From: Fidelibacterota bacterium
GTDB taxonomy: Bacteria; Fidelibacterota; Marinisomatia; Marinisomatales; TCS55
Length of the DNA stretch: 64,000 nt
Direction: 5' to 3'
Assembly (NCBI GenBank): GCA_029936965.1
Contig: JAPYRG010000007.1
Span: 1 to 64,000 of the forward strand
The notes beneath the pieces were generated by a model, which ran no database searches, was not told the DNA's origin, and saw only the letters and a program-made list of their open reading frames with translations. Of the stretch, positions 1 through 64,000 are shown piece by piece. Made by a program: the position numbers and the translations under genes. Position 1 is the stretch's first letter; each line of letters begins with the position of its first letter.

Positions 1-33
1 CATAATCAAAACACATAAATGGTTTGAGTTTTT

Positions 34-85
34 TACTACTTCCAAAACGAACTCGGTTACGATTGAGTGAGTTTCGGTAGTAGTA
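34..85. repeat. Imperfect inverted repeat near the left edge
   Basis: TACTACT at 34-40 pairs with AGTAGTA at 79-85. The inner bases CC...CGAA.CTC and GAG.TTCG.GG extend the pairing with small bulges. No U-tract follows on either strand, so it is not a clear terminator. It may belong to the end of an upstream transcription unit outside the window. I see no gene in 1-330; besides this repeat the stretch holds the promoter/operator and the long inverted repeat listed next. Confidence 0.4.
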
Positions 86-169
86 CGGGGTAATCAATTC
101 ATTTTTACCCTTAATAACTTCATAATCTTATAAATCCTTTTTATACCATATAAAAAAATATAATTATTG

Positions 170-198
170 TTGCACATATAAAATATTATAGATAATCT
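170..198 (+). promoter_or_regulatory. Possible promoter of the iron operon
   Basis: TTGCAC at 170-175 and TAATCT at 193-198 are 17 bases apart, a sigma-70-like arrangement in very AT-rich DNA. The predicted start would fall inside the Fur-like palindrome at 200-220, which suits repression by occlusion. An alternative -10, TATAAT at 312-317, lies just before the first gene. The choice between them is a guess from sequence alone. Confidence 0.3.
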
Positions 199-199
199 T

Positions 200-220
200 T
201 AATGAGACTAAGTCTCATTA
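200..220. promoter_or_regulatory. Fur-like iron operator (perfect palindrome)
   Basis: TAATGAGACT, one central base, then AGTCTCATTA: a perfect 10-1-10 inverted repeat. It contains the TGA-N-TCA-type 7-1-7 layout typical of Fur-family boxes. It lies 110 bases before a ferric/ferrous permease gene and a TonB receptor gene, so iron-responsive repression is the natural reading. The protein that binds is inferred; a DtxR/IdeR-type regulator using a similar palindrome cannot be excluded. Confidence 0.65.
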
Positions 221-230
221 GCAATAACTT

Positions 231-305
231 TACTTACCAAGGAAGTTTCACCGTCTCCTATAAAGTTTGGATCCAAAAATAAGGTAGAAACTTCCTTGGT
301 AAGTA
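231..305. repeat. Perfect 19-bp inverted repeat with 37-base loop
   Basis: TACTTACCAAGGAAGTTTC at 231-249 is exactly complementary to 287-305, enclosing 37 bases. It sits between the Fur-like box and the FTR1 start codon. If transcription starts near 205 the leader would fold into a very stable hairpin 25 bases before the start codon. If it starts near 325 the right arm would overlap the -35 region as an operator. There is no U-tract, so it does not look like an intrinsic terminator. A tiny transposon-derived element is another possibility. Confidence 0.75.
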
Positions 306-330
306 AATATTTATAATATAAATATTAATT

Positions 331-1152
331 ATGGCAGAATTTATAGTTGTATTTAGAGAAGTACTTGAGGCTTCGTTAATTATAGGAATTCTCTATACTT
401 TTTTAAACAAAACGAATCAACAAGATTCAATTAAACATCTTTGGAAAGGTGTGTATCTGGCTTTAATTGCTAGTGTAGTTGGTTCTGTGCTTTTTCATGT
501 ATTATTAGGTGGATTTACTGGACAAGCGGAAAAATTATTTGAAGGTATTGTAATGATTATAGCTGCAGCTGTTCTGGGGACTATGATTATATGGATGGCT
601 AAAAATAAAAATATAGCAGCAGAATTAGAGGAAAAAGCAGAATTAGCTATATCCTCAGAACAAATGAGTTATGGGATCCTTGGTTTGGCCTTTATTGCAG
701 TATTTAGAGAAGGAATTGAAACTATATTATTTATTTATGGAATTATGATAAAACAAGGTGGGGTTTCAATTGCAGCATCTCTATTAGGAGGATTTTTAGC
801 TATAAGTATCGGTTATGTTATTTTTGTTCAAGGTAAAAATGTACCATTAAAAACTTTTTTTAATGTTAGTTCAATTTTACTCATCTTGGTTGCTTCTGGT
901 ATGCTCGCTTATGGTGTGCATGAGCTTGAATCAGCAGGCATTATAACTGATTATGGAAGAATATGGGATATAAATCCACCAAAGAATCTTGATGGATCAT
1001 ATCCATTATTTCATGATAAAGGATATATAGGTGGATTATTGAAAGGTTTATTTGGTTATAATGGTGATCCAAGTTTAATTGAATTATTAGCTTGGATAAC
1101 TGTTTCTAGTGGACTTTTTATAAGTTGGAAAAGAATTTCATCTCAAAGTTAA
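331..1152 (+). CDS. FTR1-family iron permease
   Basis: An inner-membrane iron permease of the FTR1/EfeU family, 273 residues and about seven hydrophobic segments. Both diagnostic iron-binding motifs are present: REVLE at residues 9-13 in the first helix and REGIE at 126-130. These acidic motifs carry iron through the membrane in known members. The partners usually encoded beside FTR1 (EfeO/EfeB, a multicopper oxidase or P19) are absent; instead a TonB receptor and a propeller lipoprotein follow on the same strand. No Shine-Dalgarno sequence is visible before the ATG. A Fur-like palindrome and a large inverted repeat lie upstream, so the gene is probably iron-repressed. The family is certain; the exact substrate (Fe2+ or Fe3+) is inferred. 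Confidence 0.9.
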   Translation: MAEFIVVFREVLEASLIIGILYTFLNKTNQQDSIKHLWKGVYLALIASVVGSVLFHVLLGGFTGQAEKLFEGIVMIIAAAVLGTMIIWMAKNKNIAAELEEKAELAISSEQMSYGILGLAFIAVFREGIETILFIYGIMIKQGGVSIAASLLGGFLAISIGYVIFVQGKNVPLKTFFNVSSILLILVASGMLAYGVHELESAGIITDYGRIWDINPPKNLDGSYPLFHDKGYIGGLLKGLFGYNGDPSLIELLAWITVSSGLFISWKRISSQS

Positions 1153-1181
1153 TTATTTATAAAAAATTATAAGATAAAATA

Positions 1182-3599
1182 ATGTATAGATTATCAATAC
1201 TTCTTATAGGCATAATTCAATTAATGAACGCTGATGTATTTTTAGGTAAAGTAGTTGATTCATCAACTGGAATGCCTATTGTAGAAGCAAATATAAAATT
1301 AAAACATAAAAATAATGAAGGCACCGTAACAGACCCTAACGGTGTATTTACTTTTTCTGGAAACAATGGTGATAGTGCATTAATCGAAATTACGGCAATT
1401 GGCTATACGGGATTAGAAAAGATGGTTTTCTTATCAGAACCACGCGCTATGATTATTAAGCTTGAACAAAGTGCAATAAAACTTTCTCCCATTAATGTGC
1501 TAGCTGATAGATCTAGGATATCTGGAGTTGGTCAAAATTTTTATAGAATTCCTGGGTCACTATCAATAGTATCTAAGACTGAGGTCATGGAGTTTCGTGA
1601 CACAGATATAAATAAAGTTATTTCGCAAGTTCCTGGAGTTTATTTACAGGAGGAAGATGGGTATGGTTTAAGGCCTAATATAGGCATGAGAGGTAGCGGA
1701 CTAGAAAGATCCTCAAAAATAAATATGATGGAAGATGGAGTATTAATTTCTCCCGCACCATATTCTTCTCCAGCTGCTTATTATTCACCGACAGCGGGTA
1801 GAATAGAATCTTTTGAGATTAGAAAGGGTTCTTCTCAAGTTAAATATGGGCCTCATTCCACAGGAGGGGCGATCAATTATATATCTGCATCTATTCCTAA
1901 AGAACTTGATTTTAATGGATTATTATCCTTAGGTGAATATGGTTCTCAAGTTGCAAAATTTAAATCTGGTATGTCTTCCAAAAATTTTGGGATAATGTTT
2001 CAGACGCATAATGAAAAAGCAGGAGGGTTTAAAGAATTACAGGGAGGAGGTAACACAGGATACGATAAAAATGATTTATTGTTTAAAGTAAGAATTAATA
2101 CAAGTTCTGATTTAGCTCTACTACAATTAAAATTGAGCAGTACAGATGAAATTAGCAATGAGACTTATTTAGGCTTAACCAGGGATGATTTTGATCAAAA
2201 TCCTTTTATGAGATACAGAGCTTCTCAGAAAGATAAAATGGATGCTGATCACGAGCAAATTTCCTTAACGGCAATCTTAAAACCATTTGAGAACTTAGAT
2301 ATTACTTCAACATTGTATGATAATCATTTTCATAGGAATTGGTATAAATTGAATAAAGTTAATGGATATGGGATAGGATCTATTTTAAGTAATGATACCG
2401 GTACAGATTCAACTTATCAATTACTATCGGCTAATAATAGCATTGATGATGTTTATGATATTAAGGCAAATAATAGAATATATGTATCGAGTGGCCTCCA
2501 ATCTGTCTTAAGATCAAATTTTAAATTTTTTGGTAAACAAAATGATTTAATGTTTGGACTTAGGATTCATTCTGATGCAATGAATAGATTTCAAAAATCA
2601 GATAAGTATAAAATGAATAATGGTAATTTAATTATGACTACTGAGGGTGTCTGGGGTGAGGGAAGTAAAAATAATCGACTATACAGTGCAAAAGCTAATT
2701 CATTGTTTATAGAAAATGAATTAACATTAAATAGAACAATTATAACTGTTGGTTCTCGAATGGAATCAATACATCTTGAAAGAAAAGATTGGGGTTCAGA
2801 TGTAAATCGTGATTCAACTCCTTCTTCAATAAAAAAAGATAAATTAGAAATATTTATTCCTGGAATCGGTTTATCATATCAGTTATTCCAAGGGGTTCAG
2901 TTTTTCACTGGTATGCATAAAGGTTTTTCACCACCTGGGCCTGGTTTTGATGAGGAAGATGAGGTGTTACCTGAAGAAAGTAATAATTTTGAATTAGGAT
3001 TGCGTTTTAATCAAGGATTTCACAATGCTGAATTAGTCACATTTTATAATGATTACAAAAATTTACTTGGGGAGGACACTGAAGCTTCAGGGTCTGGGAC
3101 ATATGCACAATTTAACGGTGGAAAAGTCCTGATAAATGGTATTGAATTTTCATATAGCAATCTTATTAAGATTAATAAATTATTATTTCCTTTTTCTTTT
3201 TCCCATACCTACACGATAGCAAAATTCAACAATAATTTTGATAGTGACTTTGATCCATGGGGGAATGTTTCTATCGATGATGAATTACCTTATATTCCAC
3301 GTAATATGCTTCACGCAAGGATTGGAATAGGAATGGGAAAAAGTCAAACTTACTTGAGATTTAAGCATATTGGTAAAACGAGAACTGTTGCTGGAAAAGA
3401 TAAATTGTCAGAAATCAATAGTGCTGATGCGATAAATACAGTTGATTTTGTTTCAAAATATAAAATTAATAAATATATAATTGTTGAAATAAAGTTTTAT
3501 AATGTAACAAATTCCAAATCTTCCATTGCAAATAGACCTGCAGGTTTAAGACCGAATATGCCTCGCCAGTTAATAACGTCAATTAGTTTTGATTTTTAA
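1182..3599 (+). CDS. TonB-dependent receptor, FecA-like
   Basis: An outer-membrane receptor of 805 residues. Residues 1-17 are a signal peptide. About 20-92 form a carboxypeptidase-regulatory-like beta-sandwich (VVDSSTGMPIVEANIKL), as in many FCB-group receptors. About 112-220 are the plug, with GMRGSGLERS and a GGAINYIS ending typical of ferric-dicitrate (FecA)-like receptors. The rest is the 22-strand barrel, ending in aromatic SFDF for outer-membrane insertion. It lies 29 bases after the FTR1 gene in the same orientation, so a ferric chelate is the likely substrate. TonB-ExbBD would have to be encoded elsewhere. The substrate is inferred from context. Confidence 0.88.
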   Translation: MYRLSILLIGIIQLMNADVFLGKVVDSSTGMPIVEANIKLKHKNNEGTVTDPNGVFTFSGNNGDSALIEITAIGYTGLEKMVFLSEPRAMIIKLEQSAIKLSPINVLADRSRISGVGQNFYRIPGSLSIVSKTEVMEFRDTDINKVISQVPGVYLQEEDGYGLRPNIGMRGSGLERSSKINMMEDGVLISPAPYSSPAAYYSPTAGRIESFEIRKGSSQVKYGPHSTGGAINYISASIPKELDFNGLLSLGEYGSQVAKFKSGMSSKNFGIMFQTHNEKAGGFKELQGGGNTGYDKNDLLFKVRINTSSDLALLQLKLSSTDEISNETYLGLTRDDFDQNPFMRYRASQKDKMDADHEQISLTAILKPFENLDITSTLYDNHFHRNWYKLNKVNGYGIGSILSNDTGTDSTYQLLSANNSIDDVYDIKANNRIYVSSGLQSVLRSNFKFFGKQNDLMFGLRIHSDAMNRFQKSDKYKMNNGNLIMTTEGVWGEGSKNNRLYSAKANSLFIENELTLNRTIITVGSRMESIHLERKDWGSDVNRDSTPSSIKKDKLEIFIPGIGLSYQLFQGVQFFTGMHKGFSPPGPGFDEEDEVLPEESNNFELGLRFNQGFHNAELVTFYNDYKNLLGEDTEASGSGTYAQFNGGKVLINGIEFSYSNLIKINKLLFPFSFSHTYTIAKFNNNFDSDFDPWGNVSIDDELPYIPRNMLHARIGIGMGKSQTYLRFKHIGKTRTVAGKDKLSEINSADAINTVDFVSKYKINKYIIVEIKFYNVTNSKSSIANRPAGLRPNMPRQLITSISFDF

Positions 3600-3641
3600 T
3601 ATTATTTTAATACAAAACTAATCTGTTATGAAAATAATGTA

Positions 3642-4706
3642 ATGTGTCGAAATATTTATTTATTTTTTATCATTTTCATTATTTTTAATTGTACAAGCCG
3701 CAATAATCAAGATCTTAACCTCATATATAATAATTCATTAATTATAGAGGGAGAATCTCATATTAAAAATATATCTCAATTAACATTTTCTGGTGAAAAT
3801 GCCGAAGCCTATTTTAGTCCAGATGGAAAAAAATTAATTTATCAGAGTCATGATGGAGATAGTCTATGTGATCAGATTTACATAATGGATATTGAAACGG
3901 GCAATACTGATCCTGTTTCCAATGGTCAAGGAGTAACAACTTGTAGCTTTTATCAATACCCTGATACGAACAAAATAATTTATTCTTCTACCTATCAAGA
4001 TGATTCAGCATGCCCTCCAAAACCAGATTATAGTATGGGATACGTATGGAAGTTATACCCTGGTTATGATATTTTTTCAGCTAATGTGAATGGATCGAAT
4101 CCTGTACGTCTAACATCGTCACCTACATATGATGCGGAAGCAACATATTCTTTTGATGGAAAGAAAATAATCTATACTTCATTAAAAAGTGGAGATCTAG
4201 AATTGTGGACTATGAATCCAGATGGGACTAATAAAGAACAATTAACTGATAAATTAGGATATGATGGAGGAGCTTTTTATAGTCACGATGGATCAAAGAT
4301 TATTTGGAGAGCTTATTATCCTAAAACAGAAAAAGAGATATCTGATTATAAATATTTGTTATCTGATAATTCAATAGGCCCCATGGCTTTACAATTATGG
4401 GTGATGAATGCGGATGGTTCAAATAAGAAACAAATCACGAATAATGGCTCTGCAAATTTTGGACCATTTTTTTTCCCTAAAGATAATAAAATTATTTTTT
4501 CATCAAACATGCATGACCTAAAAAGACGTGATTTTGATTTATACTCAGTTAATATAGATGGAAGCGGTTTAGAAAGAATAACTTATTTTGACGGGTTTGA
4601 TGGTTTTCCCATGTTTAGTCCGAATGGGAAGTATCTTGTCTTTGCTTCTAATCGCAATCAAAAGGACAGAGGAGACACAAATCTATTTATATGTGAATGG
4701 AAGTAA
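3642..4706 (+). CDS. TolB-like beta-propeller lipoprotein
   Basis: A 354-residue lipoprotein. Residues 1-16 are a hydrophobic signal and Cys17 follows the lipobox IIFNC. The rest consists of repeated WD40-like/PD40 blades of the TolB type (FSPDGKKLIYQS, SFDGKKIIYTS, SHDGSKIIW, FSPNGKYLVFASN), about five or six blades. PD40 propellers in the periplasm usually scaffold protein contacts. Here the protein closes an operon with an iron permease and a TonB receptor, so it may act between them. That role is an inference. No catalytic motif is evident. Confidence 0.75.
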   Translation: MCRNIYLFFIIFIIFNCTSRNNQDLNLIYNNSLIIEGESHIKNISQLTFSGENAEAYFSPDGKKLIYQSHDGDSLCDQIYIMDIETGNTDPVSNGQGVTTCSFYQYPDTNKIIYSSTYQDDSACPPKPDYSMGYVWKLYPGYDIFSANVNGSNPVRLTSSPTYDAEATYSFDGKKIIYTSLKSGDLELWTMNPDGTNKEQLTDKLGYDGGAFYSHDGSKIIWRAYYPKTEKEISDYKYLLSDNSIGPMALQLWVMNADGSNKKQITNNGSANFGPFFFPKDNKIIFSSNMHDLKRRDFDLYSVNIDGSGLERITYFDGFDGFPMFSPNGKYLVFASNRNQKDRGDTNLFICEWK

Positions 4707-4717
4707 TATTAGGTTAA

Positions 4718-4790
4718 ATCTCTCCGAGGAGAGATCGACGATAAATTTCTTGACATTTTGCTAATTACTATAGTACGTTCACCGAGGAGA
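4718..4790 (+). promoter_or_regulatory. Dyad, promoter and repeated CCGAGGAGA before the small basic protein
   Basis: An 18-bp dyad, ATCTCTCC-GA-GGAGAGAT, lies at 4718-4735. TTGACA at 4750-4755 is a perfect -35 box; the best-spaced -10 is TACGTT at 4774-4779 (18 bases), while TATAGT at 4769 is better in sequence but too close. CCGAGGAGA occurs twice, at 4724-4732 in the dyad and at 4782-4790 near the predicted transcript start. A regulator or an RNA structure could use these repeats. The promoter is likely; the operator role is a guess. Confidence 0.45.
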
Positions 4791-4833
4791 CATAGTTCTT
4801 TAAACTTTTTTAACTAAAATAAAGGAGGAATCC

Positions 4834-5061
4834 ATGGCTGAAACAGTAAGAGCATGTGGAGTAAAAAAAGAAAGTGGTTACCTATATTACCTCGGTAAAG
4901 ACGGAAACGTATGGCGTTCTAAAATGGCCCGCGCTGGTAAAGGTGGTGGCAATGCAGAAAAAGTAGCAGATGCAGGTGTTAGCCGTGAATCTGGCTATCT
5001 TTACTTCATTGATAAAAATGGTGATGTTGCACGCGCAAAAATGGCCCGGGGTCGTAAATAG
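4834..5061 (+). CDS. Small basic protein with a duplicated SGYLY motif
   Basis: A 75-residue protein made of two copies of one motif, residues 10-33 and 49-72, with 15 of 24 positions identical. Each copy runs ESGYLY, K(D/N)G(N/D)V, then a basic KMAR end. A glycine-rich linker (35-39) joins them and the tail is GRK. There is no signal peptide or membrane segment; a cytoplasmic nucleic-acid-binding role is possible but unproven. AAAGGAGGA at 4821-4829, well spaced from the ATG, is one of the strongest ribosome binding sites in the window. A promoter and a terminator flank the gene and its GC content is above its surroundings, so it is probably a highly expressed single-gene unit. I do not recognise the family with certainty. 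Confidence 0.85.
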   Translation: MAETVRACGVKKESGYLYYLGKDGNVWRSKMARAGKGGGNAEKVADAGVSRESGYLYFIDKNGDVARAKMARGRK

Positions 5062-5082
5062 ATTCTTGACCAGATTTTGAGA

Positions 5083-5115
5083 AAAAGCCTCAAAGTTTTT
5101 TTGGGGCTTTTTTTT
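5083..5115 (+). terminator. Rho-independent terminator
   Basis: AAAAGCCTCAAA (5083-5094) pairs with TTTGGGGCTTTT (5100-5111), with one G-U pair, and runs straight into a T-tract. It ends the transcript of the small basic protein. Confidence 0.9.
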
Positions 5116-5204
5116 ACTGATTTTTTAATTTGCGATTAAACTTATATAAATTATATCAAAAAAAAACTTCATGATCATTTCTTAATGTGATAAATTTTGC
5201 AATC

Positions 5205-5981
5205 ATGTTGCGCATAACAATTTTGTCCCTAATATTATTTTTCTCTAGTTGCACTGCATTGCGACCAAAACTATTTTCTCGAGATCGTGATATTAGAGAT
5301 ATAATTACTTCTATTCCCGCAGAAGTAAAAAAACTACCCGTAGGAAACAGAAAACAACAACCTGTCAAATCGGATCCGACATTACTAGATGGTTTTATCA
5401 AGCCTCTTCCTAATGGTTGGGTACTTGCAAGAGAACCAATATCAAATTGGAATTCAAGTTTATCTGCAGTGATGGGTTATTTCCCTGATTCACTATCCGT
5501 TGCAGAGTTTTGGGATGATCCATTAGCTTTAAAATCGGGTTTCCGAATTCCTGTTAGGCGAGCAAAAATGATGTATGAGTATACCACTCGTTTAACAATT
5601 GAAAGAATTGAACTTCGTTTTATTAATATTGATTTTATTTATAGTATAACAAACATTGAAGCCTCACACTATAAACTTGAAAGTGTTCATAAAACTGTTG
5701 AACTTAAAGATATTGGCTTTCCTCAAGTAACCACGGAAGATGTTTTGCAACATAAAATTATGATGACATATGGTCCTCCAAATGAATTTGATGGAACTTG
5801 GCATCGCTATCTAGATGATCTAACAGAAATGAATGTGCGTATTTTGGATGATTGGAATTTGGCAATTAATCTACGTGGATTAGTAGTTGAGCAGGACCTT
5901 CGAAATGCTATTGAGCACGTATATTCTGAGCAAGGTATCGAATATAAGAAGATGCAACTCATGGAGAGTTTCGACCTCTAA
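5205..5981 (+). CDS. Lipoprotein of unknown function
   Basis: A 258-residue predicted lipoprotein. I chose the ATG at 5205 because it gives a compact lipid signal ending in FFSSC (Cys16); a GTG at 5187 would add six residues with no gain. The mature part has no domain I recognise. It is mixed alpha/beta with a WDDPLALKSGFRIPVRRAK segment near the middle and no internal membrane helices. It is followed 40 bases later by an Omp85-family gene on the same strand, so an envelope role is likely. Function unknown. Confidence 0.75.
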   Translation: MLRITILSLILFFSSCTALRPKLFSRDRDIRDIITSIPAEVKKLPVGNRKQQPVKSDPTLLDGFIKPLPNGWVLAREPISNWNSSLSAVMGYFPDSLSVAEFWDDPLALKSGFRIPVRRAKMMYEYTTRLTIERIELRFINIDFIYSITNIEASHYKLESVHKTVELKDIGFPQVTTEDVLQHKIMMTYGPPNEFDGTWHRYLDDLTEMNVRILDDWNLAINLRGLVVEQDLRNAIEHVYSEQGIEYKKMQLMESFDL

Positions 5982-6020
5982 ATTATTTAATCGACCCATA
6001 TAATCATGAGGTCGACCCAT
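5971..6020. repeat. Phased direct repeats and dyad before the Omp85 gene
   Basis: TCGACCCAT occurs at 5991-5999 and 6012-6020, exactly 21 bases apart; the second copy ends one base before the Omp85 start codon. TCGACCTC at 5971-5978 is complementary to GAGGTCGA at 6008-6015. The left arm lies in the last codons of the lipoprotein gene. The two-turn phasing suggests a binding site or a leader hairpin that affects Omp85 translation. The role is inferred. Confidence 0.5.
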
Positions 6021-6021
6021 T

Positions 6022-7302
6022 ATGTTATATAAACAATTTTTTATCTTAATATTTGCATCATTTATATGGGCTAATAACCTACCTATCGTTTCTTCAATTG
6101 AATTTAAAGGCCATAAAATTACCAAGGATTATATTATTAAAAGAGAAATCCAACATCCACTTGATATACCATTAGATAGTTCTTTAGCAGATCAAGATAA
6201 GGATCGTTTATTGAATTTGGGAATTTTTGCAGACGTATCCTGGAGGATGGTTCCTTTAGCAGATTTAACTGTAATCTTGCAATATAATCTTATTGAGTCT
6301 TCACTACGGATTCTTCCTGCTGCTAGCCCAACCTATGAAGAAGAATATGGATGGTCATTTGGAGGAATGTTTATGATAAGAAATTTTCGAGGAAAAAATG
6401 AGAATCTTACATTTGCAGGATCTACAGGTGCTCGCAGATCCTATTTTTTATCATTTAATAATCCATGGATTATGGGTGATCACGTTTCATTACGCTTTAT
6501 GACAGGTAAGAGCAATACTATGCATCCATTTCTAGATTATGAACAGAATACATTAACATCTGAAATTATTTTTGGTCGATATTTTGGTTACAAACATAAG
6601 GCTAGTATCGGTTTTGAATTAGAGAGGAAAACGTTTACTAGTAAAATAGACACATTGGAATATATATCTATTAATCCCCTAGGAAGTTATTCGTATGATA
6701 CTAGAGATGTGTATCGAGATCCAAGTAAGGGTTTACTAATTACCCAAGGGTTTTTTAGCATTCTTGATCTGGAAAAGGATATGAATAACCTCTGGTGGGT
6801 ACAGTCATATAGTATATACCATACAATTAATAATTCTATTAAAAAATTGACTGCTGCATTTAACATGTCCTTTTTGACAACATTTGGAGATATAGATGAA
6901 GTTTTTGTTTCATGGTTAGGTGGCGCAGAAAATGTTCGTGGTTGGTCAATTCCCAATCATTCTATTCATTCAAATCTTGATAATAAATTCCGATTTGGAA
7001 ACCATTCAGCAGTTTTTTCTGCTGAATTAAGACAAACAATAATTCCTACACAAGTATTTGCAACAGAACTTATGGATTGGAAACAGGAGTATGGGTTGAC
7101 ACTGGTAGGTTTTTTTGATTTAGGATATACTTCCAGAAAGAAAGAAGATCTATTTAGTCATTTGCCTATGATTGGTATAGGTTTTGGATTTCGAGTCCCA
7201 TTTCCTATGGCTGGTACAGTTGGTCTAGATTATGGTTGGGGATACAGAAATGGGAGTTTTATTGATCAAGCATTGCATTTAGTAGTAGGTCAAAAGTTTT
7301 AA
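6022..7302 (+). CDS. Short Omp85/BamA-family outer-membrane protein
   Basis: A 426-residue Omp85-superfamily protein. A signal peptide (1-17) is followed by one POTRA-like domain (about 22-95, with IEFKGHKITKDYIIKREI and LLNLGIFADV). The rest is a 16-strand-type barrel with the conserved loop motif VRGW and a C-terminal QKF. Typical BamA has five POTRA domains and about 800 residues, so this is a short accessory member, nearer to TamA-like or surface-antigen proteins than to the essential assembly factor. It may insert or export a specific envelope protein, possibly with the lipoprotein before it. Family sure, role inferred. Confidence 0.82.
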   Translation: MLYKQFFILIFASFIWANNLPIVSSIEFKGHKITKDYIIKREIQHPLDIPLDSSLADQDKDRLLNLGIFADVSWRMVPLADLTVILQYNLIESSLRILPAASPTYEEEYGWSFGGMFMIRNFRGKNENLTFAGSTGARRSYFLSFNNPWIMGDHVSLRFMTGKSNTMHPFLDYEQNTLTSEIIFGRYFGYKHKASIGFELERKTFTSKIDTLEYISINPLGSYSYDTRDVYRDPSKGLLITQGFFSILDLEKDMNNLWWVQSYSIYHTINNSIKKLTAAFNMSFLTTFGDIDEVFVSWLGGAENVRGWSIPNHSIHSNLDNKFRFGNHSAVFSAELRQTIIPTQVFATELMDWKQEYGLTLVGFFDLGYTSRKKEDLFSHLPMIGIGFGFRVPFPMAGTVGLDYGWGYRNGSFIDQALHLVVGQKF

Positions 7303-7303
7303 T

Positions 7304-7951
7304 CTATTTTCTTTTCTTAAAAATAAGCGTTTTATCAAAGCGATTTTCAGTACCATTCCTTATTCTACTAATATTGCTACGATGGGTATAAATAACGAAC
7401 CAAGGGACAAGTAAGCTAAAAATAACCAAAGATAGATTTGGGGTAATAATTCCTAGACCCGGAAGAATAAGTATGATGATTGGAAGTGAAATAGCTGCAA
7501 AAATTGATCCAAGAGATACATAACCTGTAGTAACAACAACAGAAATAGCAACTATTAGGCATAATGGGAATACGACAGGAAATAAAGCAAGCAATACGCC
7601 AATCAATGAGCCTACTCCTTTTCCCCCTTTAAATCCCGCAAAAATAGGATAAGTATGTCCGAACACAGCAGAAAAACCACATAATATTTGTATAAATCCT
7701 ATATCAGGTATTGATATAGATTGAAATATTTTTGTAGCATATATTGCCGTTGGTAACCATGCTTTAAATATATCTAAGAATAACACGATAAGAGCATATT
7801 TCCATCCTAAAATACGATAGACATTTGTTGCGCCAGCATTTCCACTTCCATGTTCTCTAATATCAATATTTTTTGCAACCCTACTAACAATAATACTTGT
7901 AGGAATTGAACCTGTTAAATAACTAAGAATTAATAGTGTAATAAACTCCAT
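7304..7951 (-). CDS. plsY: Glycerol-3-phosphate acyltransferase PlsY
   Basis: An integral membrane enzyme of 215 residues that transfers an acyl group from acyl-phosphate to glycerol-3-phosphate, the first step of phospholipid synthesis. All three family motifs are visible: GSIPTS near the N-terminus, HGSGNAGATN with the catalytic His-Gly-Ser-Gly, and GHTYPIFAGFKGGKGV. Length and five or more hydrophobic segments match PlsY. The gene converges on the Omp85 gene with one base between their stop codons. Confidence 0.95.
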   Translation of the reverse strand: MEFITLLILSYLTGSIPTSIIVSRVAKNIDIREHGSGNAGATNVYRILGWKYALIVLFLDIFKAWLPTAIYATKIFQSISIPDIGFIQILCGFSAVFGHTYPIFAGFKGGKGVGSLIGVLLALFPVVFPLCLIVAISVVVTTGYVSLGSIFAAISLPIIILILPGLGIITPNLSLVIFSLLVPWFVIYTHRSNISRIRNGTENRFDKTLIFKKRK

Positions 7952-8006
7952 AGGTGATTACTTATCTATTAAGAAAACTATACAAATGAATAAATATTTA
8001 ATGAAC

Positions 8007-8597
8007 CTATGAGCCTATAGGGCTTCTTTTAGGAGCTAGTAACCCACCTGATATCACTGCCTTTAGGCCTTCTTCAACAGTCATCTCGGCATCAATAGCA
8101 TCTTTTTGTGGTATAATGATAAATACACCAGACGTTGGGTTTGGAGTAGTTGGAACAAAAACATGATAATATCTCACTCCAGATTTATCAACGCTTTCAC
8201 CAGTGACAAAACTAATAGTCCATAATTCTGCGCGTGGATATTGTATATAAATTACTCGCTGGTAATTGTCTGTTTTTACTGCTCCAGAAAAGGCGTTAGT
8301 AATTTGTTTGATTGTACTATAAATATTTTTAACTAAAGGTATAGATGATATCAATTTTTCTGCCCAAGAAAATAATCTTCGTCCCAACACATTTGTAACA
8401 AAGATGCCAAGTGCAAATATAATTAGAATTGTAAGAACCAATCCTAATCCCGGTATTTCTAACTGAACTCTTTCTAGAAAAGGGGCAGTTAATTGATTAA
8501 GAAAAACAATAATTATTTTAATTATATAAAAAGTTAGTGCAATTGGCACTATTGCAAATATGCCAGCGAATGTAATTCGTTTAAAAAATGCCCACAT
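8007..8597 (-). CDS. DUF502 membrane protein
   Basis: A 196-residue protein of the DUF502 family: two N-terminal transmembrane segments (about 8-30 and 50-72), then a soluble beta-rich domain (YIQYPRAELWTISFVTGE; VFVPTTPNPTSGVFIIIP) and a short tail. Homologues are widespread in bacteria and plants, where some act in membrane or cell-wall trafficking, but no biochemical activity is established. It lies between plsY and ogt on the same strand. Family assignment good, function unknown. Confidence 0.8.
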   Translation of the reverse strand: MWAFFKRITFAGIFAIVPIALTFYIIKIIIVFLNQLTAPFLERVQLEIPGLGLVLTILIIFALGIFVTNVLGRRLFSWAEKLISSIPLVKNIYSTIKQITNAFSGAVKTDNYQRVIYIQYPRAELWTISFVTGESVDKSGVRYYHVFVPTTPNPTSGVFIIIPQKDAIDAEMTVEEGLKAVISGGLLAPKRSPIGS

Positions 8598-8619
8598 AAT
8601 TATTATGCATTGAATCTAA

Positions 8620-9111
8620 CTATAAGGCACCTTCTAATTCTAATAGAAAACGTTTTGTTTGCAATCCACCACCATATCCACCAATACTGCCATCATTTGC
8701 TATAACGCGATGACATGGTATTATAATTGGTAAAGGATTATTAGCATTAGCATTTCCGACAGCTCTTGATGCATTTGGATTTCCTGTTTTAATTGCAATA
8801 GATTTGTATGAAGATGTTTCTCCATATGGAATTTCCACTACTTTTGTTAATGCTGTTCTATAAAATGATGATAATTGTATATCAATATCTAATGCGAATT
8901 CCTTTCTTGATAAATCAAAATATTCATGTATTTGATTAGAAACTTTTTTTAATTCAAAATTATTTTGCACTATTTTTTCATGAGGAAAATTATTTTGTAA
9001 ATTTGTTTCAAATGGATAATTATTTGCAAACAAAATCCTCCGAACACCTTTATTTGATTTCACTACACATAGTTTTCCAATAGGTGAAGATATTATACTA
9101 TAGTTCAACAT
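8620..9111 (-). CDS. ogt: Methylated-DNA-protein cysteine methyltransferase
   Basis: Removes O6-methyl groups from guanine by transfer to its own cysteine, a suicide DNA repair reaction. The active-site motif PCHRV is present with the acceptor Cys133. It is followed by GSIGGYGGGLQTKRFLLELE, the usual C-terminal helix, and preceded by a winged-helix segment with PYGETSSY. I chose the ATG at 9111; a TTG two codons upstream is also possible. At 163 residues it matches Ogt/AGT single-domain enzymes, with a short N-terminal domain and no AdaA part. Confidence 0.93.
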   Translation of the reverse strand: MLNYSIISSPIGKLCVVKSNKGVRRILFANNYPFETNLQNNFPHEKIVQNNFELKKVSNQIHEYFDLSRKEFALDIDIQLSSFYRTALTKVVEIPYGETSSYKSIAIKTGNPNASRAVGNANANNPLPIIIPCHRVIANDGSIGGYGGGLQTKRFLLELEGAL

Positions 9112-9160
9112 AGACAATTATATAAATAAATAAAAAAAGAAGGTTGGAAATAGGAGAGAA

Positions 9161-10087
9161 TTATTGTGTTTTCGTGTGCAATCGCAGTACTAATGGACAA
9201 GCAATAAAAATACTAGAATATGTTCCCACAACTACGCCAACCATCATGGCGAAAGCAAAAAGATTGATTACCTCTCCACCAAACAACCAAAGTATAAGAA
9301 CTACAATAAAAGTTGTAATAGAAGTGACTATTGTTCTACTTAAAGAGTCATTAATACTTTTATCAATTACTTCTGAATATGTTAATCTCTTCATTGATTT
9401 AATGTTTTCTCTTATACGATCAAAAATTACGATAGTATCATTCAGTGAATATCCAACAATGGTAAGAAATGCAGCTATGATTGGCAGAGAAATTTCATAA
9501 CCCATAATAGAAAAAATCCCTAAAGTGACAAACACGTCATGAGCAAGTGCTGCAATTGCGCCTAATGCAAAGTTGAACTCAAAACGAATCGATATATAGA
9601 ATAGAATTAGTGCTAATGCAGACACAATAGCTAAGACAGCTTTATTACTTAATTCCGCTCCAATTTTTGGACCTACTTTTTCAATTGATAAAATAAAATC
9701 AGAATCAGATTCTGACGCTTTCCCTGAAAAAGAATTTCTTAAATGTGAAATTATTTTTTGTGCAACATTATCCAGTTCTTGATCCATATGTGGAATACGT
9801 ACGGAAATATCCTGTGGACTACCAAAAAGCTTAATTTCAGCTTTACTAAAATCAAAAGACTCTCCATCAATATTAACATTACTCATCACAGACCTAAATT
9901 CATTAATATCAACCGGTTCTTTAAAATGAACAGCTAAATGAGTCCCTCCTTTAAAATCAATACTTAATAAAGGTCCACCAGCTCGTATTAGAGAGACAAT
10001 TCCTAAGATGATTACAGCGCCTGATAAAATAGCTCCCAATTTGTATTGGGACATAAATTGAATATTAGTGTCTTTTATTATTCTCAT
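9161..10087 (-). CDS. secF: Protein translocase subunit SecF
   Basis: A partner of SecD in the proton-driven SecDF complex that pulls secreted proteins through SecYEG. 308 residues with six membrane segments, one periplasmic domain after the first helix (about 40-130) and the family motif GYSLNDTIVIFDRIREN. The start codon overlaps the secD stop by four bases (ATGA), showing translational coupling. Length is normal. Confidence 0.96.
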   Translation of the reverse strand: MRIIKDTNIQFMSQYKLGAILSGAVIILGIVSLIRAGGPLLSIDFKGGTHLAVHFKEPVDINEFRSVMSNVNIDGESFDFSKAEIKLFGSPQDISVRIPHMDQELDNVAQKIISHLRNSFSGKASESDSDFILSIEKVGPKIGAELSNKAVLAIVSALALILFYISIRFEFNFALGAIAALAHDVFVTLGIFSIMGYEISLPIIAAFLTIVGYSLNDTIVIFDRIRENIKSMKRLTYSEVIDKSINDSLSRTIVTSITTFIVVLILWLFGGEVINLFAFAMMVGVVVGTYSSIFIACPLVLRLHTKTQ

Positions 10088-12006
10088 ATACTTAGTTTTT
10101 TCAAGCCTTTCCGATCAACAAATGAATTGAAAATAGTACGTGTAACAAAAATTGCAGTAAACATCGAAATAACAATTCCCCAAAACAAAACAGTAGCAAA
10201 TCCTCTTATAGGTCCTGTGCCGAACTGATATAGAACAAGAGCGGCAATTAGAGTTGTAACATTAGCATCTATAATTGTAGTCAAGGCACGATTATAGCCA
10301 CCATCTACGGCAGAACGTATTGATTTTCCTTTTCTAAGTTCTTCTCGAATTCTTTCAAAAATAATCACATTAGCATCAATTGACATTCCAACAGTTAATA
10401 TTAGAGCAGCAATTCCTGGCAGTGTAAGTGTTGCCCCTAATGATGCTAGAACTGATAATACAAGTAATATATTCCATATTAATGCAAAATTCGCTATTGA
10501 ACCTGATAATTTGTAATAAACGAACATAAAAACAATGATTAACCCTAAGCCAAGCAATACTGAGTATGTCCCTCTTTTTACAGAATCTGCGCCAAGTGAT
10601 GGGCCAATAATTCTTTCTTCTATAAAATTAACAGGGGCTGGTAATGCTCCAGCTCTAAGTACTATGGCAATATCCTTTGCTTCATCCATACCAGCAAACC
10701 CTTCAATCATCGTACCGCCATCACTTATTTTTGTTCGGATCGATGGCGCCATATGAACCTTTTTATCTAAGACTATTGCTATTTGTCGTCCAATATTTGC
10801 TCCGGTTATTCTTGACCAGGTTCTTGCTCCTTCACTATTCATATCTAGTAAAACAATAGGTTGTCCCACGGCGCTAGTCCCTTGTCCTCCAATAGTTGCA
10901 TTCGCCTCTTCAATGACACCACCAGTTAAATCTGCATCTTTTTCCAGATAATACATATAAACTAGTTTTTCATCAATGCCCTCATTATTAGAAAAATTTT
11001 CTGCGTCAGGGGCAAAGAGAAATTGACCATTTCCTAGAGCAAGCTTATCCTGTATTTCTTGTTTATTTATAATCTTTTTGACGGTATATAGATTTTTCTC
11101 GGGCACAGCAATATTGTTACCAAGAGCTCTTAGTAAAGAAGAAAAAGGTCGTTCTTGAAATATATTTTGATCCACTACAACTGAAGTATCGCTACTATCT
11201 GTTGACGTTTCTGTATCTTCACCAAAAAGTTCACTAATTGACACTGTTTTATCATCGCTTACACCGAGCTGATTATCATTTTCGGTTTCATAATCTTCAT
11301 TAATTGATGCTACTAATGTTTCTAGTTGTTCATTATCTTTTACAAGATTATCAATCTGTGATAATATAGCATTCGTAACTTCAGGAGACTTTACTAAACA
11401 AAATTCCAATTGAGCGGTGCTTTGTAATAAAGCACGAGCTCGATCAGCATCTTGTATACCTGCTAATTCAACAATAATTCTTCTATTTCCTTGTTTTTGA
11501 ATAGTTGGCTCAGATACCCCAAACTGATCAACACGGTTTTGAAGTATTTCTAATACACGATTGATTGCATCATCTGCCTGTTCTTTTAAACTAGCTACTA
11601 TATCATCAGGCTTTGCACCATAGTCTACATCATAATATCGCGGTAATCGAAGTCCATTACTTGAGACACTATTAGCAAATACAGTAAAGAAATCTTGCTG
11701 TGTATTCTCTTTCAGGCTATTTCGAATCTCAGATATTGTACGCTCAAATTTTGTGTCTTTATTAATTGCTAATGTTGATACGAGAGTTGGAAGATCAACT
11801 TCGAGCACAATATATATACCCCCCCTAAGATCCAATCCTTGTTTGATGATCTCATTTTCCAAGGTTTCAAGAGTACCTATTTCCCGCATTTCTTCCATAT
11901 CATCAGATGATAACATCTGATATTTAACAGAAGGCCATAGAGTTAAAAGCGCCCACCCGAGGACTACTCCAATTATAATATATCTTGGTGTAAGGTTTTT
12001 TGACAT
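10084..12006 (-). CDS. secD: Protein translocase subunit SecD
   Basis: 640 residues. It has an N-terminal membrane helix, a large periplasmic domain with DLRGGIYIVLEVD near residue 59, and five C-terminal helices with the motif GMSIDANVIIFERIREE, which carries the conserved Asp of the proton path. Compared with E. coli SecD it carries an extra acidic, Ser/Asp-rich insertion at about 245-290 (GEDTETSTDSSDTS), probably an exposed loop. Together with SecF it supports Sec export. No yajC lies next to it. Confidence 0.96.
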   Translation of the reverse strand: MSKNLTPRYIIIGVVLGWALLTLWPSVKYQMLSSDDMEEMREIGTLETLENEIIKQGLDLRGGIYIVLEVDLPTLVSTLAINKDTKFERTISEIRNSLKENTQQDFFTVFANSVSSNGLRLPRYYDVDYGAKPDDIVASLKEQADDAINRVLEILQNRVDQFGVSEPTIQKQGNRRIIVELAGIQDADRARALLQSTAQLEFCLVKSPEVTNAILSQIDNLVKDNEQLETLVASINEDYETENDNQLGVSDDKTVSISELFGEDTETSTDSSDTSVVVDQNIFQERPFSSLLRALGNNIAVPEKNLYTVKKIINKQEIQDKLALGNGQFLFAPDAENFSNNEGIDEKLVYMYYLEKDADLTGGVIEEANATIGGQGTSAVGQPIVLLDMNSEGARTWSRITGANIGRQIAIVLDKKVHMAPSIRTKISDGGTMIEGFAGMDEAKDIAIVLRAGALPAPVNFIEERIIGPSLGADSVKRGTYSVLLGLGLIIVFMFVYYKLSGSIANFALIWNILLVLSVLASLGATLTLPGIAALILTVGMSIDANVIIFERIREELRKGKSIRSAVDGGYNRALTTIIDANVTTLIAALVLYQFGTGPIRGFATVLFWGIVISMFTAIFVTRTIFNSFVDRKGLKKLSI

Positions 12007-12092
12007 AATTATTTCTTTTCTATGCTAACAAAAAAGCCTGCGAATATACCGAGCATAAGATAGACGTGCCAAATTTTATTTATTCAATTGAT

Positions 12093-13280
12093 TTATTTTA
12101 AAATATTTAATTCTTGCCCAACTTCAATAAATATCGATATAGCTTTTGAAAGTTGATCCATTTCCATTGCTGCAGATATTTGCACTCGTATTCTCGCCTG
12201 ATCTTTCGGTACTACCGGGTAAAAAAAACCAACCACATATATACCCTTATTTAACAATAATTCAGCCGTTCTTTGAGCTAGGATAGCGTCATGTATCATA
12301 ATAGGAATGATTGGATGAGTACCCATTTTAATTTTAAACCCAGCATCTGTCATTTCTTTTCTGAAATAATTAGTATTTTTTTCTAGCTTATCTCTTAAAT
12401 CAGTGGATGAAGAAATAATATCAAAAGCTTTTATACCTGCAGCGACTATTGATGGCGCGAGTGTATTAGAAAAAAGATATGGACGTGATCGTTGTCTTAA
12501 TAGATCAATAATTTCTTGTTTTCCAGTTGTAAAGCCACCTGATGCACCACCTAATGCTTTACCAAACGTTGAGGTCCAAATATCTACTTTATCCATAACT
12601 CCACAATACTCAGCAGATCCGCGACCAGTCTTTCCAATAAACCCTGTAGCATGGGAGTCATCAACCATAACCATAGCATTGTATTCTTGAGCTAATTCAG
12701 TTATTTTATTTATTTTTGCAATATGTCCATCCATAGAGAAAACACCATCTGTTGCGATCATTATATTACGAAATTTATCTCTTTCGCTAAGTTTTAATTC
12801 TAGATCATCTATATCATTATTTTTAAAACGATATCGTTTTGCTTTGCTTAGTCTGATACCATCAATTATTGAGGCATGATTTAACTCATCAGAAATGATT
12901 GCATCATCTGGCCCCAATAACGTTTCAAAAAGGCCACCATTTGCATCAAAACATGACGTATAAAGAATCGAATCATCTGTTCCAAAAAACTTAGATATTT
13001 TTTTTTCTAATTTTTTATGAATATGTTGTGTTCCACAGATGAAGCGAACAGAAGACATTCCAAAACCATATTTTTCTAAGGCATTTTTGGCCGCTTCTTT
13101 TATTTCTTTATTATTGGACAATCCTAAGTAGTTATTCGAACAAAAGTTTAAAGCATCACCGTTCTCCTCAGTATTTATTATTACACCTTGTGGCGTAGTT
13201 ATAGTGCGCTCATTCTTATATAATCCTTCAGCTTTTATTTTAGCTAAATCTTCAACAAATATATTTTGCTCTTTAATCAA
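12093..13280 (-). CDS. kbl: Glycine C-acetyltransferase (2-amino-3-ketobutyrate CoA ligase)
   Basis: A PLP enzyme that cleaves 2-amino-3-oxobutyrate with CoA to glycine and acetyl-CoA. 395 residues, the usual length. It shows NYLGLS near residue 50, DDSHATGF, and the PLP lysine in TFGKALGGASGG. It sits one base after tdh on the same strand, so the pair forms the two-step threonine-to-glycine pathway. The neighbour argues for Kbl rather than the related 8-amino-7-oxononanoate synthase. Confidence 0.95.
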   Translation of the reverse strand: MIKEQNIFVEDLAKIKAEGLYKNERTITTPQGVIINTEENGDALNFCSNNYLGLSNNKEIKEAAKNALEKYGFGMSSVRFICGTQHIHKKLEKKISKFFGTDDSILYTSCFDANGGLFETLLGPDDAIISDELNHASIIDGIRLSKAKRYRFKNNDIDDLELKLSERDKFRNIMIATDGVFSMDGHIAKINKITELAQEYNAMVMVDDSHATGFIGKTGRGSAEYCGVMDKVDIWTSTFGKALGGASGGFTTGKQEIIDLLRQRSRPYLFSNTLAPSIVAAGIKAFDIISSSTDLRDKLEKNTNYFRKEMTDAGFKIKMGTHPIIPIMIHDAILAQRTAELLLNKGIYVVGFFYPVVPKDQARIRVQISAAMEMDQLSKAISIFIEVGQELNILK

Positions 13281-13281
13281 A

Positions 13282-14307
13282 TCAGCTCCATTCTAAAATT
13301 ACCTTGCCACATTTACCACTTTCAGCTATTTCAAAAGCTGATTGAAAATCATCAGGTTTGAATTTATGTGTTATTATTGGAGATATATCGAGGCCACCTC
13401 GTATTAATTGATTCATCTTGTACCAAGATTCAAACATTTCTCTACCATAAATTCCTTTTATATTTAGACCTTTAAAAATTATTTCATCCCATTTGACTAA
13501 TGTATCATTTGGAAGTATACCTAGTAGTGCGATTTTGCCACCATGATACATTGTACGTATCATATCTTGTAATGCATTAGGATTACCTGACATTTCAAGT
13601 CCAATATCAAAACCGTTAGAAATCCTTAATTCTTCAAAGCAATCTTCAATACTTTCTTTACTTATATTTACTGTTTTATCAGCACCCATCTTTTCTGCGA
13701 GTTTTAATCTGAAAATATTATTATCACTCACGACCACGTTTCTTGCACCCAAAACTTTACATATTGAAGTAGCCATACATCCGATAGGCCCTGCACCAGT
13801 TATTAAGACATCCTCAGCAACCATTGAATAACTTAGAGCGCAATGAACTGCATTCCCTAGCGGATCAAAACATGATGCTATATCTATATTTATATCTTTA
13901 TGCACTGGCCAAATATTACTTTCTGGTAAAGATAAATATTCAGCAAATGCTCCGTCACGATCAATTCCAATTCCAATAGTTTTATGACATAAATGTCGCA
14001 TACCAGCACGACAGTTTCGACAATATCCACATGTTATATGCCCCTCTCCAGAAACTATATCTCCTTTTTTATAGTGAGTTACGCCATTACCAATTTTTTC
14101 TACTATTCCCATGAATTCATGGCCAATGATTATAGGTGTATTAATATTATTTTGAGCCCATTTATCCCATTGGTAAATATGAACATCTGTTCCGCAAATT
14201 GCAGTTTTTTGAACTTTGATCAATATATCATTTGCGCCTAATTCAGGAATTGGCATTTCTTCTATGGAAAGGCCATATTTTGGATATTTTTTCACTAATG
14301 CTTTCAT
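13282..14307 (-). CDS. tdh: L-threonine 3-dehydrogenase
   Basis: A zinc-dependent medium-chain dehydrogenase, 341 residues. It oxidises threonine to 2-amino-3-oxobutyrate with NAD+. The catalytic zinc site is shown by CGTDVHIYQWDKW and GHEFMG, the structural zinc site by CGYCRNCRAGMRHLC, and the Rossmann motif by GAGPIGCMA. CGTDVHIY is typical of Tdh within this superfamily. First gene of the tdh-kbl operon, divergent from parA across 147 AT-rich bases with no clear palindrome. Confidence 0.95.
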   Translation of the reverse strand: MKALVKKYPKYGLSIEEMPIPELGANDILIKVQKTAICGTDVHIYQWDKWAQNNINTPIIIGHEFMGIVEKIGNGVTHYKKGDIVSGEGHITCGYCRNCRAGMRHLCHKTIGIGIDRDGAFAEYLSLPESNIWPVHKDINIDIASCFDPLGNAVHCALSYSMVAEDVLITGAGPIGCMATSICKVLGARNVVVSDNNIFRLKLAEKMGADKTVNISKESIEDCFEELRISNGFDIGLEMSGNPNALQDMIRTMYHGGKIALLGILPNDTLVKWDEIIFKGLNIKGIYGREMFESWYKMNQLIRGGLDISPIITHKFKPDDFQSAFEIAESGKCGKVILEWS

Positions 14308-14454
14308 ATTAACTTATAATTTGATCATAATTCTTTTTATTTAAATGTATTAAAAGTTTAATAATATATCTAGCAACCTACTTGTTAAACCTTTATTACG
14401 AAATTAAATTACTCTTGTTTTGTAGGTATATAAATATATTCCTTAATTATAATA

Positions 14455-15222
14455 ATGACCAAAATAATTGCTTTAACAAATCAAAAAGGTGGTGTTGGTA
14501 AAACGACTTCTTCTGTAAATATTGCTGCAAGCCTTGCTGTTAGTGAGTTCAATACATTACTTCTTGACATGGATCCTCAAGCAAATGCTTCTACAGGTAT
14601 CAGTGAAATAATAAAAAAAGATTCTGGATATACCGTTTACGATACCTTGGTAAATCAAATCTCAATTAAAGATATTATTACAAAAACTTCATTTGAATAT
14701 TTAGATATAATTTTATCAACAAATGACCTTGTTGGAGCTGAAATTGAATTAGTTAGTGTGATAGCTAGAGAATTAGAGCTTAAAAAAGCATTAAAAACAA
14801 TTAAAAAAAAATATGATTACATAATAATAGATTGTCCCCCATCTCTTGGTCTATTAACATTAAATTGTTTAACTGCTGCAGATGAGTTAATTATCCCAAT
14901 CCAAGCAGAGTACTATGCATTAGAAGGATTAGGTCAACTATTAAATACTATTCGATTAGTTCAACAACATTTAAATAAGAAATTAAATATTGCAGGGGTT
15001 TTAATAACGATGTTTGATGGAAGATTAAATCTATCCAAACAAGTTTTAGATGAAGTTAAGAGCTATTTTGGTGATAAGTTATTTGAAACAGTCATTCATC
15101 GGAATGTTCGACTTGGTGAAGCTCCTAGCTATGGAAAGCCAGCTTTATTATATGATGCGAATTCAGTTGGGACGCAAGATTATATGCAATTAATTGAGGA
15201 GATAATTGATAATGGCCACTAA
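14455..15222 (+). CDS. parA: Chromosome-partitioning ATPase ParA (Soj)
   Basis: 255 residues. The deviant Walker A motif KGGVGKTT is at 11-18, followed by DMDPQANAS and the Walker B region IIIDCPPSLG. It has no N-terminal DNA-binding extension, as in chromosomal Soj proteins. ATP-dependent ParA dimers bind DNA and move ParB-marked origins. The stop codon overlaps parB by 11 bases. The usual gidA/gidB neighbours are not here; an M23 peptidase and a bactofilin follow instead. Confidence 0.95.
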   Translation: MTKIIALTNQKGGVGKTTSSVNIAASLAVSEFNTLLLDMDPQANASTGISEIIKKDSGYTVYDTLVNQISIKDIITKTSFEYLDIILSTNDLVGAEIELVSVIARELELKKALKTIKKKYDYIIIDCPPSLGLLTLNCLTAADELIIPIQAEYYALEGLGQLLNTIRLVQQHLNKKLNIAGVLITMFDGRLNLSKQVLDEVKSYFGDKLFETVIHRNVRLGEAPSYGKPALLYDANSVGTQDYMQLIEEIIDNGH

Positions 15223-16075
15223 GCGCTTAGGCAGGGGATTAGAAGCATTAATACACGGGCCATCTGATAGCCCTCCAATAAAACCTGGAGTAATGGAAAT
15301 TCCGCTTAAAGATATATTTGCCAATCCGTTACAGCCTAGAAAAGATGGATTAGATGAGAAAAGCCTTCAAGGTTTAGTCGCATCTATAAAAAGGAAAGGC
15401 GTAATTACTCCAATTACTATTAAAGAAGAAGATGGAAAATATGTATTAATTGCAGGTGAAAGACGATTAAGAGCATCTAAATTAGCAGGATTGAAAGCTA
15501 TTCCAGGTTATATAGTATCTATTTCTAATGAATCCGAATTAATGGAAATCGCATTGATTGAAAATATTCAACGTGAAAATTTAAACCCTATTGATGAAGC
15601 GGAAGGATATGCAATATTGCAAAGCAAATTTAACCATTCGCAGGATAACATAGCAAAAGCAGTTGGAAAAAAACGTGTGACGATTTCAAATGCTTTACGT
15701 TTATTAAAGTTACCAAGAAATATAATAAGTAGTTTGCGTAGTCAAATAATCTCTGCGGGACATGGCCGTGCTATATTAATGATGAATACTATTACTGGAA
15801 TGAACAAATTGTATAATTTGATAATCGCAAAAAAACTTAGTGTTCGAGAATCAGAAGCGATTGCAAAGGGAAAATCATCTGGTAAGATTAAAATTGCTTC
15901 TAAAAAATCAAAGAAAACCAGTTCTCCCTTAAAGATGGTAGAAGATGAATTAATCACAATATTAGGTACTAAGGTAGAAATTCATTATTTAAAAAATGGT
16001 GGAGATATTGAAATTCATTTTTTTTCTGATGATGACTTTGATAGAATTTTAGATTTGTTACGATCCATTGGATAA
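15212..16075 (+). CDS. parB: Chromosome-partitioning protein ParB
   Basis: 287 residues from the ATG at 15212; a TTG at 15206 is less likely. MATKRLGRGLEALI is the usual N-terminus that stimulates ParA. The CTP-binding ParB box includes GERRLRA at 82-88 and ENIQRENLNPIDEA. A helix-turn-helix follows (IAKAVGKKRVTISNALRLLKL), then a C-terminal dimerisation domain. It would spread from parS sites; I found no parS consensus in the window. Confidence 0.95.
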   Translation: MATKRLGRGLEALIHGPSDSPPIKPGVMEIPLKDIFANPLQPRKDGLDEKSLQGLVASIKRKGVITPITIKEEDGKYVLIAGERRLRASKLAGLKAIPGYIVSISNESELMEIALIENIQRENLNPIDEAEGYAILQSKFNHSQDNIAKAVGKKRVTISNALRLLKLPRNIISSLRSQIISAGHGRAILMMNTITGMNKLYNLIIAKKLSVRESEAIAKGKSSGKIKIASKKSKKTSSPLKMVEDELITILGTKVEIHYLKNGGDIEIHFFSDDDFDRILDLLRSIG

Positions 16076-16082
16076 TAGATAG

Positions 16083-16877
16083 ATGAAACCTTCCAATTAT
16101 ACTGTTTTAATAATTCCAGATAATGAGTCTGAAGGGAAAAGCTTTTCTTTTAATAGGAGTTGGCTATTTCTAATTATAGTAATTACAATTTCACTTTTTA
16201 GTATAATTATTTTTGCAGGGTATTTCTTTATTCCAAAATCAATTGAGTATCAAAAAATGAAAGAGGAATATAATAAATTGGCAATGGAGCGAGTAAAAGT
16301 CATGGAGCTTTTCCATGATTTACAACGCCTACAGCAAATGGATGAGTTATTGAGAAAGAATCTTGGATCAGAAGTTGATTTATCTTCTTTTGAAAATGGA
16401 TTAGATAGCTTAAGTGAAGCTTCAACAATAAATAATCATAATAATCAATATTCGACAAATCAAATAAGCAATATTCCAACAAAAGCACCCATTGATGGCT
16501 ATATAACTCAGAGGATGATCATTCGACCACATATTTGGAAAAGTAATCATTATGGTATAGATATTTCTGTTAAAGAGGGAGCTCCAGTTGTTGCATCAGC
16601 TTCAGGAGTAGTTATCTTTTCCGGTTGGTCAACTGATTTAGGTAATATGGTAATTATATATCATGGAAATGATTATTTTACATTTTATGGCCATAATCAA
16701 GTAAATCTTGTAGATAAAAGAGATATAGTGAATCGAGGGGATGTTATTTCTCTTGCAGGAAATACTGGTATTTCTTCTGGGCCACATTTACATTTCGAAG
16801 TTTGGGAAGGATCGAACCCTCTGGATCCCTTGAATTTCTTCCCTGAGTATAATGAGAAAAATTTAAGTGTAGAATAA
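16083..16877 (+). CDS. M23 (LytM) murein endopeptidase
   Basis: 264 residues. One transmembrane helix (about 25-48), a coiled-coil linker (58-100), then a C-terminal LytM domain. The zinc ligands are complete: His156 and Asp160 in HYGIDIS and His237 in HLHFE (with catalytic His235), so it should be an active peptidoglycan endopeptidase rather than a degenerate EnvC/NlpD-type activator. It lies between parB and a bactofilin gene. Bactofilin-M23 pairs in other bacteria shape the cell wall, so a role in cell-shape control is likely. Confidence 0.9.
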   Translation: MKPSNYTVLIIPDNESEGKSFSFNRSWLFLIIVITISLFSIIIFAGYFFIPKSIEYQKMKEEYNKLAMERVKVMELFHDLQRLQQMDELLRKNLGSEVDLSSFENGLDSLSEASTINNHNNQYSTNQISNIPTKAPIDGYITQRMIIRPHIWKSNHYGIDISVKEGAPVVASASGVVIFSGWSTDLGNMVIIYHGNDYFTFYGHNQVNLVDKRDIVNRGDVISLAGNTGISSGPHLHFEVWEGSNPLDPLNFFPEYNEKNLSVE

Positions 16878-16878
16878 T

Positions 16879-17301
16879 ATGGCTAAAATAGATTTTAATA
16901 ATATTCAAACAATGATTGGTGCTGGAGCTGTTGTGAATGGACCAATTACCTTAAAGGGTGGAATCATTATTTATGGTAAAGTATATGGTGATATACAAAC
17001 GGATGGTCCTCTGCGAATTACTGTTTCTGGCCAGGTTTTTGGCAATGTTCAAGCAATCGATGCTCATATTGGAGGTAGCATCAAAGGAGATATCACAGTA
17101 ACAAATAAAATTGTTTTGGGTAGTAAATCTGAAATAACTGGTGATTTAATTTACCGTAGTCTAATAATAGAAGATGGAGCTCAATTTGAAGGGTCATGTA
17201 GCGTTATTGGCAATAAAGAGAATGTTGGAGATTCTTCTGTAAAGAAAGATTTAAAGTCCAGATTTACAATAGCTTCCTCTCCATCTGATCCAAATGCCTG
17301 A
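16879..17301 (+). CDS. Bactofilin (polymer-forming cytoskeletal protein)
   Basis: 140 residues with a central right-handed beta-helix built from short repeats (GPITLKGGIIIYGKVYGDI; GQVFGNVQAIDAHIGGSIKG) flanked by short disordered ends. This is the bactofilin (DUF583) fold, which polymerises without nucleotide. It begins one base after the M23 peptidase gene, its commonest partner, and overlaps the next gene by eight bases. It probably positions the peptidase at the membrane and may also link to ParAB, as described in Myxococcus. Confidence 0.93.
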   Translation: MAKIDFNNIQTMIGAGAVVNGPITLKGGIIIYGKVYGDIQTDGPLRITVSGQVFGNVQAIDAHIGGSIKGDITVTNKIVLGSKSEITGDLIYRSLIIEDGAQFEGSCSVIGNKENVGDSSVKKDLKSRFTIASSPSDPNA

Positions 17302-17536
17302 ATCAAAAGAAAGTTCTAATAAAAATTTCTTTTATTATTTACAAAGATATCTATTACAATCGGCCCCAGCCGCATCTGCGTCTTATACATTAATAGGTGG
17401 TGTGATTATTTTTTGTATGATTGGCTTTTATCTTGACAATCAAAATGACACAATGCCTTGGTTTACCTTGTTAGGACTTATTATTGGATTAGTGATAGGA
17501 TTTTATGCAATAGCAAAAACATTGTGGGCAAAATAA
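17294..17536 (+). CDS. AtpZ/AtpI-like small membrane protein
   Basis: 80 residues with two transmembrane segments (about 28-48 and 57-75) and the family-like pattern GGVIIFCMIGFYLDNQ. AtpZ/AtpI-type proteins precede the ATP synthase genes in many bacteria and help assemble the c-ring or carry Mg2+/Ca2+. It overlaps the bactofilin gene by eight bases, tying the cytoskeletal genes and the ATP synthase into one transcription unit. Confidence 0.8.
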   Translation: MPESKESSNKNFFYYLQRYLLQSAPAASASYTLIGGVIIFCMIGFYLDNQNDTMPWFTLLGLIIGLVIGFYAIAKTLWAK

Positions 17537-17893
17537 TTGATAAAATTAGTTATTTATATTAGTATGATATGTTTTGGAACCTGGGGATTATTAAGCTCAG
17601 TTTTTCCTGAAATTAGTACTGAGATTTTTTTAGGGATGATTTTTCCATGGGTGATCTTTTCATTTTCTGTATTAATAACTCAATTTATCCACATAAAATT
17701 TTCTTTAAATCTCACAAAATATTTTAGTATTGCTATAATTATGAAAATGATCCTTTATGGAATTATAATAGTAGCTGTTTTTACTTTTATATCTTTTAAT
17801 CCCACGCCATTTATTATTAGCTTTACAAGCTATTATTTAACGCTTCATTTAACGGAAGCTTTTATTGTAAGATCATTTATAGATAATAATTAA
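17537..17893 (+). CDS. AtpI-like membrane protein of the ATP synthase operon
   Basis: 118 residues with four predicted membrane helices and weak sequence features. The TTG at 17537 directly follows the preceding stop codon; ATG at 17564 is an alternative that would cut into the first helix. Its place immediately before the subunit a gene and its four-helix layout fit the ATP synthase protein I family. Assignment rests mainly on position and topology. Confidence 0.65.
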   Translation: MIKLVIYISMICFGTWGLLSSVFPEISTEIFLGMIFPWVIFSFSVLITQFIHIKFSLNLTKYFSIAIIMKMILYGIIIVAVFTFISFNPTPFIISFTSYYLTLHLTEAFIVRSFIDNN

Positions 17894-17911
17894 TTATATT
17901 TAAAAAATTAT

Positions 17912-18841
17912 ATGTTAGGTAGTTCTGGTGGAAATGAAGCACAAAGTGTGATGGAACAAGTTGGTGATAACATTATTCACCATGTTTCTAATTCAGATAT
18001 TCATCACCCTATTTTTCACTTACCACATTTATTTAATATAGATATGTCTGTAACTAAACATGTATTAATGCTATGGATGGTAGCTTTTTCTGTTTGTTTG
18101 TTTGTTATTTTACCTGTTCAACAATTTATTAAGCAGAAAAAATTGATTCCTGTTGGTTTGATGAATTTATTAGAATTTATTGTAACGTTTGTACGCGATA
18201 CAATTGTTAAGCCAAATGTTGGACAAAAATGGGTTAATAATTGGGCTCCACTTATCCTAACTTTCCTATTTTTTATTTTCTTTGCCAATGCAATTGGTAT
18301 GTTACCTATCTTTGATTTATTAGGGGTTATCAACAGGTTTGTTTTAGATGTACCTGTGGATGATAATCATAATTTTATAAATGGATTACTTCATGGAGGG
18401 TCCACCGCCACAGGAAATTTTAATGTAACTGCAGCTTTAGCAATAATAACTTTTTTTTCTATAATTATTGCTGGAGTTCGCGCCCATGGATTTATTGAAC
18501 ACTGGAAGAATCTTGTTCCACATGGACTTCCAGGTTTTGTATATGTTATTCTTATTCCTATTGAGATTATAGGAATGTTAGTAAAGCCTTTCGCTCTTAC
18601 TATGCGATTGGCTGCTAATATGACTGGAGGCCATATAGCGCTATTAGCGATTTTATCATTTATGGCTATTTTTGCTGATATGTTTCATAGTGTGTTTGCT
18701 GGTGTTGGTGTTGCCATTATTTCTGTTCCTATGGCTGCAGCAATTTCCGGTTTAGAAATAATTGTTGTAATTGTACAAGCGTATGTTTTTACGCTACTAT
18801 CGGCTGTGTTTATTGGCATGGCCATTAATGTTCATCATTAA
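17912..18841 (+). CDS. atpB: ATP synthase F0 subunit a
   Basis: 309 residues, longer than the E. coli protein because of a His-rich N-terminal segment (about 20-42). The essential Arg of the proton half-channels is in LTMRLAANMTGGHI. The C-terminal helix contains QAYVFTLLSAVFIGMA. It forms the stator channel beside the c-ring. First core gene of the order a-c-b-delta-alpha-gamma-beta-epsilon. Confidence 0.95.
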   Translation: MLGSSGGNEAQSVMEQVGDNIIHHVSNSDIHHPIFHLPHLFNIDMSVTKHVLMLWMVAFSVCLFVILPVQQFIKQKKLIPVGLMNLLEFIVTFVRDTIVKPNVGQKWVNNWAPLILTFLFFIFFANAIGMLPIFDLLGVINRFVLDVPVDDNHNFINGLLHGGSTATGNFNVTAALAIITFFSIIIAGVRAHGFIEHWKNLVPHGLPGFVYVILIPIEIIGMLVKPFALTMRLAANMTGGHIALLAILSFMAIFADMFHSVFAGVGVAIISVPMAAAISGLEIIVVIVQAYVFTLLSAVFIGMAINVHH

Positions 18842-18865
18842 CTAAAATGAAAGAGAGGTAAAATA

Positions 18866-19090
18866 ATGGAAGTTCTTCATTATTTTGGGGCCGCAATTGG
18901 TCTAGGTATAATTGTTGTAGGCGCTGGTCTAGGAATTGGTCGTTTTGCAGCAGCAGCAGCAGATGGAATTGCTAGACAACCAGAGGCGGCAGATAAAATT
19001 ACTGCTGCAGTAAATTTACCTTTATTCTTACTTGAAGGTGTTGCTATTCTAGCTGAAGTATTCATTCTGCTAATTGTTTTAATGAAATAA
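18866..19090 (+). CDS. atpE: ATP synthase F0 subunit c
   Basis: A 74-residue hairpin of two helices joined by the polar loop ARQPEA. The ion-carrying carboxylate is Glu57 (LLEG). The Gln and Glu-Ser/Thr pattern of sodium-binding c subunits is absent, so proton coupling is likely. A second glutamate, Glu64, lies two turns further along the same helix, which is unusual. A GAGAGG ribosome binding site precedes the ATG, fitting the need for many copies. Confidence 0.95.
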   Translation: MEVLHYFGAAIGLGIIVVGAGLGIGRFAAAAADGIARQPEAADKITAAVNLPLFLLEGVAILAEVFILLIVLMK

Positions 19091-19125
19091 TTAGATAGTC
19101 ATAATTAATAGTAAAGGAGCTTATT

Positions 19126-19629
19126 ATGGACAATCCACTAGTACAATTGGATCCAGGGTTATTTGTCTGGACTATTATTACTTTTTTAATACTTCTTGGA
19201 TTGCTGTCAAAGTTCGCTTGGAAACCATTATTACATGCATTAGAAAAAAGGGAGAATGAAATTGCACAATCCCTTGAAGATGCAGAGAAGGCTCGAAAAG
19301 AACTTGATCGACTTACATCTGAAGGGAATGAAATAATTGCAAAAGCTAGATCTGAAGCCCAAGCTATTGTTGGTGAAGGAAAAAAAGCTGCTGATCAATT
19401 AAAAGAAAGTACTTTACTTAAAGCAAAAGAAACGGCGGCAGCAAATTTGGATGATGCTAAAGAGCAGATTAAGATGGAAAAGGAAAAAGCAATTACTGAA
19501 ATAAAGGGAGAAGTAGTTGGGTTATCATTGTCTATAGCTGAGAAATTGGTTAAAAAGAATCTCAATGAAGAAGATAATAAATCATTAATTAATGAATCAT
19601 TAAAAAATATCAAAGGTTATGAAGCATAA
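19126..19629 (+). CDS. atpF: ATP synthase F0 subunit b
   Basis: 167 residues: one N-terminal membrane helix (about 10-30, FVWTIITFLILLGLLSKFAW) and a long charged helix that forms the peripheral stalk (EKRENEIAQSLEDAEKARKE). Only one b gene is present. AAAGGAGC precedes the ATG. It overlaps atpH by 11 bases. Confidence 0.95.
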   Translation: MDNPLVQLDPGLFVWTIITFLILLGLLSKFAWKPLLHALEKRENEIAQSLEDAEKARKELDRLTSEGNEIIAKARSEAQAIVGEGKKAADQLKESTLLKAKETAAANLDDAKEQIKMEKEKAITEIKGEVVGLSLSIAEKLVKKNLNEEDNKSLINESLKNIKGYEA

Positions 19630-20155
19630 GAAAAGGACTAAACATATTGCTTCTGTGGTTATGAAAATATCCAAAAAACAAAATGTAGTAAAAGATGTTC
19701 AAGAATCGATTAGTTTGATTACTCCATTATTAAAAAAAAATGCTCAATTGCGCGGTTTTCTTCAGTCAAAAAGATTCTCTGTGAATCAAAAAAGTGAATT
19801 AATTCATGCCGCTTTTAAGGACTTAGTTCATCCGATAATTCAAGAATTAATTATTATGAATGCCGACGATAATCCAATTATGTTTTTTCGTAATTTTTCA
19901 TTTTACTTTAATTCTTTGGTTAAGGATGAATTAAATATTGCAACAGTTACAGCTCACACAGCAGATGAGTTATCTAATGAAGAAAAAGATAATTTTCGAA
20001 CACAGATAGAAACAATTATTGGCAAAAATACTGAATTATCTACAGTAGTTGACGCTTCTCTTGTAGGAGGGTTAAAGCTAAGAATTGACAATATTTTTCT
20101 AGATGCTTCAATAAAAACAAAAATGGAAAATCTTAGGAAATATTTACTTCAATAA
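19619..20155 (+). CDS. atpH: ATP synthase F1 subunit delta
   Basis: 178 residues. The N-terminal helical domain (about 8-110) binds the top of F1, and the C-terminal segment with [22 protein letters not shown] is the family signature that contacts subunit b. Position between b and alpha and the normal length confirm it. Confidence 0.94.
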
Positions 20156-20175
20156 TAATTTATTTAAGGGAAATT

Positions 20176-21699
20176 ATGGATATTAATACAGATAATATTA
20201 CGGCATTATTAAAAGAGCAAATTGCAAAGTTTGATGACGCAGTTGACGTCAGTGAAGTAGGGGAAATCATTTCAGTCGGGGATGGTGTTGCTAGAGTCTC
20301 TGGGCTGGAGAATGTGATGAGTTCAGAATTAGTTGAATTGCCTAATGATACGTTTGGAATGGCATTGAATTTAGAAGAAGACAATGTTGGCCTTGTATTA
20401 TTTGGTGATAGCAGTTTAGTTAAAGAAGGTGATTTAGCAAAACGAACTGGTCGAGTTGTAGAAGTTCCAGTTGGAGAGGCAATGGTAGGACGTGTAGTTG
20501 ATCCGTTAGGACAAGCAATGGATGGAAAAGGACCTATTAATTCAAAAGTCTCGCTCCCTATTGAAAGAAAAGCGCTAGGTGTTATGGCTCGTCAGCCAGT
20601 TAAAAAACCACTTCAGACAGGTATTAAGCCAATAGATAGCATGGTCCCTATTGGTCGAGGGCAAAGGGAGCTGATTATTGGCGATCGTCAAACGGGAAAA
20701 ACAGCAATAGCCGTAGACACCATAATTAACCAGAAATACACCCATGAGACTAATGATCCAGTTTATTGTATTTATGTAGCTATTGGGCAAAAGGCATCAA
20801 CCGTAGCATCTATTGTCTCTGAACTTGAGGAAGCAGGAGCAATGGATTATACAACAGTTGTTGCTGCAAATGCATCTGATGCTGCACCGCTGCAATTTAT
20901 TTCTCCTTATTCAGGTTGTGCTATGGGAGAATATTTTAGAGATAATGGCAAGCATGCGTTAATTATTTATGATGATTTATCCAAACAAGCTGTAGCGTAT
21001 CGTCAAATGTCCCTAGTCTTGCGTAGGCCTCCTGGTCGTGAGGCTTATCCTGGAGATGTTTTCTATCTTCATAGTAGGTTGCTTGAACGTGCTTCAAAAT
21101 TATCTGAAGAACTTGGAGGAGGTTCTCTTACAGCGCTTCCAATTATTGAAACACAAGAAGGAGATGTTGCTGCATATATTCCTACTAATGTTATATCTAT
21201 TACAGATGGACAGATTTACCTTGAAACTAATTTATTTAATTCAGGTGTCCGTCCAGCAATTGATGTAGGTTTATCTGTATCACGTGTTGGCGGTAATGCT
21301 CAAGTAAAAGCAATGAAAAGTATTGCTGGAACGCTAAGGTTAGATCTGGCACAATTTAGAGAGCTTGAAGCATTTGCAAAATTTGGATCTGATTTGGACA
21401 AAAGCACTCTTGCTCAGTTGACGCGTGGTGAACGTATGGTGGAGATATTAAAACAGAAGCAGTATTCACCTATGAATATTGATAAGCAAATAGCAATTAT
21501 ATTTGCAGGAACAAAAGGTCATTTAGATGATATTCCTTTAGATAAAGTTTCTGAATTTGAATCTGCTTTATTTGATTATTTAGATGCCAATAACTCTATA
21601 GAATTAGAAACATTAAGAACTGAAGGAGTCATGTCAGAAGAGGTGTCTGATATTTTGGATAAATCAATTAGTCAATTTAAAGATGGTTTTATAGCTTAA
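20176..21699 (+). CDS. atpA: ATP synthase F1 subunit alpha
   Basis: 507 residues with the Walker A motif GDRQTGKT, the alpha signature [19 protein letters not shown] and the crown domain in the first 95 residues. It provides the non-catalytic nucleotide sites of F1. Length and motifs are standard. Confidence 0.97.
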
Positions 21700-21706
21700 T
21701 ATTAAA

Positions 21707-23971
<2,265 letters not shown>

Positions 23972-23972
<1 letters not shown>

Positions 23973-24373
23973 TGGGTCATTTTACTTTAGATATAGTAAC
24001 TCCAACACAAAATCTGGATGTAATTGAAGTCAATTACGTTAGATGCCCTGGGATAGATGGTTCTTTTGGGATAATGGCCAATCATCAGGATGGTGTGTTT
24101 AGCCTTGATATTGGAGAAATTATGATACAAAGTGAATCCGATACTAAATTTTATTCAACAAGTGGTGGTTTTGCAGAAATCAATGAAAATGAAGTTTGTT
24201 TATTAGTTGAAACGATTGAATCTTCATCCGATATTGATATTTCAAGGGCTGAATCTGCATTGCAAAGGGTAAACGAACGTAAGACTAAAAGGAATGTAGA
24301 AGATGTTGATGAAGTTCGTATGGAAAGTTCGTTATCAAGAGCATTAAATCGATTGCGAGTTGCAAAAAGGTAA
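23972..24373 (+). CDS. atpC: ATP synthase F1 subunit epsilon
   Basis: 133 residues from the ATG that overlaps the atpD stop. The N-terminal beta-sandwich (GIDGSFGIMANHQDGVFSL) is complete and a C-terminal two-helix region (about 88-133) is present, so regulation by inhibitory up/down states is possible. Last gene of the ATP synthase operon; a terminator follows. Confidence 0.94.
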
Positions 24374-24394
24374 TTTGAGATTTAATTATAGATC

Positions 24395-24423
24395 AACCGC
24401 CCGTAAATTTGGGCGGTTTTTTT
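24395..24423 (+). terminator. Rho-independent terminator of the ATP synthase operon
   Basis: AACCGCCC (24395-24402) and GGGCGGTT (24411-24418) form a perfect 8-bp GC-rich stem with an 8-base loop, followed by seven T residues. It separates atpC from aspS. Confidence 0.93.
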
Positions 24424-24433
24424 ATTAATAACT

Positions 24434-26182
24434 ATGAATAGAAGAACGCATACATGTGGAGAATTAACATCTGCTAATATTAGTGAGAAAGTATCATTAA
24501 ATGGTTGGGTAAATGCTGTACGATTCCATGGTCAGGTTGTATTTGTAGATATTAGAGATCGATATGGTAAAACGCAGATTGTTTATAATCAAGAAAGTTT
24601 TAAGGGTGATTTTGAATTAGTTAAAAAATTATCTATGGAAGACGTCCTTTCAGTAATGGGCGTTGTTCAGAAAAGAGATAAAAATGCTATAAATCCAAAT
24701 ATAGCAACAGGCGATGTTGAAGTTGCTATATCTGATCATAAGATTTTGAATGAAGCAGCCCCTCTTCCTTTTATGATTACAGATCGTAATAGTGCTGAAG
24801 AAGATCTTCGATTAAAGTATCGGTTTCTAGAATTACGAACAAATGAATTACAGAATAATATAGAAGTTCGACATAGAACATATCAAGCAGTACGAACCTT
24901 TCTTTCAAATAATGACTTTTTAGAAGTTGAAACACCTGTGCTCATGAAATCCACGCCTGAAGGAGCACGAGATTATTTAGTTCCAAGTAGAATGCATAAT
25001 GGAAAATTTTATGCTTTACCACAATCCCCCCAGATGTATAAGCAGCTATTAATGATTTCTGGATTTGATAAATATTTTCAAATAGTAAAATGTTTTCGAG
25101 ATGAAGATTTAAGGGCTGATAGACAACCTGAATTTACCCAAATAGATATTGAAATGTCTTTTGTAGTGGAAGATGATGTAATGGGAAAATGCGAGGAATT
25201 AACTAGGTATATTTTTAAAAAAGTGCAAAATATTAATTTAGTGAAACCGTTTCCAAAGATGACTTATGATGACGCAATGTCAAAGTATGGTACAGATTGT
25301 CCAGATTTACGTTATGATTTATTATTAAATGATTTTAAATCATTTTCAGAAAAAAGCGAATTCAAAGCATTTAATTCAGTTGAATGCGTTAAGGGAATCA
25401 TTGTTCCAGGTGGTGCTAATTATTCTCGAAAAGAAATTGATAATTTTACAGAACATGTTAAGAGATATAGAGCCAAGGGTTTAGCATGGATGAAGGCTGA
25501 TGCAGGGAAATTAACTGGAGGGATATCCAAGTTTTTTAATGATGATTTACAAACTGAAATTAGAAAAAACCTTAATATGAATGATGGTGATATCCTTTTT
25601 ATTATTGGTGATGATAATAAAATAACTCAATTATCATTAGGAGCACTACGTGTTGCAATTGCTAGAAAAGAAGAGTATATAGAAACGAAAGAATTCAAGC
25701 CAGTATGGATAACAGATTTCCCTATGTTTGAGTACAGCCATGAAGACAAACGTTATCATTCTCTTCAACATCCTTTTACGCAACCAAAATCTGATGATTT
25801 GGAGAAGCTAAAAGTTTCACCAGAATCTATTCCTTCTAAACAATACGATTTAATAATTAATGGCTATGAGATAGCAGGCGGTTCAATTAGAATTCACAAT
25901 TCTAAACTACAAAAAACTATTTTTGATATACTTGGTATTGATAAATATGAAGCCAAAGAAAGGTTTGGTTTTTTCATAGATGCTCTTAAGTATGGGACGC
26001 CACCTCATGGTGGAATAGCCTTTGGGTTTGATAGGTTAGTTATGTTGCTTGCAGGTACAAATAATATCAGAGATGTTATTGCATTTCCCAAAACTACGTC
26101 CGCGATGTCATTAATGGATGGTGCGCCAAGCTCTGTTTCTAATGCTCAGTTAAAGGAATTGGGAATTCAAATTAAAAAATGA
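24434..26182 (+). CDS. aspS: Aspartate-tRNA ligase
   Basis: A class II aminoacyl-tRNA synthetase, 582 residues, of the bacterial type with a GAD insertion domain. An OB-fold anticodon domain occupies about 1-110. Motif 2 (CFRDEDLRADRQPEFTQIDI) and motif 3 (GIAFGFDRLVMLLAG) are intact. Whether it also charges tRNA-Asn cannot be told from the window. It starts 60 bases after atpC, just beyond that operon's terminator. Confidence 0.97.
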   Translation: MNRRTHTCGELTSANISEKVSLNGWVNAVRFHGQVVFVDIRDRYGKTQIVYNQESFKGDFELVKKLSMEDVLSVMGVVQKRDKNAINPNIATGDVEVAISDHKILNEAAPLPFMITDRNSAEEDLRLKYRFLELRTNELQNNIEVRHRTYQAVRTFLSNNDFLEVETPVLMKSTPEGARDYLVPSRMHNGKFYALPQSPQMYKQLLMISGFDKYFQIVKCFRDEDLRADRQPEFTQIDIEMSFVVEDDVMGKCEELTRYIFKKVQNINLVKPFPKMTYDDAMSKYGTDCPDLRYDLLLNDFKSFSEKSEFKAFNSVECVKGIIVPGGANYSRKEIDNFTEHVKRYRAKGLAWMKADAGKLTGGISKFFNDDLQTEIRKNLNMNDGDILFIIGDDNKITQLSLGALRVAIARKEEYIETKEFKPVWITDFPMFEYSHEDKRYHSLQHPFTQPKSDDLEKLKVSPESIPSKQYDLIINGYEIAGGSIRIHNSKLQKTIFDILGIDKYEAKERFGFFIDALKYGTPPHGGIAFGFDRLVMLLAGTNNIRDVIAFPKTTSAMSLMDGAPSSVSNAQLKELGIQIKK

Positions 26183-26222
26183 TTCCAATTCAATGCATCT
26201 ATAGTGATGCTTGACTTATAAT

Positions 26223-26444
26223 ATGACCTTTATTAATTATTATTCAATTATCCATTTTATAATTTGGTTTATTTACGGAAAATATTTTAAAAGAAAGTGG
26301 CCCTTATTTCTGTTTTTATCTGTTGGATGGGAAATAATTGAATTATTTATTCCATTTAACTTTGCAATTGAAACTACAATAAATAAGATAACTGATATAT
26401 TTATCAATATTATTGGATATTCTTTCGGTATATTGTTTAAATAA
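26223..26444 (+). CDS. Small membrane protein, VanZ-like
   Basis: 73 residues from the ATG at 26223, with two or three hydrophobic segments. The pattern WEIIELF followed by a polar stretch and TDIFINIIGYSFG resembles the second half of VanZ-like membrane proteins (Glu, then Asp, then Asn-x-x-Gly). The similarity is weak and the protein is shorter than usual. It lies between aspS and a nucleoside-phosphorylase-like gene. Function unknown. Confidence 0.5.
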   Translation: MTFINYYSIIHFIIWFIYGKYFKRKWPLFLFLSVGWEIIELFIPFNFAIETTINKITDIFINIIGYSFGILFK

Positions 26445-26453
26445 TTAATATTA

Positions 26454-27044
26454 ATGGTAGATAAAATTATTATTACAGCTTTGCAGGATGAGGCTAATCC
26501 AATTATAGAGTTTTATAATTTAATAAGAGATGTAAAGCAACCTGATTTAAAAGTTTATGCAAATAATAAATACAATCTTTTAGTAACAGGTGTAGGTAGA
26601 AAAAAAGTAATAGATACATTACCTATCTATTTAAATCGAATATATAACAGCAATAGTATATTAATAAATGTTGGTATAGCTGGAGGAAATCCTTCTTCTA
26701 CTAAAATAGGCAATATTTATTTTATAGAAAAATTAACTAGTGATTTTTTTAAGAAAGAATATGTGTTTCCCCTAACAGATAATATTATTATTCCTAAAAT
26801 TGGTTTAACAACTGTAGAAAAAAAAATTAATAAAAATAATAATAATATTTATAAAGAATTAGTAGATATGGAAGCAGCAGTAATTACTGATATAGCAATA
26901 AAGTATCTTGATTTATCTAAAATTAAGATACTAAAAATTGTTTCTGATCATATGAATATTATGGATTGGTCTAATTTAAATATCAGAAAATTGATACAAT
27001 CTAATATAGAATCAATTTCTTCTTTAATTAAACTAAATGAATGA
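26454..27044 (+). CDS. Nucleoside phosphorylase-like protein (PNP/MTAN superfamily)
   Basis: 196 residues. Superfamily features are visible: an N-terminal strand IIITALQDEANPI, GVGRKKV, NVGIAGGNP with the phosphate/ribose loop, VDMEAAVITDIA where Met-Glu bind the ribose, and VSDHMN with the base-contacting Asp. The protein is shorter than typical MTA/SAH nucleosidases or futalosine hydrolase (about 220-240), so some active-site loops may be missing. The substrate cannot be named. It converges with the next gene. Confidence 0.65.
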   Translation: MVDKIIITALQDEANPIIEFYNLIRDVKQPDLKVYANNKYNLLVTGVGRKKVIDTLPIYLNRIYNSNSILINVGIAGGNPSSTKIGNIYFIEKLTSDFFKKEYVFPLTDNIIIPKIGLTTVEKKINKNNNNIYKELVDMEAAVITDIAIKYLDLSKIKILKIVSDHMNIMDWSNLNIRKLIQSNIESISSLIKLNE

Positions 27045-27055
27045 TTTGTATTACT

Positions 27056-27931
27056 TCATTCAAAGAGAATTATTGCATTATTTAACAATTCTTTAGCTTT
27101 TTCTTGTTCAAAAAGATTTTCTGGCATTGCATCTGGTAATAATGATGGATCTCCATTTATAACAAATTCTAAATCTTCTTCAAATAGTTCGCGATTGCCT
27201 AGCTTAGTATGGTAGTACCGCGCTCTTAAAACTCTTGTTCCAAAAAAGTTTGGATTATCTAATAAAGATTGATCAAAATTCAACTTTGCCCTATTAAGAG
27301 GCACCCCGGGCAATCTAGAATAAAACATTCCAAAAAATCTTCTAGGACCACCATAATAGTAATCTTCATCAAATGTCGAAATCCGATGCATTGCTATCTC
27401 GAGGATTTCTCTTGAACCAATTCTATCAATAACTGGTTTATTAATTAAGAACTTTCCATGATTGATTGCCAACCAAAATAGAACCCCAATGGTTTCAATT
27501 GGTGCTTTCTTAATTGCTTCTAAAATTATATTATTATTGTCAAATTTTGTTGTATCTGAGAAAGCTTGATAAAATATTGAATTTTGGAAACCTTTAAGTG
27601 CAGATTCCGCACCCTTAACATATAAGGCATCACGCTTGGTTAAATCTGATTCAATGAAATATGCTTGAAAATAATATGCTTTACTGAGGGATGTTGCTAG
27701 ATTTAAATCTGTTTGATTTAGTTCGAAAGCCTTTTTATAAAATAATACTGCTAATTTTGCGCTTTTAGGATCAACTCTCTTTCCCCAATATGCATTTCCT
27801 TGATTGATAAGGGAACTCATATTCATTTTATTTGTATTTGAATTTGTAGTTAAATAACTGCAATTAATCAGTAAAATGACAAAAATGTATACTATATGTA
27901 AATTTTTCATTTTAACGGCTTTTTCTTTCAT
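27056..27931 (-). CDS. TatT-like lipoprotein (TRAP-transporter T-component family)
   Basis: 291 residues from the first ATG; a second ATG at 27910 gives a shorter signal and is equally possible. A hydrophobic segment ends in LLINC, a lipobox. The rest is helical, with TPR-like repeats near residues 50-90, then GGPRRFFGMFYSRLPG and a C-terminal pattern (NPNFFGTRVLRARYY; EKAKELL) that matches the TatT family, trimeric periplasmic proteins often linked to TRAP transporters. No TRAP permease genes lie nearby. Family assignment is by recalled pattern only. Confidence 0.6.
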   Translation of the reverse strand: MKEKAVKMKNLHIVYIFVILLINCSYLTTNSNTNKMNMSSLINQGNAYWGKRVDPKSAKLAVLFYKKAFELNQTDLNLATSLSKAYYFQAYFIESDLTKRDALYVKGAESALKGFQNSIFYQAFSDTTKFDNNNIILEAIKKAPIETIGVLFWLAINHGKFLINKPVIDRIGSREILEIAMHRISTFDEDYYYGGPRRFFGMFYSRLPGVPLNRAKLNFDQSLLDNPNFFGTRVLRARYYHTKLGNRELFEEDLEFVINGDPSLLPDAMPENLFEQEKAKELLNNAIILFE

Positions 27932-28009
27932 TAAAATTATTTATACAAGAGATTAATTAATAATGGATAATAATATTTATAACATAAATTAATATTTAAT
28001 TTTAAGAAG

Positions 28010-28963
28010 ATGGATAAGATAATAGATATTAGAGGTCTAGATTTAGTAATGCTATTTGGGCCAGCAGATTCTCATTTAAGAATGATAGAAGATATATTTG
28101 AAGTTAAAACTTTTATTAGGAATGACATTATCAATATTTCTGGTGATAAGAGTAAGATTGCTCTTGTAAATGAGATTATACATGAGATGAAACAAACTTT
28201 GGGTAGAAAAGGATCTCTTAATTTAAAAGATGTAAAACATTTAATTGAAATTATATCCGTTGATAATGGGCAAAATAATCAACTTCCTAAAGAAGTAATC
28301 CATTATGGAAGTAAAGGAGCTATTGTTGCCCGCTCAGAAGGTCAGCATACATATATTGATATAGTAAATAGCAATGATATAGTTTTATGTATTGGGCCAG
28401 CAGGAACTGGTAAAACATATATTGCCGTTGCATTTGCAATTGCTGCTCTTGAGAATAGTGAAGTTGATCGGATAGTATTATGTCGTCCTGCAGTTGAAGC
28501 TGGTGAAAGCTTGGGGTTTTTACCTGGCGATTTAAAAGAGAAGGTCGATCCATATCTTACCCCTCTTTATGATGCATTAGGAGATATTATGCCAAAACAA
28601 AAATTGAAAAAGGTGTTATCTGATGGAACAATTGAGATTATTCCTTTAGCATATATGAGAGGTAGAACATTAAATAATGCATTTATGATTTTAGATGAAG
28701 CTCAAAATGCAACTCCTATGCAAATGAAAATGTTTTTAACAAGGCTAGGTGTTAATTCAAAAGCAATTATTACAGGTGATATAACTCAAATTGATTTACC
28801 AATGAAAATGGATTCTGGCCTAATTCAAGTAGTAAAAATACTTAAAGGAATTGATGGCATTGGCTTTGTCAAGTTAACAGAGAGCGATGTTGTTAGACAT
28901 AAGTTGGTTAAAGATATTATTCTGGCTTATGATAAATCAATCATGGCAAAGTCAAAGAATTAA
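28010..28963 (+). CDS. PhoH-family ATPase (YbeZ-like)
   Basis: 317 residues. An N-terminal KH-like segment (about 10-70) precedes the P-loop domain with Walker A GPAGTGKT at 129-136 and Walker B LDEAQNATP. TGDITQIDLP is a family hallmark. YbeZ-type PhoH proteins act with the RNase YbeY in ribosome and RNA quality control; no ybeY is in the window. The 190 bases after it hold only tiny open frames. Confidence 0.9.
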   Translation: MDKIIDIRGLDLVMLFGPADSHLRMIEDIFEVKTFIRNDIINISGDKSKIALVNEIIHEMKQTLGRKGSLNLKDVKHLIEIISVDNGQNNQLPKEVIHYGSKGAIVARSEGQHTYIDIVNSNDIVLCIGPAGTGKTYIAVAFAIAALENSEVDRIVLCRPAVEAGESLGFLPGDLKEKVDPYLTPLYDALGDIMPKQKLKKVLSDGTIEIIPLAYMRGRTLNNAFMILDEAQNATPMQMKMFLTRLGVNSKAIITGDITQIDLPMKMDSGLIQVVKILKGIDGIGFVKLTESDVVRHKLVKDIILAYDKSIMAKSKN

Positions 28964-29153
28964 CTTAATAACTATGAAACCAATATATAAAAATACTAAT
29001 TTACTGGAGATTTCTTATGCTGGATTTCATAATTAAAATTTAATTAAATATTAAATGTTAATTATTATTTAGTTGTTTTTTTATATTTATGTTTAGTTCA
29101 CTTATGTCCTATCAACTTAGTCGAATACTTATCTCTATAATAAATAAAGATTA

Positions 29154-30341
29154 ATGAGTAAAGAAAATAGCGTAGTTATTGTTTCAGCTAAACGCTCACC
29201 AATAGGATCCTTCCAAGGAGCTATTTCTTCAGTACCAGCTCCTAAACTGGGATCATTAGTTATATCAAAAATCTTAGAGGAAACTATGATGGATCCTTTA
29301 CTTGTGGATGAAATAATTATGGGGAATGTATTATCTGCTGGTTTAGGGCAAGCGCCTGCCCGGCAAGCTGCCCTTGGATCAGGATTACCTGATACAGTAG
29401 AATGTCTTACTATTAATAAGATGTGCGGATCAGGATTAAAAGCAGTTATGTTAGCCTCACAAGCAATTCAAGTTAGTGATTCTAATGTTGTTTTAGCTGG
29501 CGGCTTTGAAAATATGAGTCAAGCTCCGTATTTAATTCCAAAAGCTAGAACTGGTTACAGATTAGGACATGGGAATTTAATTGATAGCATGTTACTTGAT
29601 GGGTTATGGGATGTCTATAATGATATTCACATGGGTAGTTGTGCGGAAATTTGCGCAAGAGATCGAGATTATAGCATTAGTGATCAAAATGATTTTGCAA
29701 AAGAATCATATCGAAGAGCAATTGATGCTCAAAAATCAGGAGCATTTAATAATGAAATAATATCTATAGATGTAAAAAATAAAAATAACACTATTACATT
29801 TAATGATGATGAAGAACCTGAAAAAGTGAACTTTGAAAAAATGGATACATTAAAACCAGTTTTTGAAGAGGATGGTACTATAACTGCTGCTAATGCTTCA
29901 AAAATTAATGATGGTGCTGCTTGTTTATTATTAATGAGTGAATATAAAGCTTCTGAATTAGGCTTTAAACCTCTTGCGCGTATTGTTTCTCAATCTTCTG
30001 CTGCCCATGATCCAAAATGGTTTACTACAGCTCCAATTGAAGCGATAAAGAAAGTTCTAATGAAAGCAGATATGGAAGTTGATGATATTAATTTATGGGA
30101 AATTAATGAGGCATTTGCTCCAGTGGCAATGTCAGTAATTGATGATTATAATTTGGATCATGGAAAAGTTAATATAAATGGAGGAGCCATAGCATTAGGA
30201 CATCCAATTGGAGCAAGTGGTGCTCGAATTTTGACTACTTTAATCCATTCATTGAATCAAAAAGAAAAATCTATAGGATTGGCAACTTTATGTATCGGCG
30301 GAGGAGAAGCCTCTGCATTAATTGTTGAAAGGATAAATTAA
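29154..30341 (+). CDS. Acetyl-CoA acetyltransferase (thiolase)
   Basis: 395 residues. The catalytic triad of thiolases is complete: Cys91 in INKMCGSG, His350 in GHPIGASG and Cys380 in CIGGGEAS. It condenses two acetyl-CoA to acetoacetyl-CoA or runs in reverse in beta-oxidation; sequence alone does not decide the direction. The stop codon directly abuts the acyl-CoA dehydrogenase frame, so the two are probably co-translated in fatty or branched-chain acid breakdown. Confidence 0.93.
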   Translation: MSKENSVVIVSAKRSPIGSFQGAISSVPAPKLGSLVISKILEETMMDPLLVDEIIMGNVLSAGLGQAPARQAALGSGLPDTVECLTINKMCGSGLKAVMLASQAIQVSDSNVVLAGGFENMSQAPYLIPKARTGYRLGHGNLIDSMLLDGLWDVYNDIHMGSCAEICARDRDYSISDQNDFAKESYRRAIDAQKSGAFNNEIISIDVKNKNNTITFNDDEEPEKVNFEKMDTLKPVFEEDGTITAANASKINDGAACLLLMSEYKASELGFKPLARIVSQSSAAHDPKWFTTAPIEAIKKVLMKADMEVDDINLWEINEAFAPVAMSVIDDYNLDHGKVNINGGAIALGHPIGASGARILTTLIHSLNQKEKSIGLATLCIGGGEASALIVERIN

Positions 30342-31474
30342 TTTTAACTGAACAACAAGAGTTAGTTCGTAGGAGCGCACGAGAATTTGCCTCTAAACAC
30401 CTTGAGCCCGGCGCGATCAAAAGAGATGATAAGGCCGAGTTTCCCCATCAAGAGGTTAAAATGATGGGAGAATTAGGATATATGGGTATTATGGTTCCAG
30501 AGAATTGGGGTGGCGCAGGAATGGATACTATTAGTTATTCATTGATTATAGAAGAAATATCAAGAATTGATGCATCTGCAGGTGTTATTGTATCTGTAAA
30601 TAATAGTTTAGTATGCCAGATATTTGTTAATTATGGAAATGATTTTCAAAATGAAACATATTTAAAAGGGTTAGCAAAAGGTGAATTATTAGGCTCTTTT
30701 TCTTTAAGTGAACCGCAATCTGGTTCTGATGCTAGTAATTTGAAAACTATTGCAGAAAAAGATGGGGGTCATTACATATTAAATGGAACAAAGAACTGGG
30801 TCACTAATGGTATTAATTCAGATTTAGTTATTGTAATGGCTATGACAGATAAATCAAAAGGGTATAAAGGAATTTCTGTATTTATTGTTCCAAAAGATCT
30901 TGATGGAATTTCATTAGGAAATAAAGAAGATAAATTAGGAATTCGTTCATCAGATACGTGTGAAATTCATTTTGATAATTGTCGTGTTCCAATTGAAAAT
31001 TTAATTAGCGATGAAGGTGAGGGTTACCGGATTGCATTAACCACCATTGATGGAGGTAGAATTGGAATTGCATCCCAGGCTTTAGGAATTGCGCAAGCTG
31101 CTTTAGATAAATCAAAGTCCTATGCAAAGGAAAGAAAACAGTTCGGGCGTTCTATTGCGGATTTTGGAGCAATACAAGAAAAAATAGCATCTATGGGTAC
31201 AAATATTGAAGCCTCTCGTCTTTTAATTCACAATGCTGCATTATTAAAGGATATGCATAAACCTTTCACAAAAGAAGCAGCAATGGCAAAAAGTTTTTCA
31301 TCACAAACAGCCATGGATGCTGCAACAGATTGTGTGCAAATTTTTGGAGGATATGGCTATATGCAGGATTACGGAGTAGAGCGTTTAATGAGAGATGCGA
31401 AAATTACGCAAATATATGAAGGTACTACCGAAATTCAGAAAATGGTAATTGCAAGGGAGTTATTGGAGAATTAA
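30341..31474 (+). CDS. Acyl-CoA dehydrogenase with non-canonical start
   Basis: A FAD enzyme that introduces the alpha-beta double bond in acyl-CoA. The conserved N-terminus (LTEQQELVRRSAREFA, residues 2-17) is encoded upstream of the first ATG at 30461, but the frame there has no ATG, GTG or TTG. An ATT at 30341 overlaps the thiolase stop as TAATT, one base away from the common TAATG coupling. From there the protein has 377 residues, the normal length. FSLSEPQSGSDA, RKQFGRSI, FGGYGYMQDYGVERLMRDA and IYEGTTEIQ with the catalytic Glu are all present. Starting at 30461 would lose about 40 residues of a conserved helix. Confidence 0.85.
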   Translation: MLTEQQELVRRSAREFASKHLEPGAIKRDDKAEFPHQEVKMMGELGYMGIMVPENWGGAGMDTISYSLIIEEISRIDASAGVIVSVNNSLVCQIFVNYGNDFQNETYLKGLAKGELLGSFSLSEPQSGSDASNLKTIAEKDGGHYILNGTKNWVTNGINSDLVIVMAMTDKSKGYKGISVFIVPKDLDGISLGNKEDKLGIRSSDTCEIHFDNCRVPIENLISDEGEGYRIALTTIDGGRIGIASQALGIAQAALDKSKSYAKERKQFGRSIADFGAIQEKIASMGTNIEASRLLIHNAALLKDMHKPFTKEAAMAKSFSSQTAMDAATDCVQIFGGYGYMQDYGVERLMRDAKITQIYEGTTEIQKMVIARELLEN

Positions 31475-31476
31475 TT

Positions 31477-32493
31477 ATGGAAAAAATAGATTGGGATATC
31501 CTAGGATTTAATGTAGTTGAGACCAAAAGCATGTTTAAGGCAACTTGTAAGCAAGGAGAGACTTGGCAAGCAGGAGCGCTAGTGCCCTATGGAACAATTG
31601 AACTATCTCCAGCTGCTGGTGTTTTGAATTATGGGCAAGGTTGTTTCGAAGGAACTAAAGCATTTAGGACAGCTAATAATCGTGTTGTTTTATTTCGAAT
31701 TGATTTAAATGCTAAGCGAATGGCCGTATCTACAAAAAGATTATGTATTCCTGAAATGAATAAGACTTTTTTTATTAATGCTGTGAAGGAAACTGTTTTA
31801 GATAATATCGATTATGTCCCACCATATAATAAAGGAACGCTATACGTAAGGCCAATTGTATGGGGGACCGCGCCAGCTATAGGTGTAAAACCTGTTGAAG
31901 AGTACACCTTTATGGTTTTTGTTTCTCCTGTGGGCCCTTATTTTAAGGGAGGTGTAAGGCCACTTCATCTTAAAATTAATAAAGATTATCATCGTGCGGC
32001 TCCAAAAGGCATAGGCAACATTAAGGCCATAGGAAATTACTCAGCTTCCTTATATCCTCTAACTAAGGCAAAAAGTGAAGGCTATGATGAAGTACTATAT
32101 TTAGATGCAAAAGATGATACGTTTTTAGAGGAAGTTGGAACAGCAAACCTATTCTTAATAAAAGATAAAAAATTAATGACTCCACAATTAGGAGGTAGTA
32201 TTCTTGCTGGCGTAACACGCGACTCAGTATTAAAGATTGCTAAAGATAAATTAGGGCTAGATATTATAGAGACTGATATTACACTAAATGAATTATATAA
32301 TTCAGATGAGGCTTTCTGTACAGGTACTGCTGTATCAGTTTCCCCAGTTGGATCTATAACTGATGATGATGGAGTTCATTCTTTATCTGATGGAAATATT
32401 GGTCCATATACAATGAAGTTAAAAGAATTATTAGTTGGTATACAGCGTGAAGATATAGATGACGATTTTGGTTGGCTATTTCCTATAGAATGA
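31477..32493 (+). CDS. ilvE: Branched-chain amino acid aminotransferase
   Basis: 338 residues, fold-type IV PLP enzyme of the larger type II group (eukaryote-like BCAT). GQGCFEGTKAFR near residue 55, the PLP lysine in NIKAIGNYSAS and EEVGTANLF are clear. It transaminates Leu, Ile and Val or their keto acids. It begins three bases after the acyl-CoA dehydrogenase gene, which supports a link to branched-chain amino acid turnover. Confidence 0.92.
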   Translation: MEKIDWDILGFNVVETKSMFKATCKQGETWQAGALVPYGTIELSPAAGVLNYGQGCFEGTKAFRTANNRVVLFRIDLNAKRMAVSTKRLCIPEMNKTFFINAVKETVLDNIDYVPPYNKGTLYVRPIVWGTAPAIGVKPVEEYTFMVFVSPVGPYFKGGVRPLHLKINKDYHRAAPKGIGNIKAIGNYSASLYPLTKAKSEGYDEVLYLDAKDDTFLEEVGTANLFLIKDKKLMTPQLGGSILAGVTRDSVLKIAKDKLGLDIIETDITLNELYNSDEAFCTGTAVSVSPVGSITDDDGVHSLSDGNIGPYTMKLKELLVGIQREDIDDDFGWLFPIE

Positions 32494-32505
32494 TGAAAAA
32501 ATATT

Positions 32506-32931
32506 ATGCATCCTCGTAGAAAAGCTAGGGAAAGTATTTTAGGGGCATTATATGCTCATGAGCTTACCGGAGAAGAAAAAACCAAAGTCCTTCTTGATAT
32601 ATTTGATAGGAACAGTTTTGATGAAGAGACTAAATCATATATTTCTGATCTTTACAATAATATTGTAGATAATAAAATTTGGACAGAGGATTTAATTTCT
32701 GATAATTTAGATAATTGGAAATTGGAAAGAGTAGCGACTCTAGATCAATTAATTATGCGAATTGCTATTAATGAGATTTACTATAATGATGATATTCCAC
32801 CAAAAGTATCTATTAGTGAAGCAATTGAAATAGCAAAAATCTATAGCACAAAAGATAGCTCCAGTTTTGTAAATGGTGTCTTAGATTCAATTTATAAAAA
32901 AAAACTTGATTCTGATAAATTAGAGAAATAA
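32506..32931 (+). CDS. nusB: Transcription antitermination factor NusB
   Basis: 141 residues, all helical. RRKARESILGALYAHEL at the N-terminus is the RNA-binding arginine-rich start, and the C-terminal PPKVSISEAIEIAKIYSTKD with SFVNGVLD is the family signature. It binds boxA RNA with S10 in rRNA antitermination. It sits 12 bases before secA. Confidence 0.93.
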   Translation: MHPRRKARESILGALYAHELTGEEKTKVLLDIFDRNSFDEETKSYISDLYNNIVDNKIWTEDLISDNLDNWKLERVATLDQLIMRIAINEIYYNDDIPPKVSISEAIEIAKIYSTKDSSSFVNGVLDSIYKKKLDSDKLEK

Positions 32932-32943
32932 AACAAAATAATT

Positions 32944-35900
32944 ATGTTACAAAATATATTAACCAAAATTTTTGGAACGAAATCTGACCGAGATACAAAA
33001 TCATTATTGCCGATTGTTGATGAAATAAATACAATTTATGAATCGCTAAAATTAAAAACCGATGAAGAATTAGAGAAAAAAACATTGCAGTTTAAGAAAG
33101 AGATTATTGAGAAAAGAAAAGAAGCGGAAGAGTATGCAAATAATCAGATCTCTGATAAAGAAGAATCAAAAAAATATATAATAGAAGCTGAGCAAGATAA
33201 ACTAAATGAACTTTTGCCAGAGGCTTTTGCAATGGTAAAAGAAACTTGTAGAAGGATGATGGGGATCACGTATCGTGTTATGGGCCAAGAAACCAAATGG
33301 GAAATGATACCATATGATGTCCAGATATTAGGAGGCATTGTTCTTCATCAAGGAAAAGTTTCTGAGATGAAGACTGGAGAAGGAAAAACACTTGTAGCCA
33401 CGATGCCTCTGTACTTAAATGCTCTTACAGGTAGAGGGTCTCATTTAGTTACTGTTAATGATTATTTAGCGCAAAGAGACGCTGAGTGGGTGGGTGAGGT
33501 ATATAAGAGCCTCGGTTTAACTGTTGGGTATATTTTGAACTCTATGGATAATAGAGAAAGAAAAACTACCTATGACTGTGACATAACTTATGGTACAAAT
33601 AATGAATATGGGTTTGATTATTTACGAGATAATATGGCTTTATCTAAGGAGGATCAAGTTCAAAGGGACCATGCTTTTGTTATTGTTGATGAAGTTGATA
33701 GTGTGTTAATCGATGAAGCGCGAACACCGTTGATTATTTCTGGTTCAGTAGATGCACCTGTCGACACAACATATAAAGAGCTTAAGCCAATGGTGCAAAA
33801 TCTTATTAAAAAACAAAACTCACTTGTGACAGAATTAGTATCGGATGCAGTTAATTATATGGAAAATGAAAAATTAGATGAGGCTGGATTAAAACTATTA
33901 CAAGCAAATCGAGGTATGCCGAAGCATCCAAAAGTGATGAAAATATTTCAGGAAAAAGGTACAAAAAAATTGGCTCATGATGTGGAATCAGAATATATCC
34001 GAGATAAAAAATTACATGAAGTTGATGATGATTTATATTTTAGTATTGATGAAAAAACTCATGTAATTGATATTACAGATAAAGGACGCGAATCTCTATC
34101 GCCAAATGATCCGGAAATGTTTGTTATACCAGATCTGGGTGAATTATTGCATGAGATTGATGAGGATAAGGAACTAAGTTCAATAGAGAACAAACAGTTG
34201 AAAGAAAAAGCACACCAAGAACACGCAGAGCAAAGTTCTCGAATCCATAATATTAGTCAATTGTTGCGTGCCTATACTTTATATGAAAAAGATGTAGAAT
34301 ATGTTATCCAAGATGGAAAGGTCCAGATTGTTGATGAGTTTACTGGTAGAATTTTGGCAGGGCGAAGATATAGTGATGGTCTTCATCAATCTTTAGAAGC
34401 AAAGGAAAACGTAACAATTGAAAGGGAAACGCAGACTCTCGCAACAATTACCATTCAAAATTATTTTCGCATGTATGATAATCTTGCGGGTATGACTGGA
34501 ACAGCTGAAACTGAAGCTGAAGAGTTAGGAAGTATTTATGATTTGGATGTGGTTGTAATTCCTACCCATCGTGAAATTATTAGAGATGATAGAAATGATT
34601 TAATTTATAAAACTAAACGTGAAAAATATTCTGCTGTAATAGATGAAATTGCTGATTGCTTCAAAAGAGGGCAGCCAACATTAGTTGGTACTATAACTGT
34701 AGATTCTTCTGAGCTACTATCAAGGATGTTAAAGCAACGTGGAGTTCCTCATAATGTTTTGAATGCTAAACAACATAAAGGCGAAGCAGAAATTGTTGCG
34801 AGAGCAGGTCAAAAAGGAGCCGTAACTATTGCAACCAATATGGCTGGCAGGGGTACAGATATTAAATTAGGAGACGGTATTAAAGAATTAGGTGGATTGC
34901 ATATATTAGGAACTGAACGGCATGAATCAAGAAGAATAGATTTGCAATTGCGGGGGAGGTCAGGGCGTCAAGGAGACCCTGGGTCATCACAATTTTATCT
35001 TAGCCTTGAAGATGATTTAATGCGTTTGTTTAATTCTGAAAGAGTTGCATCAATAATGGATCGTATGGGGATTGAAGAAGGAGAGGTGATTACACATAAA
35101 ATGGTAACTCGCGCTATACAGAATGCACAGAAAAAGGTAGAAGGTAGGAATTTTGGTATTCGGAAGCATCTGTTAGAATATGATGATGTGATGAATCAAC
35201 AACGACAAGTTGTATACGATTTAAGAAATAATGCATTGAAAGGTAATGACCTCCGTGAAACTATACCTGAATTAATATATGATTATGTTGATGATGAGTT
35301 AGGAGGTGAGTCAGATCAAAACTATGAATTGTTGGATTGGGAAAGTATAGAGCAGAATTTTTCATCAGTCCTATTAATAGATATTGATCATAGCAAATTT
35401 GACTTAGCTAATAATTTTGAGAACGTTAAAAATAAAATTGTTGATGATGCTATGGATGTTTATTCTGCAAGGGAATCATTATTACCTGAGGATGTTATGC
35501 GCGGGTTTGAACGTTTTGTTGTACTTAGATCAATAGATGAGAAATGGAAAGACCATCTCTATGCTATGGATCAGTTAAGGGAAGGCATTAACTTAAGAGC
35601 CTATGGTCAAAAAAATCCTTTGTTAGAGTATAAATCTGAGGGATTCTACATGTTTAAAGATATGATGTCCAACACTACCCAAATAACTTTGCAGAGATTA
35701 TTTAGGACTAAAATACAGGGTATGGATCAGGCGCCAAGTGTACAAACCGATCAAGCAAGTAATATGCAAATGAAACACCAAGATTCGACCGGACTTGGTT
35801 TTACACCTTCTCAAGAAAGCAGTCAAGCTCAAAATCAGCCACAACAAGCATCTAGAAAGCCTATAATATCAGATAAAAAAGTTGGTAGAAATGAAAAGGT

Positions 35901-35988
35901 TGAAGTAATTAGTCCAAGTGGAAAACGTGAAACTATAAAATACAAGAAACTTCAAAATTATTTAAATCGAGGATATACCCAAGCTTAA
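32944..35988 (+). CDS. secA: Preprotein translocase ATPase SecA
   Basis: 1014 residues. Walker A GEGKT is at 145-149, Walker B as DEVDSVLIDEARTPL, and motif GRSGRQGDPGSS is in the second helicase domain. It drives proteins through SecYEG, working with the SecDF pair encoded at 9161-12006. It is longer than E. coli SecA (901), with extra sequence in the preprotein-binding region (about 280-440). The C-terminus has a Gln-rich linker and KVGRNEKVEVISPSGKRE but no CxCx8CH zinc finger. Confidence 0.97.
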   Translation: MLQNILTKIFGTKSDRDTKSLLPIVDEINTIYESLKLKTDEELEKKTLQFKKEIIEKRKEAEEYANNQISDKEESKKYIIEAEQDKLNELLPEAFAMVKETCRRMMGITYRVMGQETKWEMIPYDVQILGGIVLHQGKVSEMKTGEGKTLVATMPLYLNALTGRGSHLVTVNDYLAQRDAEWVGEVYKSLGLTVGYILNSMDNRERKTTYDCDITYGTNNEYGFDYLRDNMALSKEDQVQRDHAFVIVDEVDSVLIDEARTPLIISGSVDAPVDTTYKELKPMVQNLIKKQNSLVTELVSDAVNYMENEKLDEAGLKLLQANRGMPKHPKVMKIFQEKGTKKLAHDVESEYIRDKKLHEVDDDLYFSIDEKTHVIDITDKGRESLSPNDPEMFVIPDLGELLHEIDEDKELSSIENKQLKEKAHQEHAEQSSRIHNISQLLRAYTLYEKDVEYVIQDGKVQIVDEFTGRILAGRRYSDGLHQSLEAKENVTIERETQTLATITIQNYFRMYDNLAGMTGTAETEAEELGSIYDLDVVVIPTHREIIRDDRNDLIYKTKREKYSAVIDEIADCFKRGQPTLVGTITVDSSELLSRMLKQRGVPHNVLNAKQHKGEAEIVARAGQKGAVTIATNMAGRGTDIKLGDGIKELGGLHILGTERHESRRIDLQLRGRSGRQGDPGSSQFYLSLEDDLMRLFNSERVASIMDRMGIEEGEVITHKMVTRAIQNAQKKVEGRNFGIRKHLLEYDDVMNQQRQVVYDLRNNALKGNDLRETIPELIYDYVDDELGGESDQNYELLDWESIEQNFSSVLLIDIDHSKFDLANNFENVKNKIVDDAMDVYSARESLLPEDVMRGFERFVVLRSIDEKWKDHLYAMDQLREGINLRAYGQKNPLLEYKSEGFYMFKDMMSNTTQITLQRLFRTKIQGMDQAPSVQTDQASNMQMKHQDSTGLGFTPSQESSQAQNQPQQASRKPIISDKKVGRNEKVEVISPSGKRETIKYKKLQNYLNRGYTQA

Positions 35989-36157
35989 AAATAAGTTTTA
36001 ATTGATGTGATATAGATCATAAGGGATAATAATTACAGTGGATAATTTTACTAATGTATGTACTTTCAGCTCCTAATTGAAGTTGTTATCACTTTGTTCA
36101 GTAAATAAGCTTTTATATTGGGCATTTGTTAAGTAAATAAACTATAACGTTGGAAAT

Positions 36158-39100
36158 ATGATTAATAAAAATATTATATTTTTTATTTCTTTATTTTTTG
36201 GAGTTCTCTCTGCTCAGCTATCGGTCTCACTAGGGAATGTTGAGTCTCCCGGGTATTCTTCAAATATAGAAGTACCAGTTATTATTAATAACCCTAATAA
36301 TACTGTTTCTGGAATGCAATTTGACTTAATGGTGGATCCAGATATTATATCACCTTTTAATGTTAACGCTTATGGTTCTTCTAATGGTTTTACTGCAGAT
36401 ATGAATCAACTTTCTGCAGGTGGATATAGATTTTTACTGTTTAATGCTGGAAATGCATCTTCTATTCCTTCCAATTCTGATACAGTTATGGTCATACATT
36501 TTAATGGATCATCAATTCCTTCTGCTGTAATTAATCTAGAAATGTCTGATTTAACTGTAACTGATAGTTCTGGTGCGGAATTATCAGCTACAAGTTCGAA
36601 TGGAATGATTTCAATTGGTAATGTTGTAGCATTAATGATGAATTCTGATAGCGGTGATGTATCAGAAGCTGTTCATATACAAGTAAGTATGGTTAATAAT
36701 GGAACTGTTGGTGGATTACAGTTTGATTTATTGGATGTACCAGATAATTTATCTATAGATAGTCTTTGGACAACAGATCGCACGGATAATTTTACAATTT
36801 CGAGTACGGATATTTCAGCTGGAGCAAGGATTTTAATGTATAGTACATCTAATAATAATGTTTCTCCAGGTGATGGCCCAGTCTTGAATGTTCGTTATCT
36901 TGTAAACTATAATGCATACGGAGGAGATGTTTTAATTACATTTGATGAAGTGACCGTTTCGGATAGTATTGGTGGTATATATTGGATTTCAGAATTAGAT
37001 ACAGGTCAAGTAAAAGTTTTTCCAGGTTATATGGAAGAGCCTCATAATTTAGTTGCAGTATCTGGCTTAGATGCGGAAGTGCCTTTGAGCTGGAATCCTC
37101 CATTAGGTCCAGTTCCACCTACGGTACCATTTACTATCGAGATTTTAACAGATGATTATCCAGTAGAGACCTCTTGGGATTTAGTCCACGTTGATGGCGA
37201 TAGTGTGGTAGCAAGTATTTTTGCAGGTGAATTAGTTGATACGGAAACGCTATATACTTGGGATTTAAATATTCCTTCAGGAGCGCACGTTTTTACGATA
37301 TATGATGAGTATGGAGATGGTATATGCTGTGGATATGGGGAAGGGTATTATCGCCTATTATTAAATGGCAATGAGATTGCAAGTGGCGGTGAATTTGAAG
37401 CGTCTGAAAGTGTTACATTTAATACTTCTGATGGAAGATTTAATATTATCCAATATAGCTATCTTAATCCACCAACTATCGAAAAAGATTTATTCACTAT
37501 TGATAATCATGAATTAGAATTATCATTGCCGTTTTTTGTGAGTTCAGGATTAATTGATTTGTCACATCAAGATAAAACAATTGATAATAATAATTTTCAA
37601 AGAAGGACCCCTGATGTATCCGGGTATATTTTATATCGCAGTTCTTCTGGCAATCCAGATTTTGAGCTTATTGCGAGTGTTGGTGCAGATGCAAATGAAT
37701 ATACAGATACGGATGTAATGAATGGCGTGACATATTATTATTATGTGACAACTGATTATTCTCCTGCAGGAACGGAGTCAGGCCCAAGCAATATTGCTGA
37801 TGGGACTCCTGTAGAATGGGTGGAATTATCCATTTCGGATGGAGCTGCTTTATCAGGGTATACTGATACTTTAGAAATATCGATCAATAATGAAGCTGAA
37901 ATAAGTTTTTTCTATATCGAAATAACTGATGATCCTGATTATATTATTGCGGAAACAGTTCTGCAAACAGATCGTACGCAGAATTATACATTAAGTGTAA
38001 CTGAAACGAATGGGGTGATGGTTGTTTCAGCATTCCCTAATGGGAGTAATGTTACATTGTCCTCTGGAAGTGACCCAGTATGTAGAGTGATTGTGCGAGG
38101 AGCCAGTATGGAACCAGCATATGTAGATCTTGATTTTACTTTTGCAAATATAGAAGATTATAATGGTGTTGAGATGAATTGGACAGGTGATGATGCGGAT
38201 TTTGAAGTTTCGGTTGAGACGCAAATTCTTGCGATGCCCAATTTGGTTGTAAGTCCCGGTGAAGGATTTGTTATGCCACTCATGATTAGTAATTCTCAAC
38301 CAGTTTCTGCAATCCAGCTTTCTTTATCTAGCCAACCAAATTATATAACAGGTGTAACAGTAGTTTCATCTGATTATATGGATTTTTCAGATTGGTATTT
38401 TGGAGGAAATCAAGATGGAAGTGATTATAATGTAATCATAACGGATTTGACATTAAATAATCCAATTATGCCAGGCATGGGACATATTGCCGATCTTTAT
38501 TTATATGTAGATGCAAATACACCTTCTGGTAGTTCATATCCTATAGAAGTTGATAAAATAGTAGCGGATGCAAATAGTATTGAAATGTTTACAGAGATGA
38601 TTCCTTCAAGTGTTTTTGTTGGTACGCCTATGGCACATTTTTCAATTGATACTAGTTTTTCTATGTCTGGATCTGCAACTAGAACCATTCCTGTTCATCT
38701 GGATAATATTGTACCAATTTCTGTTTTTGAAATGACTTTAATGGATATGCCTGATGGGCTAATCGTCACTTCAGTCAATGCTGTGGGGCGTTTTTCAGAT
38801 GTCGGTGGATTATTTTTAGATAATACTGGAGAAGATGAAGATGGTAATTGCTTTATTTTTGGCTATACTATTGGAACGGCTATTCCTTCAGGTTCTGGTC
38901 CAATATTTGAATTAACTGTCCAAAGAAAGAATTCTTTTGGAGGACAATTAGGGTTGTTTTTTGGAGATGTTTCAGCTAGAGACGAAAATACTAATGAGGT
39001 AACAGTTTGTGGAACAGGTTATGCTCTGTTGAGCGTTGCTTTAGAACTAACAGATACCTTTATTATTCCAAATCAGTATAAGCTATATCAAAATTATCCG

Positions 39101-39349
39101 AACCCATTTAACCCGTCAACAGTAATTCAGTATGATGTCCCAGAGCTATCACAAATTTCATTAACACTATATGACCTGTCTGGGCGTGAGGTTAATCAGT
39201 TAGTTAAAGAGACGCAACAGCCTGGTTTAAAAACTGTGGTATGGGATGGTAAAGATTTTATGGGTAATAGAATGGGTGCTGGCATTTATATATATCAATT
39301 AAAATCTGGCAATTATGTTGAATCCAAAAAGATGATATTTGTAAAGTAA
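36158..39349 (+). CDS. Large secreted cohesin-like protein with type IX-like C-terminal domain
   Basis: 1063 residues. A signal peptide (1-19) is followed by several cohesin-like beta-sandwich repeats (SGMQFDLMVDPDII; GGLQFDLLDVPDNL; and copies near 590, 715 and 860). A fibronectin-III-like segment near 295 is interrupted by a domain with YDEYGDGICCGYGEG, known from secreted marine FCB proteins. The last 85 residues form a T9SS/FlgD-like sorting domain (NYPNPFNPST; WDGKD; GAGIYIYQL; ending KKMIFVK). It is probably exported by a Por-type system and attached or released at the surface. Ligand unknown; no dockerin seen. Confidence 0.8.
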   Translation: MINKNIIFFISLFFGVLSAQLSVSLGNVESPGYSSNIEVPVIINNPNNTVSGMQFDLMVDPDIISPFNVNAYGSSNGFTADMNQLSAGGYRFLLFNAGNASSIPSNSDTVMVIHFNGSSIPSAVINLEMSDLTVTDSSGAELSATSSNGMISIGNVVALMMNSDSGDVSEAVHIQVSMVNNGTVGGLQFDLLDVPDNLSIDSLWTTDRTDNFTISSTDISAGARILMYSTSNNNVSPGDGPVLNVRYLVNYNAYGGDVLITFDEVTVSDSIGGIYWISELDTGQVKVFPGYMEEPHNLVAVSGLDAEVPLSWNPPLGPVPPTVPFTIEILTDDYPVETSWDLVHVDGDSVVASIFAGELVDTETLYTWDLNIPSGAHVFTIYDEYGDGICCGYGEGYYRLLLNGNEIASGGEFEASESVTFNTSDGRFNIIQYSYLNPPTIEKDLFTIDNHELELSLPFFVSSGLIDLSHQDKTIDNNNFQRRTPDVSGYILYRSSSGNPDFELIASVGADANEYTDTDVMNGVTYYYYVTTDYSPAGTESGPSNIADGTPVEWVELSISDGAALSGYTDTLEISINNEAEISFFYIEITDDPDYIIAETVLQTDRTQNYTLSVTETNGVMVVSAFPNGSNVTLSSGSDPVCRVIVRGASMEPAYVDLDFTFANIEDYNGVEMNWTGDDADFEVSVETQILAMPNLVVSPGEGFVMPLMISNSQPVSAIQLSLSSQPNYITGVTVVSSDYMDFSDWYFGGNQDGSDYNVIITDLTLNNPIMPGMGHIADLYLYVDANTPSGSSYPIEVDKIVADANSIEMFTEMIPSSVFVGTPMAHFSIDTSFSMSGSATRTIPVHLDNIVPISVFEMTLMDMPDGLIVTSVNAVGRFSDVGGLFLDNTGEDEDGNCFIFGYTIGTAIPSGSGPIFELTVQRKNSFGGQLGLFFGDVSARDENTNEVTVCGTGYALLSVALELTDTFIIPNQYKLYQNYPNPFNPSTVIQYDVPELSQISLTLYDLSGREVNQLVKETQQPGLKTVVWDGKDFMGNRMGAGIYIYQLKSGNYVESKKMIFVK

Positions 39350-39374
39350 TTTTAACTTTTTAATCTAATTCTTC

Positions 39375-39399
39375 AAGGCAGGTAAAACCTGCCTTTTTT
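39375..39399 (+). terminator. Rho-independent terminator
   Basis: AAGGCAGGT (39375-39383), a three-base loop and ACCTGCCTT (39387-39395), then a run of T. It ends the transcript of the large secreted protein, before the tRNA gene. Confidence 0.92.
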
Positions 39400-39456
39400 G
39401 TTTCGTCAAACAATAAACATTTGATTAATTTCACCGACTGAATAAATAAATATAAT

Positions 39457-39540
39457 GCCGCGGTGGTGGAATTGGTAGACACGCCAGATTTAGGATCTGG
39501 TGCTCGTAAGGGTGTGAAGGTTCGAGTCCTTTCCGCGGCA
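39457..39540 (+). tRNA. tRNA-Leu (anticodon UAG)
   Basis: An 84-base class II tRNA. The acceptor stem GCCGCGG (39457-39463) pairs with CCGCGGC (39533-39539) and A at 39540 is the discriminator. The D-arm is TGGTGGAATTGGTAGACACG. The anticodon stem CCAGA/TCTGG encloses loop TTTAGGA with anticodon TAG at 39491-39493, reading CUA/CUN leucine codons. A long variable arm and a GGTTCGAGTCC T-arm follow. CCA is not encoded. Confidence 0.97.
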
Positions 39541-39592
39541 CGCTATTTTGAAAATTAAATTATATCAATAATAAAGTTTTATAGTTAAAAAA

Positions 39593-40429
39593 ATGCCCGA
39601 AGAAAAAAAATCAGTTTTTCAAGTAATCATTCATAGTTTTTTTGTCGTTCCATTTATTATTGCAATTTTTGGTGTATTAATATTCCTAATGGCCCGCGTG
39701 CTAACTTCAGAACCTAGAACTGCTCATGATTATTTAGAGGATGTAAAAATTGGGGGATCAACTAAGCGATGGCAAGGGGCATTCGAGCTATCAAAAATTT
39801 TAGCGAACCCAAATAGTATTCCAACTGATGATAGGTTTGTAAATGATTTAATATCTACTTATAAATATTCTGAGAATGAAAGAGATAATAGAATACAGAT
39901 TTATTTAGCCCTTGCGATGGGTAGAACAAGGGACGACAGATATTCAGATATTCTAGAAAGATCCTTAAGCAATGAAGATGAAGAAATTTTAAGTGCTGTA
40001 ATATTTTCTCTAGGCTTGATTGCTAATCAAAATAGTCTGGAAAAGCTATTGATATTATATAATCATTCTTCTGCTAGGGTTCGGCATCAATTAGTTGTAG
40101 CGCTTGGTAATTATAATAATAATCAATCTCATAAAATTTTATATGAATCATTAAATGATGTAGAACCAAATGTTAGATGGGATGCAGCAATATCTTTGGC
40201 AAAACAAAAAGATAATAAAGGACGAAGAATAATATTAGACCTTATGGATAGAAAATATTTAGATTCTTTTCCTAATATTGATCCAATGGAACAGATCCAA
40301 GCGATGATGATAGCAATTACTGTTAGTAAACAAATATTAGATAATGAAATAAAGGGAAGGTTAATAGAATTGATGGATAATGATATCAATATAAAGATTC
40401 GTCAAGCTGCGCGAAATGCATTACAATAA
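39593..40429 (+). CDS. Membrane-anchored HEAT-repeat protein
   Basis: 278 residues. One N-terminal membrane helix (about 12-35) is followed by alpha-helical HEAT-like repeats (DDRYSDILERSLSNEDEEIL; VRHQLVVALGNYNNNQSHKIL; NVRWDAAISLAKQKDNKGRR; NIKIRQAARNALQ). It lies 17 bases before the Rieske gene in the same orientation, so it may help assemble or stabilise the bc complex. That role is inferred from position. No cofactor motif is present. Confidence 0.75.
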   Translation: MPEEKKSVFQVIIHSFFVVPFIIAIFGVLIFLMARVLTSEPRTAHDYLEDVKIGGSTKRWQGAFELSKILANPNSIPTDDRFVNDLISTYKYSENERDNRIQIYLALAMGRTRDDRYSDILERSLSNEDEEILSAVIFSLGLIANQNSLEKLLILYNHSSARVRHQLVVALGNYNNNQSHKILYESLNDVEPNVRWDAAISLAKQKDNKGRRIILDLMDRKYLDSFPNIDPMEQIQAMMIAITVSKQILDNEIKGRLIELMDNDINIKIRQAARNALQ

Positions 40430-40446
40430 TATATAGGATATATAAT

Positions 40447-41016
40447 ATGCCAGATGGTAAAAGTACAGTATCGAAACCTCCAGTACCTAAGTCACCTGCG
40501 GCTCTTGGTAAAACGACAAAAGATAGTGAAGATATAAATAGAAGATCTTTCTTTTCTTGGCTATCATTTGGTTGGATTGGATTTGTAGCTGCTACAGGTG
40601 GATTCTTTACTATGATGTTAAGATTCTTTTTCCCGAACGTTCTTTTTGAGCCAGTCCAAACATTTCTGGCCGGGTATCCAGATGATTATATTATTGGTGA
40701 GGTAGACACGAAATGGAAGGATAAATATGGGGTTTGGATTATTCGAAACGATCAAGGCATATATGCATTATCTACTGTATGCACTCACCTTGGATGTACG
40801 CCAAATTGGTTAGCATCCGCAAAAAAATTCAAATGCCCTTGTCATGGAAGTGGTTTTAAATCGACAGGAATAAATTTTGAAGGTCCTGCACCAAGGCCGC
40901 TTGAAAGATATCGTATTGTGTTAGCGGATGATGGTCAAATTATTGTTGATAAAACAAAAAAATTCCAGCAAGAAAAAGGGCAGTGGGAAGATCCAGAAGC
41001 ATTATTAAAAGTATAA
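40447..41016 (+). CDS. Rieske iron-sulfur protein of the bc complex
   Basis: 189 residues: a membrane helix (about 38-60) and a C-terminal Rieske domain. CTHLGC (112-117) and CPCHGSGF (130-137) supply the [2Fe-2S] ligands Cys112, His114, Cys130 and His133, with Cys117-Cys132 as the usual disulfide. It receives one electron from quinol at the Qo site. The N-terminus is proline-rich, without a Tat twin-arginine motif of the classical form (RRSFFSW is the nearest). Confidence 0.94.
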   Translation: MPDGKSTVSKPPVPKSPAALGKTTKDSEDINRRSFFSWLSFGWIGFVAATGGFFTMMLRFFFPNVLFEPVQTFLAGYPDDYIIGEVDTKWKDKYGVWIIRNDQGIYALSTVCTHLGCTPNWLASAKKFKCPCHGSGFKSTGINFEGPAPRPLERYRIVLADDGQIIVDKTKKFQQEKGQWEDPEALLKV

Positions 41017-41032
41017 TTAAAAGAAGAAAAAA

Positions 41033-41827
41033 ATGTCAGAAGAAAAACAGAAATCATTATTAGAAAAAGCAGCAGAATCTCAGATTTGGAAATCGATTTT
41101 CCGAGGTGGTGGTGTCCCTAGGAATAGACGTCAACGAATGATGTCAGTATTGAATTCAGTATTTCTGCATCTCCATCCTGTTCGTTTACCTAAGCATGCA
41201 GTTAAATTGAAATTTACCTGGTGTATGGGAGGATTATCATTTTTCATATTTCTTATTCTTACAATTTCTGGTATTCTATTGATGTTTTATTATCGTCCAA
41301 CAATAGAATACGCATATACGGATATCATTGATCTGGCTGAACAAGTTCCCTTTGGAATAATGCGAGAACTACATCGATGGGGTGCTCATGCAATGGTAAT
41401 CACAGTTTGGTTACATATGTTTAGAGTATTTATGACTGGATCCTATAAACCCCCTAGAGAATTCAATTGGGCTGTTGGCGTGATATTACTATTATTGACT
41501 TTATTATTGAGCTTTACAGGTTATCTATTGCCTTGGGATCAATTAGCAATCTGGGCTATAACTGTGGGATCAAATATGGCTCGAGCTACTCCATTTCTAG
41601 GCTCAGAAGGGCCAGGAGCTTCGCTACTTGCAATCGGTGATATTAACTTTATTACCATGGGAAGTGATGCAAGATTTGCTTTGATTGGAGGCCGTTTTAT
41701 GGGAGAAGCAGCTTTATTACGGTTTTATGTTTTACACTGTATAGGACTACCATTTATTATTATGATTTTTATGGCTGTTCATTTTTGGAGAGTGAGAAAG
41801 GACGGCGGTATTTCCACGCCAGTATAA
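41033..41827 (+). CDS. Cytochrome b, N-terminal (b6-like) subunit
   Basis: 264 residues, four membrane helices. Helix B carries the heme ligands in [15 protein letters not shown] (13 residues between the outer His pair). Helix D carries [16 protein letters not shown] with 14 residues between, the spacing of cytochrome b6 rather than mitochondrial cytochrome b. The subunit is separate from its C-terminal half, as in b6f-type complexes. A basic N-terminal extension (about 1-55) is cytoplasmic. Confidence 0.93.
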
Positions 41828-41829
41828 TT

Positions 41830-42948
41830 ATGGGATCCTTTAAAGAAATAGTAAATACAATATCTAATCCAACAATATTATTCACTTCTGTTGTAATTAT
41901 ATTTCCTTTTGTATTCCCGCCATCAGACTGGTTCGAAAAATGGCACCGGAAATTGGGATTGCACCATTTATGGAGTAAGAAGGCAATTATAATAGCTATG
42001 ATTGGTATGATTGCTTTTTTTATTTATGGATTAGGCGATTATAACTTTCAGAAAATTGTCTTAAAGCCTGATAATGTTCCTATATCAGGATTAATTTTTC
42101 TTGTCGTTTTTTTTACTTGGTTATCTATGTATCAGGCTTATAAGAATGATGAGCGGTTAGAAGCCGGTCAGAAGCCTGATGAATTTTATGAAGCTCCAAA
42201 CGACAAAGTTTTAGTCTGGCCAGATTTAGTGTATGTTGAACTTATTTCATTAATTATAATGTCGGCTTTCTTATTAGTATGGTCCATTGGGCTTCCCGCA
42301 CCAATTGAAGAACCTGCTAATCCAACAGAATCTCCAAACCCTGCAAAAGCACCTTGGTATTTTTTAGGACTTCAGGAGATGTTAGTGTATTTCGATCCAT
42401 GGATGGCTGGCGTGGTCTTACCTAGCCTGATAATTGTTGGTTTGATGGCAATGCCCTTTATAGATCGAAATCCTGAGAATTCAGGATTCTATAGTTTTAA
42501 GCGTCGGCGACTTGCTATTTCATTATTTATGTTTGGTTGGCTTGTTTTGTGGGTAATGTTAATTATTGTTGGGACTGTATTAAGAGGGCCGAACTGGAAT
42601 TTTTTTGGTCCATTTGAATATTGGGATATACATAAGTTGGAGGCGCTAACCAATATAAATCTATCAGAGATAGTTTACATTAAATGGTTAAATACAGGAT
42701 TACCTGAAAGCATCCTAATACGCGAAATTTGGGGAATATTAATTATTATGGGCTATTTTCTTATTCTCCCACCGTTATTAGCTAAAACGGCACTTAAGGA
42801 TATGTATGGAAGGTTAGGGGTAGTGCGCTATTCAGTTTTTATTGTATTAATAATAACCGCTCTTACTTTACCAATTAAGATGTATCTGCGTTGGATTATT
42901 AATTTGAAATATATTATTTCAATTCCTGAATATTTTTTCAACTTTTGA
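41830..42948 (+). CDS. Cytochrome b, C-terminal (subunit IV-like) subunit
   Basis: 372 residues from the ATG three bases after the b6 stop. The Qo motif, PEWY in most ubiquinol enzymes, reads A174-P175-W176-Y177 (KAPWYFLGLQE), lacking the Glu. Such low-potential variants are linked to menaquinol. It is larger than plant subunit IV (160): extra helices lie before (about 17-100) and after the Qo segment. It forms the quinol-binding half of the complex. Confidence 0.9.
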   Translation: MGSFKEIVNTISNPTILFTSVVIIFPFVFPPSDWFEKWHRKLGLHHLWSKKAIIIAMIGMIAFFIYGLGDYNFQKIVLKPDNVPISGLIFLVVFFTWLSMYQAYKNDERLEAGQKPDEFYEAPNDKVLVWPDLVYVELISLIIMSAFLLVWSIGLPAPIEEPANPTESPNPAKAPWYFLGLQEMLVYFDPWMAGVVLPSLIIVGLMAMPFIDRNPENSGFYSFKRRRLAISLFMFGWLVLWVMLIIVGTVLRGPNWNFFGPFEYWDIHKLEALTNINLSEIVYIKWLNTGLPESILIREIWGILIIMGYFLILPPLLAKTALKDMYGRLGVVRYSVFIVLIITALTLPIKMYLRWIINLKYIISIPEYFFNF

Positions 42949-42959
42949 TTATTTAACAT

Positions 42960-45900
42960 ATGTCAGAAAGTCAGGAAAGACACTATAATATTCTAAAGTT
43001 GAATCGGTTATTTGCGATTTCAACCTTCATTTTTACAGCAGTTTGGCTATTGGTGTTTGTTGATGATTATCAACGTCCTTGGAAAACATACCAGAAAGAA
43101 TTTAGAAAATTGGAAATTGAGAAGGTTAGGTCTGATCTCAATGATCTATCAGTACAATTAGAAAATAATCCAGATTATAATAGGCTTACAGAAAAATTAT
43201 TGTCTGCTGAAAAAAGATTAGATAGCCGTAGAGATGAATTAGATAAAATTAATGTTGAATTAGAGACATTGAACACAGAACTATATAGAAATAACCAGCT
43301 GTATCAATTTTCAAAAGCAGATTTAGATGTTCTTAAATATGATTATGAAAAAAGTCAATTTGGTCATGATAAAAGTTCAGATTTGAAAAAAAAATATTTT
43401 GCTCTTAATGATATTGTAAATAAATATTTTTTGATTAGAGAGAAATCGGAAATAAGAATTGATAAAAAGAAAAAAGTACAACAAGAAATAACAAAAGTAA
43501 TTGGTCGTATGAAAGGTTCACTAATATCAATGACTCGTGAAAAGAATTTGGTGGAACGAAAATTATCTAAAGTAGATCCTGAAGCAATGTCATTTGCAAA
43601 TAAGGTTGGTAATGTGGTTAGGGATTTACCTGTTCTTGATTTCATTGACCCATATTATGAGGTAAAGCAGGTAGTAATTAATGATTTAGAAGAAGATCTT
43701 GTTTATATGGGTATGCCAAAAGTAGATCGTTGTGTGACTTGCCATCTAGGAATAGATAAGAAAGGCTTCGAAGATGTGCCGCAACCATATACTACTCATC
43801 CCAAGCTTGATTTAATGGTAGGGCCAAGTTCATCTCATCCAATAAGTGAATTTGGATGTACATCATGCCATGCAGGTCGTGGTAGAGGAACTGGATTTAA
43901 TTCGTCTTCTCATAGTCCCAATGATGAAACGACAGCCCATAGATGGGAAGAAGAACACGGTTGGGAGCCTATGCATCATTGGGAAAATCCTATGTTTCCA
44001 AAGAGATATACAGAAGCAGGTTGTTTTAAATGTCATAGTGGTAATATGCCGCTAAAAGAGGCAGAAACTTTAAGTCTTGGTTTATCAGTTTTTGAAAAAT
44101 CCGGTTGTTATGCTTGTCATAATGTTACACGTTGGAATGATGCGCCTAAACCGGGCCCTAGTCTTTATAAATTAGCATCAAAAACAAGTAAAGATTGGAC
44201 ATATAAATGGATTATGGACCCCAGTTCATTTCGTCATAACACCTGGATGCCTCACTTCTTTAAGAAAGGAAATAATAGTTCTCCTGATGATATTAAAAAA
44301 ACCGAACAAGAAGTACTGGCTATGACTGAATACTTGTTTAGTAAATCAGAATCCTATGAAATAACTAGTGTTAATAATTCAGGAGACTATGATCGTGGCC
44401 GACTTCTTGTGAACTCATTAGGATGTAAAGGTTGCCACCAGATTCAACCTAATCCTGATCCTGATTATGATCCAACAATTCAAGCTTTACGTACTGAGCA
44501 AGGGCCAAACCTGATTAGTTTGGGATCTAAGGTTAATGAAGATTGGTTAGTAAGCTGGTTAAAGAATCCTTATAGTTATCATGAAGAAACCAAAATGCCG
44601 GATTTGCGAGTATCTGATCAGGAGGCAATGGATATAGCAACATATTTATTGGCGGATAAAAATAATGCTTTTGATAGTATGAATACTGCTCAAGTAAATG
44701 ATGACGCATTAAATGAAATCTCTGCTGATTTCCTTTCTCAATTATTGAGAAAATCACAAGTGAATGAGAAAATATCTAATATGACTACCAAAGAGAAATT
44801 GATTTATTCTGGTGAAAAGCTTATTGGTTATTATGGATGCTATTCTTGTCACAATATTGCAGGTTTTGAAGATCGAAAACCAATTGGAATTGCATTAAAT
44901 ATCGAAGGAAGTAAATTGATTTCAAAGTTTGATTTTGGTTTTTGGCATGATGAAATACCACATACAAAGTGGGATTGGCTTTATAATAAAATTAATAAGC
45001 CGGAAATATTTGATCTTATTCCTAACGAAGAAGGATCAGTTACTGTAAAGGAATTAAATCCTCTTGAAAAGTCTCGTATGCCACATTTTGGTTTAACAGA
45101 TAAGGAAATAAATGGCTTGGTAACATTAATTATGGGTCTTGTTAAAGATGAGATACCTGCATCTAAGCTTCCAGAAAAGACCCCAGAATATTTAGCTGAA
45201 ACTCACGGTGAAAGGTTTGTCCATACCAATAATTGTCTTGGTTGTCATAAAATAGATGAAGATGGTGGGGCTATTTGGGCTTCAACAGCTGTTTGGCTCG
45301 AAGAGATAGCAGGACCAGAAAATTCTGAAGATATAAGTCTTGTTCAGAGTTTCAGTCCTCCACTTTTAAATACTCAAGGTAAAAAAGTACAACCAGATTG
45401 GTTGTTAAATTGGTTTCAAAATATATCTATGATACGACCTCATTTGCAGGTGCGAATGCCTAGTTACGATTTTACCCATGAAGAATGGAACAGTGTAATA
45501 TCATATTTTCAATCGAAAGATGGCTTGTCATTGAAATATGAAAATCCCCATAATTTTTCAAAAGCTACGAATTCATATAAGGCAGGAGAGAAGATTCAGG
45601 AAGAAGGAGCTTGTATAAACTGTCATTTTTATGGAGAAATGAAACCACGTCAGGATGCTCTTACTTGGGCTCCAAATCTAGTTCTAACAAAAAAAAGACT
45701 TCGACCAGAATGGTTAATCGATTGGTTTAATAACCCTCAGACTGTTATGCCAGGTACTAAAATGCCTTCTCCTTATATACCAGTTGATGAACCAGTTTCT
45801 GATGTGAAAGAATATTGGGGCAATGAAGTTGCATCATTTGTTGGGGATACTACCGGCATGCTATACGGTCTTATTGATTGGATGTGGGGTTTAGAAGGAA

Positions 45901-45986
45901 AAGAAGATATTTCATCTATAGTAAAGGAACATCTTGATAATGAAGGATATGGATTTATTTCGGATGATGAAGATGATGAATGGTAA
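42960..45986 (+). CDS. Octaheme cytochrome c of the bc complex
   Basis: 1008 residues. A membrane helix (about 16-34) anchors a long charged coiled coil (about 45-220) outside the membrane. Eight CxxCH heme sites follow, starting at Cys258, 300, 355, 383, 489, 627, 759 and 885. Several His and Met residues that could be sixth ligands are near (HPKLDLMV, MPHF, KMPDL, KMPSP). The repeated pattern GPNL-W-W-NP-KMP resembles small monoheme cytochrome c domains joined in series. It presumably replaces cytochrome c1 and wires the Rieske protein to the oxidase. The acidic tail ends DDEDDEW, like CoxII encoded downstream. Confidence 0.88.
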   Translation: MSESQERHYNILKLNRLFAISTFIFTAVWLLVFVDDYQRPWKTYQKEFRKLEIEKVRSDLNDLSVQLENNPDYNRLTEKLLSAEKRLDSRRDELDKINVELETLNTELYRNNQLYQFSKADLDVLKYDYEKSQFGHDKSSDLKKKYFALNDIVNKYFLIREKSEIRIDKKKKVQQEITKVIGRMKGSLISMTREKNLVERKLSKVDPEAMSFANKVGNVVRDLPVLDFIDPYYEVKQVVINDLEEDLVYMGMPKVDRCVTCHLGIDKKGFEDVPQPYTTHPKLDLMVGPSSSHPISEFGCTSCHAGRGRGTGFNSSSHSPNDETTAHRWEEEHGWEPMHHWENPMFPKRYTEAGCFKCHSGNMPLKEAETLSLGLSVFEKSGCYACHNVTRWNDAPKPGPSLYKLASKTSKDWTYKWIMDPSSFRHNTWMPHFFKKGNNSSPDDIKKTEQEVLAMTEYLFSKSESYEITSVNNSGDYDRGRLLVNSLGCKGCHQIQPNPDPDYDPTIQALRTEQGPNLISLGSKVNEDWLVSWLKNPYSYHEETKMPDLRVSDQEAMDIATYLLADKNNAFDSMNTAQVNDDALNEISADFLSQLLRKSQVNEKISNMTTKEKLIYSGEKLIGYYGCYSCHNIAGFEDRKPIGIALNIEGSKLISKFDFGFWHDEIPHTKWDWLYNKINKPEIFDLIPNEEGSVTVKELNPLEKSRMPHFGLTDKEINGLVTLIMGLVKDEIPASKLPEKTPEYLAETHGERFVHTNNCLGCHKIDEDGGAIWASTAVWLEEIAGPENSEDISLVQSFSPPLLNTQGKKVQPDWLLNWFQNISMIRPHLQVRMPSYDFTHEEWNSVISYFQSKDGLSLKYENPHNFSKATNSYKAGEKIQEEGACINCHFYGEMKPRQDALTWAPNLVLTKKRLRPEWLIDWFNNPQTVMPGTKMPSPYIPVDEPVSDVKEYWGNEVASFVGDTTGMLYGLIDWMWGLEGKEDISSIVKEHLDNEGYGFISDDEDDEW

Positions 45987-46075
45987 ATCAATTATTTCCT
46001 ATTATATACAAGAATTTAGGATGAACATATCCCATTATATTATTAAATTGCATTGTAATTAATTCGGAGTTAATT

Positions 46076-46105
46076 ATGATTTCCCTTTATAAATTAGATG
46101 ATTAA
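46076..46105 (+). other. Possible nine-codon leader open reading frame
   Basis: ATG at 46076, preceded by GGAG at 46066-46069, encodes MISLYKLDD and stops at 46105, 27 bases before the cupredoxin gene. The spacing of the ribosome binding site is good, but so short a frame may arise by chance in AT-rich DNA. Confidence 0.2.
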
Positions 46106-46132
46106 TTGATATAAATTGATACGGAGGAGAAA

Positions 46133-46843
46133 ATGAAAATTAAACTTATAGGAACGTTAATTGTTTTTGTTTTGGTAAACTTTGGTTATTCTGGCGATGT
46201 TGAAGGAAAAATTACATTTGATGGGAAAGCACCAAAAATGAAGCCCTTAAGAATGGATGCAGATCCAGTATGTGTTGCTAATAGTGATATTAAACCAAGA
46301 AAAGAATGGTTAGTGCTTGATGAAAATTACGGTGTAAAAAATGTATTGGTTTTTATAAAGGAAAGTAAATCTGGATCATTTGCAGACAATTATGATTCTC
46401 CGAAAGAAGTAGCAATTCTCGATCAAAATGGATGTGTTTATGTTCCTCATGTTTTGGGTGTAATGGTAGGGCAGCAGCTTGATATATTAAATAGCGATGG
46501 TACTTTGCATAATATCCATGCATTGCCTAAGGTAAACAAAGAATTTAATAAAGCTATGCCTAGATCAAAAAAACAAATGTCTGTAACATTTGATAAAGTA
46601 GAAGCTCCATTTAAAGTTAAATGTGATGTTCATCCTTGGATGGGAGCATTTGTAGGTGTTTTTGAGCATCCTTATTTTGCAGTTACTGATGATAGTGGAT
46701 CTTACACTATTTCTGGTTTGGCTCCCGGGAAATATGTTGTTGAAGCGTGGCATGAAAAGCTTGGATCTAAAACAGCTGATTTAACTGTTGATGATAGTGG
46801 AGCTACGCAAAACTTCACTTTCACTAAACCAAAAAAGAAGTAA
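46133..46843 (+). CDS. Periplasmic cupredoxin with a carboxypeptidase-regulatory-like tail
   Basis: 236 residues. Signal peptide 1-19. The cupredoxin domain has type-1 copper ligands: His126 or His129 in TLHNIH, and Cys164, His167 and Met170 in KCDVHPWM. The last 55 residues (VTDDSGSYTISGLAPGKYVVEAWHEKLG) form a transthyretin/CarboxypepD-like beta-sandwich. GGAGGAG ten bases before the ATG is a strong ribosome binding site, so the protein is probably abundant. It lies between the octaheme cytochrome and oxidase subunit I, so a role as electron shuttle to the CuA site is likely but inferred. Confidence 0.85.
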   Translation: MKIKLIGTLIVFVLVNFGYSGDVEGKITFDGKAPKMKPLRMDADPVCVANSDIKPRKEWLVLDENYGVKNVLVFIKESKSGSFADNYDSPKEVAILDQNGCVYVPHVLGVMVGQQLDILNSDGTLHNIHALPKVNKEFNKAMPRSKKQMSVTFDKVEAPFKVKCDVHPWMGAFVGVFEHPYFAVTDDSGSYTISGLAPGKYVVEAWHEKLGSKTADLTVDDSGATQNFTFTKPKKK

Positions 46844-46856
46844 TTTAAGGAATTAA

Positions 46857-48575
46857 ATGAACGCACATTCTCACCGCGAAGAATCTTTTTTCCGAAAATA
46901 CATATGGTCTACAGATCATAAAATTATCGGTTTACAATATGGTTTAACCGCACTGCTTTTTCTATCCGTTGGATTCTTTTTAATGATGGTAATGCGTTGG
47001 CAGTTGGCTTATCCTGAAACACCTATTCCTTTTGTAGGATCGTTTTTTGGCGAAGATGGTATTTTGCTTCCAGAAATCTATAATTCGTTGGGAGCAATGC
47101 ATGGGACGATTATGATATTCCTTGGTGTTGTTCCTTTAGCGGTTGGTGCATTTGGTAATTACTTAGTTCCATTACAAATTGGTGCTCCTGACATGGCCTT
47201 TCCTAAACTTAATGCTGCCAGTTATTGGAGTTATTTTATTGGTGGAGTTATTATGATGGGTAGTTTTTTCTCTGAGGAAGGAGCTGCTAGATCAGGTTGG
47301 ACATCGTACCCTCCTTTGGCAGATATTGAGGTGGGACAAACTATCTGGCTTATTGGAATGGTATTTTTGATCACATCTAGCTTATTAGGATCTATGAATA
47401 TTATTACTACAATAGTCCAATTACGTGCCCCTGGGTTAACATGGAGAAGATTACCTTTCTTTGTCTGGACACAACTAGTCACATCTTTTCTTTTAGTATT
47501 AGCATTTCCTCCATTGGAAGCGGCTGCAGTACTTCAACTTATGGACAGAGTGGCTGGTACGAGTTTCTTTTTACCTAGTGGTTTAGTTATATCAGGAGAG
47601 GCTTTAGCTGTTAGTGGAGGAGGAAGCCCTTTACTTTGGCAACATTTATTTTGGTTTTTGGCCCACCCTGAAGTGTATGTATTAATTTTGCCAGCTATGG
47701 GTATTGTATCGGAGGTTATTGCTAATAATACAAGAAAACCATTGTGGGGTTATAATTCATTAGTTTTCTCTGTAATATTTCTTGGCTTTATGTCTTTTGT
47801 AGTATGGGCACATCATATGTTTTTAACTGGAATGGGCACTGCTATGAGCTCTTTTTTCCAGATTACTACCATGATAATTTCTATCCCTTCAGTTATAATT
47901 TTATCAGCATTGTTTATCTCTCTTTGGGGCGCCTCGATTCGATTTAATACTCCTATGTTATTTGCATTAGCATTTTTACCAATGTTTGGTATAGGAGGTT
48001 TAACAGGATTGCCATTAGGTATTGCGGCATCGGATATATATCTTCATGATACATACTATGTTATTGGGCATTTTCATTATGTGGTTGCACCTGGTACTAT
48101 CTTTGCTCTTTTTGCAGGTATTTATTATTGGTATCCAAAAATTACGGGTAGGAGGATGAATGAACGTCTTGGTCAATTACATTTTTGGCCATCACTTTTA
48201 TTTATGAATGGAGTTTTTATGCCTATGTTTATTCAAGGATTGGCCGGTGTATCGCGTCGACTTTGGGATGGTGGTTTGGAATATGCTCATGCTGCTGGAG
48301 TGTTGCAATGGAATGAATTTATGTCTATATCTGCTTGGTTGCTTGGAATATCACAAATTCCTTTTATTATTAATATTTTTTTTAGCCTTAAACGAGGGGA
48401 AAAAGTAGATCGCAATCCATGGGAGGCTACCACTTTAGAGTGGGTTGCTCCTTCACCTCCTTTACCACATATAAACTTTGAAACTCTTCCTGAAGTTCAT
48501 AGGGAAGCATATGAATATAGTGTTCCTGGACGTAATAGAGACTTCACTCCGCAAACCGAGCCTAAAAAAGGGTAA
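46857..48575 (+). CDS. ctaD: Cytochrome c oxidase subunit I (aa3 type)
   Basis: 572 residues, twelve or more helices. The heme-copper centre is shown by AHPEVYVLILPAMG (CuB His, cross-linked Tyr and the proton-gating Glu of A1-type enzymes), the adjacent CuB ligands WAHHMFLTGM, and GHFHYVVAPG for heme a and a3. The D-channel entry IGAPDMAFPKLN is intact. It reduces oxygen to water and pumps protons. It starts 13 bases after the cupredoxin gene. Confidence 0.97.
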   Translation: MNAHSHREESFFRKYIWSTDHKIIGLQYGLTALLFLSVGFFLMMVMRWQLAYPETPIPFVGSFFGEDGILLPEIYNSLGAMHGTIMIFLGVVPLAVGAFGNYLVPLQIGAPDMAFPKLNAASYWSYFIGGVIMMGSFFSEEGAARSGWTSYPPLADIEVGQTIWLIGMVFLITSSLLGSMNIITTIVQLRAPGLTWRRLPFFVWTQLVTSFLLVLAFPPLEAAAVLQLMDRVAGTSFFLPSGLVISGEALAVSGGGSPLLWQHLFWFLAHPEVYVLILPAMGIVSEVIANNTRKPLWGYNSLVFSVIFLGFMSFVVWAHHMFLTGMGTAMSSFFQITTMIISIPSVIILSALFISLWGASIRFNTPMLFALAFLPMFGIGGLTGLPLGIAASDIYLHDTYYVIGHFHYVVAPGTIFALFAGIYYWYPKITGRRMNERLGQLHFWPSLLFMNGVFMPMFIQGLAGVSRRLWDGGLEYAHAAGVLQWNEFMSISAWLLGISQIPFIINIFFSLKRGEKVDRNPWEATTLEWVAPSPPLPHINFETLPEVHREAYEYSVPGRNRDFTPQTEPKKG

Positions 48576-48580
48576 GAATT

Positions 48581-49177
48581 ATGGAAATTCCTTATATAGT
48601 TGATGAAAGACCTGATACCGGGATATATAATGCTAAATTAGGTATTTGGTTATTCTTAGCATCTGAAGTTATGTTATTTGGTGGTTTGTTTTCTTCGTAT
48701 GTTTTTTTACGATTAGGTGCTCCTGTTGGAGCATTTCATGAATGGGGACAGGAATTAAATATTCCACTAGCAACTCTGAATACATTGATATTGATTTCTT
48801 CTAGTATGACAATGGTAATGTCATGGGTTTCATTAAAGATGAACGATTTTAAAAAGTTTAAATTATACATGGCTCTTACTTTGCTTTGTGCTTTATGTTT
48901 TTTAGTAATAAAATATTTAGAATATAGTGCAAAGATTCACCATCATATCTATCCAAGTACGAATACATTCTATGCAATATATTTTACTCTTACAGGTCTT
49001 CATGGTCTTCATATAATCGGTGGAATGGTCGTTCTTTTTTATCTTTGGGTTCCAGGTAGTAATATGTGGAAAATAAAACCCGAACAATTTACAAATAGAA
49101 TAGAAATAGTAGGTCTATACTGGCACTTTGTTGACTTAGTATGGATATTTCTTTTTCCAATTTTATACTTGCTTTAG
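48581..49177 (+). CDS. ctaE: Cytochrome c oxidase subunit III
   Basis: 198 residues, five membrane helices, the short bacterial form. LGIWLFLASEVMLFGGLFSSY, LTGLHGLHIIGG and YWHFVDLVWIFLFPILY are conserved subunit III motifs; the Glu in SEVM is the one near the D-channel. It follows subunit I by five bases. Confidence 0.95.
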   Translation: MEIPYIVDERPDTGIYNAKLGIWLFLASEVMLFGGLFSSYVFLRLGAPVGAFHEWGQELNIPLATLNTLILISSSMTMVMSWVSLKMNDFKKFKLYMALTLLCALCFLVIKYLEYSAKIHHHIYPSTNTFYAIYFTLTGLHGLHIIGGMVVLFYLWVPGSNMWKIKPEQFTNRIEIVGLYWHFVDLVWIFLFPILYLL

Positions 49178-49190
49178 GAGGAATGTGTTT

Positions 49191-49496
49191 ATGAGTAGTG
49201 GAGATGATGTAGATATTCAAAGCCATATAAAAGTCTATATGATGGTTTTTGCTTCATTAGCAGTATTAACTATTGTTACTGTTTCCGCATCTTACCTTGA
49301 TTTGACATCTGGAGAGGCAATATTCTTGGCTCTTGTTATTGCATCAATAAAAGGGTCTTTAGTTGCTTGTTTTTTTATGCATCTTATTTCGGAAAAAGCA
49401 TTAATTACCTGGGTTTTAATGCTTACAGCAGGCTTCTTCTTTATTCTAATGTTTCTTCCTATGGCTTCATTTATAGATCAGGCGCAAATAGGATGA
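49191..49496 (+). CDS. ctaF: Cytochrome c oxidase subunit IV
   Basis: 101 residues with three membrane helices, of the prokaryotic CoxIV family. I chose the ATG at 49191 because AGGAGGA at 49176-49182 is eight bases before it; the GTG at 49185 is too close. HLISEKALITWVLMLTAGFFFILMF is typical of the family, located after subunit III. It probably stabilises the oxidase. Confidence 0.85.
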   Translation: MSSGDDVDIQSHIKVYMMVFASLAVLTIVTVSASYLDLTSGEAIFLALVIASIKGSLVACFFMHLISEKALITWVLMLTAGFFFILMFLPMASFIDQAQIG

Positions 49497-49690
49497 TATC
49501 ACTTAAGACATTTCATATATTTTTTATTATTATATCAATAGTTTTATTTACATGCTATGGAATATATGAAATGAATAATCCTTCATTTAATGGTACTCTT
49601 TCTTTTTTCCCTGCTGTTCTTTCATTCATTCTTGCAGTCGGATTAATTTTTTATTGTAAAAATGTGTTACAGAAATTCAAGACATTATGA
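49493..49690 (+). CDS. Small two-helix membrane protein in the oxidase operon
   Basis: 65 residues from the ATG that overlaps the subunit IV stop (ATGA). Two hydrophobic helices (about 7-24 and 38-57) flank a short polar loop (YEMNNPSFNG). It overlaps the next gene by four bases. No known domain; it is probably an accessory subunit or assembly factor of the oxidase, from position and tight coupling. Confidence 0.65.
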   Translation: MISLKTFHIFFIIISIVLFTCYGIYEMNNPSFNGTLSFFPAVLSFILAVGLIFYCKNVLQKFKTL

Positions 49691-49908
49691 TTAAATATTG
49701 TAATAGAATTATTATCGGTGTTTTTATGATTATGAATAATTATTTACTAGCCTGCGCAACATGTTATGGGGCTCCAGATGATCCTGCTTCTAAGAGTCTA
49801 AATTATGCCATTATTGTACTTTTAGCATTTATTGGTAGTGTGTTATTGGGGTTAATTCTTTCTATATTTTCAATAAGAAATAAGACTAAGGCGATTATTT
49901 CTGATTAA
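49687..49908 (+). CDS. Small CxxC membrane protein in the oxidase operon
   Basis: 73 residues. A hydrophobic N-terminus ends in LLAC, which could be a lipobox, and is followed by ACATCYGAPDDPASKS with Cys23 and Cys26, then one membrane helix (about 41-62) and a basic tail. A CxxC pair at the outer membrane surface suggests redox or copper handling for CuA or CuB. Inner ATGs at residues 14 and 16 are alternative starts. Function inferred from position and motif only. Confidence 0.65.
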   Translation: MIKYCNRIIIGVFMIMNNYLLACATCYGAPDDPASKSLNYAIIVLLAFIGSVLLGLILSIFSIRNKTKAIISD

Positions 49909-49933
49909 CAAATTTTATGGAGAAATTTTATAA

Positions 49934-50776
49934 ATGATTGATATTCTACGAGACCTTGGATTACCAATAAGTATATCATCAAATGGTCCAGTGATTGATG
50001 AAACAATCGCTCTAATGCACTGGCTTATGTTATTCTTATTTATTGGTTGGGGAACATTCTTCATTGTTTCTTTGGTAAAATTTAGAAAATCAAAAAGTCC
50101 GCAAGCAGATTATATAGGTGTTAAGTCTCATATATCTACAGTTTTCGAAGTTGCTGTTGCCCTAATAGAAATTGTTTTACTAATTGGTTTTTCATTTCCA
50201 ATCTGGGCAAGTAGGGTAAATGATGTTCCAACCTCTAATGAAGGTATCATTCATGTTCGAGTTGTTGCTCAACAATATGTCTGGAATATTCATTATCCAG
50301 GACCAGATGGAATTTTTGGAAGTACACAATCTGAACTTGTAGATGAAGTTAGTAATCCTGTAGGATTAGATCGATCTAGCTTTGGTGCTTCCGATGATTT
50401 TATTACAATCAATCAATTACATATTCCTGTGAACAAAAAAGTTCGGATAGATTTAAGTACTAAAGATGTGATACATAGTTTTAAACTTCCAGAATTAAGA
50501 GTTGGTCAAGATGCTATACCAGGAATGAGCATACCATTGCATTTTGAAGCTACAATGACATCTAATCAGTTCTTGAAAAAGATGGTTGGTACACCAAGAG
50601 AAGGTAAAGGGTTAGAAATATCCTGCGCACAGTTATGCGGACTTGGCCATTATCGGATGAGAGGATACTTAACAGTTGATACTGAAGAAGAATATAATGA
50701 TTGGTTAAGTCTGCAGGCTGAATATTTGCTAGAAGATAATGAAGAAGATGAATGGGGTGACGAGGAAGACTGGTAA
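49934..50776 (+). CDS. ctaC: Cytochrome c oxidase subunit II (CuA)
   Basis: 280 residues. Two membrane helices (about 25-48 and 70-92) and a cupredoxin domain whose CuA ligands are Cys231, Cys235, His239 and Met242 (CAQLCGLGHYRM), with a His upstream in DVIHSFKLP. There is no fused heme c domain, so an external donor is needed, such as the cupredoxin or octaheme cytochrome encoded upstream. The C-terminus is very acidic (EDNEEDEWGDEEDW), probably to dock a basic partner. Subunit order I-III-IV-II is not the common one. Confidence 0.95.
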   Translation: MIDILRDLGLPISISSNGPVIDETIALMHWLMLFLFIGWGTFFIVSLVKFRKSKSPQADYIGVKSHISTVFEVAVALIEIVLLIGFSFPIWASRVNDVPTSNEGIIHVRVVAQQYVWNIHYPGPDGIFGSTQSELVDEVSNPVGLDRSSFGASDDFITINQLHIPVNKKVRIDLSTKDVIHSFKLPELRVGQDAIPGMSIPLHFEATMTSNQFLKKMVGTPREGKGLEISCAQLCGLGHYRMRGYLTVDTEEEYNDWLSLQAEYLLEDNEEDEWGDEEDW

Positions 50777-50836
50777 ATAATACTTATATAGCCCTTTAGC
50801 TAATTTATTTATTATTATACCTTTGTAAATCATTTA

Positions 50837-51835
50837 ATGTCTTTAGTGGATGTAAGCTCAATTTCATTTCATATCATTGCTAAAGTACTATCAAAAATAC
50901 TAGTCTTTTCAATTCTTGTATTGATCTTTGCTGGAGCTTTAGTTAAAAGTCACGAAGTTGGTTTATCGGTCCCTGATTGGCCGACAACTTATGGATATCA
51001 AATGTTCAAATTCCCTTTTTCAGATATGGTTGGAGGAATATTTTATGAACATGGACATAGAATGATTGCAACTGTTGTTGGCTTTATGACTTTAGCCCTA
51101 TCCGTCATAGTATATTTGAGTAATAATGATCTTTGGTTAAAGAAATTAACCTTTCTAGCTTTAGGACTTGTGATTCTACAAGGATTATTTGGTGGATTAA
51201 CTGTTCTATTATATTTACCTGCGTATATATCTGTTATACATGCAATTCTTGCGCAAACTTTTTTTGTCTTAATAATATTTATTTCTTTCAGTTTATCAAT
51301 AAAAGATAAAGAAAATTTGCAAAATCCATCCGATGTCTCTGATTTAAAACTACCCGCTTATTTTGTTTCCATAACTATTTATATACAATTAATCATTGGT
51401 GCAATAATGCGTCATACAGAATCAGGATTAGCTATACCTGATTTTCCACTATCTGGAGGATATATTATTCCATTATTTAATCAAACAATGATTAATTCAA
51501 TAAAATCAATGCATTTTGACGCTGGACTACAGTTTGTCGAATTATCTCAAATTATTATTCATTTTTCCCATCGTATTGGAGCTTTTATTGTCGCTTTATC
51601 AATTGGCTATTTATTTTTGAAATTGATTCAACTAAAATTAAAGTTTTCAATTATTCATAAATTAATATTATCAATTGTTATTTTATTAATTATTCAAATC
51701 TTTTTAGGTGCAATGACAATATGGACAGTAAAGAATCCTTTAATTACAAGTATTCATGTATTAAATGGTGCTATTATTTTAGGTGCTAGTTTATTGATAA
51801 TTTTACAAGTGCGACCATTAAATCAAATAAAGTAG
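50837..51835 (+). CDS. ctaA: Heme A synthase CtaA
   Basis: 332 residues, eight membrane helices in two four-helix halves. The heme-binding His residues are in EHGHRMIATVVG and HFSHRIGAFIV, with HAILAQ and HVLNGA in between. GLSVPDWPTTYG and GLAIPDFPLSGG are the paired loop motifs. It oxidises heme O to heme A for the aa3 oxidase. Confidence 0.93.
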   Translation: MSLVDVSSISFHIIAKVLSKILVFSILVLIFAGALVKSHEVGLSVPDWPTTYGYQMFKFPFSDMVGGIFYEHGHRMIATVVGFMTLALSVIVYLSNNDLWLKKLTFLALGLVILQGLFGGLTVLLYLPAYISVIHAILAQTFFVLIIFISFSLSIKDKENLQNPSDVSDLKLPAYFVSITIYIQLIIGAIMRHTESGLAIPDFPLSGGYIIPLFNQTMINSIKSMHFDAGLQFVELSQIIIHFSHRIGAFIVALSIGYLFLKLIQLKLKFSIIHKLILSIVILLIIQIFLGAMTIWTVKNPLITSIHVLNGAIILGASLLIILQVRPLNQIK

Positions 51836-51845
51836 ATTATAAGTA

Positions 51846-52727
51846 ATGAAAAAAACGTTGAATAAATATTTAGTTATAACTAATTCATATATTGATTTAA
51901 TGAAGCCAAATATTTTGATCATGGTCTTAATTACTACGATATTAGGATACTTTTTAGGTGCTGACGGCAAGATATTATGGAATAATCTAACATGGATGTT
52001 AATTGGGACTACTTTTTCAGCTGGTGGTTCAGGTGTCTTAAATCAATACCTTGAACGTGATCAAGATAAGATTATGAATCGCACATGTAATAGGCCTATT
52101 CCCTCAGGAATAATTTCTCCTCAAAATGCACTTATATTTGGGATAATAATAGTTATAGTTGGAACAATAATTTTAGTAGTAAAAACAAATCTTCTTACTG
52201 GATTTTTATCATTATTAACAGCATTTATGTATGTCTTAATATATACACCAATGAAAAGAGTTACTTGGCTAAATACATCTCTGGGATCAATACCAGGGGC
52301 CTTACCCCCTATTGGTGGGTGGGCAGCTGCAACTAATAGTATTGATTCAGGAGCTTGGATTCTTTTTGCTATACTATACTTATGGCAACATCCTCATTTT
52401 TTTGCAATTGCTTGGATGTGTAAAGATGATTATGAAAAAGCTGGATTTAAAATGTTGCCGGTAATTGAACCTGATGGCAATCGGACAATACGTCAAATAT
52501 TATGGCATTTAAGTTTGTTATTTCCTATTTCGTTGCTTCCAGTCCTAATAGGAATGAATGGAAATATATATTTATATGGAGTATTGATTATCACTTTATA
52601 TTATTTTTTATCTGCTATTCCAATGTTGTATAAAAAGTCTTATAAAAATGCTTCTCGAATATTGAAAGCATCTGTTTTATACTTACCAGCTTTGATGATA
52701 ATCATTATTATAGATAAAGGAATGTGA
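51846..52727 (+). CDS. ctaB: Protoheme IX farnesyltransferase (heme O synthase)
   Basis: 293 residues, UbiA superfamily. NQYLERDQDKIMNRTCNRP is the allylic diphosphate-binding motif and YTPMKRVTWLN follows; a second Asp-rich motif is CKDDYEKAGFKMLPV. It adds the farnesyl tail to heme B. Gene order ctaA-ctaB matches their consecutive reactions. Confidence 0.96.
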   Translation: MKKTLNKYLVITNSYIDLMKPNILIMVLITTILGYFLGADGKILWNNLTWMLIGTTFSAGGSGVLNQYLERDQDKIMNRTCNRPIPSGIISPQNALIFGIIIVIVGTIILVVKTNLLTGFLSLLTAFMYVLIYTPMKRVTWLNTSLGSIPGALPPIGGWAAATNSIDSGAWILFAILYLWQHPHFFAIAWMCKDDYEKAGFKMLPVIEPDGNRTIRQILWHLSLLFPISLLPVLIGMNGNIYLYGVLIITLYYFLSAIPMLYKKSYKNASRILKASVLYLPALMIIIIIDKGM

Positions 52728-52729
52728 TA

Positions 52730-53311
52730 ATGACTTTTAAACCATGGGTATACTTATCAACTTTATTAATTGTAATTATATTAATTATAATTTTACAGCC
52801 AGATGAAAAAGTGAAAGAACTTCCTGTTATTGGTCAAATACCTGCATTCAACTTAATTGATCAGGATGGAAAACAATTTACTCTAGATGATTTAAAAGGT
52901 AATGTATGGTTAGCAGACTTCATTTTTACAACTTGCGCTGGTCCTTGTCCTATTATGACAGAGCGTATGAGTGCAGTTCAACATGATTTAATTGGAATAG
53001 ATAAATTGCAATTTGTATCATTTACTGTTAATCCTGATTATGATACACCTGAAGTATTAAAAAAGTATGCAAAACGATTTGATGCAGATATTAATACTTG
53101 GTCTTTTGTTACAGGAAAGTATGAGCAAATTCAAGACTTAATTGCAAATGGATTTAAAATGGGAGATGAAGAGGAAATAGTTTTTCATAGTACACGCTTC
53201 GCATTGGTTGATCATGAAGGTAATCTGAGAGGATATTATTCTGCTACAGAGCCTAAAGATCATGAGGATCTCACTCGGGATATTCATTCCTTAATAAAGG
53301 GAATAAAATAA
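52730..53311 (+). CDS. SCO1/SenC copper chaperone
   Basis: 193 residues from the ATG at 52730 (a GTG at 52724 overlaps ctaB). One membrane anchor, then a thioredoxin fold. The copper ligands are Cys69 and Cys73 (TTCAGPCPIM) and His153 (FHSTRFALVDH). It delivers copper to, or reduces, the CuA site of subunit II. Confidence 0.93.
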   Translation: MTFKPWVYLSTLLIVIILIIILQPDEKVKELPVIGQIPAFNLIDQDGKQFTLDDLKGNVWLADFIFTTCAGPCPIMTERMSAVQHDLIGIDKLQFVSFTVNPDYDTPEVLKKYAKRFDADINTWSFVTGKYEQIQDLIANGFKMGDEEEIVFHSTRFALVDHEGNLRGYYSATEPKDHEDLTRDIHSLIKGIK

Positions 53312-53312
53312 T

Positions 53313-53840
53313 TTGTTATCTACTAGAAGTGATAATTTCTGGCTTCGTATTATCTATATTATATCTGTTCTTGTATCTGCATCAGTTGCTTTTTTAATAC
53401 TGGGTCCTAGACCGGATGGGATAGAAGGGACATTAGATGTAACAACCCTTCCTAAACTCAATGCAATCTTAAATGGTTTGACTGGAATATTCTTATTAGT
53501 TGGATATGTATTAATTATCAATAAAAAGAGGCAAGCGCATAAAAACGCTATGTTGCTCTCTTTTGCCAGCTCTACTGCTTTTTTGATTAGTTATATTATT
53601 TATCATTGGTTTAAAAGTGGTCCAAAGGAATATCTTGGAGATCTACATATTTTCTATTATTTCATTTTAATTTCTCATATTGTACTTGCAGCAATTATTA
53701 TTCCACTTGCACTACTAACAATGTATCATGGATGGAATGATCATATTGGAAAACACAGGAAGATTGCAAAAATAACTTTACCATTATGGTTATATGTATC
53801 TGTTACAGGTGTCATTATATATTATATGTTATACTGGTAA
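53313..53840 (+). CDS. DUF420 (CtaM-like) oxidase assembly membrane protein
   Basis: 175 residues with five membrane helices and the family His residues in YHWFKSGP, YYFILISHIVLAAIIIP and MYHGWNDHIGKHRKIAK. DUF420/CtaM is needed for CuB assembly of aa3 oxidase in Gram-positive bacteria. The start is TTG; no ATG or GTG gives a complete first helix. The 3' end overlaps the convergent 1538-residue gene by 12 bases. Confidence 0.88.
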   Translation: MLSTRSDNFWLRIIYIISVLVSASVAFLILGPRPDGIEGTLDVTTLPKLNAILNGLTGIFLLVGYVLIINKKRQAHKNAMLLSFASSTAFLISYIIYHWFKSGPKEYLGDLHIFYYFILISHIVLAAIIIPLALLTMYHGWNDHIGKHRKIAKITLPLWLYVSVTGVIIYYMLYW

Positions 53841-56800
53841 GTCTATCTGTTCAGTCTCTACTATATTTTTGACTAAACCACCAAAATTACGATCAATTTT
53901 AAAACCATGTTTATAGAAGAAATCTTCTTGAAAAAAACCAGCTATAACAAATTGAATTCCTTTGTTTCTTAAACGGCTAAATAATTCATCCATTAAGCGG
54001 TTACTCAAATCCTTTTTTCTATATTTTGATCTAATTACAATCCACTCAAAATGGGCAATAGTATCTTTTTTAGATTGTTTCCAATATACCCCTCCAACTA
54101 GTCTATCTTTCATATCAAAAATCAATAGAAATTCATGATCACCTTGGAAAATAGGTTCAAGATTTGATTTTATAAGGATTGAATGGAAACGTGCAATTTC
54201 CTTAGGGTGGAAGGGGGGTCGTATTCTATACCCATTTCCATCATTGTCTTCGCAAAGCATTACAAGATCAATTCGGCTATTATCACCTTCGTTCATTGTT
54301 ACTAGTTCTATATAGTCTGCAGCTGCTAAATGCTTAAAAACTAAATGTGTTAGAAAAAACTTTTCTTCATCTGATACTTCAATATTTTCATGTATATGAT
54401 GTAGCCTATTTTGAAGATCATCTTCAGTTACTTTTTGTGACCGCAATTCTTTAATTAGGTCTCCTAATAATTTCTTTAGATTCTCATTTGAATCTTTTAA
54501 ACAAGTCATCAAGAAAAAACGTACTCTTGTTTCAGGGTATTCCGTTAATAGTTCCCCAAGCTTATAATCTTGATATAATTCTTGTAAAATAGTTGTTCTT
54601 GCCCTCAAGGTAGCATTATGATTTAGGTCAAGCCATCGTTCGTATCTTAAAGCAGCAAAAACCATCCTTTTTGTTAAAACTCCTTCTTTTTCAATTTCAA
54701 TGAGAAAATCATCAATTCTTTTATCAGTCAGTCCATATTTTTTAGCTATTCTTTTCTTATCTGTATTATTATTTATTTCATCTTTGAATTGTTTTATCAA
54801 TGGGATTCCATATTTAACTTTTGTTTCTTGCATAATCACGGAGAATATTAATTCCCAGTCTGCCATGCGTTTTAAACCAATATATTCATTTTCTGTATCA
54901 TCTATAAAATTTTTATATATACTAAATAAAAGATTAGATACTTCCGATGTTTCTTCCCTATTTGTTATAGAAATTATCCTTGTTCCAGAAGCATAATCAT
55001 GTTCAGGTATGATCAAATTCTTTGGAGAGGGATCCCCAATCTGCACTTTTTTATCTGAGCGCCACCAAAAATTAATATATGCTGCAGTCCCACTCCAAAT
55101 AAAGTGGAGCCAACGCATTTGCCATCGATCGGGAGCAGAATTTTCTTCAATTTCATTTCTGTTTCTTTCAAGATATTGCGATAGAGTTTCACCGGGAATA
55201 TATTCTTCTGTATACAGATTGTATTCTGGCCAATAACCTCCAAACTCTTCAACAAACTTTTGACCATGAATAGATGTACCCATAATTATTAACCATTTAA
55301 TTTCTTCTTCAATAAATTCTTTTTCGTGAGTTTCATTAATATTGATTGCAAAATTATAGGAATCATCATTCTTTGTTTGAACTAGTATTCGCAATACAGT
55401 TTTACCATGACGTTTTCCTAAAAATGTTACCCAAATCCCTTCGGGATTAATATCATTCAGCTCTATTAACCTATGGTCATAAAAAAGAAAAATTGTTTCT
55501 TTAATTAAAGCTGTATTTGTTATTGCATTAAGTAACGCTTCTTGTAAGGTTGGTTCAATAAGCTCATCGAATGTAATTACATCTTTCCAATTGTATTCTG
55601 AGTTATCATTTCTGTTTATTGCTAATTTTCTATTAGGTCCAATCCATGATCTGAACCCATTAATAAGTTTATAGTGTTCTTTTTGAGCAAGTGATAATGT
55701 CCTTTTTGGACATTCTACTATTTGCCACCAATATAATTCTGATCGTGCCCAAAGATATTTTGCAGGATGGTTAATGCCATAATCTGCTACAATGGGTAAT
55801 AAAATCTGTATAAATGCAAATTGAACTTTCTCTATAGATTTGAGATCTTTTCTAAATTGACCAAGTTGTGATAAGACAGCTTTAAAATGTTCATTTCTTA
55901 ATAAATTTACATTTATTGAAAATTCATCCTTTGATTTTTCATCATTATACTGTTTGAATGTATCAAAAAGTAATTCATAAAATAATTCTCCAGATAATTC
56001 AGGTAGTATAGTTTCAATTGCCCTTAGCCGAATAGAAATATTATCATGTTGCCGAAATGATAAGAGAATATTAAACGCAATCTTTTTTAGTTGTTCTTGA
56101 TTAGATCGTAATAATCTATTATATGCTATAAAACCATTAAGATCTCCATTATATAATTTCTCTGTAGATTTGTGCAGTTCATATAGATCAATAGCACTTT
56201 CAAAATCATCTATATTTATTGCAAATTCTGATGATTTATTATTTAATGGAAATAGTAGTTTAATAGAATCATTCTGCTCAAATCCGGTGATGCGGAATAC
56301 GCTTTTACCGATAAAATCTGTGAAACTATTATTTCCCAACCATAGTTCTGGACAAATTAATATATTTTGTAAATCAATAATATTATCAATTGTATTATAC
56401 GTAAAATCTCCAATAATTAAGCTATCATCATTCCATTGAATCTTAATATTTTTTGCATTATTTCTTACTGATAGAACAGAACCATCCCAATATATATCAT
56501 TTTTACTTATACCTTTCTCACGTAGAAGCCAGTTAGGTATATAAATTTGATATTTATTATATGATAAAGTGACATAATTCTTTTGATACATTGGAGATAT
56601 AATTGTATCAAAGTTTTTTATTATAATTTTTCTCTTAAATGTACCTTTTTGTGTTAATTCTTCATCTTTTATAAAGGTACGTTTTATAATCGCAAAATTG
56701 ATCACACGTTCATATGGAGCAAGGAAACTATTAACTGATTGGACTAATGAACTATAATAGTCTCGAATAGATGAAATATTTTCCTTTGAGAATTCTATTG

Positions 56801-58445
56801 GCAGTGTATCATAGTCAGGATAAATAAGTAGAGTATTAAATTCTAAACCATCACCAACTAAAAAAGCACAACTAATTCCATCAAAATCTTGAAACATATT
56901 TTCTATCTTTTGAGGTGAAATTGTTTGCCCTCTAGTATTTTTATAAATTTCTTTTTTACGATCAATAATATATAAATGACCATTTTTTTCTTTGAAGATG
57001 TCACCAGTATGAAACCATCCATTAACTAGTGTCGAATTATTTGTTTTACTAAAATAGTATGATGATACATATGCTCCTCTAATAAGTAGTTCACCATCTT
57101 CAGCTAATTTCGTATTAATACCAGGCAGCGACTTTCCAACTGAATCAGGTTGATAATCATTCGGGGGTGTCATTGTAATTCCTCCAGTTGCCTCAGTCAT
57201 CCCATATCCACTAATTAGATTAATTTTATTTTCTTGAAAAAAATGAAACACATCTGGATCTAAATAACCAGCAGCTGATAATCCAAATTTTAAATTTCCA
57301 CCAGTTATTAATGATACGGCATTGCTTATTTCATCATTATCATACTCATCCATTGGATTAATTGAATTAGCATGCTCCATTAACTGGATCCACCTCTTTG
57401 GAACGCTAATAAAGATTGATGGTTTAGATATCTGAAAATCCTTTAATAAAGATTTGAAATATGGTGATTCTGCAAAAGTATAGGTTGCACCCCAAAAAAT
57501 AGAACCTAGTAGTTCAAAGTATCTTCCAAATGTATGATACAAAGGGAGAAAGCATAAGAATACATCATCACTTGAAAAGGAGGGAAGAGCTAAAGCTCTT
57601 GCAAATCTTTTTGATATAATATTTTCCTGTGAAAAAACAATACCTTTTGGATTATCAGTTGTACCAGAGGTATACATAACTGTAGAGATATCTTGCATAT
57701 CGCAGTCGTTTATTCTTTTTAAAACATTAATTTCATCAAATTCAACTGATTTTGAGATAAAACTTTCCCATTGCTCAGCATGAATAATTGCATCTGAATG
57801 ATCATCTAAATGATAAATAACTAATGAACCTTGATCAACTTTAGAATCTCGGAATATTCCTTGAACTGAAGTACCTCCAATAAAAAGGTGTGTGATTTCA
57901 GAATTATTTATAATGAACTCTAAATGTTCAGCTGTGGTTGTGACAGGTATTGGTACTATTGGGAAATGAAATGATAGACAAGAAAGATCAATTAAGCCAC
58001 CTCTGAGTGAATTCTCAGTAAATACCCCTATAACCATATTGTTATTATATTTTATTTCTATGTTTGATAGAGCCTGAGCAATTTGTATAACTCTATGCCA
58101 TATTTCTTTATAGGAAAAACTCTCAATAGTATTTCCATTAATTACTTTAAAACATTCTTTTTTATCATAATATCGTGCCCGCTGATTAATCAAATGGCCT
58201 ACAGTTAGTTTTGATTTAATAATTAGTTTGTGAATTATTTCAAACCATTCATCAATTTTATTTGAATTACAAATTTCATTATTAATAATGGGCAGATGAC
58301 CTAATTCTAAAAAATCATGTATTGATTTTTGTTTTGCATCTGATTCAAATAAATCTGATGCTTTTCCCAATAGCTCTTCAGCGTTCGGCTGGTGACCAAA
58401 GATTTTTTCAATATAAATTAGATGTTCTGATAATGGTTGATTCAT
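53829..58445 (-). CDS. Giant AMP-ligase / kinase-like / GNAT fusion protein
   Basis: 1538 residues, no signal peptide. Residues about 60-640 are an AMP-forming acyl-CoA synthetase domain: P-loop MYTSGTTDNPKGI near 254, SGYGMTEATGG near 415, GWFHTGDIF near 475 and DRKKEIYKNTRGQTISP near 495. About 650-760 are beta-rich, 790-860 HEAT-like helical. About 1030-1180 resemble a phosphotransferase fold: EEYIPGETL and a catalytic-loop-like IGDPSPKNLI near 1137, but the expected DFG/DFE reads TNREE, so it may be inactive. The last 135 residues look like a GNAT acetyltransferase (YRKKDLSNRLM with a degenerate acetyl-CoA loop). It may activate an acid and pass it to an amine, or act as a regulated acyl-CoA synthetase. 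Single gene; its product is unknown. Confidence 0.8.
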   Translation of the reverse strand: MNQPLSEHLIYIEKIFGHQPNAEELLGKASDLFESDAKQKSIHDFLELGHLPIINNEICNSNKIDEWFEIIHKLIIKSKLTVGHLINQRARYYDKKECFKVINGNTIESFSYKEIWHRVIQIAQALSNIEIKYNNNMVIGVFTENSLRGGLIDLSCLSFHFPIVPIPVTTTAEHLEFIINNSEITHLFIGGTSVQGIFRDSKVDQGSLVIYHLDDHSDAIIHAEQWESFISKSVEFDEINVLKRINDCDMQDISTVMYTSGTTDNPKGIVFSQENIISKRFARALALPSFSSDDVFLCFLPLYHTFGRYFELLGSIFWGATYTFAESPYFKSLLKDFQISKPSIFISVPKRWIQLMEHANSINPMDEYDNDEISNAVSLITGGNLKFGLSAAGYLDPDVFHFFQENKINLISGYGMTEATGGITMTPPNDYQPDSVGKSLPGINTKLAEDGELLIRGAYVSSYYFSKTNNSTLVNGWFHTGDIFKEKNGHLYIIDRKKEIYKNTRGQTISPQKIENMFQDFDGISCAFLVGDGLEFNTLLIYPDYDTLPIEFSKENISSIRDYYSSLVQSVNSFLAPYERVINFAIIKRTFIKDEELTQKGTFKRKIIIKNFDTIISPMYQKNYVTLSYNKYQIYIPNWLLREKGISKNDIYWDGSVLSVRNNAKNIKIQWNDDSLIIGDFTYNTIDNIIDLQNILICPELWLGNNSFTDFIGKSVFRITGFEQNDSIKLLFPLNNKSSEFAINIDDFESAIDLYELHKSTEKLYNGDLNGFIAYNRLLRSNQEQLKKIAFNILLSFRQHDNISIRLRAIETILPELSGELFYELLFDTFKQYNDEKSKDEFSINVNLLRNEHFKAVLSQLGQFRKDLKSIEKVQFAFIQILLPIVADYGINHPAKYLWARSELYWWQIVECPKRTLSLAQKEHYKLINGFRSWIGPNRKLAINRNDNSEYNWKDVITFDELIEPTLQEALLNAITNTALIKETIFLFYDHRLIELNDINPEGIWVTFLGKRHGKTVLRILVQTKNDDSYNFAININETHEKEFIEEEIKWLIIMGTSIHGQKFVEEFGGYWPEYNLYTEEYIPGETLSQYLERNRNEIEENSAPDRWQMRWLHFIWSGTAAYINFWWRSDKKVQIGDPSPKNLIIPEHDYASGTRIISITNREETSEVSNLLFSIYKNFIDDTENEYIGLKRMADWELIFSVIMQETKVKYGIPLIKQFKDEINNNTDKKRIAKKYGLTDKRIDDFLIEIEKEGVLTKRMVFAALRYERWLDLNHNATLRARTTILQELYQDYKLGELLTEYPETRVRFFLMTCLKDSNENLKKLLGDLIKELRSQKVTEDDLQNRLHHIHENIEVSDEEKFFLTHLVFKHLAAADYIELVTMNEGDNSRIDLVMLCEDNDGNGYRIRPPFHPKEIARFHSILIKSNLEPIFQGDHEFLLIFDMKDRLVGGVYWKQSKKDTIAHFEWIVIRSKYRKKDLSNRLMDELFSRLRNKGIQFVIAGFFQEDFFYKHGFKIDRNFGGLVKNIVETEQIDLPV

Positions 58446-58470
58446 CTATATGAGTTTAATATTATTTTGA

Positions 58471-58500
58471 AATCAAAAAAAAAGCCTTCTTAAAGAAGGC
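58471..58500 (-). terminator. Rho-independent terminator of the PorV operon
   Basis: GCCTTCTT and AAGAAGGC (58484-58500) form a stem, and on the minus strand the stem is followed by a run of T (A residues on plus at 58476-58483). It ends the minus-strand operon that begins outside the window and separates it from the 1538-residue gene. Confidence 0.88.
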
Positions 58501-58521
58501 CTCCTTTTTGAATATTCTTAA

Positions 58522-59619
58522 TTAAAGTCCGATTGTAAAAGTTAATCTAGTAACCTCTCCTAATATTCCCATATCGGAAACCGAATAATCAAGAGTAAAA
58601 TTATAAGGTATAAATGGAAACATTATTGATGATAAACCAAACCCAAAAGCTGTTTTATTTATATAACCATGAGAGTTATCTTTATCAAGCTTATCTGTCA
58701 AATCATTAGAATCCATACTATCATCGTTTGAATCACTAAACTGAATGAATTTATTTTCTAATCCCATCCGAAAGTAAAGCCCACCAAGAACTTTAATTTC
58801 TAGGCCACCAGCATAATATGGATTGTAATCCCTAGGGTCATAATAGTCAACACTCACTGAAGCTTCAACAGTTTCATTCTTTATAAAAGAAGTTGGGCCA
58901 ATAGGAGTAAAAGCAACACCAACTCGAAAGGACATAGGTAAGGGCCATTCTTCTGTTTGAAGCTGTGCGATTACATCGGGATTGGCATTTTGGTCTTCAT
59001 ATGGATCTGTATCTACTTTCAGATCAGTTCCTTCCAATTTCATCTTAGTACCAAAGTTTGTTATAGCCATTCCTAGAGTTAATCCAGAAAAATCTGTATG
59101 ATATTGAGAACCCACATCCAATCCAAATGCAGTTGCATTGGAAAAGGAGATAGTCTCTCTTACAATCTTTCCATGTAGACCAATGGAAAATCGATCAGAG
59201 ATTTTTCTACCAAATCCAAGACCGAGGGCAATATCTGATGCGCGAAAAACAACTTTACTATCTTGTTCAAATTCTGTTGTTTTTTTCATTTCACCCATAT
59301 CTAGATTATTCAAACTAATTCCTAAATTACCAAGCGAACCTACAGGAATAACTAATCCAAAATAACTGTGCTTCATATCTGCAATCCAATTGTATTGGGA
59401 AAGCAAAACCTGTATATCTTTAGCATGTGCTATTCCCGCAGGGTTCCAATGCAAGGCAGAGGGATCTTGGACATTTGCAGTAAATGCTCCACCAAGAGCC
59501 ATTCCTCGACTTCCTATACCTATTTTTAGAAAGTTAGCTGCAGATGTACCAGAATTATCAAATTGTGCTAAAATACAACAGTTTATAGCAATAAAAGTTA
59601 TGATTATGTTTTTCTTCAT
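58522..59619 (-). CDS. PorV/PorQ-family outer-membrane protein
   Basis: 365 residues. Signal peptide 1-18, then GTSAANFLKIGIGSRGMALGGAF and a HWNPAGIA motif, the conserved start of PorV/PorQ (UPF0164) proteins, followed by amphipathic strands of a FadL-like barrel. PorV in type IX secretion receives cargo that carries the C-terminal sorting domain. Its start overlaps the stop of the preceding gene, whose product carries such a domain, which supports a cargo-shuttle pairing. Family assignment strong, role inferred. Confidence 0.85.
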   Translation of the reverse strand: MKKNIIITFIAINCCILAQFDNSGTSAANFLKIGIGSRGMALGGAFTANVQDPSALHWNPAGIAHAKDIQVLLSQYNWIADMKHSYFGLVIPVGSLGNLGISLNNLDMGEMKKTTEFEQDSKVVFRASDIALGLGFGRKISDRFSIGLHGKIVRETISFSNATAFGLDVGSQYHTDFSGLTLGMAITNFGTKMKLEGTDLKVDTDPYEDQNANPDVIAQLQTEEWPLPMSFRVGVAFTPIGPTSFIKNETVEASVSVDYYDPRDYNPYYAGGLEIKVLGGLYFRMGLENKFIQFSDSNDDSMDSNDLTDKLDKDNSHGYINKTAFGFGLSSIMFPFIPYNFTLDYSVSDMGILGEVTRLTFTIGL

Positions 59620-62600
59620 TTTATCACCGCAAGTTTACCAGTGAATTCTTGATCATTTGAGATTACATGAAAGATATATACCCCAAAAGAAACTTCCTGG
59701 TTATTATAGGTTCGTAAGTCCCAAGCTTCAATACTAGGCCCCCTATATCCAGGACTGTTCACATCATGTTTAATTACCTGCACTAATTCACCAGCCGTAT
59801 TGAAAATTCTTATCAAACAATTTTCAGGAAGACCTATAAATTGCACTTCTCTAATAAATGCTATATGTTCGTATACAGATGTAGCATTATATGGATTTGG
59901 AACTACCAGTATTTCATCGAGATCACCCTTACTTATTGTATAATCATCAGCAGTTGTTTCTATGGTATAGGTATCTCTACCAGCTAATAATGGATTACGG
60001 AAATATACTTTCAATTCATCACCATCTTTGAAACGAGAATAGTTCTTATTGAATTGTAGCATCCAACCAATGTTGGTATTACTATACCAATCTGTTAGTC
60101 CTACACCAGTATAATCTTGATATAAAGGCATAACAAAGAAGTTCTTAGTGAACTTATAATGCCCAGGATTTTCGGCGTCTTCCTCATATATTGGTTTTGA
60201 CCCTGCTGCCATATAAATAACTGCATCAATTTGTTTATTATCTTCAGTAGACCAAACTTCAAATGGGATTTCAACAGTTTCTATAGTAGTAAGCTGTGAA
60301 TTGAAGTATGTGGCAACTGATCCACCGGATGTAAAACGAAATTCAATATCTTTCTGTAACAAGTCTGCTTCTGGTCTTTCAGATGGTTTCGGATCAAGAG
60401 GTGTAGTTTCTACAAAACCAGCCCATGTGCCATCATTTGAATTTGGATTAATCCCTCCAAATGATAATGAAGTTGAAGTATCTTGATTTACAGTTTGTTT
60501 TACGGAATCATAGGTAGATATATTCCATGAGGCAGTTGTAAACATAGGTATAAACCCATCAACTAAATGCTTTAACTGCCCTGACTCTACATCAGTATCA
60601 TTTGCAATAACTGTATCACCTGTTGAAGTATTTATCATACTCCAAGAATTAATAGTTAACGTATCACCAATTGATCGCTCACCAAATATGACGTCATAGT
60701 TATAACCTTTACTATTAAAATCTTTGGCTGATAAAGAATCGCCATGAAATTCAAGAGAAAATGCGTCAGTCGGGATCAAATGTAAAACAGCATCTGATTC
60801 CCCAGAAGAATGGACTGCCATATCTGGGATAGAACCTTTGCTGTATCCAGCAGCTTTCTTTTGCGCAACAACTGCAACTGTATTATCATTATCACTATAG
60901 AACGCATTTTTTGCTTTTGGGTTTTCCATAGGATCAATAGGCGCACCGGCCCAATCATCAACACCATCATAAGCCGAAACAGCATACCAGTATTCATAGC
61001 CGTTTATAATATTATTATCAACAAAGGAATATTTTATGCCAGAATTAGAACCTAGATTATAATAAATGAGAGGATCAGTCATTACATATGGCCCACTTTG
61101 ATTATCATCGTAGTCATATATGGATAATGGTTTATAGAAGTCTGTTGGGTCTCCATTCACATCAGTAATAACAGTTCCCCAAGTATTTCCTCTATCTGTG
61201 CTGCGATATACTCGATATCCTTGAAATGCATTATTACCTGTGACTGGATCAATGGAAAATTCACTACGGTTATCCCACACAAGAACAACCCGTCCTTCAT
61301 CAACTGCAGTTTTGACAATTGGTTGATCTGGTGGCTTTGGAGTAGCACAATTATTATTATAAAGTGATTGAAATAGCTTTGCATTTCGAGTTAAATCAGT
61401 TTCATTTATTCCAACAAAATCTGCAAATGTAAATATTACTTGTTCACCAGGCGCAACCGTCATTGGTCCACCTGCAATTACCCAAGTAATATCCGGACCA
61501 TAACTATATGATTTTTGAAAAATATCAGATGGATGTGGCTCAGTATTTTGTGGGGTTTGAATTCCATGACGCATCTGTTCATTGTATGCTTGAGCATCAC
61601 TCTGGGAATCTTGACTGTATTCAAATGTATAAAAAGTGCTTATACCATATGTTGAATCAGTCCCATCACTATTGTATTTTGTTAAATCAAGAAACTTTGC
61701 ACCAACCCATCCAACGCCAGATGTGAGATATCCTTCTGTTGCATCATCTGCATCATATACAATAGCAAAGTTCTCTAAGAGATGAGCATCAGACGTGTCC
61801 ACTAATTTTTCAGCTATAAGAGAATCGTTTTCAGTAATTAATAGAGCCATATCATCTGTCCATTCCGCTCCTCCTTGCTCTGGTGCGTCTGGATCTCCAG
61901 CAATACCCATATATAAATCTTTAAGGGTGTCTTTACCAACATTGGTCATTTTTTGGATAAATATTAGACCATCATTTCCAAATGTACTGGAATAATTCAA
62001 AACCCAAACATCAAATCGAACATTTAATGGTCCAACACCTTGATTACTTTCAAAAGTATTACCTTCTTGTGGATCGTTATCGGTCACTACGAAATATGCT
62101 TCACGATCAGCTTGAACGCCTATTCCACAAGGAGCATCAGGAAATCCATCTGGTCCAAGTTCAGGCTCAATTCCTGGGAAATATAATGTATCTGAAGAGC
62201 CATCAGCATTAAATATGATTGATTCAAAAGTTCCTGTAGGATCTGACTCTCTTGGCCAAAGTGCAGGCCATGATTCTGAAACATCGCTGAAAGCTATTCC
62301 TACATTATTATCTGTATCTGAATAACCAGCATCATATCCTGGCAATGGTTCAAATTCCTCTTCGTGATCACGAACACTTCCGCGCACACCAACGGAAACG
62401 GAAGGTAAACCATCAATCAATGCACCAACCATAGGAGATTGTGTCCAATAATATGTGCAACAACCTGTTTTTGCCATGCTTCCTGCAGGAAACTCATGGT
62501 TTAATCCCCATCTATCATACCCATAAATTGCTGCATTTGACATGCGCAAAACCATGTTTCCTTTATCCAATACAGATAACTTACGATCAGCATAACCCAT

Positions 62601-62750
62601 TATTTTATTCAATCGTTCTGGAATTCTACCCTTAGCAGGCGCTACGTAATAATCATAGTAATCTCTTTTAGAAATATTTGGTATTTCCTCAGAATAGATA
62701 TTACTTGATAATAGAAAAGAGGTAAGAACTAAAATTTTATATTTCTTCAT
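59616..62750 (-). CDS. Large secreted protein with type IX-like C-terminal domain
   Basis: 1044 residues. Signal peptide 1-20. An N-terminal region rich in aromatic residues contains TGCCTYYWTQSP. A middle part contains a fibronectin-III-like unit (VVLVWDNRSEFS; GYRVYRSTDRGNTWG; EYWYAVSAYDG). The last 100 residues (VPNPYNATS; WDLRTYNNQEVSFGVYIFHV; ending TGKLAVIK) match T9SS/FlgD-like sorting domains. It lies between a TonB receptor and PorV, so it is probably a surface protein of a polymer- or nutrient-binding system. Substrate unknown. Confidence 0.8.
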   Translation of the reverse strand: MKKYKILVLTSFLLSSNIYSEEIPNISKRDYYDYYVAPAKGRIPERLNKIMGYADRKLSVLDKGNMVLRMSNAAIYGYDRWGLNHEFPAGSMAKTGCCTYYWTQSPMVGALIDGLPSVSVGVRGSVRDHEEEFEPLPGYDAGYSDTDNNVGIAFSDVSESWPALWPRESDPTGTFESIIFNADGSSDTLYFPGIEPELGPDGFPDAPCGIGVQADREAYFVVTDNDPQEGNTFESNQGVGPLNVRFDVWVLNYSSTFGNDGLIFIQKMTNVGKDTLKDLYMGIAGDPDAPEQGGAEWTDDMALLITENDSLIAEKLVDTSDAHLLENFAIVYDADDATEGYLTSGVGWVGAKFLDLTKYNSDGTDSTYGISTFYTFEYSQDSQSDAQAYNEQMRHGIQTPQNTEPHPSDIFQKSYSYGPDITWVIAGGPMTVAPGEQVIFTFADFVGINETDLTRNAKLFQSLYNNNCATPKPPDQPIVKTAVDEGRVVLVWDNRSEFSIDPVTGNNAFQGYRVYRSTDRGNTWGTVITDVNGDPTDFYKPLSIYDYDDNQSGPYVMTDPLIYYNLGSNSGIKYSFVDNNIINGYEYWYAVSAYDGVDDWAGAPIDPMENPKAKNAFYSDNDNTVAVVAQKKAAGYSKGSIPDMAVHSSGESDAVLHLIPTDAFSLEFHGDSLSAKDFNSKGYNYDVIFGERSIGDTLTINSWSMINTSTGDTVIANDTDVESGQLKHLVDGFIPMFTTASWNISTYDSVKQTVNQDTSTSLSFGGINPNSNDGTWAGFVETTPLDPKPSERPEADLLQKDIEFRFTSGGSVATYFNSQLTTIETVEIPFEVWSTEDNKQIDAVIYMAAGSKPIYEEDAENPGHYKFTKNFFVMPLYQDYTGVGLTDWYSNTNIGWMLQFNKNYSRFKDGDELKVYFRNPLLAGRDTYTIETTADDYTISKGDLDEILVVPNPYNATSVYEHIAFIREVQFIGLPENCLIRIFNTAGELVQVIKHDVNSPGYRGPSIEAWDLRTYNNQEVSFGVYIFHVISNDQEFTGKLAVIK

Positions 62751-62752
62751 GA

Positions 62753-64000
62753 TTATAGCCTCACTGTAATGCCAAGTTCAATATGTCTTGGCGCTTGCCA
62801 ATAGTATGGACGATGCATCCACATTGGAGATGTATTTGGATTCGTTGATTCTGAGGGTGTCCCGGTATCAGTAAAAACATTATAAATATTTGTTCTATCT
62901 AGCAAGTTATCAATGTCTGCATAAATCCTTAAATTGGCTGATTTGAGGGACACATCATAATATACTCTCATATTAACCACTGAAGTACTTGGCATTCTAG
63001 CTGAATAAGGATCATCCACTGGTCTTCCTCTAGCATCAGATGGAGTATAGGGTAAGCCACTTCCATAATTTCCGATTAGATTTAATCCAAACCCTTTTGG
63101 ATGTTGATAATCAATCCCATAGTTAACCACATGCGTTTGATCCCATGACATATTAAATGTTCGATTATAGTCTCTCCAACCATAAACTGATGCTAGGTAC
63201 GCTACATCCCAATGAAAAAACTCATTTGGAGCACTACCCTCTGCTTTAGAAAGAGTATAATTCATATACCAGGCTAGATTGTTTTTAAAATTCTTTCTTA
63301 ATTCAAGTTCAAACCCTCTTACATTTGCGTAATCATGATTTTCATATAATGAGTATTGTGCAGGGTCTGCATCATAAATAGTTGCGGAAATAAGATCATA
63401 AATATCCTTGTAATAAACTGTCATGCTCAAAATATAGGTTTCAGCAATAAACGATCTAAACCCAAATTCATACTGAACAGTTTTTTCTGGACGAACATTT
63501 GGACTTCCAATTGCTGGTATATAAAAATCCGCAGTATTTACTGGAAAAGGTGAATAAGAATTTCCAAAGTTGAAGTTGTCCACATTAATACCAGTTAAGC
63601 CTGGGGCTAAACCACTAGCACCATTTGAATTAGTATACGCGTATGCGCTGCTCAAGTTTGGATAATCAAAAAATTGTCCATAGCTGGCATGAAATGCTAT
63701 ATTATCAGTAATTGGATAACCAAACCCTATTCTTGGACTCCATTTTTTCTTGTAGCTAGCCCATTTAGCTGGCTCAAAAATATAATTTCCATCACTATCA
63801 GTAGCAGGGATTCCTTCATCATCAAGGGAAGCATAACCCCAATCAGCTTGTTGCATTTGTTGTTCATTTAATTGGCTAAGATCAGATGGTTCATATGCTT
63901 GACCATCATATTCATATAATAATTTCCTGCTTGGATCCGGATACCGTGAGTTTGGATCCAGTGCATCATAACGCAATCCAACATTAATTATAAATTCTTT
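62753..64000 (-). CDS. TonB-dependent receptor, C-terminal part (cut by window edge)
   Basis: The 3' 1248 bases of a larger gene. The open frame continues to the last base of the window (EFIINVGLRYDALDP upstream of the first possible start), so the true start is outside. The sequence consists of outer-membrane barrel strands with aromatic-rich turns (GYPITDNIAFHASYGQFFDYP; RPEKTVQYEFGFRSF) and ends HIELGITVRL. The plug is not in view. It is the first visible gene of an operon with the secreted protein (two bases between) and PorV. Confidence 0.9.
   Translation of the reverse strand, partial: KEFIINVGLRYDALDPNSRYPDPSRKLLYEYDGQAYEPSDLSQLNEQQMQQADWGYASLDDEGIPATDSDGNYIFEPAKWASYKKKWSPRIGFGYPITDNIAFHASYGQFFDYPNLSSAYAYTNSNGASGLAPGLTGINVDNFNFGNSYSPFPVNTADFYIPAIGSPNVRPEKTVQYEFGFRSFIAETYILSMTVYYKDIYDLISATIYDADPAQYSLYENHDYANVRGFELELRKNFKNNLAWYMNYTLSKAEGSAPNEFFHWDVAYLASVYGWRDYNRTFNMSWDQTHVVNYGIDYQHPKGFGLNLIGNYGSGLPYTPSDARGRPVDDPYSARMPSTSVVNMRVYYDVSLKSANLRIYADIDNLLDRTNIYNVFTDTGTPSESTNPNTSPMWMHRPYYWQAPRHIELGITVRL

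Follow-up and report, generated by a model that had tools for sequence, protein, structure and literature searches.

Octaheme c-type cytochromes have already been described as partners of Rieske/cytochrome b complexes. In Nitrospina gracilis, an atypical octaheme cytochrome c is the only c subunit by a b6f-like operon that also encodes an iron-sulfur subunit and a split cytochrome b (PMC3578206, 2013), and this operon structure is shared by Kuenenia and Methylomirabilis oxyfera (PMC3578206). For Kuenenia stuttgartiensis, PDB entry 9rk3 is listed as Kustd1480 (PMC12954380). A paper on Marinimicrobia speaks simply of a "cytochrome bc1 complex" (PMC5688066). The preliminary description of the DNA discussed here contrasted an eight-heme protein with the one-heme cytochrome c1 as if the arrangement were new, but octaheme c subunits have been on record since at least 2013 (PMC3578206; PMC12954380). 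The stretch analyzed, 64,000 nucleotides long and hereafter called the window, very probably encodes such a protein: the octaheme c subunit of a b6f-like Rieske/b complex, homologous to Kustd1485 and replacing cytochrome f or c1, which would brace the complex with a helical hairpin and pass electrons out through a cupredoxin or to the CuA site of an oxidase.

The operon begins downstream of a terminator-like stem-loop (39375-39395, + strand) located 3′ of the preceding gene, and this stem-loop and a tRNA-Leu gene separate the two. The tRNA-Leu gene (39457-39541) lies just upstream of the operon and downstream of the stem-loop. Positions 36158-39349 encode a large protein that looks secreted, carrying cohesin domains and, at its C-terminus, a type IX-like sorting signal. 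The first gene of the operon (39593-40429, +) encodes a membrane-anchored HEAT-repeat protein of 278 aa (HEAT_2, 1.8e-14; hydrophobic segment 16-34), which possibly serves in assembly or as an additional subunit. A HEAT gene also comes first in the operon of nearly all Neomarinimicrobiota and Omnitrophota loci having upstream sequence, and a weaker HEAT match is found upstream in some planctomycete loci.

The genes that follow encode the core of the complex. The Rieske iron-sulfur protein (40447-41016, +; 189 aa; Pfam Rieske, 4.4e-10) carries the motifs CTHLGC and CPCHGS and has 9rk3 as its best PDB match (1.6e-45), so that Kustd1480 is its nearest relative among solved structures. The cytochrome b6-like subunit (41033-41827, +; 264 aa; Cytochrome_B, 2e-41) aligns with Kustd1481 and has, within FTWCMGG, the cysteine expected for covalent heme cN; the role of this residue in heme attachment is that known from b6f. 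The subunit IV-like protein (41830-42948, +; 372 aa from ATG) shows hydrophobic segments and matches Cytochrom_B_C (3e-8) and, below cut-off, an ExtQ-like model (1.2e-16); its start is most likely the ATG at 41830 rather than the TTG at 41785 of the open reading frame listing. Successive gaps between the HEAT, Rieske, b6, subunit IV and octaheme genes are 17, 16, 2 and 11 nt, and the families are confirmed by Pfam and NCBIfam. The octaheme gene is thus directly 3′ of the Rieske, b6 and subunit IV genes, in the same run, as had been proposed from the first reading of the sequence.

The window operon has the traits of the b6f type, namely the Rieske 2Fe-2S ligand motifs, the split between b6 and subunit IV and the heme cN cysteine, and searches of it with Pfam and NCBIfam gave no match to the cytochrome f or c1 families. 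Because an octaheme protein is present and cytochrome f/c1 is not, the locus is classified as an octaheme-type Rieske/b complex rather than as a canonical b6f or bc1. The preliminary description had proposed a c1 replacement in a bc complex; the conserved traits of the protein and its linkage to the b genes uphold its assignment as the c-type subunit of a Rieske/b complex, whereas the split b6 and subunit IV make that complex b6f-like and not bc1.

The octaheme gene (42960-45986, +) starts with ATG and encodes a 1008-aa homologue of Kustd1485. Its eight CxxCH sites (residues 258, 300, 355, 383, 489, 627, 759 and 885) account for 16 of the 16 cysteines of the protein, while shuffled versions of it (n = 5000) contain at most one CxxCH each, with a mean of 0.007. 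Among the open reading frames of at least 90 aa in all frames of the 64 kb window, no other bears a CxxCH. The protein has a single hydrophobic segment (residues 17-35), covered by an AF2 helix at 11-37, and hydrophobicity and AF2 together place the membrane anchor helix at about residues 17-37 (43008-43070, +). The membrane anchor, coiled coil and eight CxxCH sites noted earlier are all seen in this reading frame, as one helix, a helical stretch of about 170 residues and eight sites. PDB searches with the sequence returned just partial matches, to class-I cytochrome c and FixO-like proteins, and a PDB fold search with the AF2 model returned coiled-coil matches only, none with E < 0.001.

Two kinds of heme site can be distinguished. 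Hemes 4-8, from residue 383 to 885 (44106-45767, +), belong to serial class-I cytochrome c domains recognized by Pfam Cytochrom_C/CBB3; the family alignment has invariant methionines at 430, 546, 707, 833 and 935, which come after these hemes in class-I fashion. The sites of hemes 1-3 (residues 258, 300 and 355; 43731-44039, +) lie in a region with Cytochrome_C7/c3-like Pfam matches near cut-off and with low confidence in the AF2 models (pLDDT < 50). They are accompanied in the alignment by invariant histidines at 280, 293 and 318, which are candidate ligands, and hemes 1-3 are probably bis-His. In 58/58 sequences, hemes 1 and 2 are spaced by 42 aa and hemes 3 and 4 by 28 aa. The simplest reading, with axial ligands deduced from conservation, is a protein with five His/Met and three bis-His hemes.

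An octaheme protein attached to a b complex could in principle be catalytic, reducing nitrite or a sulfur compound for instance, since the HAO, ONR and OTR enzymes are octaheme proteins and a separate HAO-like octaheme occurs in another Kuenenia complex (PMC12954380). Such a function appears highly improbable for the window protein: Pfam and NCBIfam match it to families of the class-I cytochrome c, FixO-like and c7-like kinds and not to HAO, ONR or OTR, the invariant methionines offer a candidate sixth ligand for five of the hemes and leave no obvious open heme among these five, and the octaheme gene co-occurs with oxidase genes. The octaheme protein of Phycisphaerae (PMC11266412) was considered as a possible instance of the same protein; it is HAO/ONR-like and thus different. 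The preferred reading is that of an electron-transferring c subunit.

The distribution of this protein was examined in a scan of 84,980 species genomes, which gave 459 candidate stretches containing a relative of the query. The best 80 of the 459, which were kept, come from Neomarinimicrobiota, Omnitrophota and Planctomycetota, judging by record titles; wherever the contig reaches far enough, the order HEAT-Rieske-b6-subunit IV-octaheme is nearly constant in these 80, and aa3-type oxidase genes come next in many of them. A match is present in 52/61 related genomes. With the family model, matches were obtained in 115/245 of the Neomarinimicrobiota genomes searched and, at E 1e-10 or better, in 223/392 Planctomycetota genomes, the weaker matches in both sets including other multiheme cytochromes. 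In the best 20 of the 223 planctomycete matches, the same eight-heme layout is found by subunit IV, with the protein of L155 split into two reading frames. All eight sites are kept in 41 aligned homologues, where L016 and L018 seem to lack sites only because of ambiguous bases, and eight hemes are present in 106/108 family reading frames longer than 600 aa and without N, the exceptions being L092, which is cut by the contig end, and the split L155. The preliminary description had called for a survey of heme count and coiled-coil length, and both prove conserved; it had also regarded homologues without most heme sites, or expression apart from the bc genes, as damaging to its case. The homologues keep all eight hemes, and where the flank suffices no octaheme gene was found away from the b genes. 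In the phylogeny, the Neomarinimicrobiota and Omnitrophota proteins fall among the diverse planctomycete ones; as nodes near the root are weakly supported (0.685), no direction of transfer is claimed. A divergent branch of the family comprises two planctomycete octahemes of 1255-1277 aa (L165:1539-5306 and L166:7733-11566), in which hemes 1-4 are spaced differently (at about 255, 412, 523 and 600) and the Rieske gene comes after the octaheme gene.

Between the anchor and the first heme, residues 37-216 are 39% charged, contain 3% proline plus glycine against 13% elsewhere across the family, and show a hydrophobic periodicity of 3.48 residues (p = 0.017 against shuffles). In a first AF2 model, the anchor (11-37) is followed by helices at 40-133 that are interrupted by short breaks; the chain then turns at 134-138 and continues as a helix at 139-205, with pLDDT mostly 80-90. 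A second AF2 model, built from a planctomycete query, agrees with the first in placing the turn at 135-139, although the two share many alignment rows and are not fully independent. A model-free test points the same way: across 57 homologues, insertions in the helical stretch are confined to positions 134 and 139, a restriction that an antiparallel hairpin explains. L089 lacks 33 residues from one arm alone, for which the hairpin offers no explanation; this gap is possibly an assembly error. The region thus most likely forms an antiparallel hairpin whose second arm leads back to its base (residues 40-205; 43077-43574, +), made of outgoing helices 40-133, a turn 134-138 and a returning helix 139-205, as placed by the two models and the insertion sites.

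The preliminary description had suggested that a rigid coiled coil plus serial heme domains could bridge the complex to the oxidase or the outer membrane as a built-in wire. A rod that lifts the heme domains off the membrane toward the outer membrane or a distant partner would suit a helical region that is long, highly charged, nearly free of gaps and conserved in length, but it is quite improbable, as the chain breaks at 134-139 in both AF2 models and comes back as a second long helix, and this turn is the sole insertion site of the region. Moreover, in the AF3 model of Kustd1485 of Kuenenia, long helices wrap around the complex (PMC12954380), and the operon shows no gene for an outer-membrane cytochrome or porin. 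The modeled hairpin is more likely to serve as a brace of the complex or of the Rieske head. In two Neomarinimicrobiota genomes, a second Rieske/b operon (L045:515-6879 and L046:4013-9766) encodes a relative with eight hemes, 655-659 aa long and lacking the coiled coil, beside an NAD(P) oxidoreductase and the Rieske, b6 and subunit IV proteins; as such relatives exist, the octaheme design can do without the hairpin.

The genes downstream bear on how electrons would leave the heme chain. After a gap of 146 nt, the octaheme gene is followed by a gene for a 236-aa cupredoxin-like protein (46133-46843, +) with the type-1 copper motif CDVHPWM and a weak amicyanin-like match, and the Cx2HPxM motif is kept in 61/61 related reading frames of the loci. 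This protein also has a carboxypeptidase-regulatory-like domain, and in many relatives it is encoded on the other strand, with its gene placed between those for octaheme and oxidase. Next come the genes for cytochrome c oxidase subunit I (46857-48575, +), the sole full COX1 of the genome, subunit III (48581-49177, +) and subunit II (49934-50776, +), which has the CuA motif CAQLCGLGHYRM and lacks a fused cytochrome c. A link between octaheme and oxidase is plausible. Oxidase genes adjoin the octaheme gene in many, though not all, homologues; given this variation and the 146-nt gap, co-expression of octaheme and oxidase is only a possibility.

In the proposed mechanism, quinol would be oxidized at the b6/Rieske site, and one electron would pass from the Rieske protein to a membrane-near heme of the octaheme subunit and then along the heme chain, with the antiparallel helical hairpin bracing the complex or the Rieske head. 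From the heme chain, the electron would exit to the adjoining cupredoxin or straight to the CuA of the aa3-type oxidase. Outside the octaheme protein, class-I cytochrome c matches in the genome fall in two diheme proteins, one resembling ethylbenzene dehydrogenase and the other of 356 aa, and in a PQQ-type dehydrogenase. Two Pfam models detected no small soluble class-I cytochrome c in this genome; as it is 96.65% complete, such a protein could lie in the absent part or escape the models. The cupredoxin-like protein is the leading candidate to carry electrons from octaheme to CuA, and direct transfer is possible.

An alternative is a built-in wire, in which the octaheme protein would feed the CuA directly within a supercomplex of b complex and oxidase and with no mobile carrier. 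The position of the oxidase genes after the octaheme in many loci, a subunit II with CuA and no fused cytochrome c, and a genome in which no small soluble class-I cytochrome c was detected all agree with it. Nevertheless, such a wire appears rather unlikely, because in most oxidase-bearing loci the genes for octaheme and oxidase are separated by one for a cupredoxin, an obvious mobile carrier whose copper motif is perfectly preserved, and because in Kuenenia the operon with the same octaheme type includes an NAD(P) oxidoreductase, and no oxidase adjoins it. Exit through either the cupredoxin or the CuA is retained as the preferred reading. A broader proposal can be put forward tentatively, at somewhat less than even chances: that Neomarinimicrobiota use a quinol-to-oxygen chain without any soluble cytochrome c, in which the heme chain reaches the CuA directly or via one cupredoxin while the hairpin clamps the Rieske head. 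If true, abundant marine bacteria would harbor an aerobic branch of the octaheme Rieske/b family that has so far gone undescribed.

The genome contains one cytochrome b (by the Cytochrome_B family), one full COX1, and CcmF- and CcmC-like maturation genes. The NrfD family has no match in it, indicating that there is no alternative complex III, and the octaheme complex appears to be its only complex III. In that case, the electron flow from quinol to oxygen in a marine lineage would run through it. These findings suggest that the octaheme Rieske/b complex of anammox and nitrite-oxidizing bacteria is a widespread respiratory module, extending to marine Neomarinimicrobiota and planctomycetes. The octaheme arrangement is already known, real and well conserved, and the window is a member of it in a different phylum and with different neighbors.

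The closest counterpart is the Kustd1480-1485 complex. The L158 locus encodes a Rieske protein, a b6, an NAD(P) oxidoreductase, a subunit IV and a 948-aa octaheme c; as its Rieske protein is identical to 9rk3 over 117/117 residues and its gene content matches Kustd1480-1485, its octaheme is taken as Kustd1485. The Pfam family PF18582 (hydrazine synthase) was tried as a marker of anammox genomes and rejected, since the 76 genomes matched were too many for it to be specific. Comparison of the window octaheme family with the L158 octaheme gives an hhalign probability of 100 (E 6e-117) over 833 columns, near full length and with the coiled coil included. Kustd1480-1485 and the window share closely related Rieske proteins, a b6-like b, a subunit IV-like protein and an octaheme c in which an anchor, long helices and the heme order agree, with the first heme at residue 236 in Kuenenia and 258 in the window, and a subunit IV of 277 aa against 372 aa. 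The Kuenenia operon has an NAD(P) oxidoreductase with Fe-S clusters and no HEAT gene shown, whereas the window has the HEAT gene, the cupredoxin and the aa3-type oxidase. The NAD(P) oxidoreductase is present in L158-L162 and absent from the window operon; as none was found in the inspected aerobic planctomycete loci either, it is regarded as a feature that varies within the wider kind. The window b6 also keeps FLHLHP and WRxRKDGG, with the His and Arg/Lys residues on which a central heme b was proposed for Kustd1481; since they are kept where no NAD(P) oxidoreductase is encoded, this extra heme site, if it exists, is not restricted to NAD(P)H production. The second operons of L045 and L046 have a monoheme cytochrome c after the octaheme and resemble the NAD(P)H-linked complexes of Kuenenia, and the second-operon b6 of L045 lacks the heme cN cysteine.

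The octahemes of Nitrospina and Methylomirabilis are likened to that of the window by their published description (PMC3578206). In the Ext genes of Geobacter (ExtO, ExtP, ExtQ, ExtS), ExtP and ExtQ provide the best NCBIfam models for the window b6 and subunit IV, below curated cut-offs, but ExtS is a tetraheme lipoprotein, there is no octaheme coiled-coil protein, and the cluster contains a porin and other multiheme cytochromes (PMC5877670). The canonical b6f and bc1 complexes also have a Rieske protein and a cytochrome b, and b6f also has a separate subunit IV and the heme cN cysteine; their cytochrome f or c1 carries one heme, whereas in the window this position is filled by a protein from another family with eight hemes.
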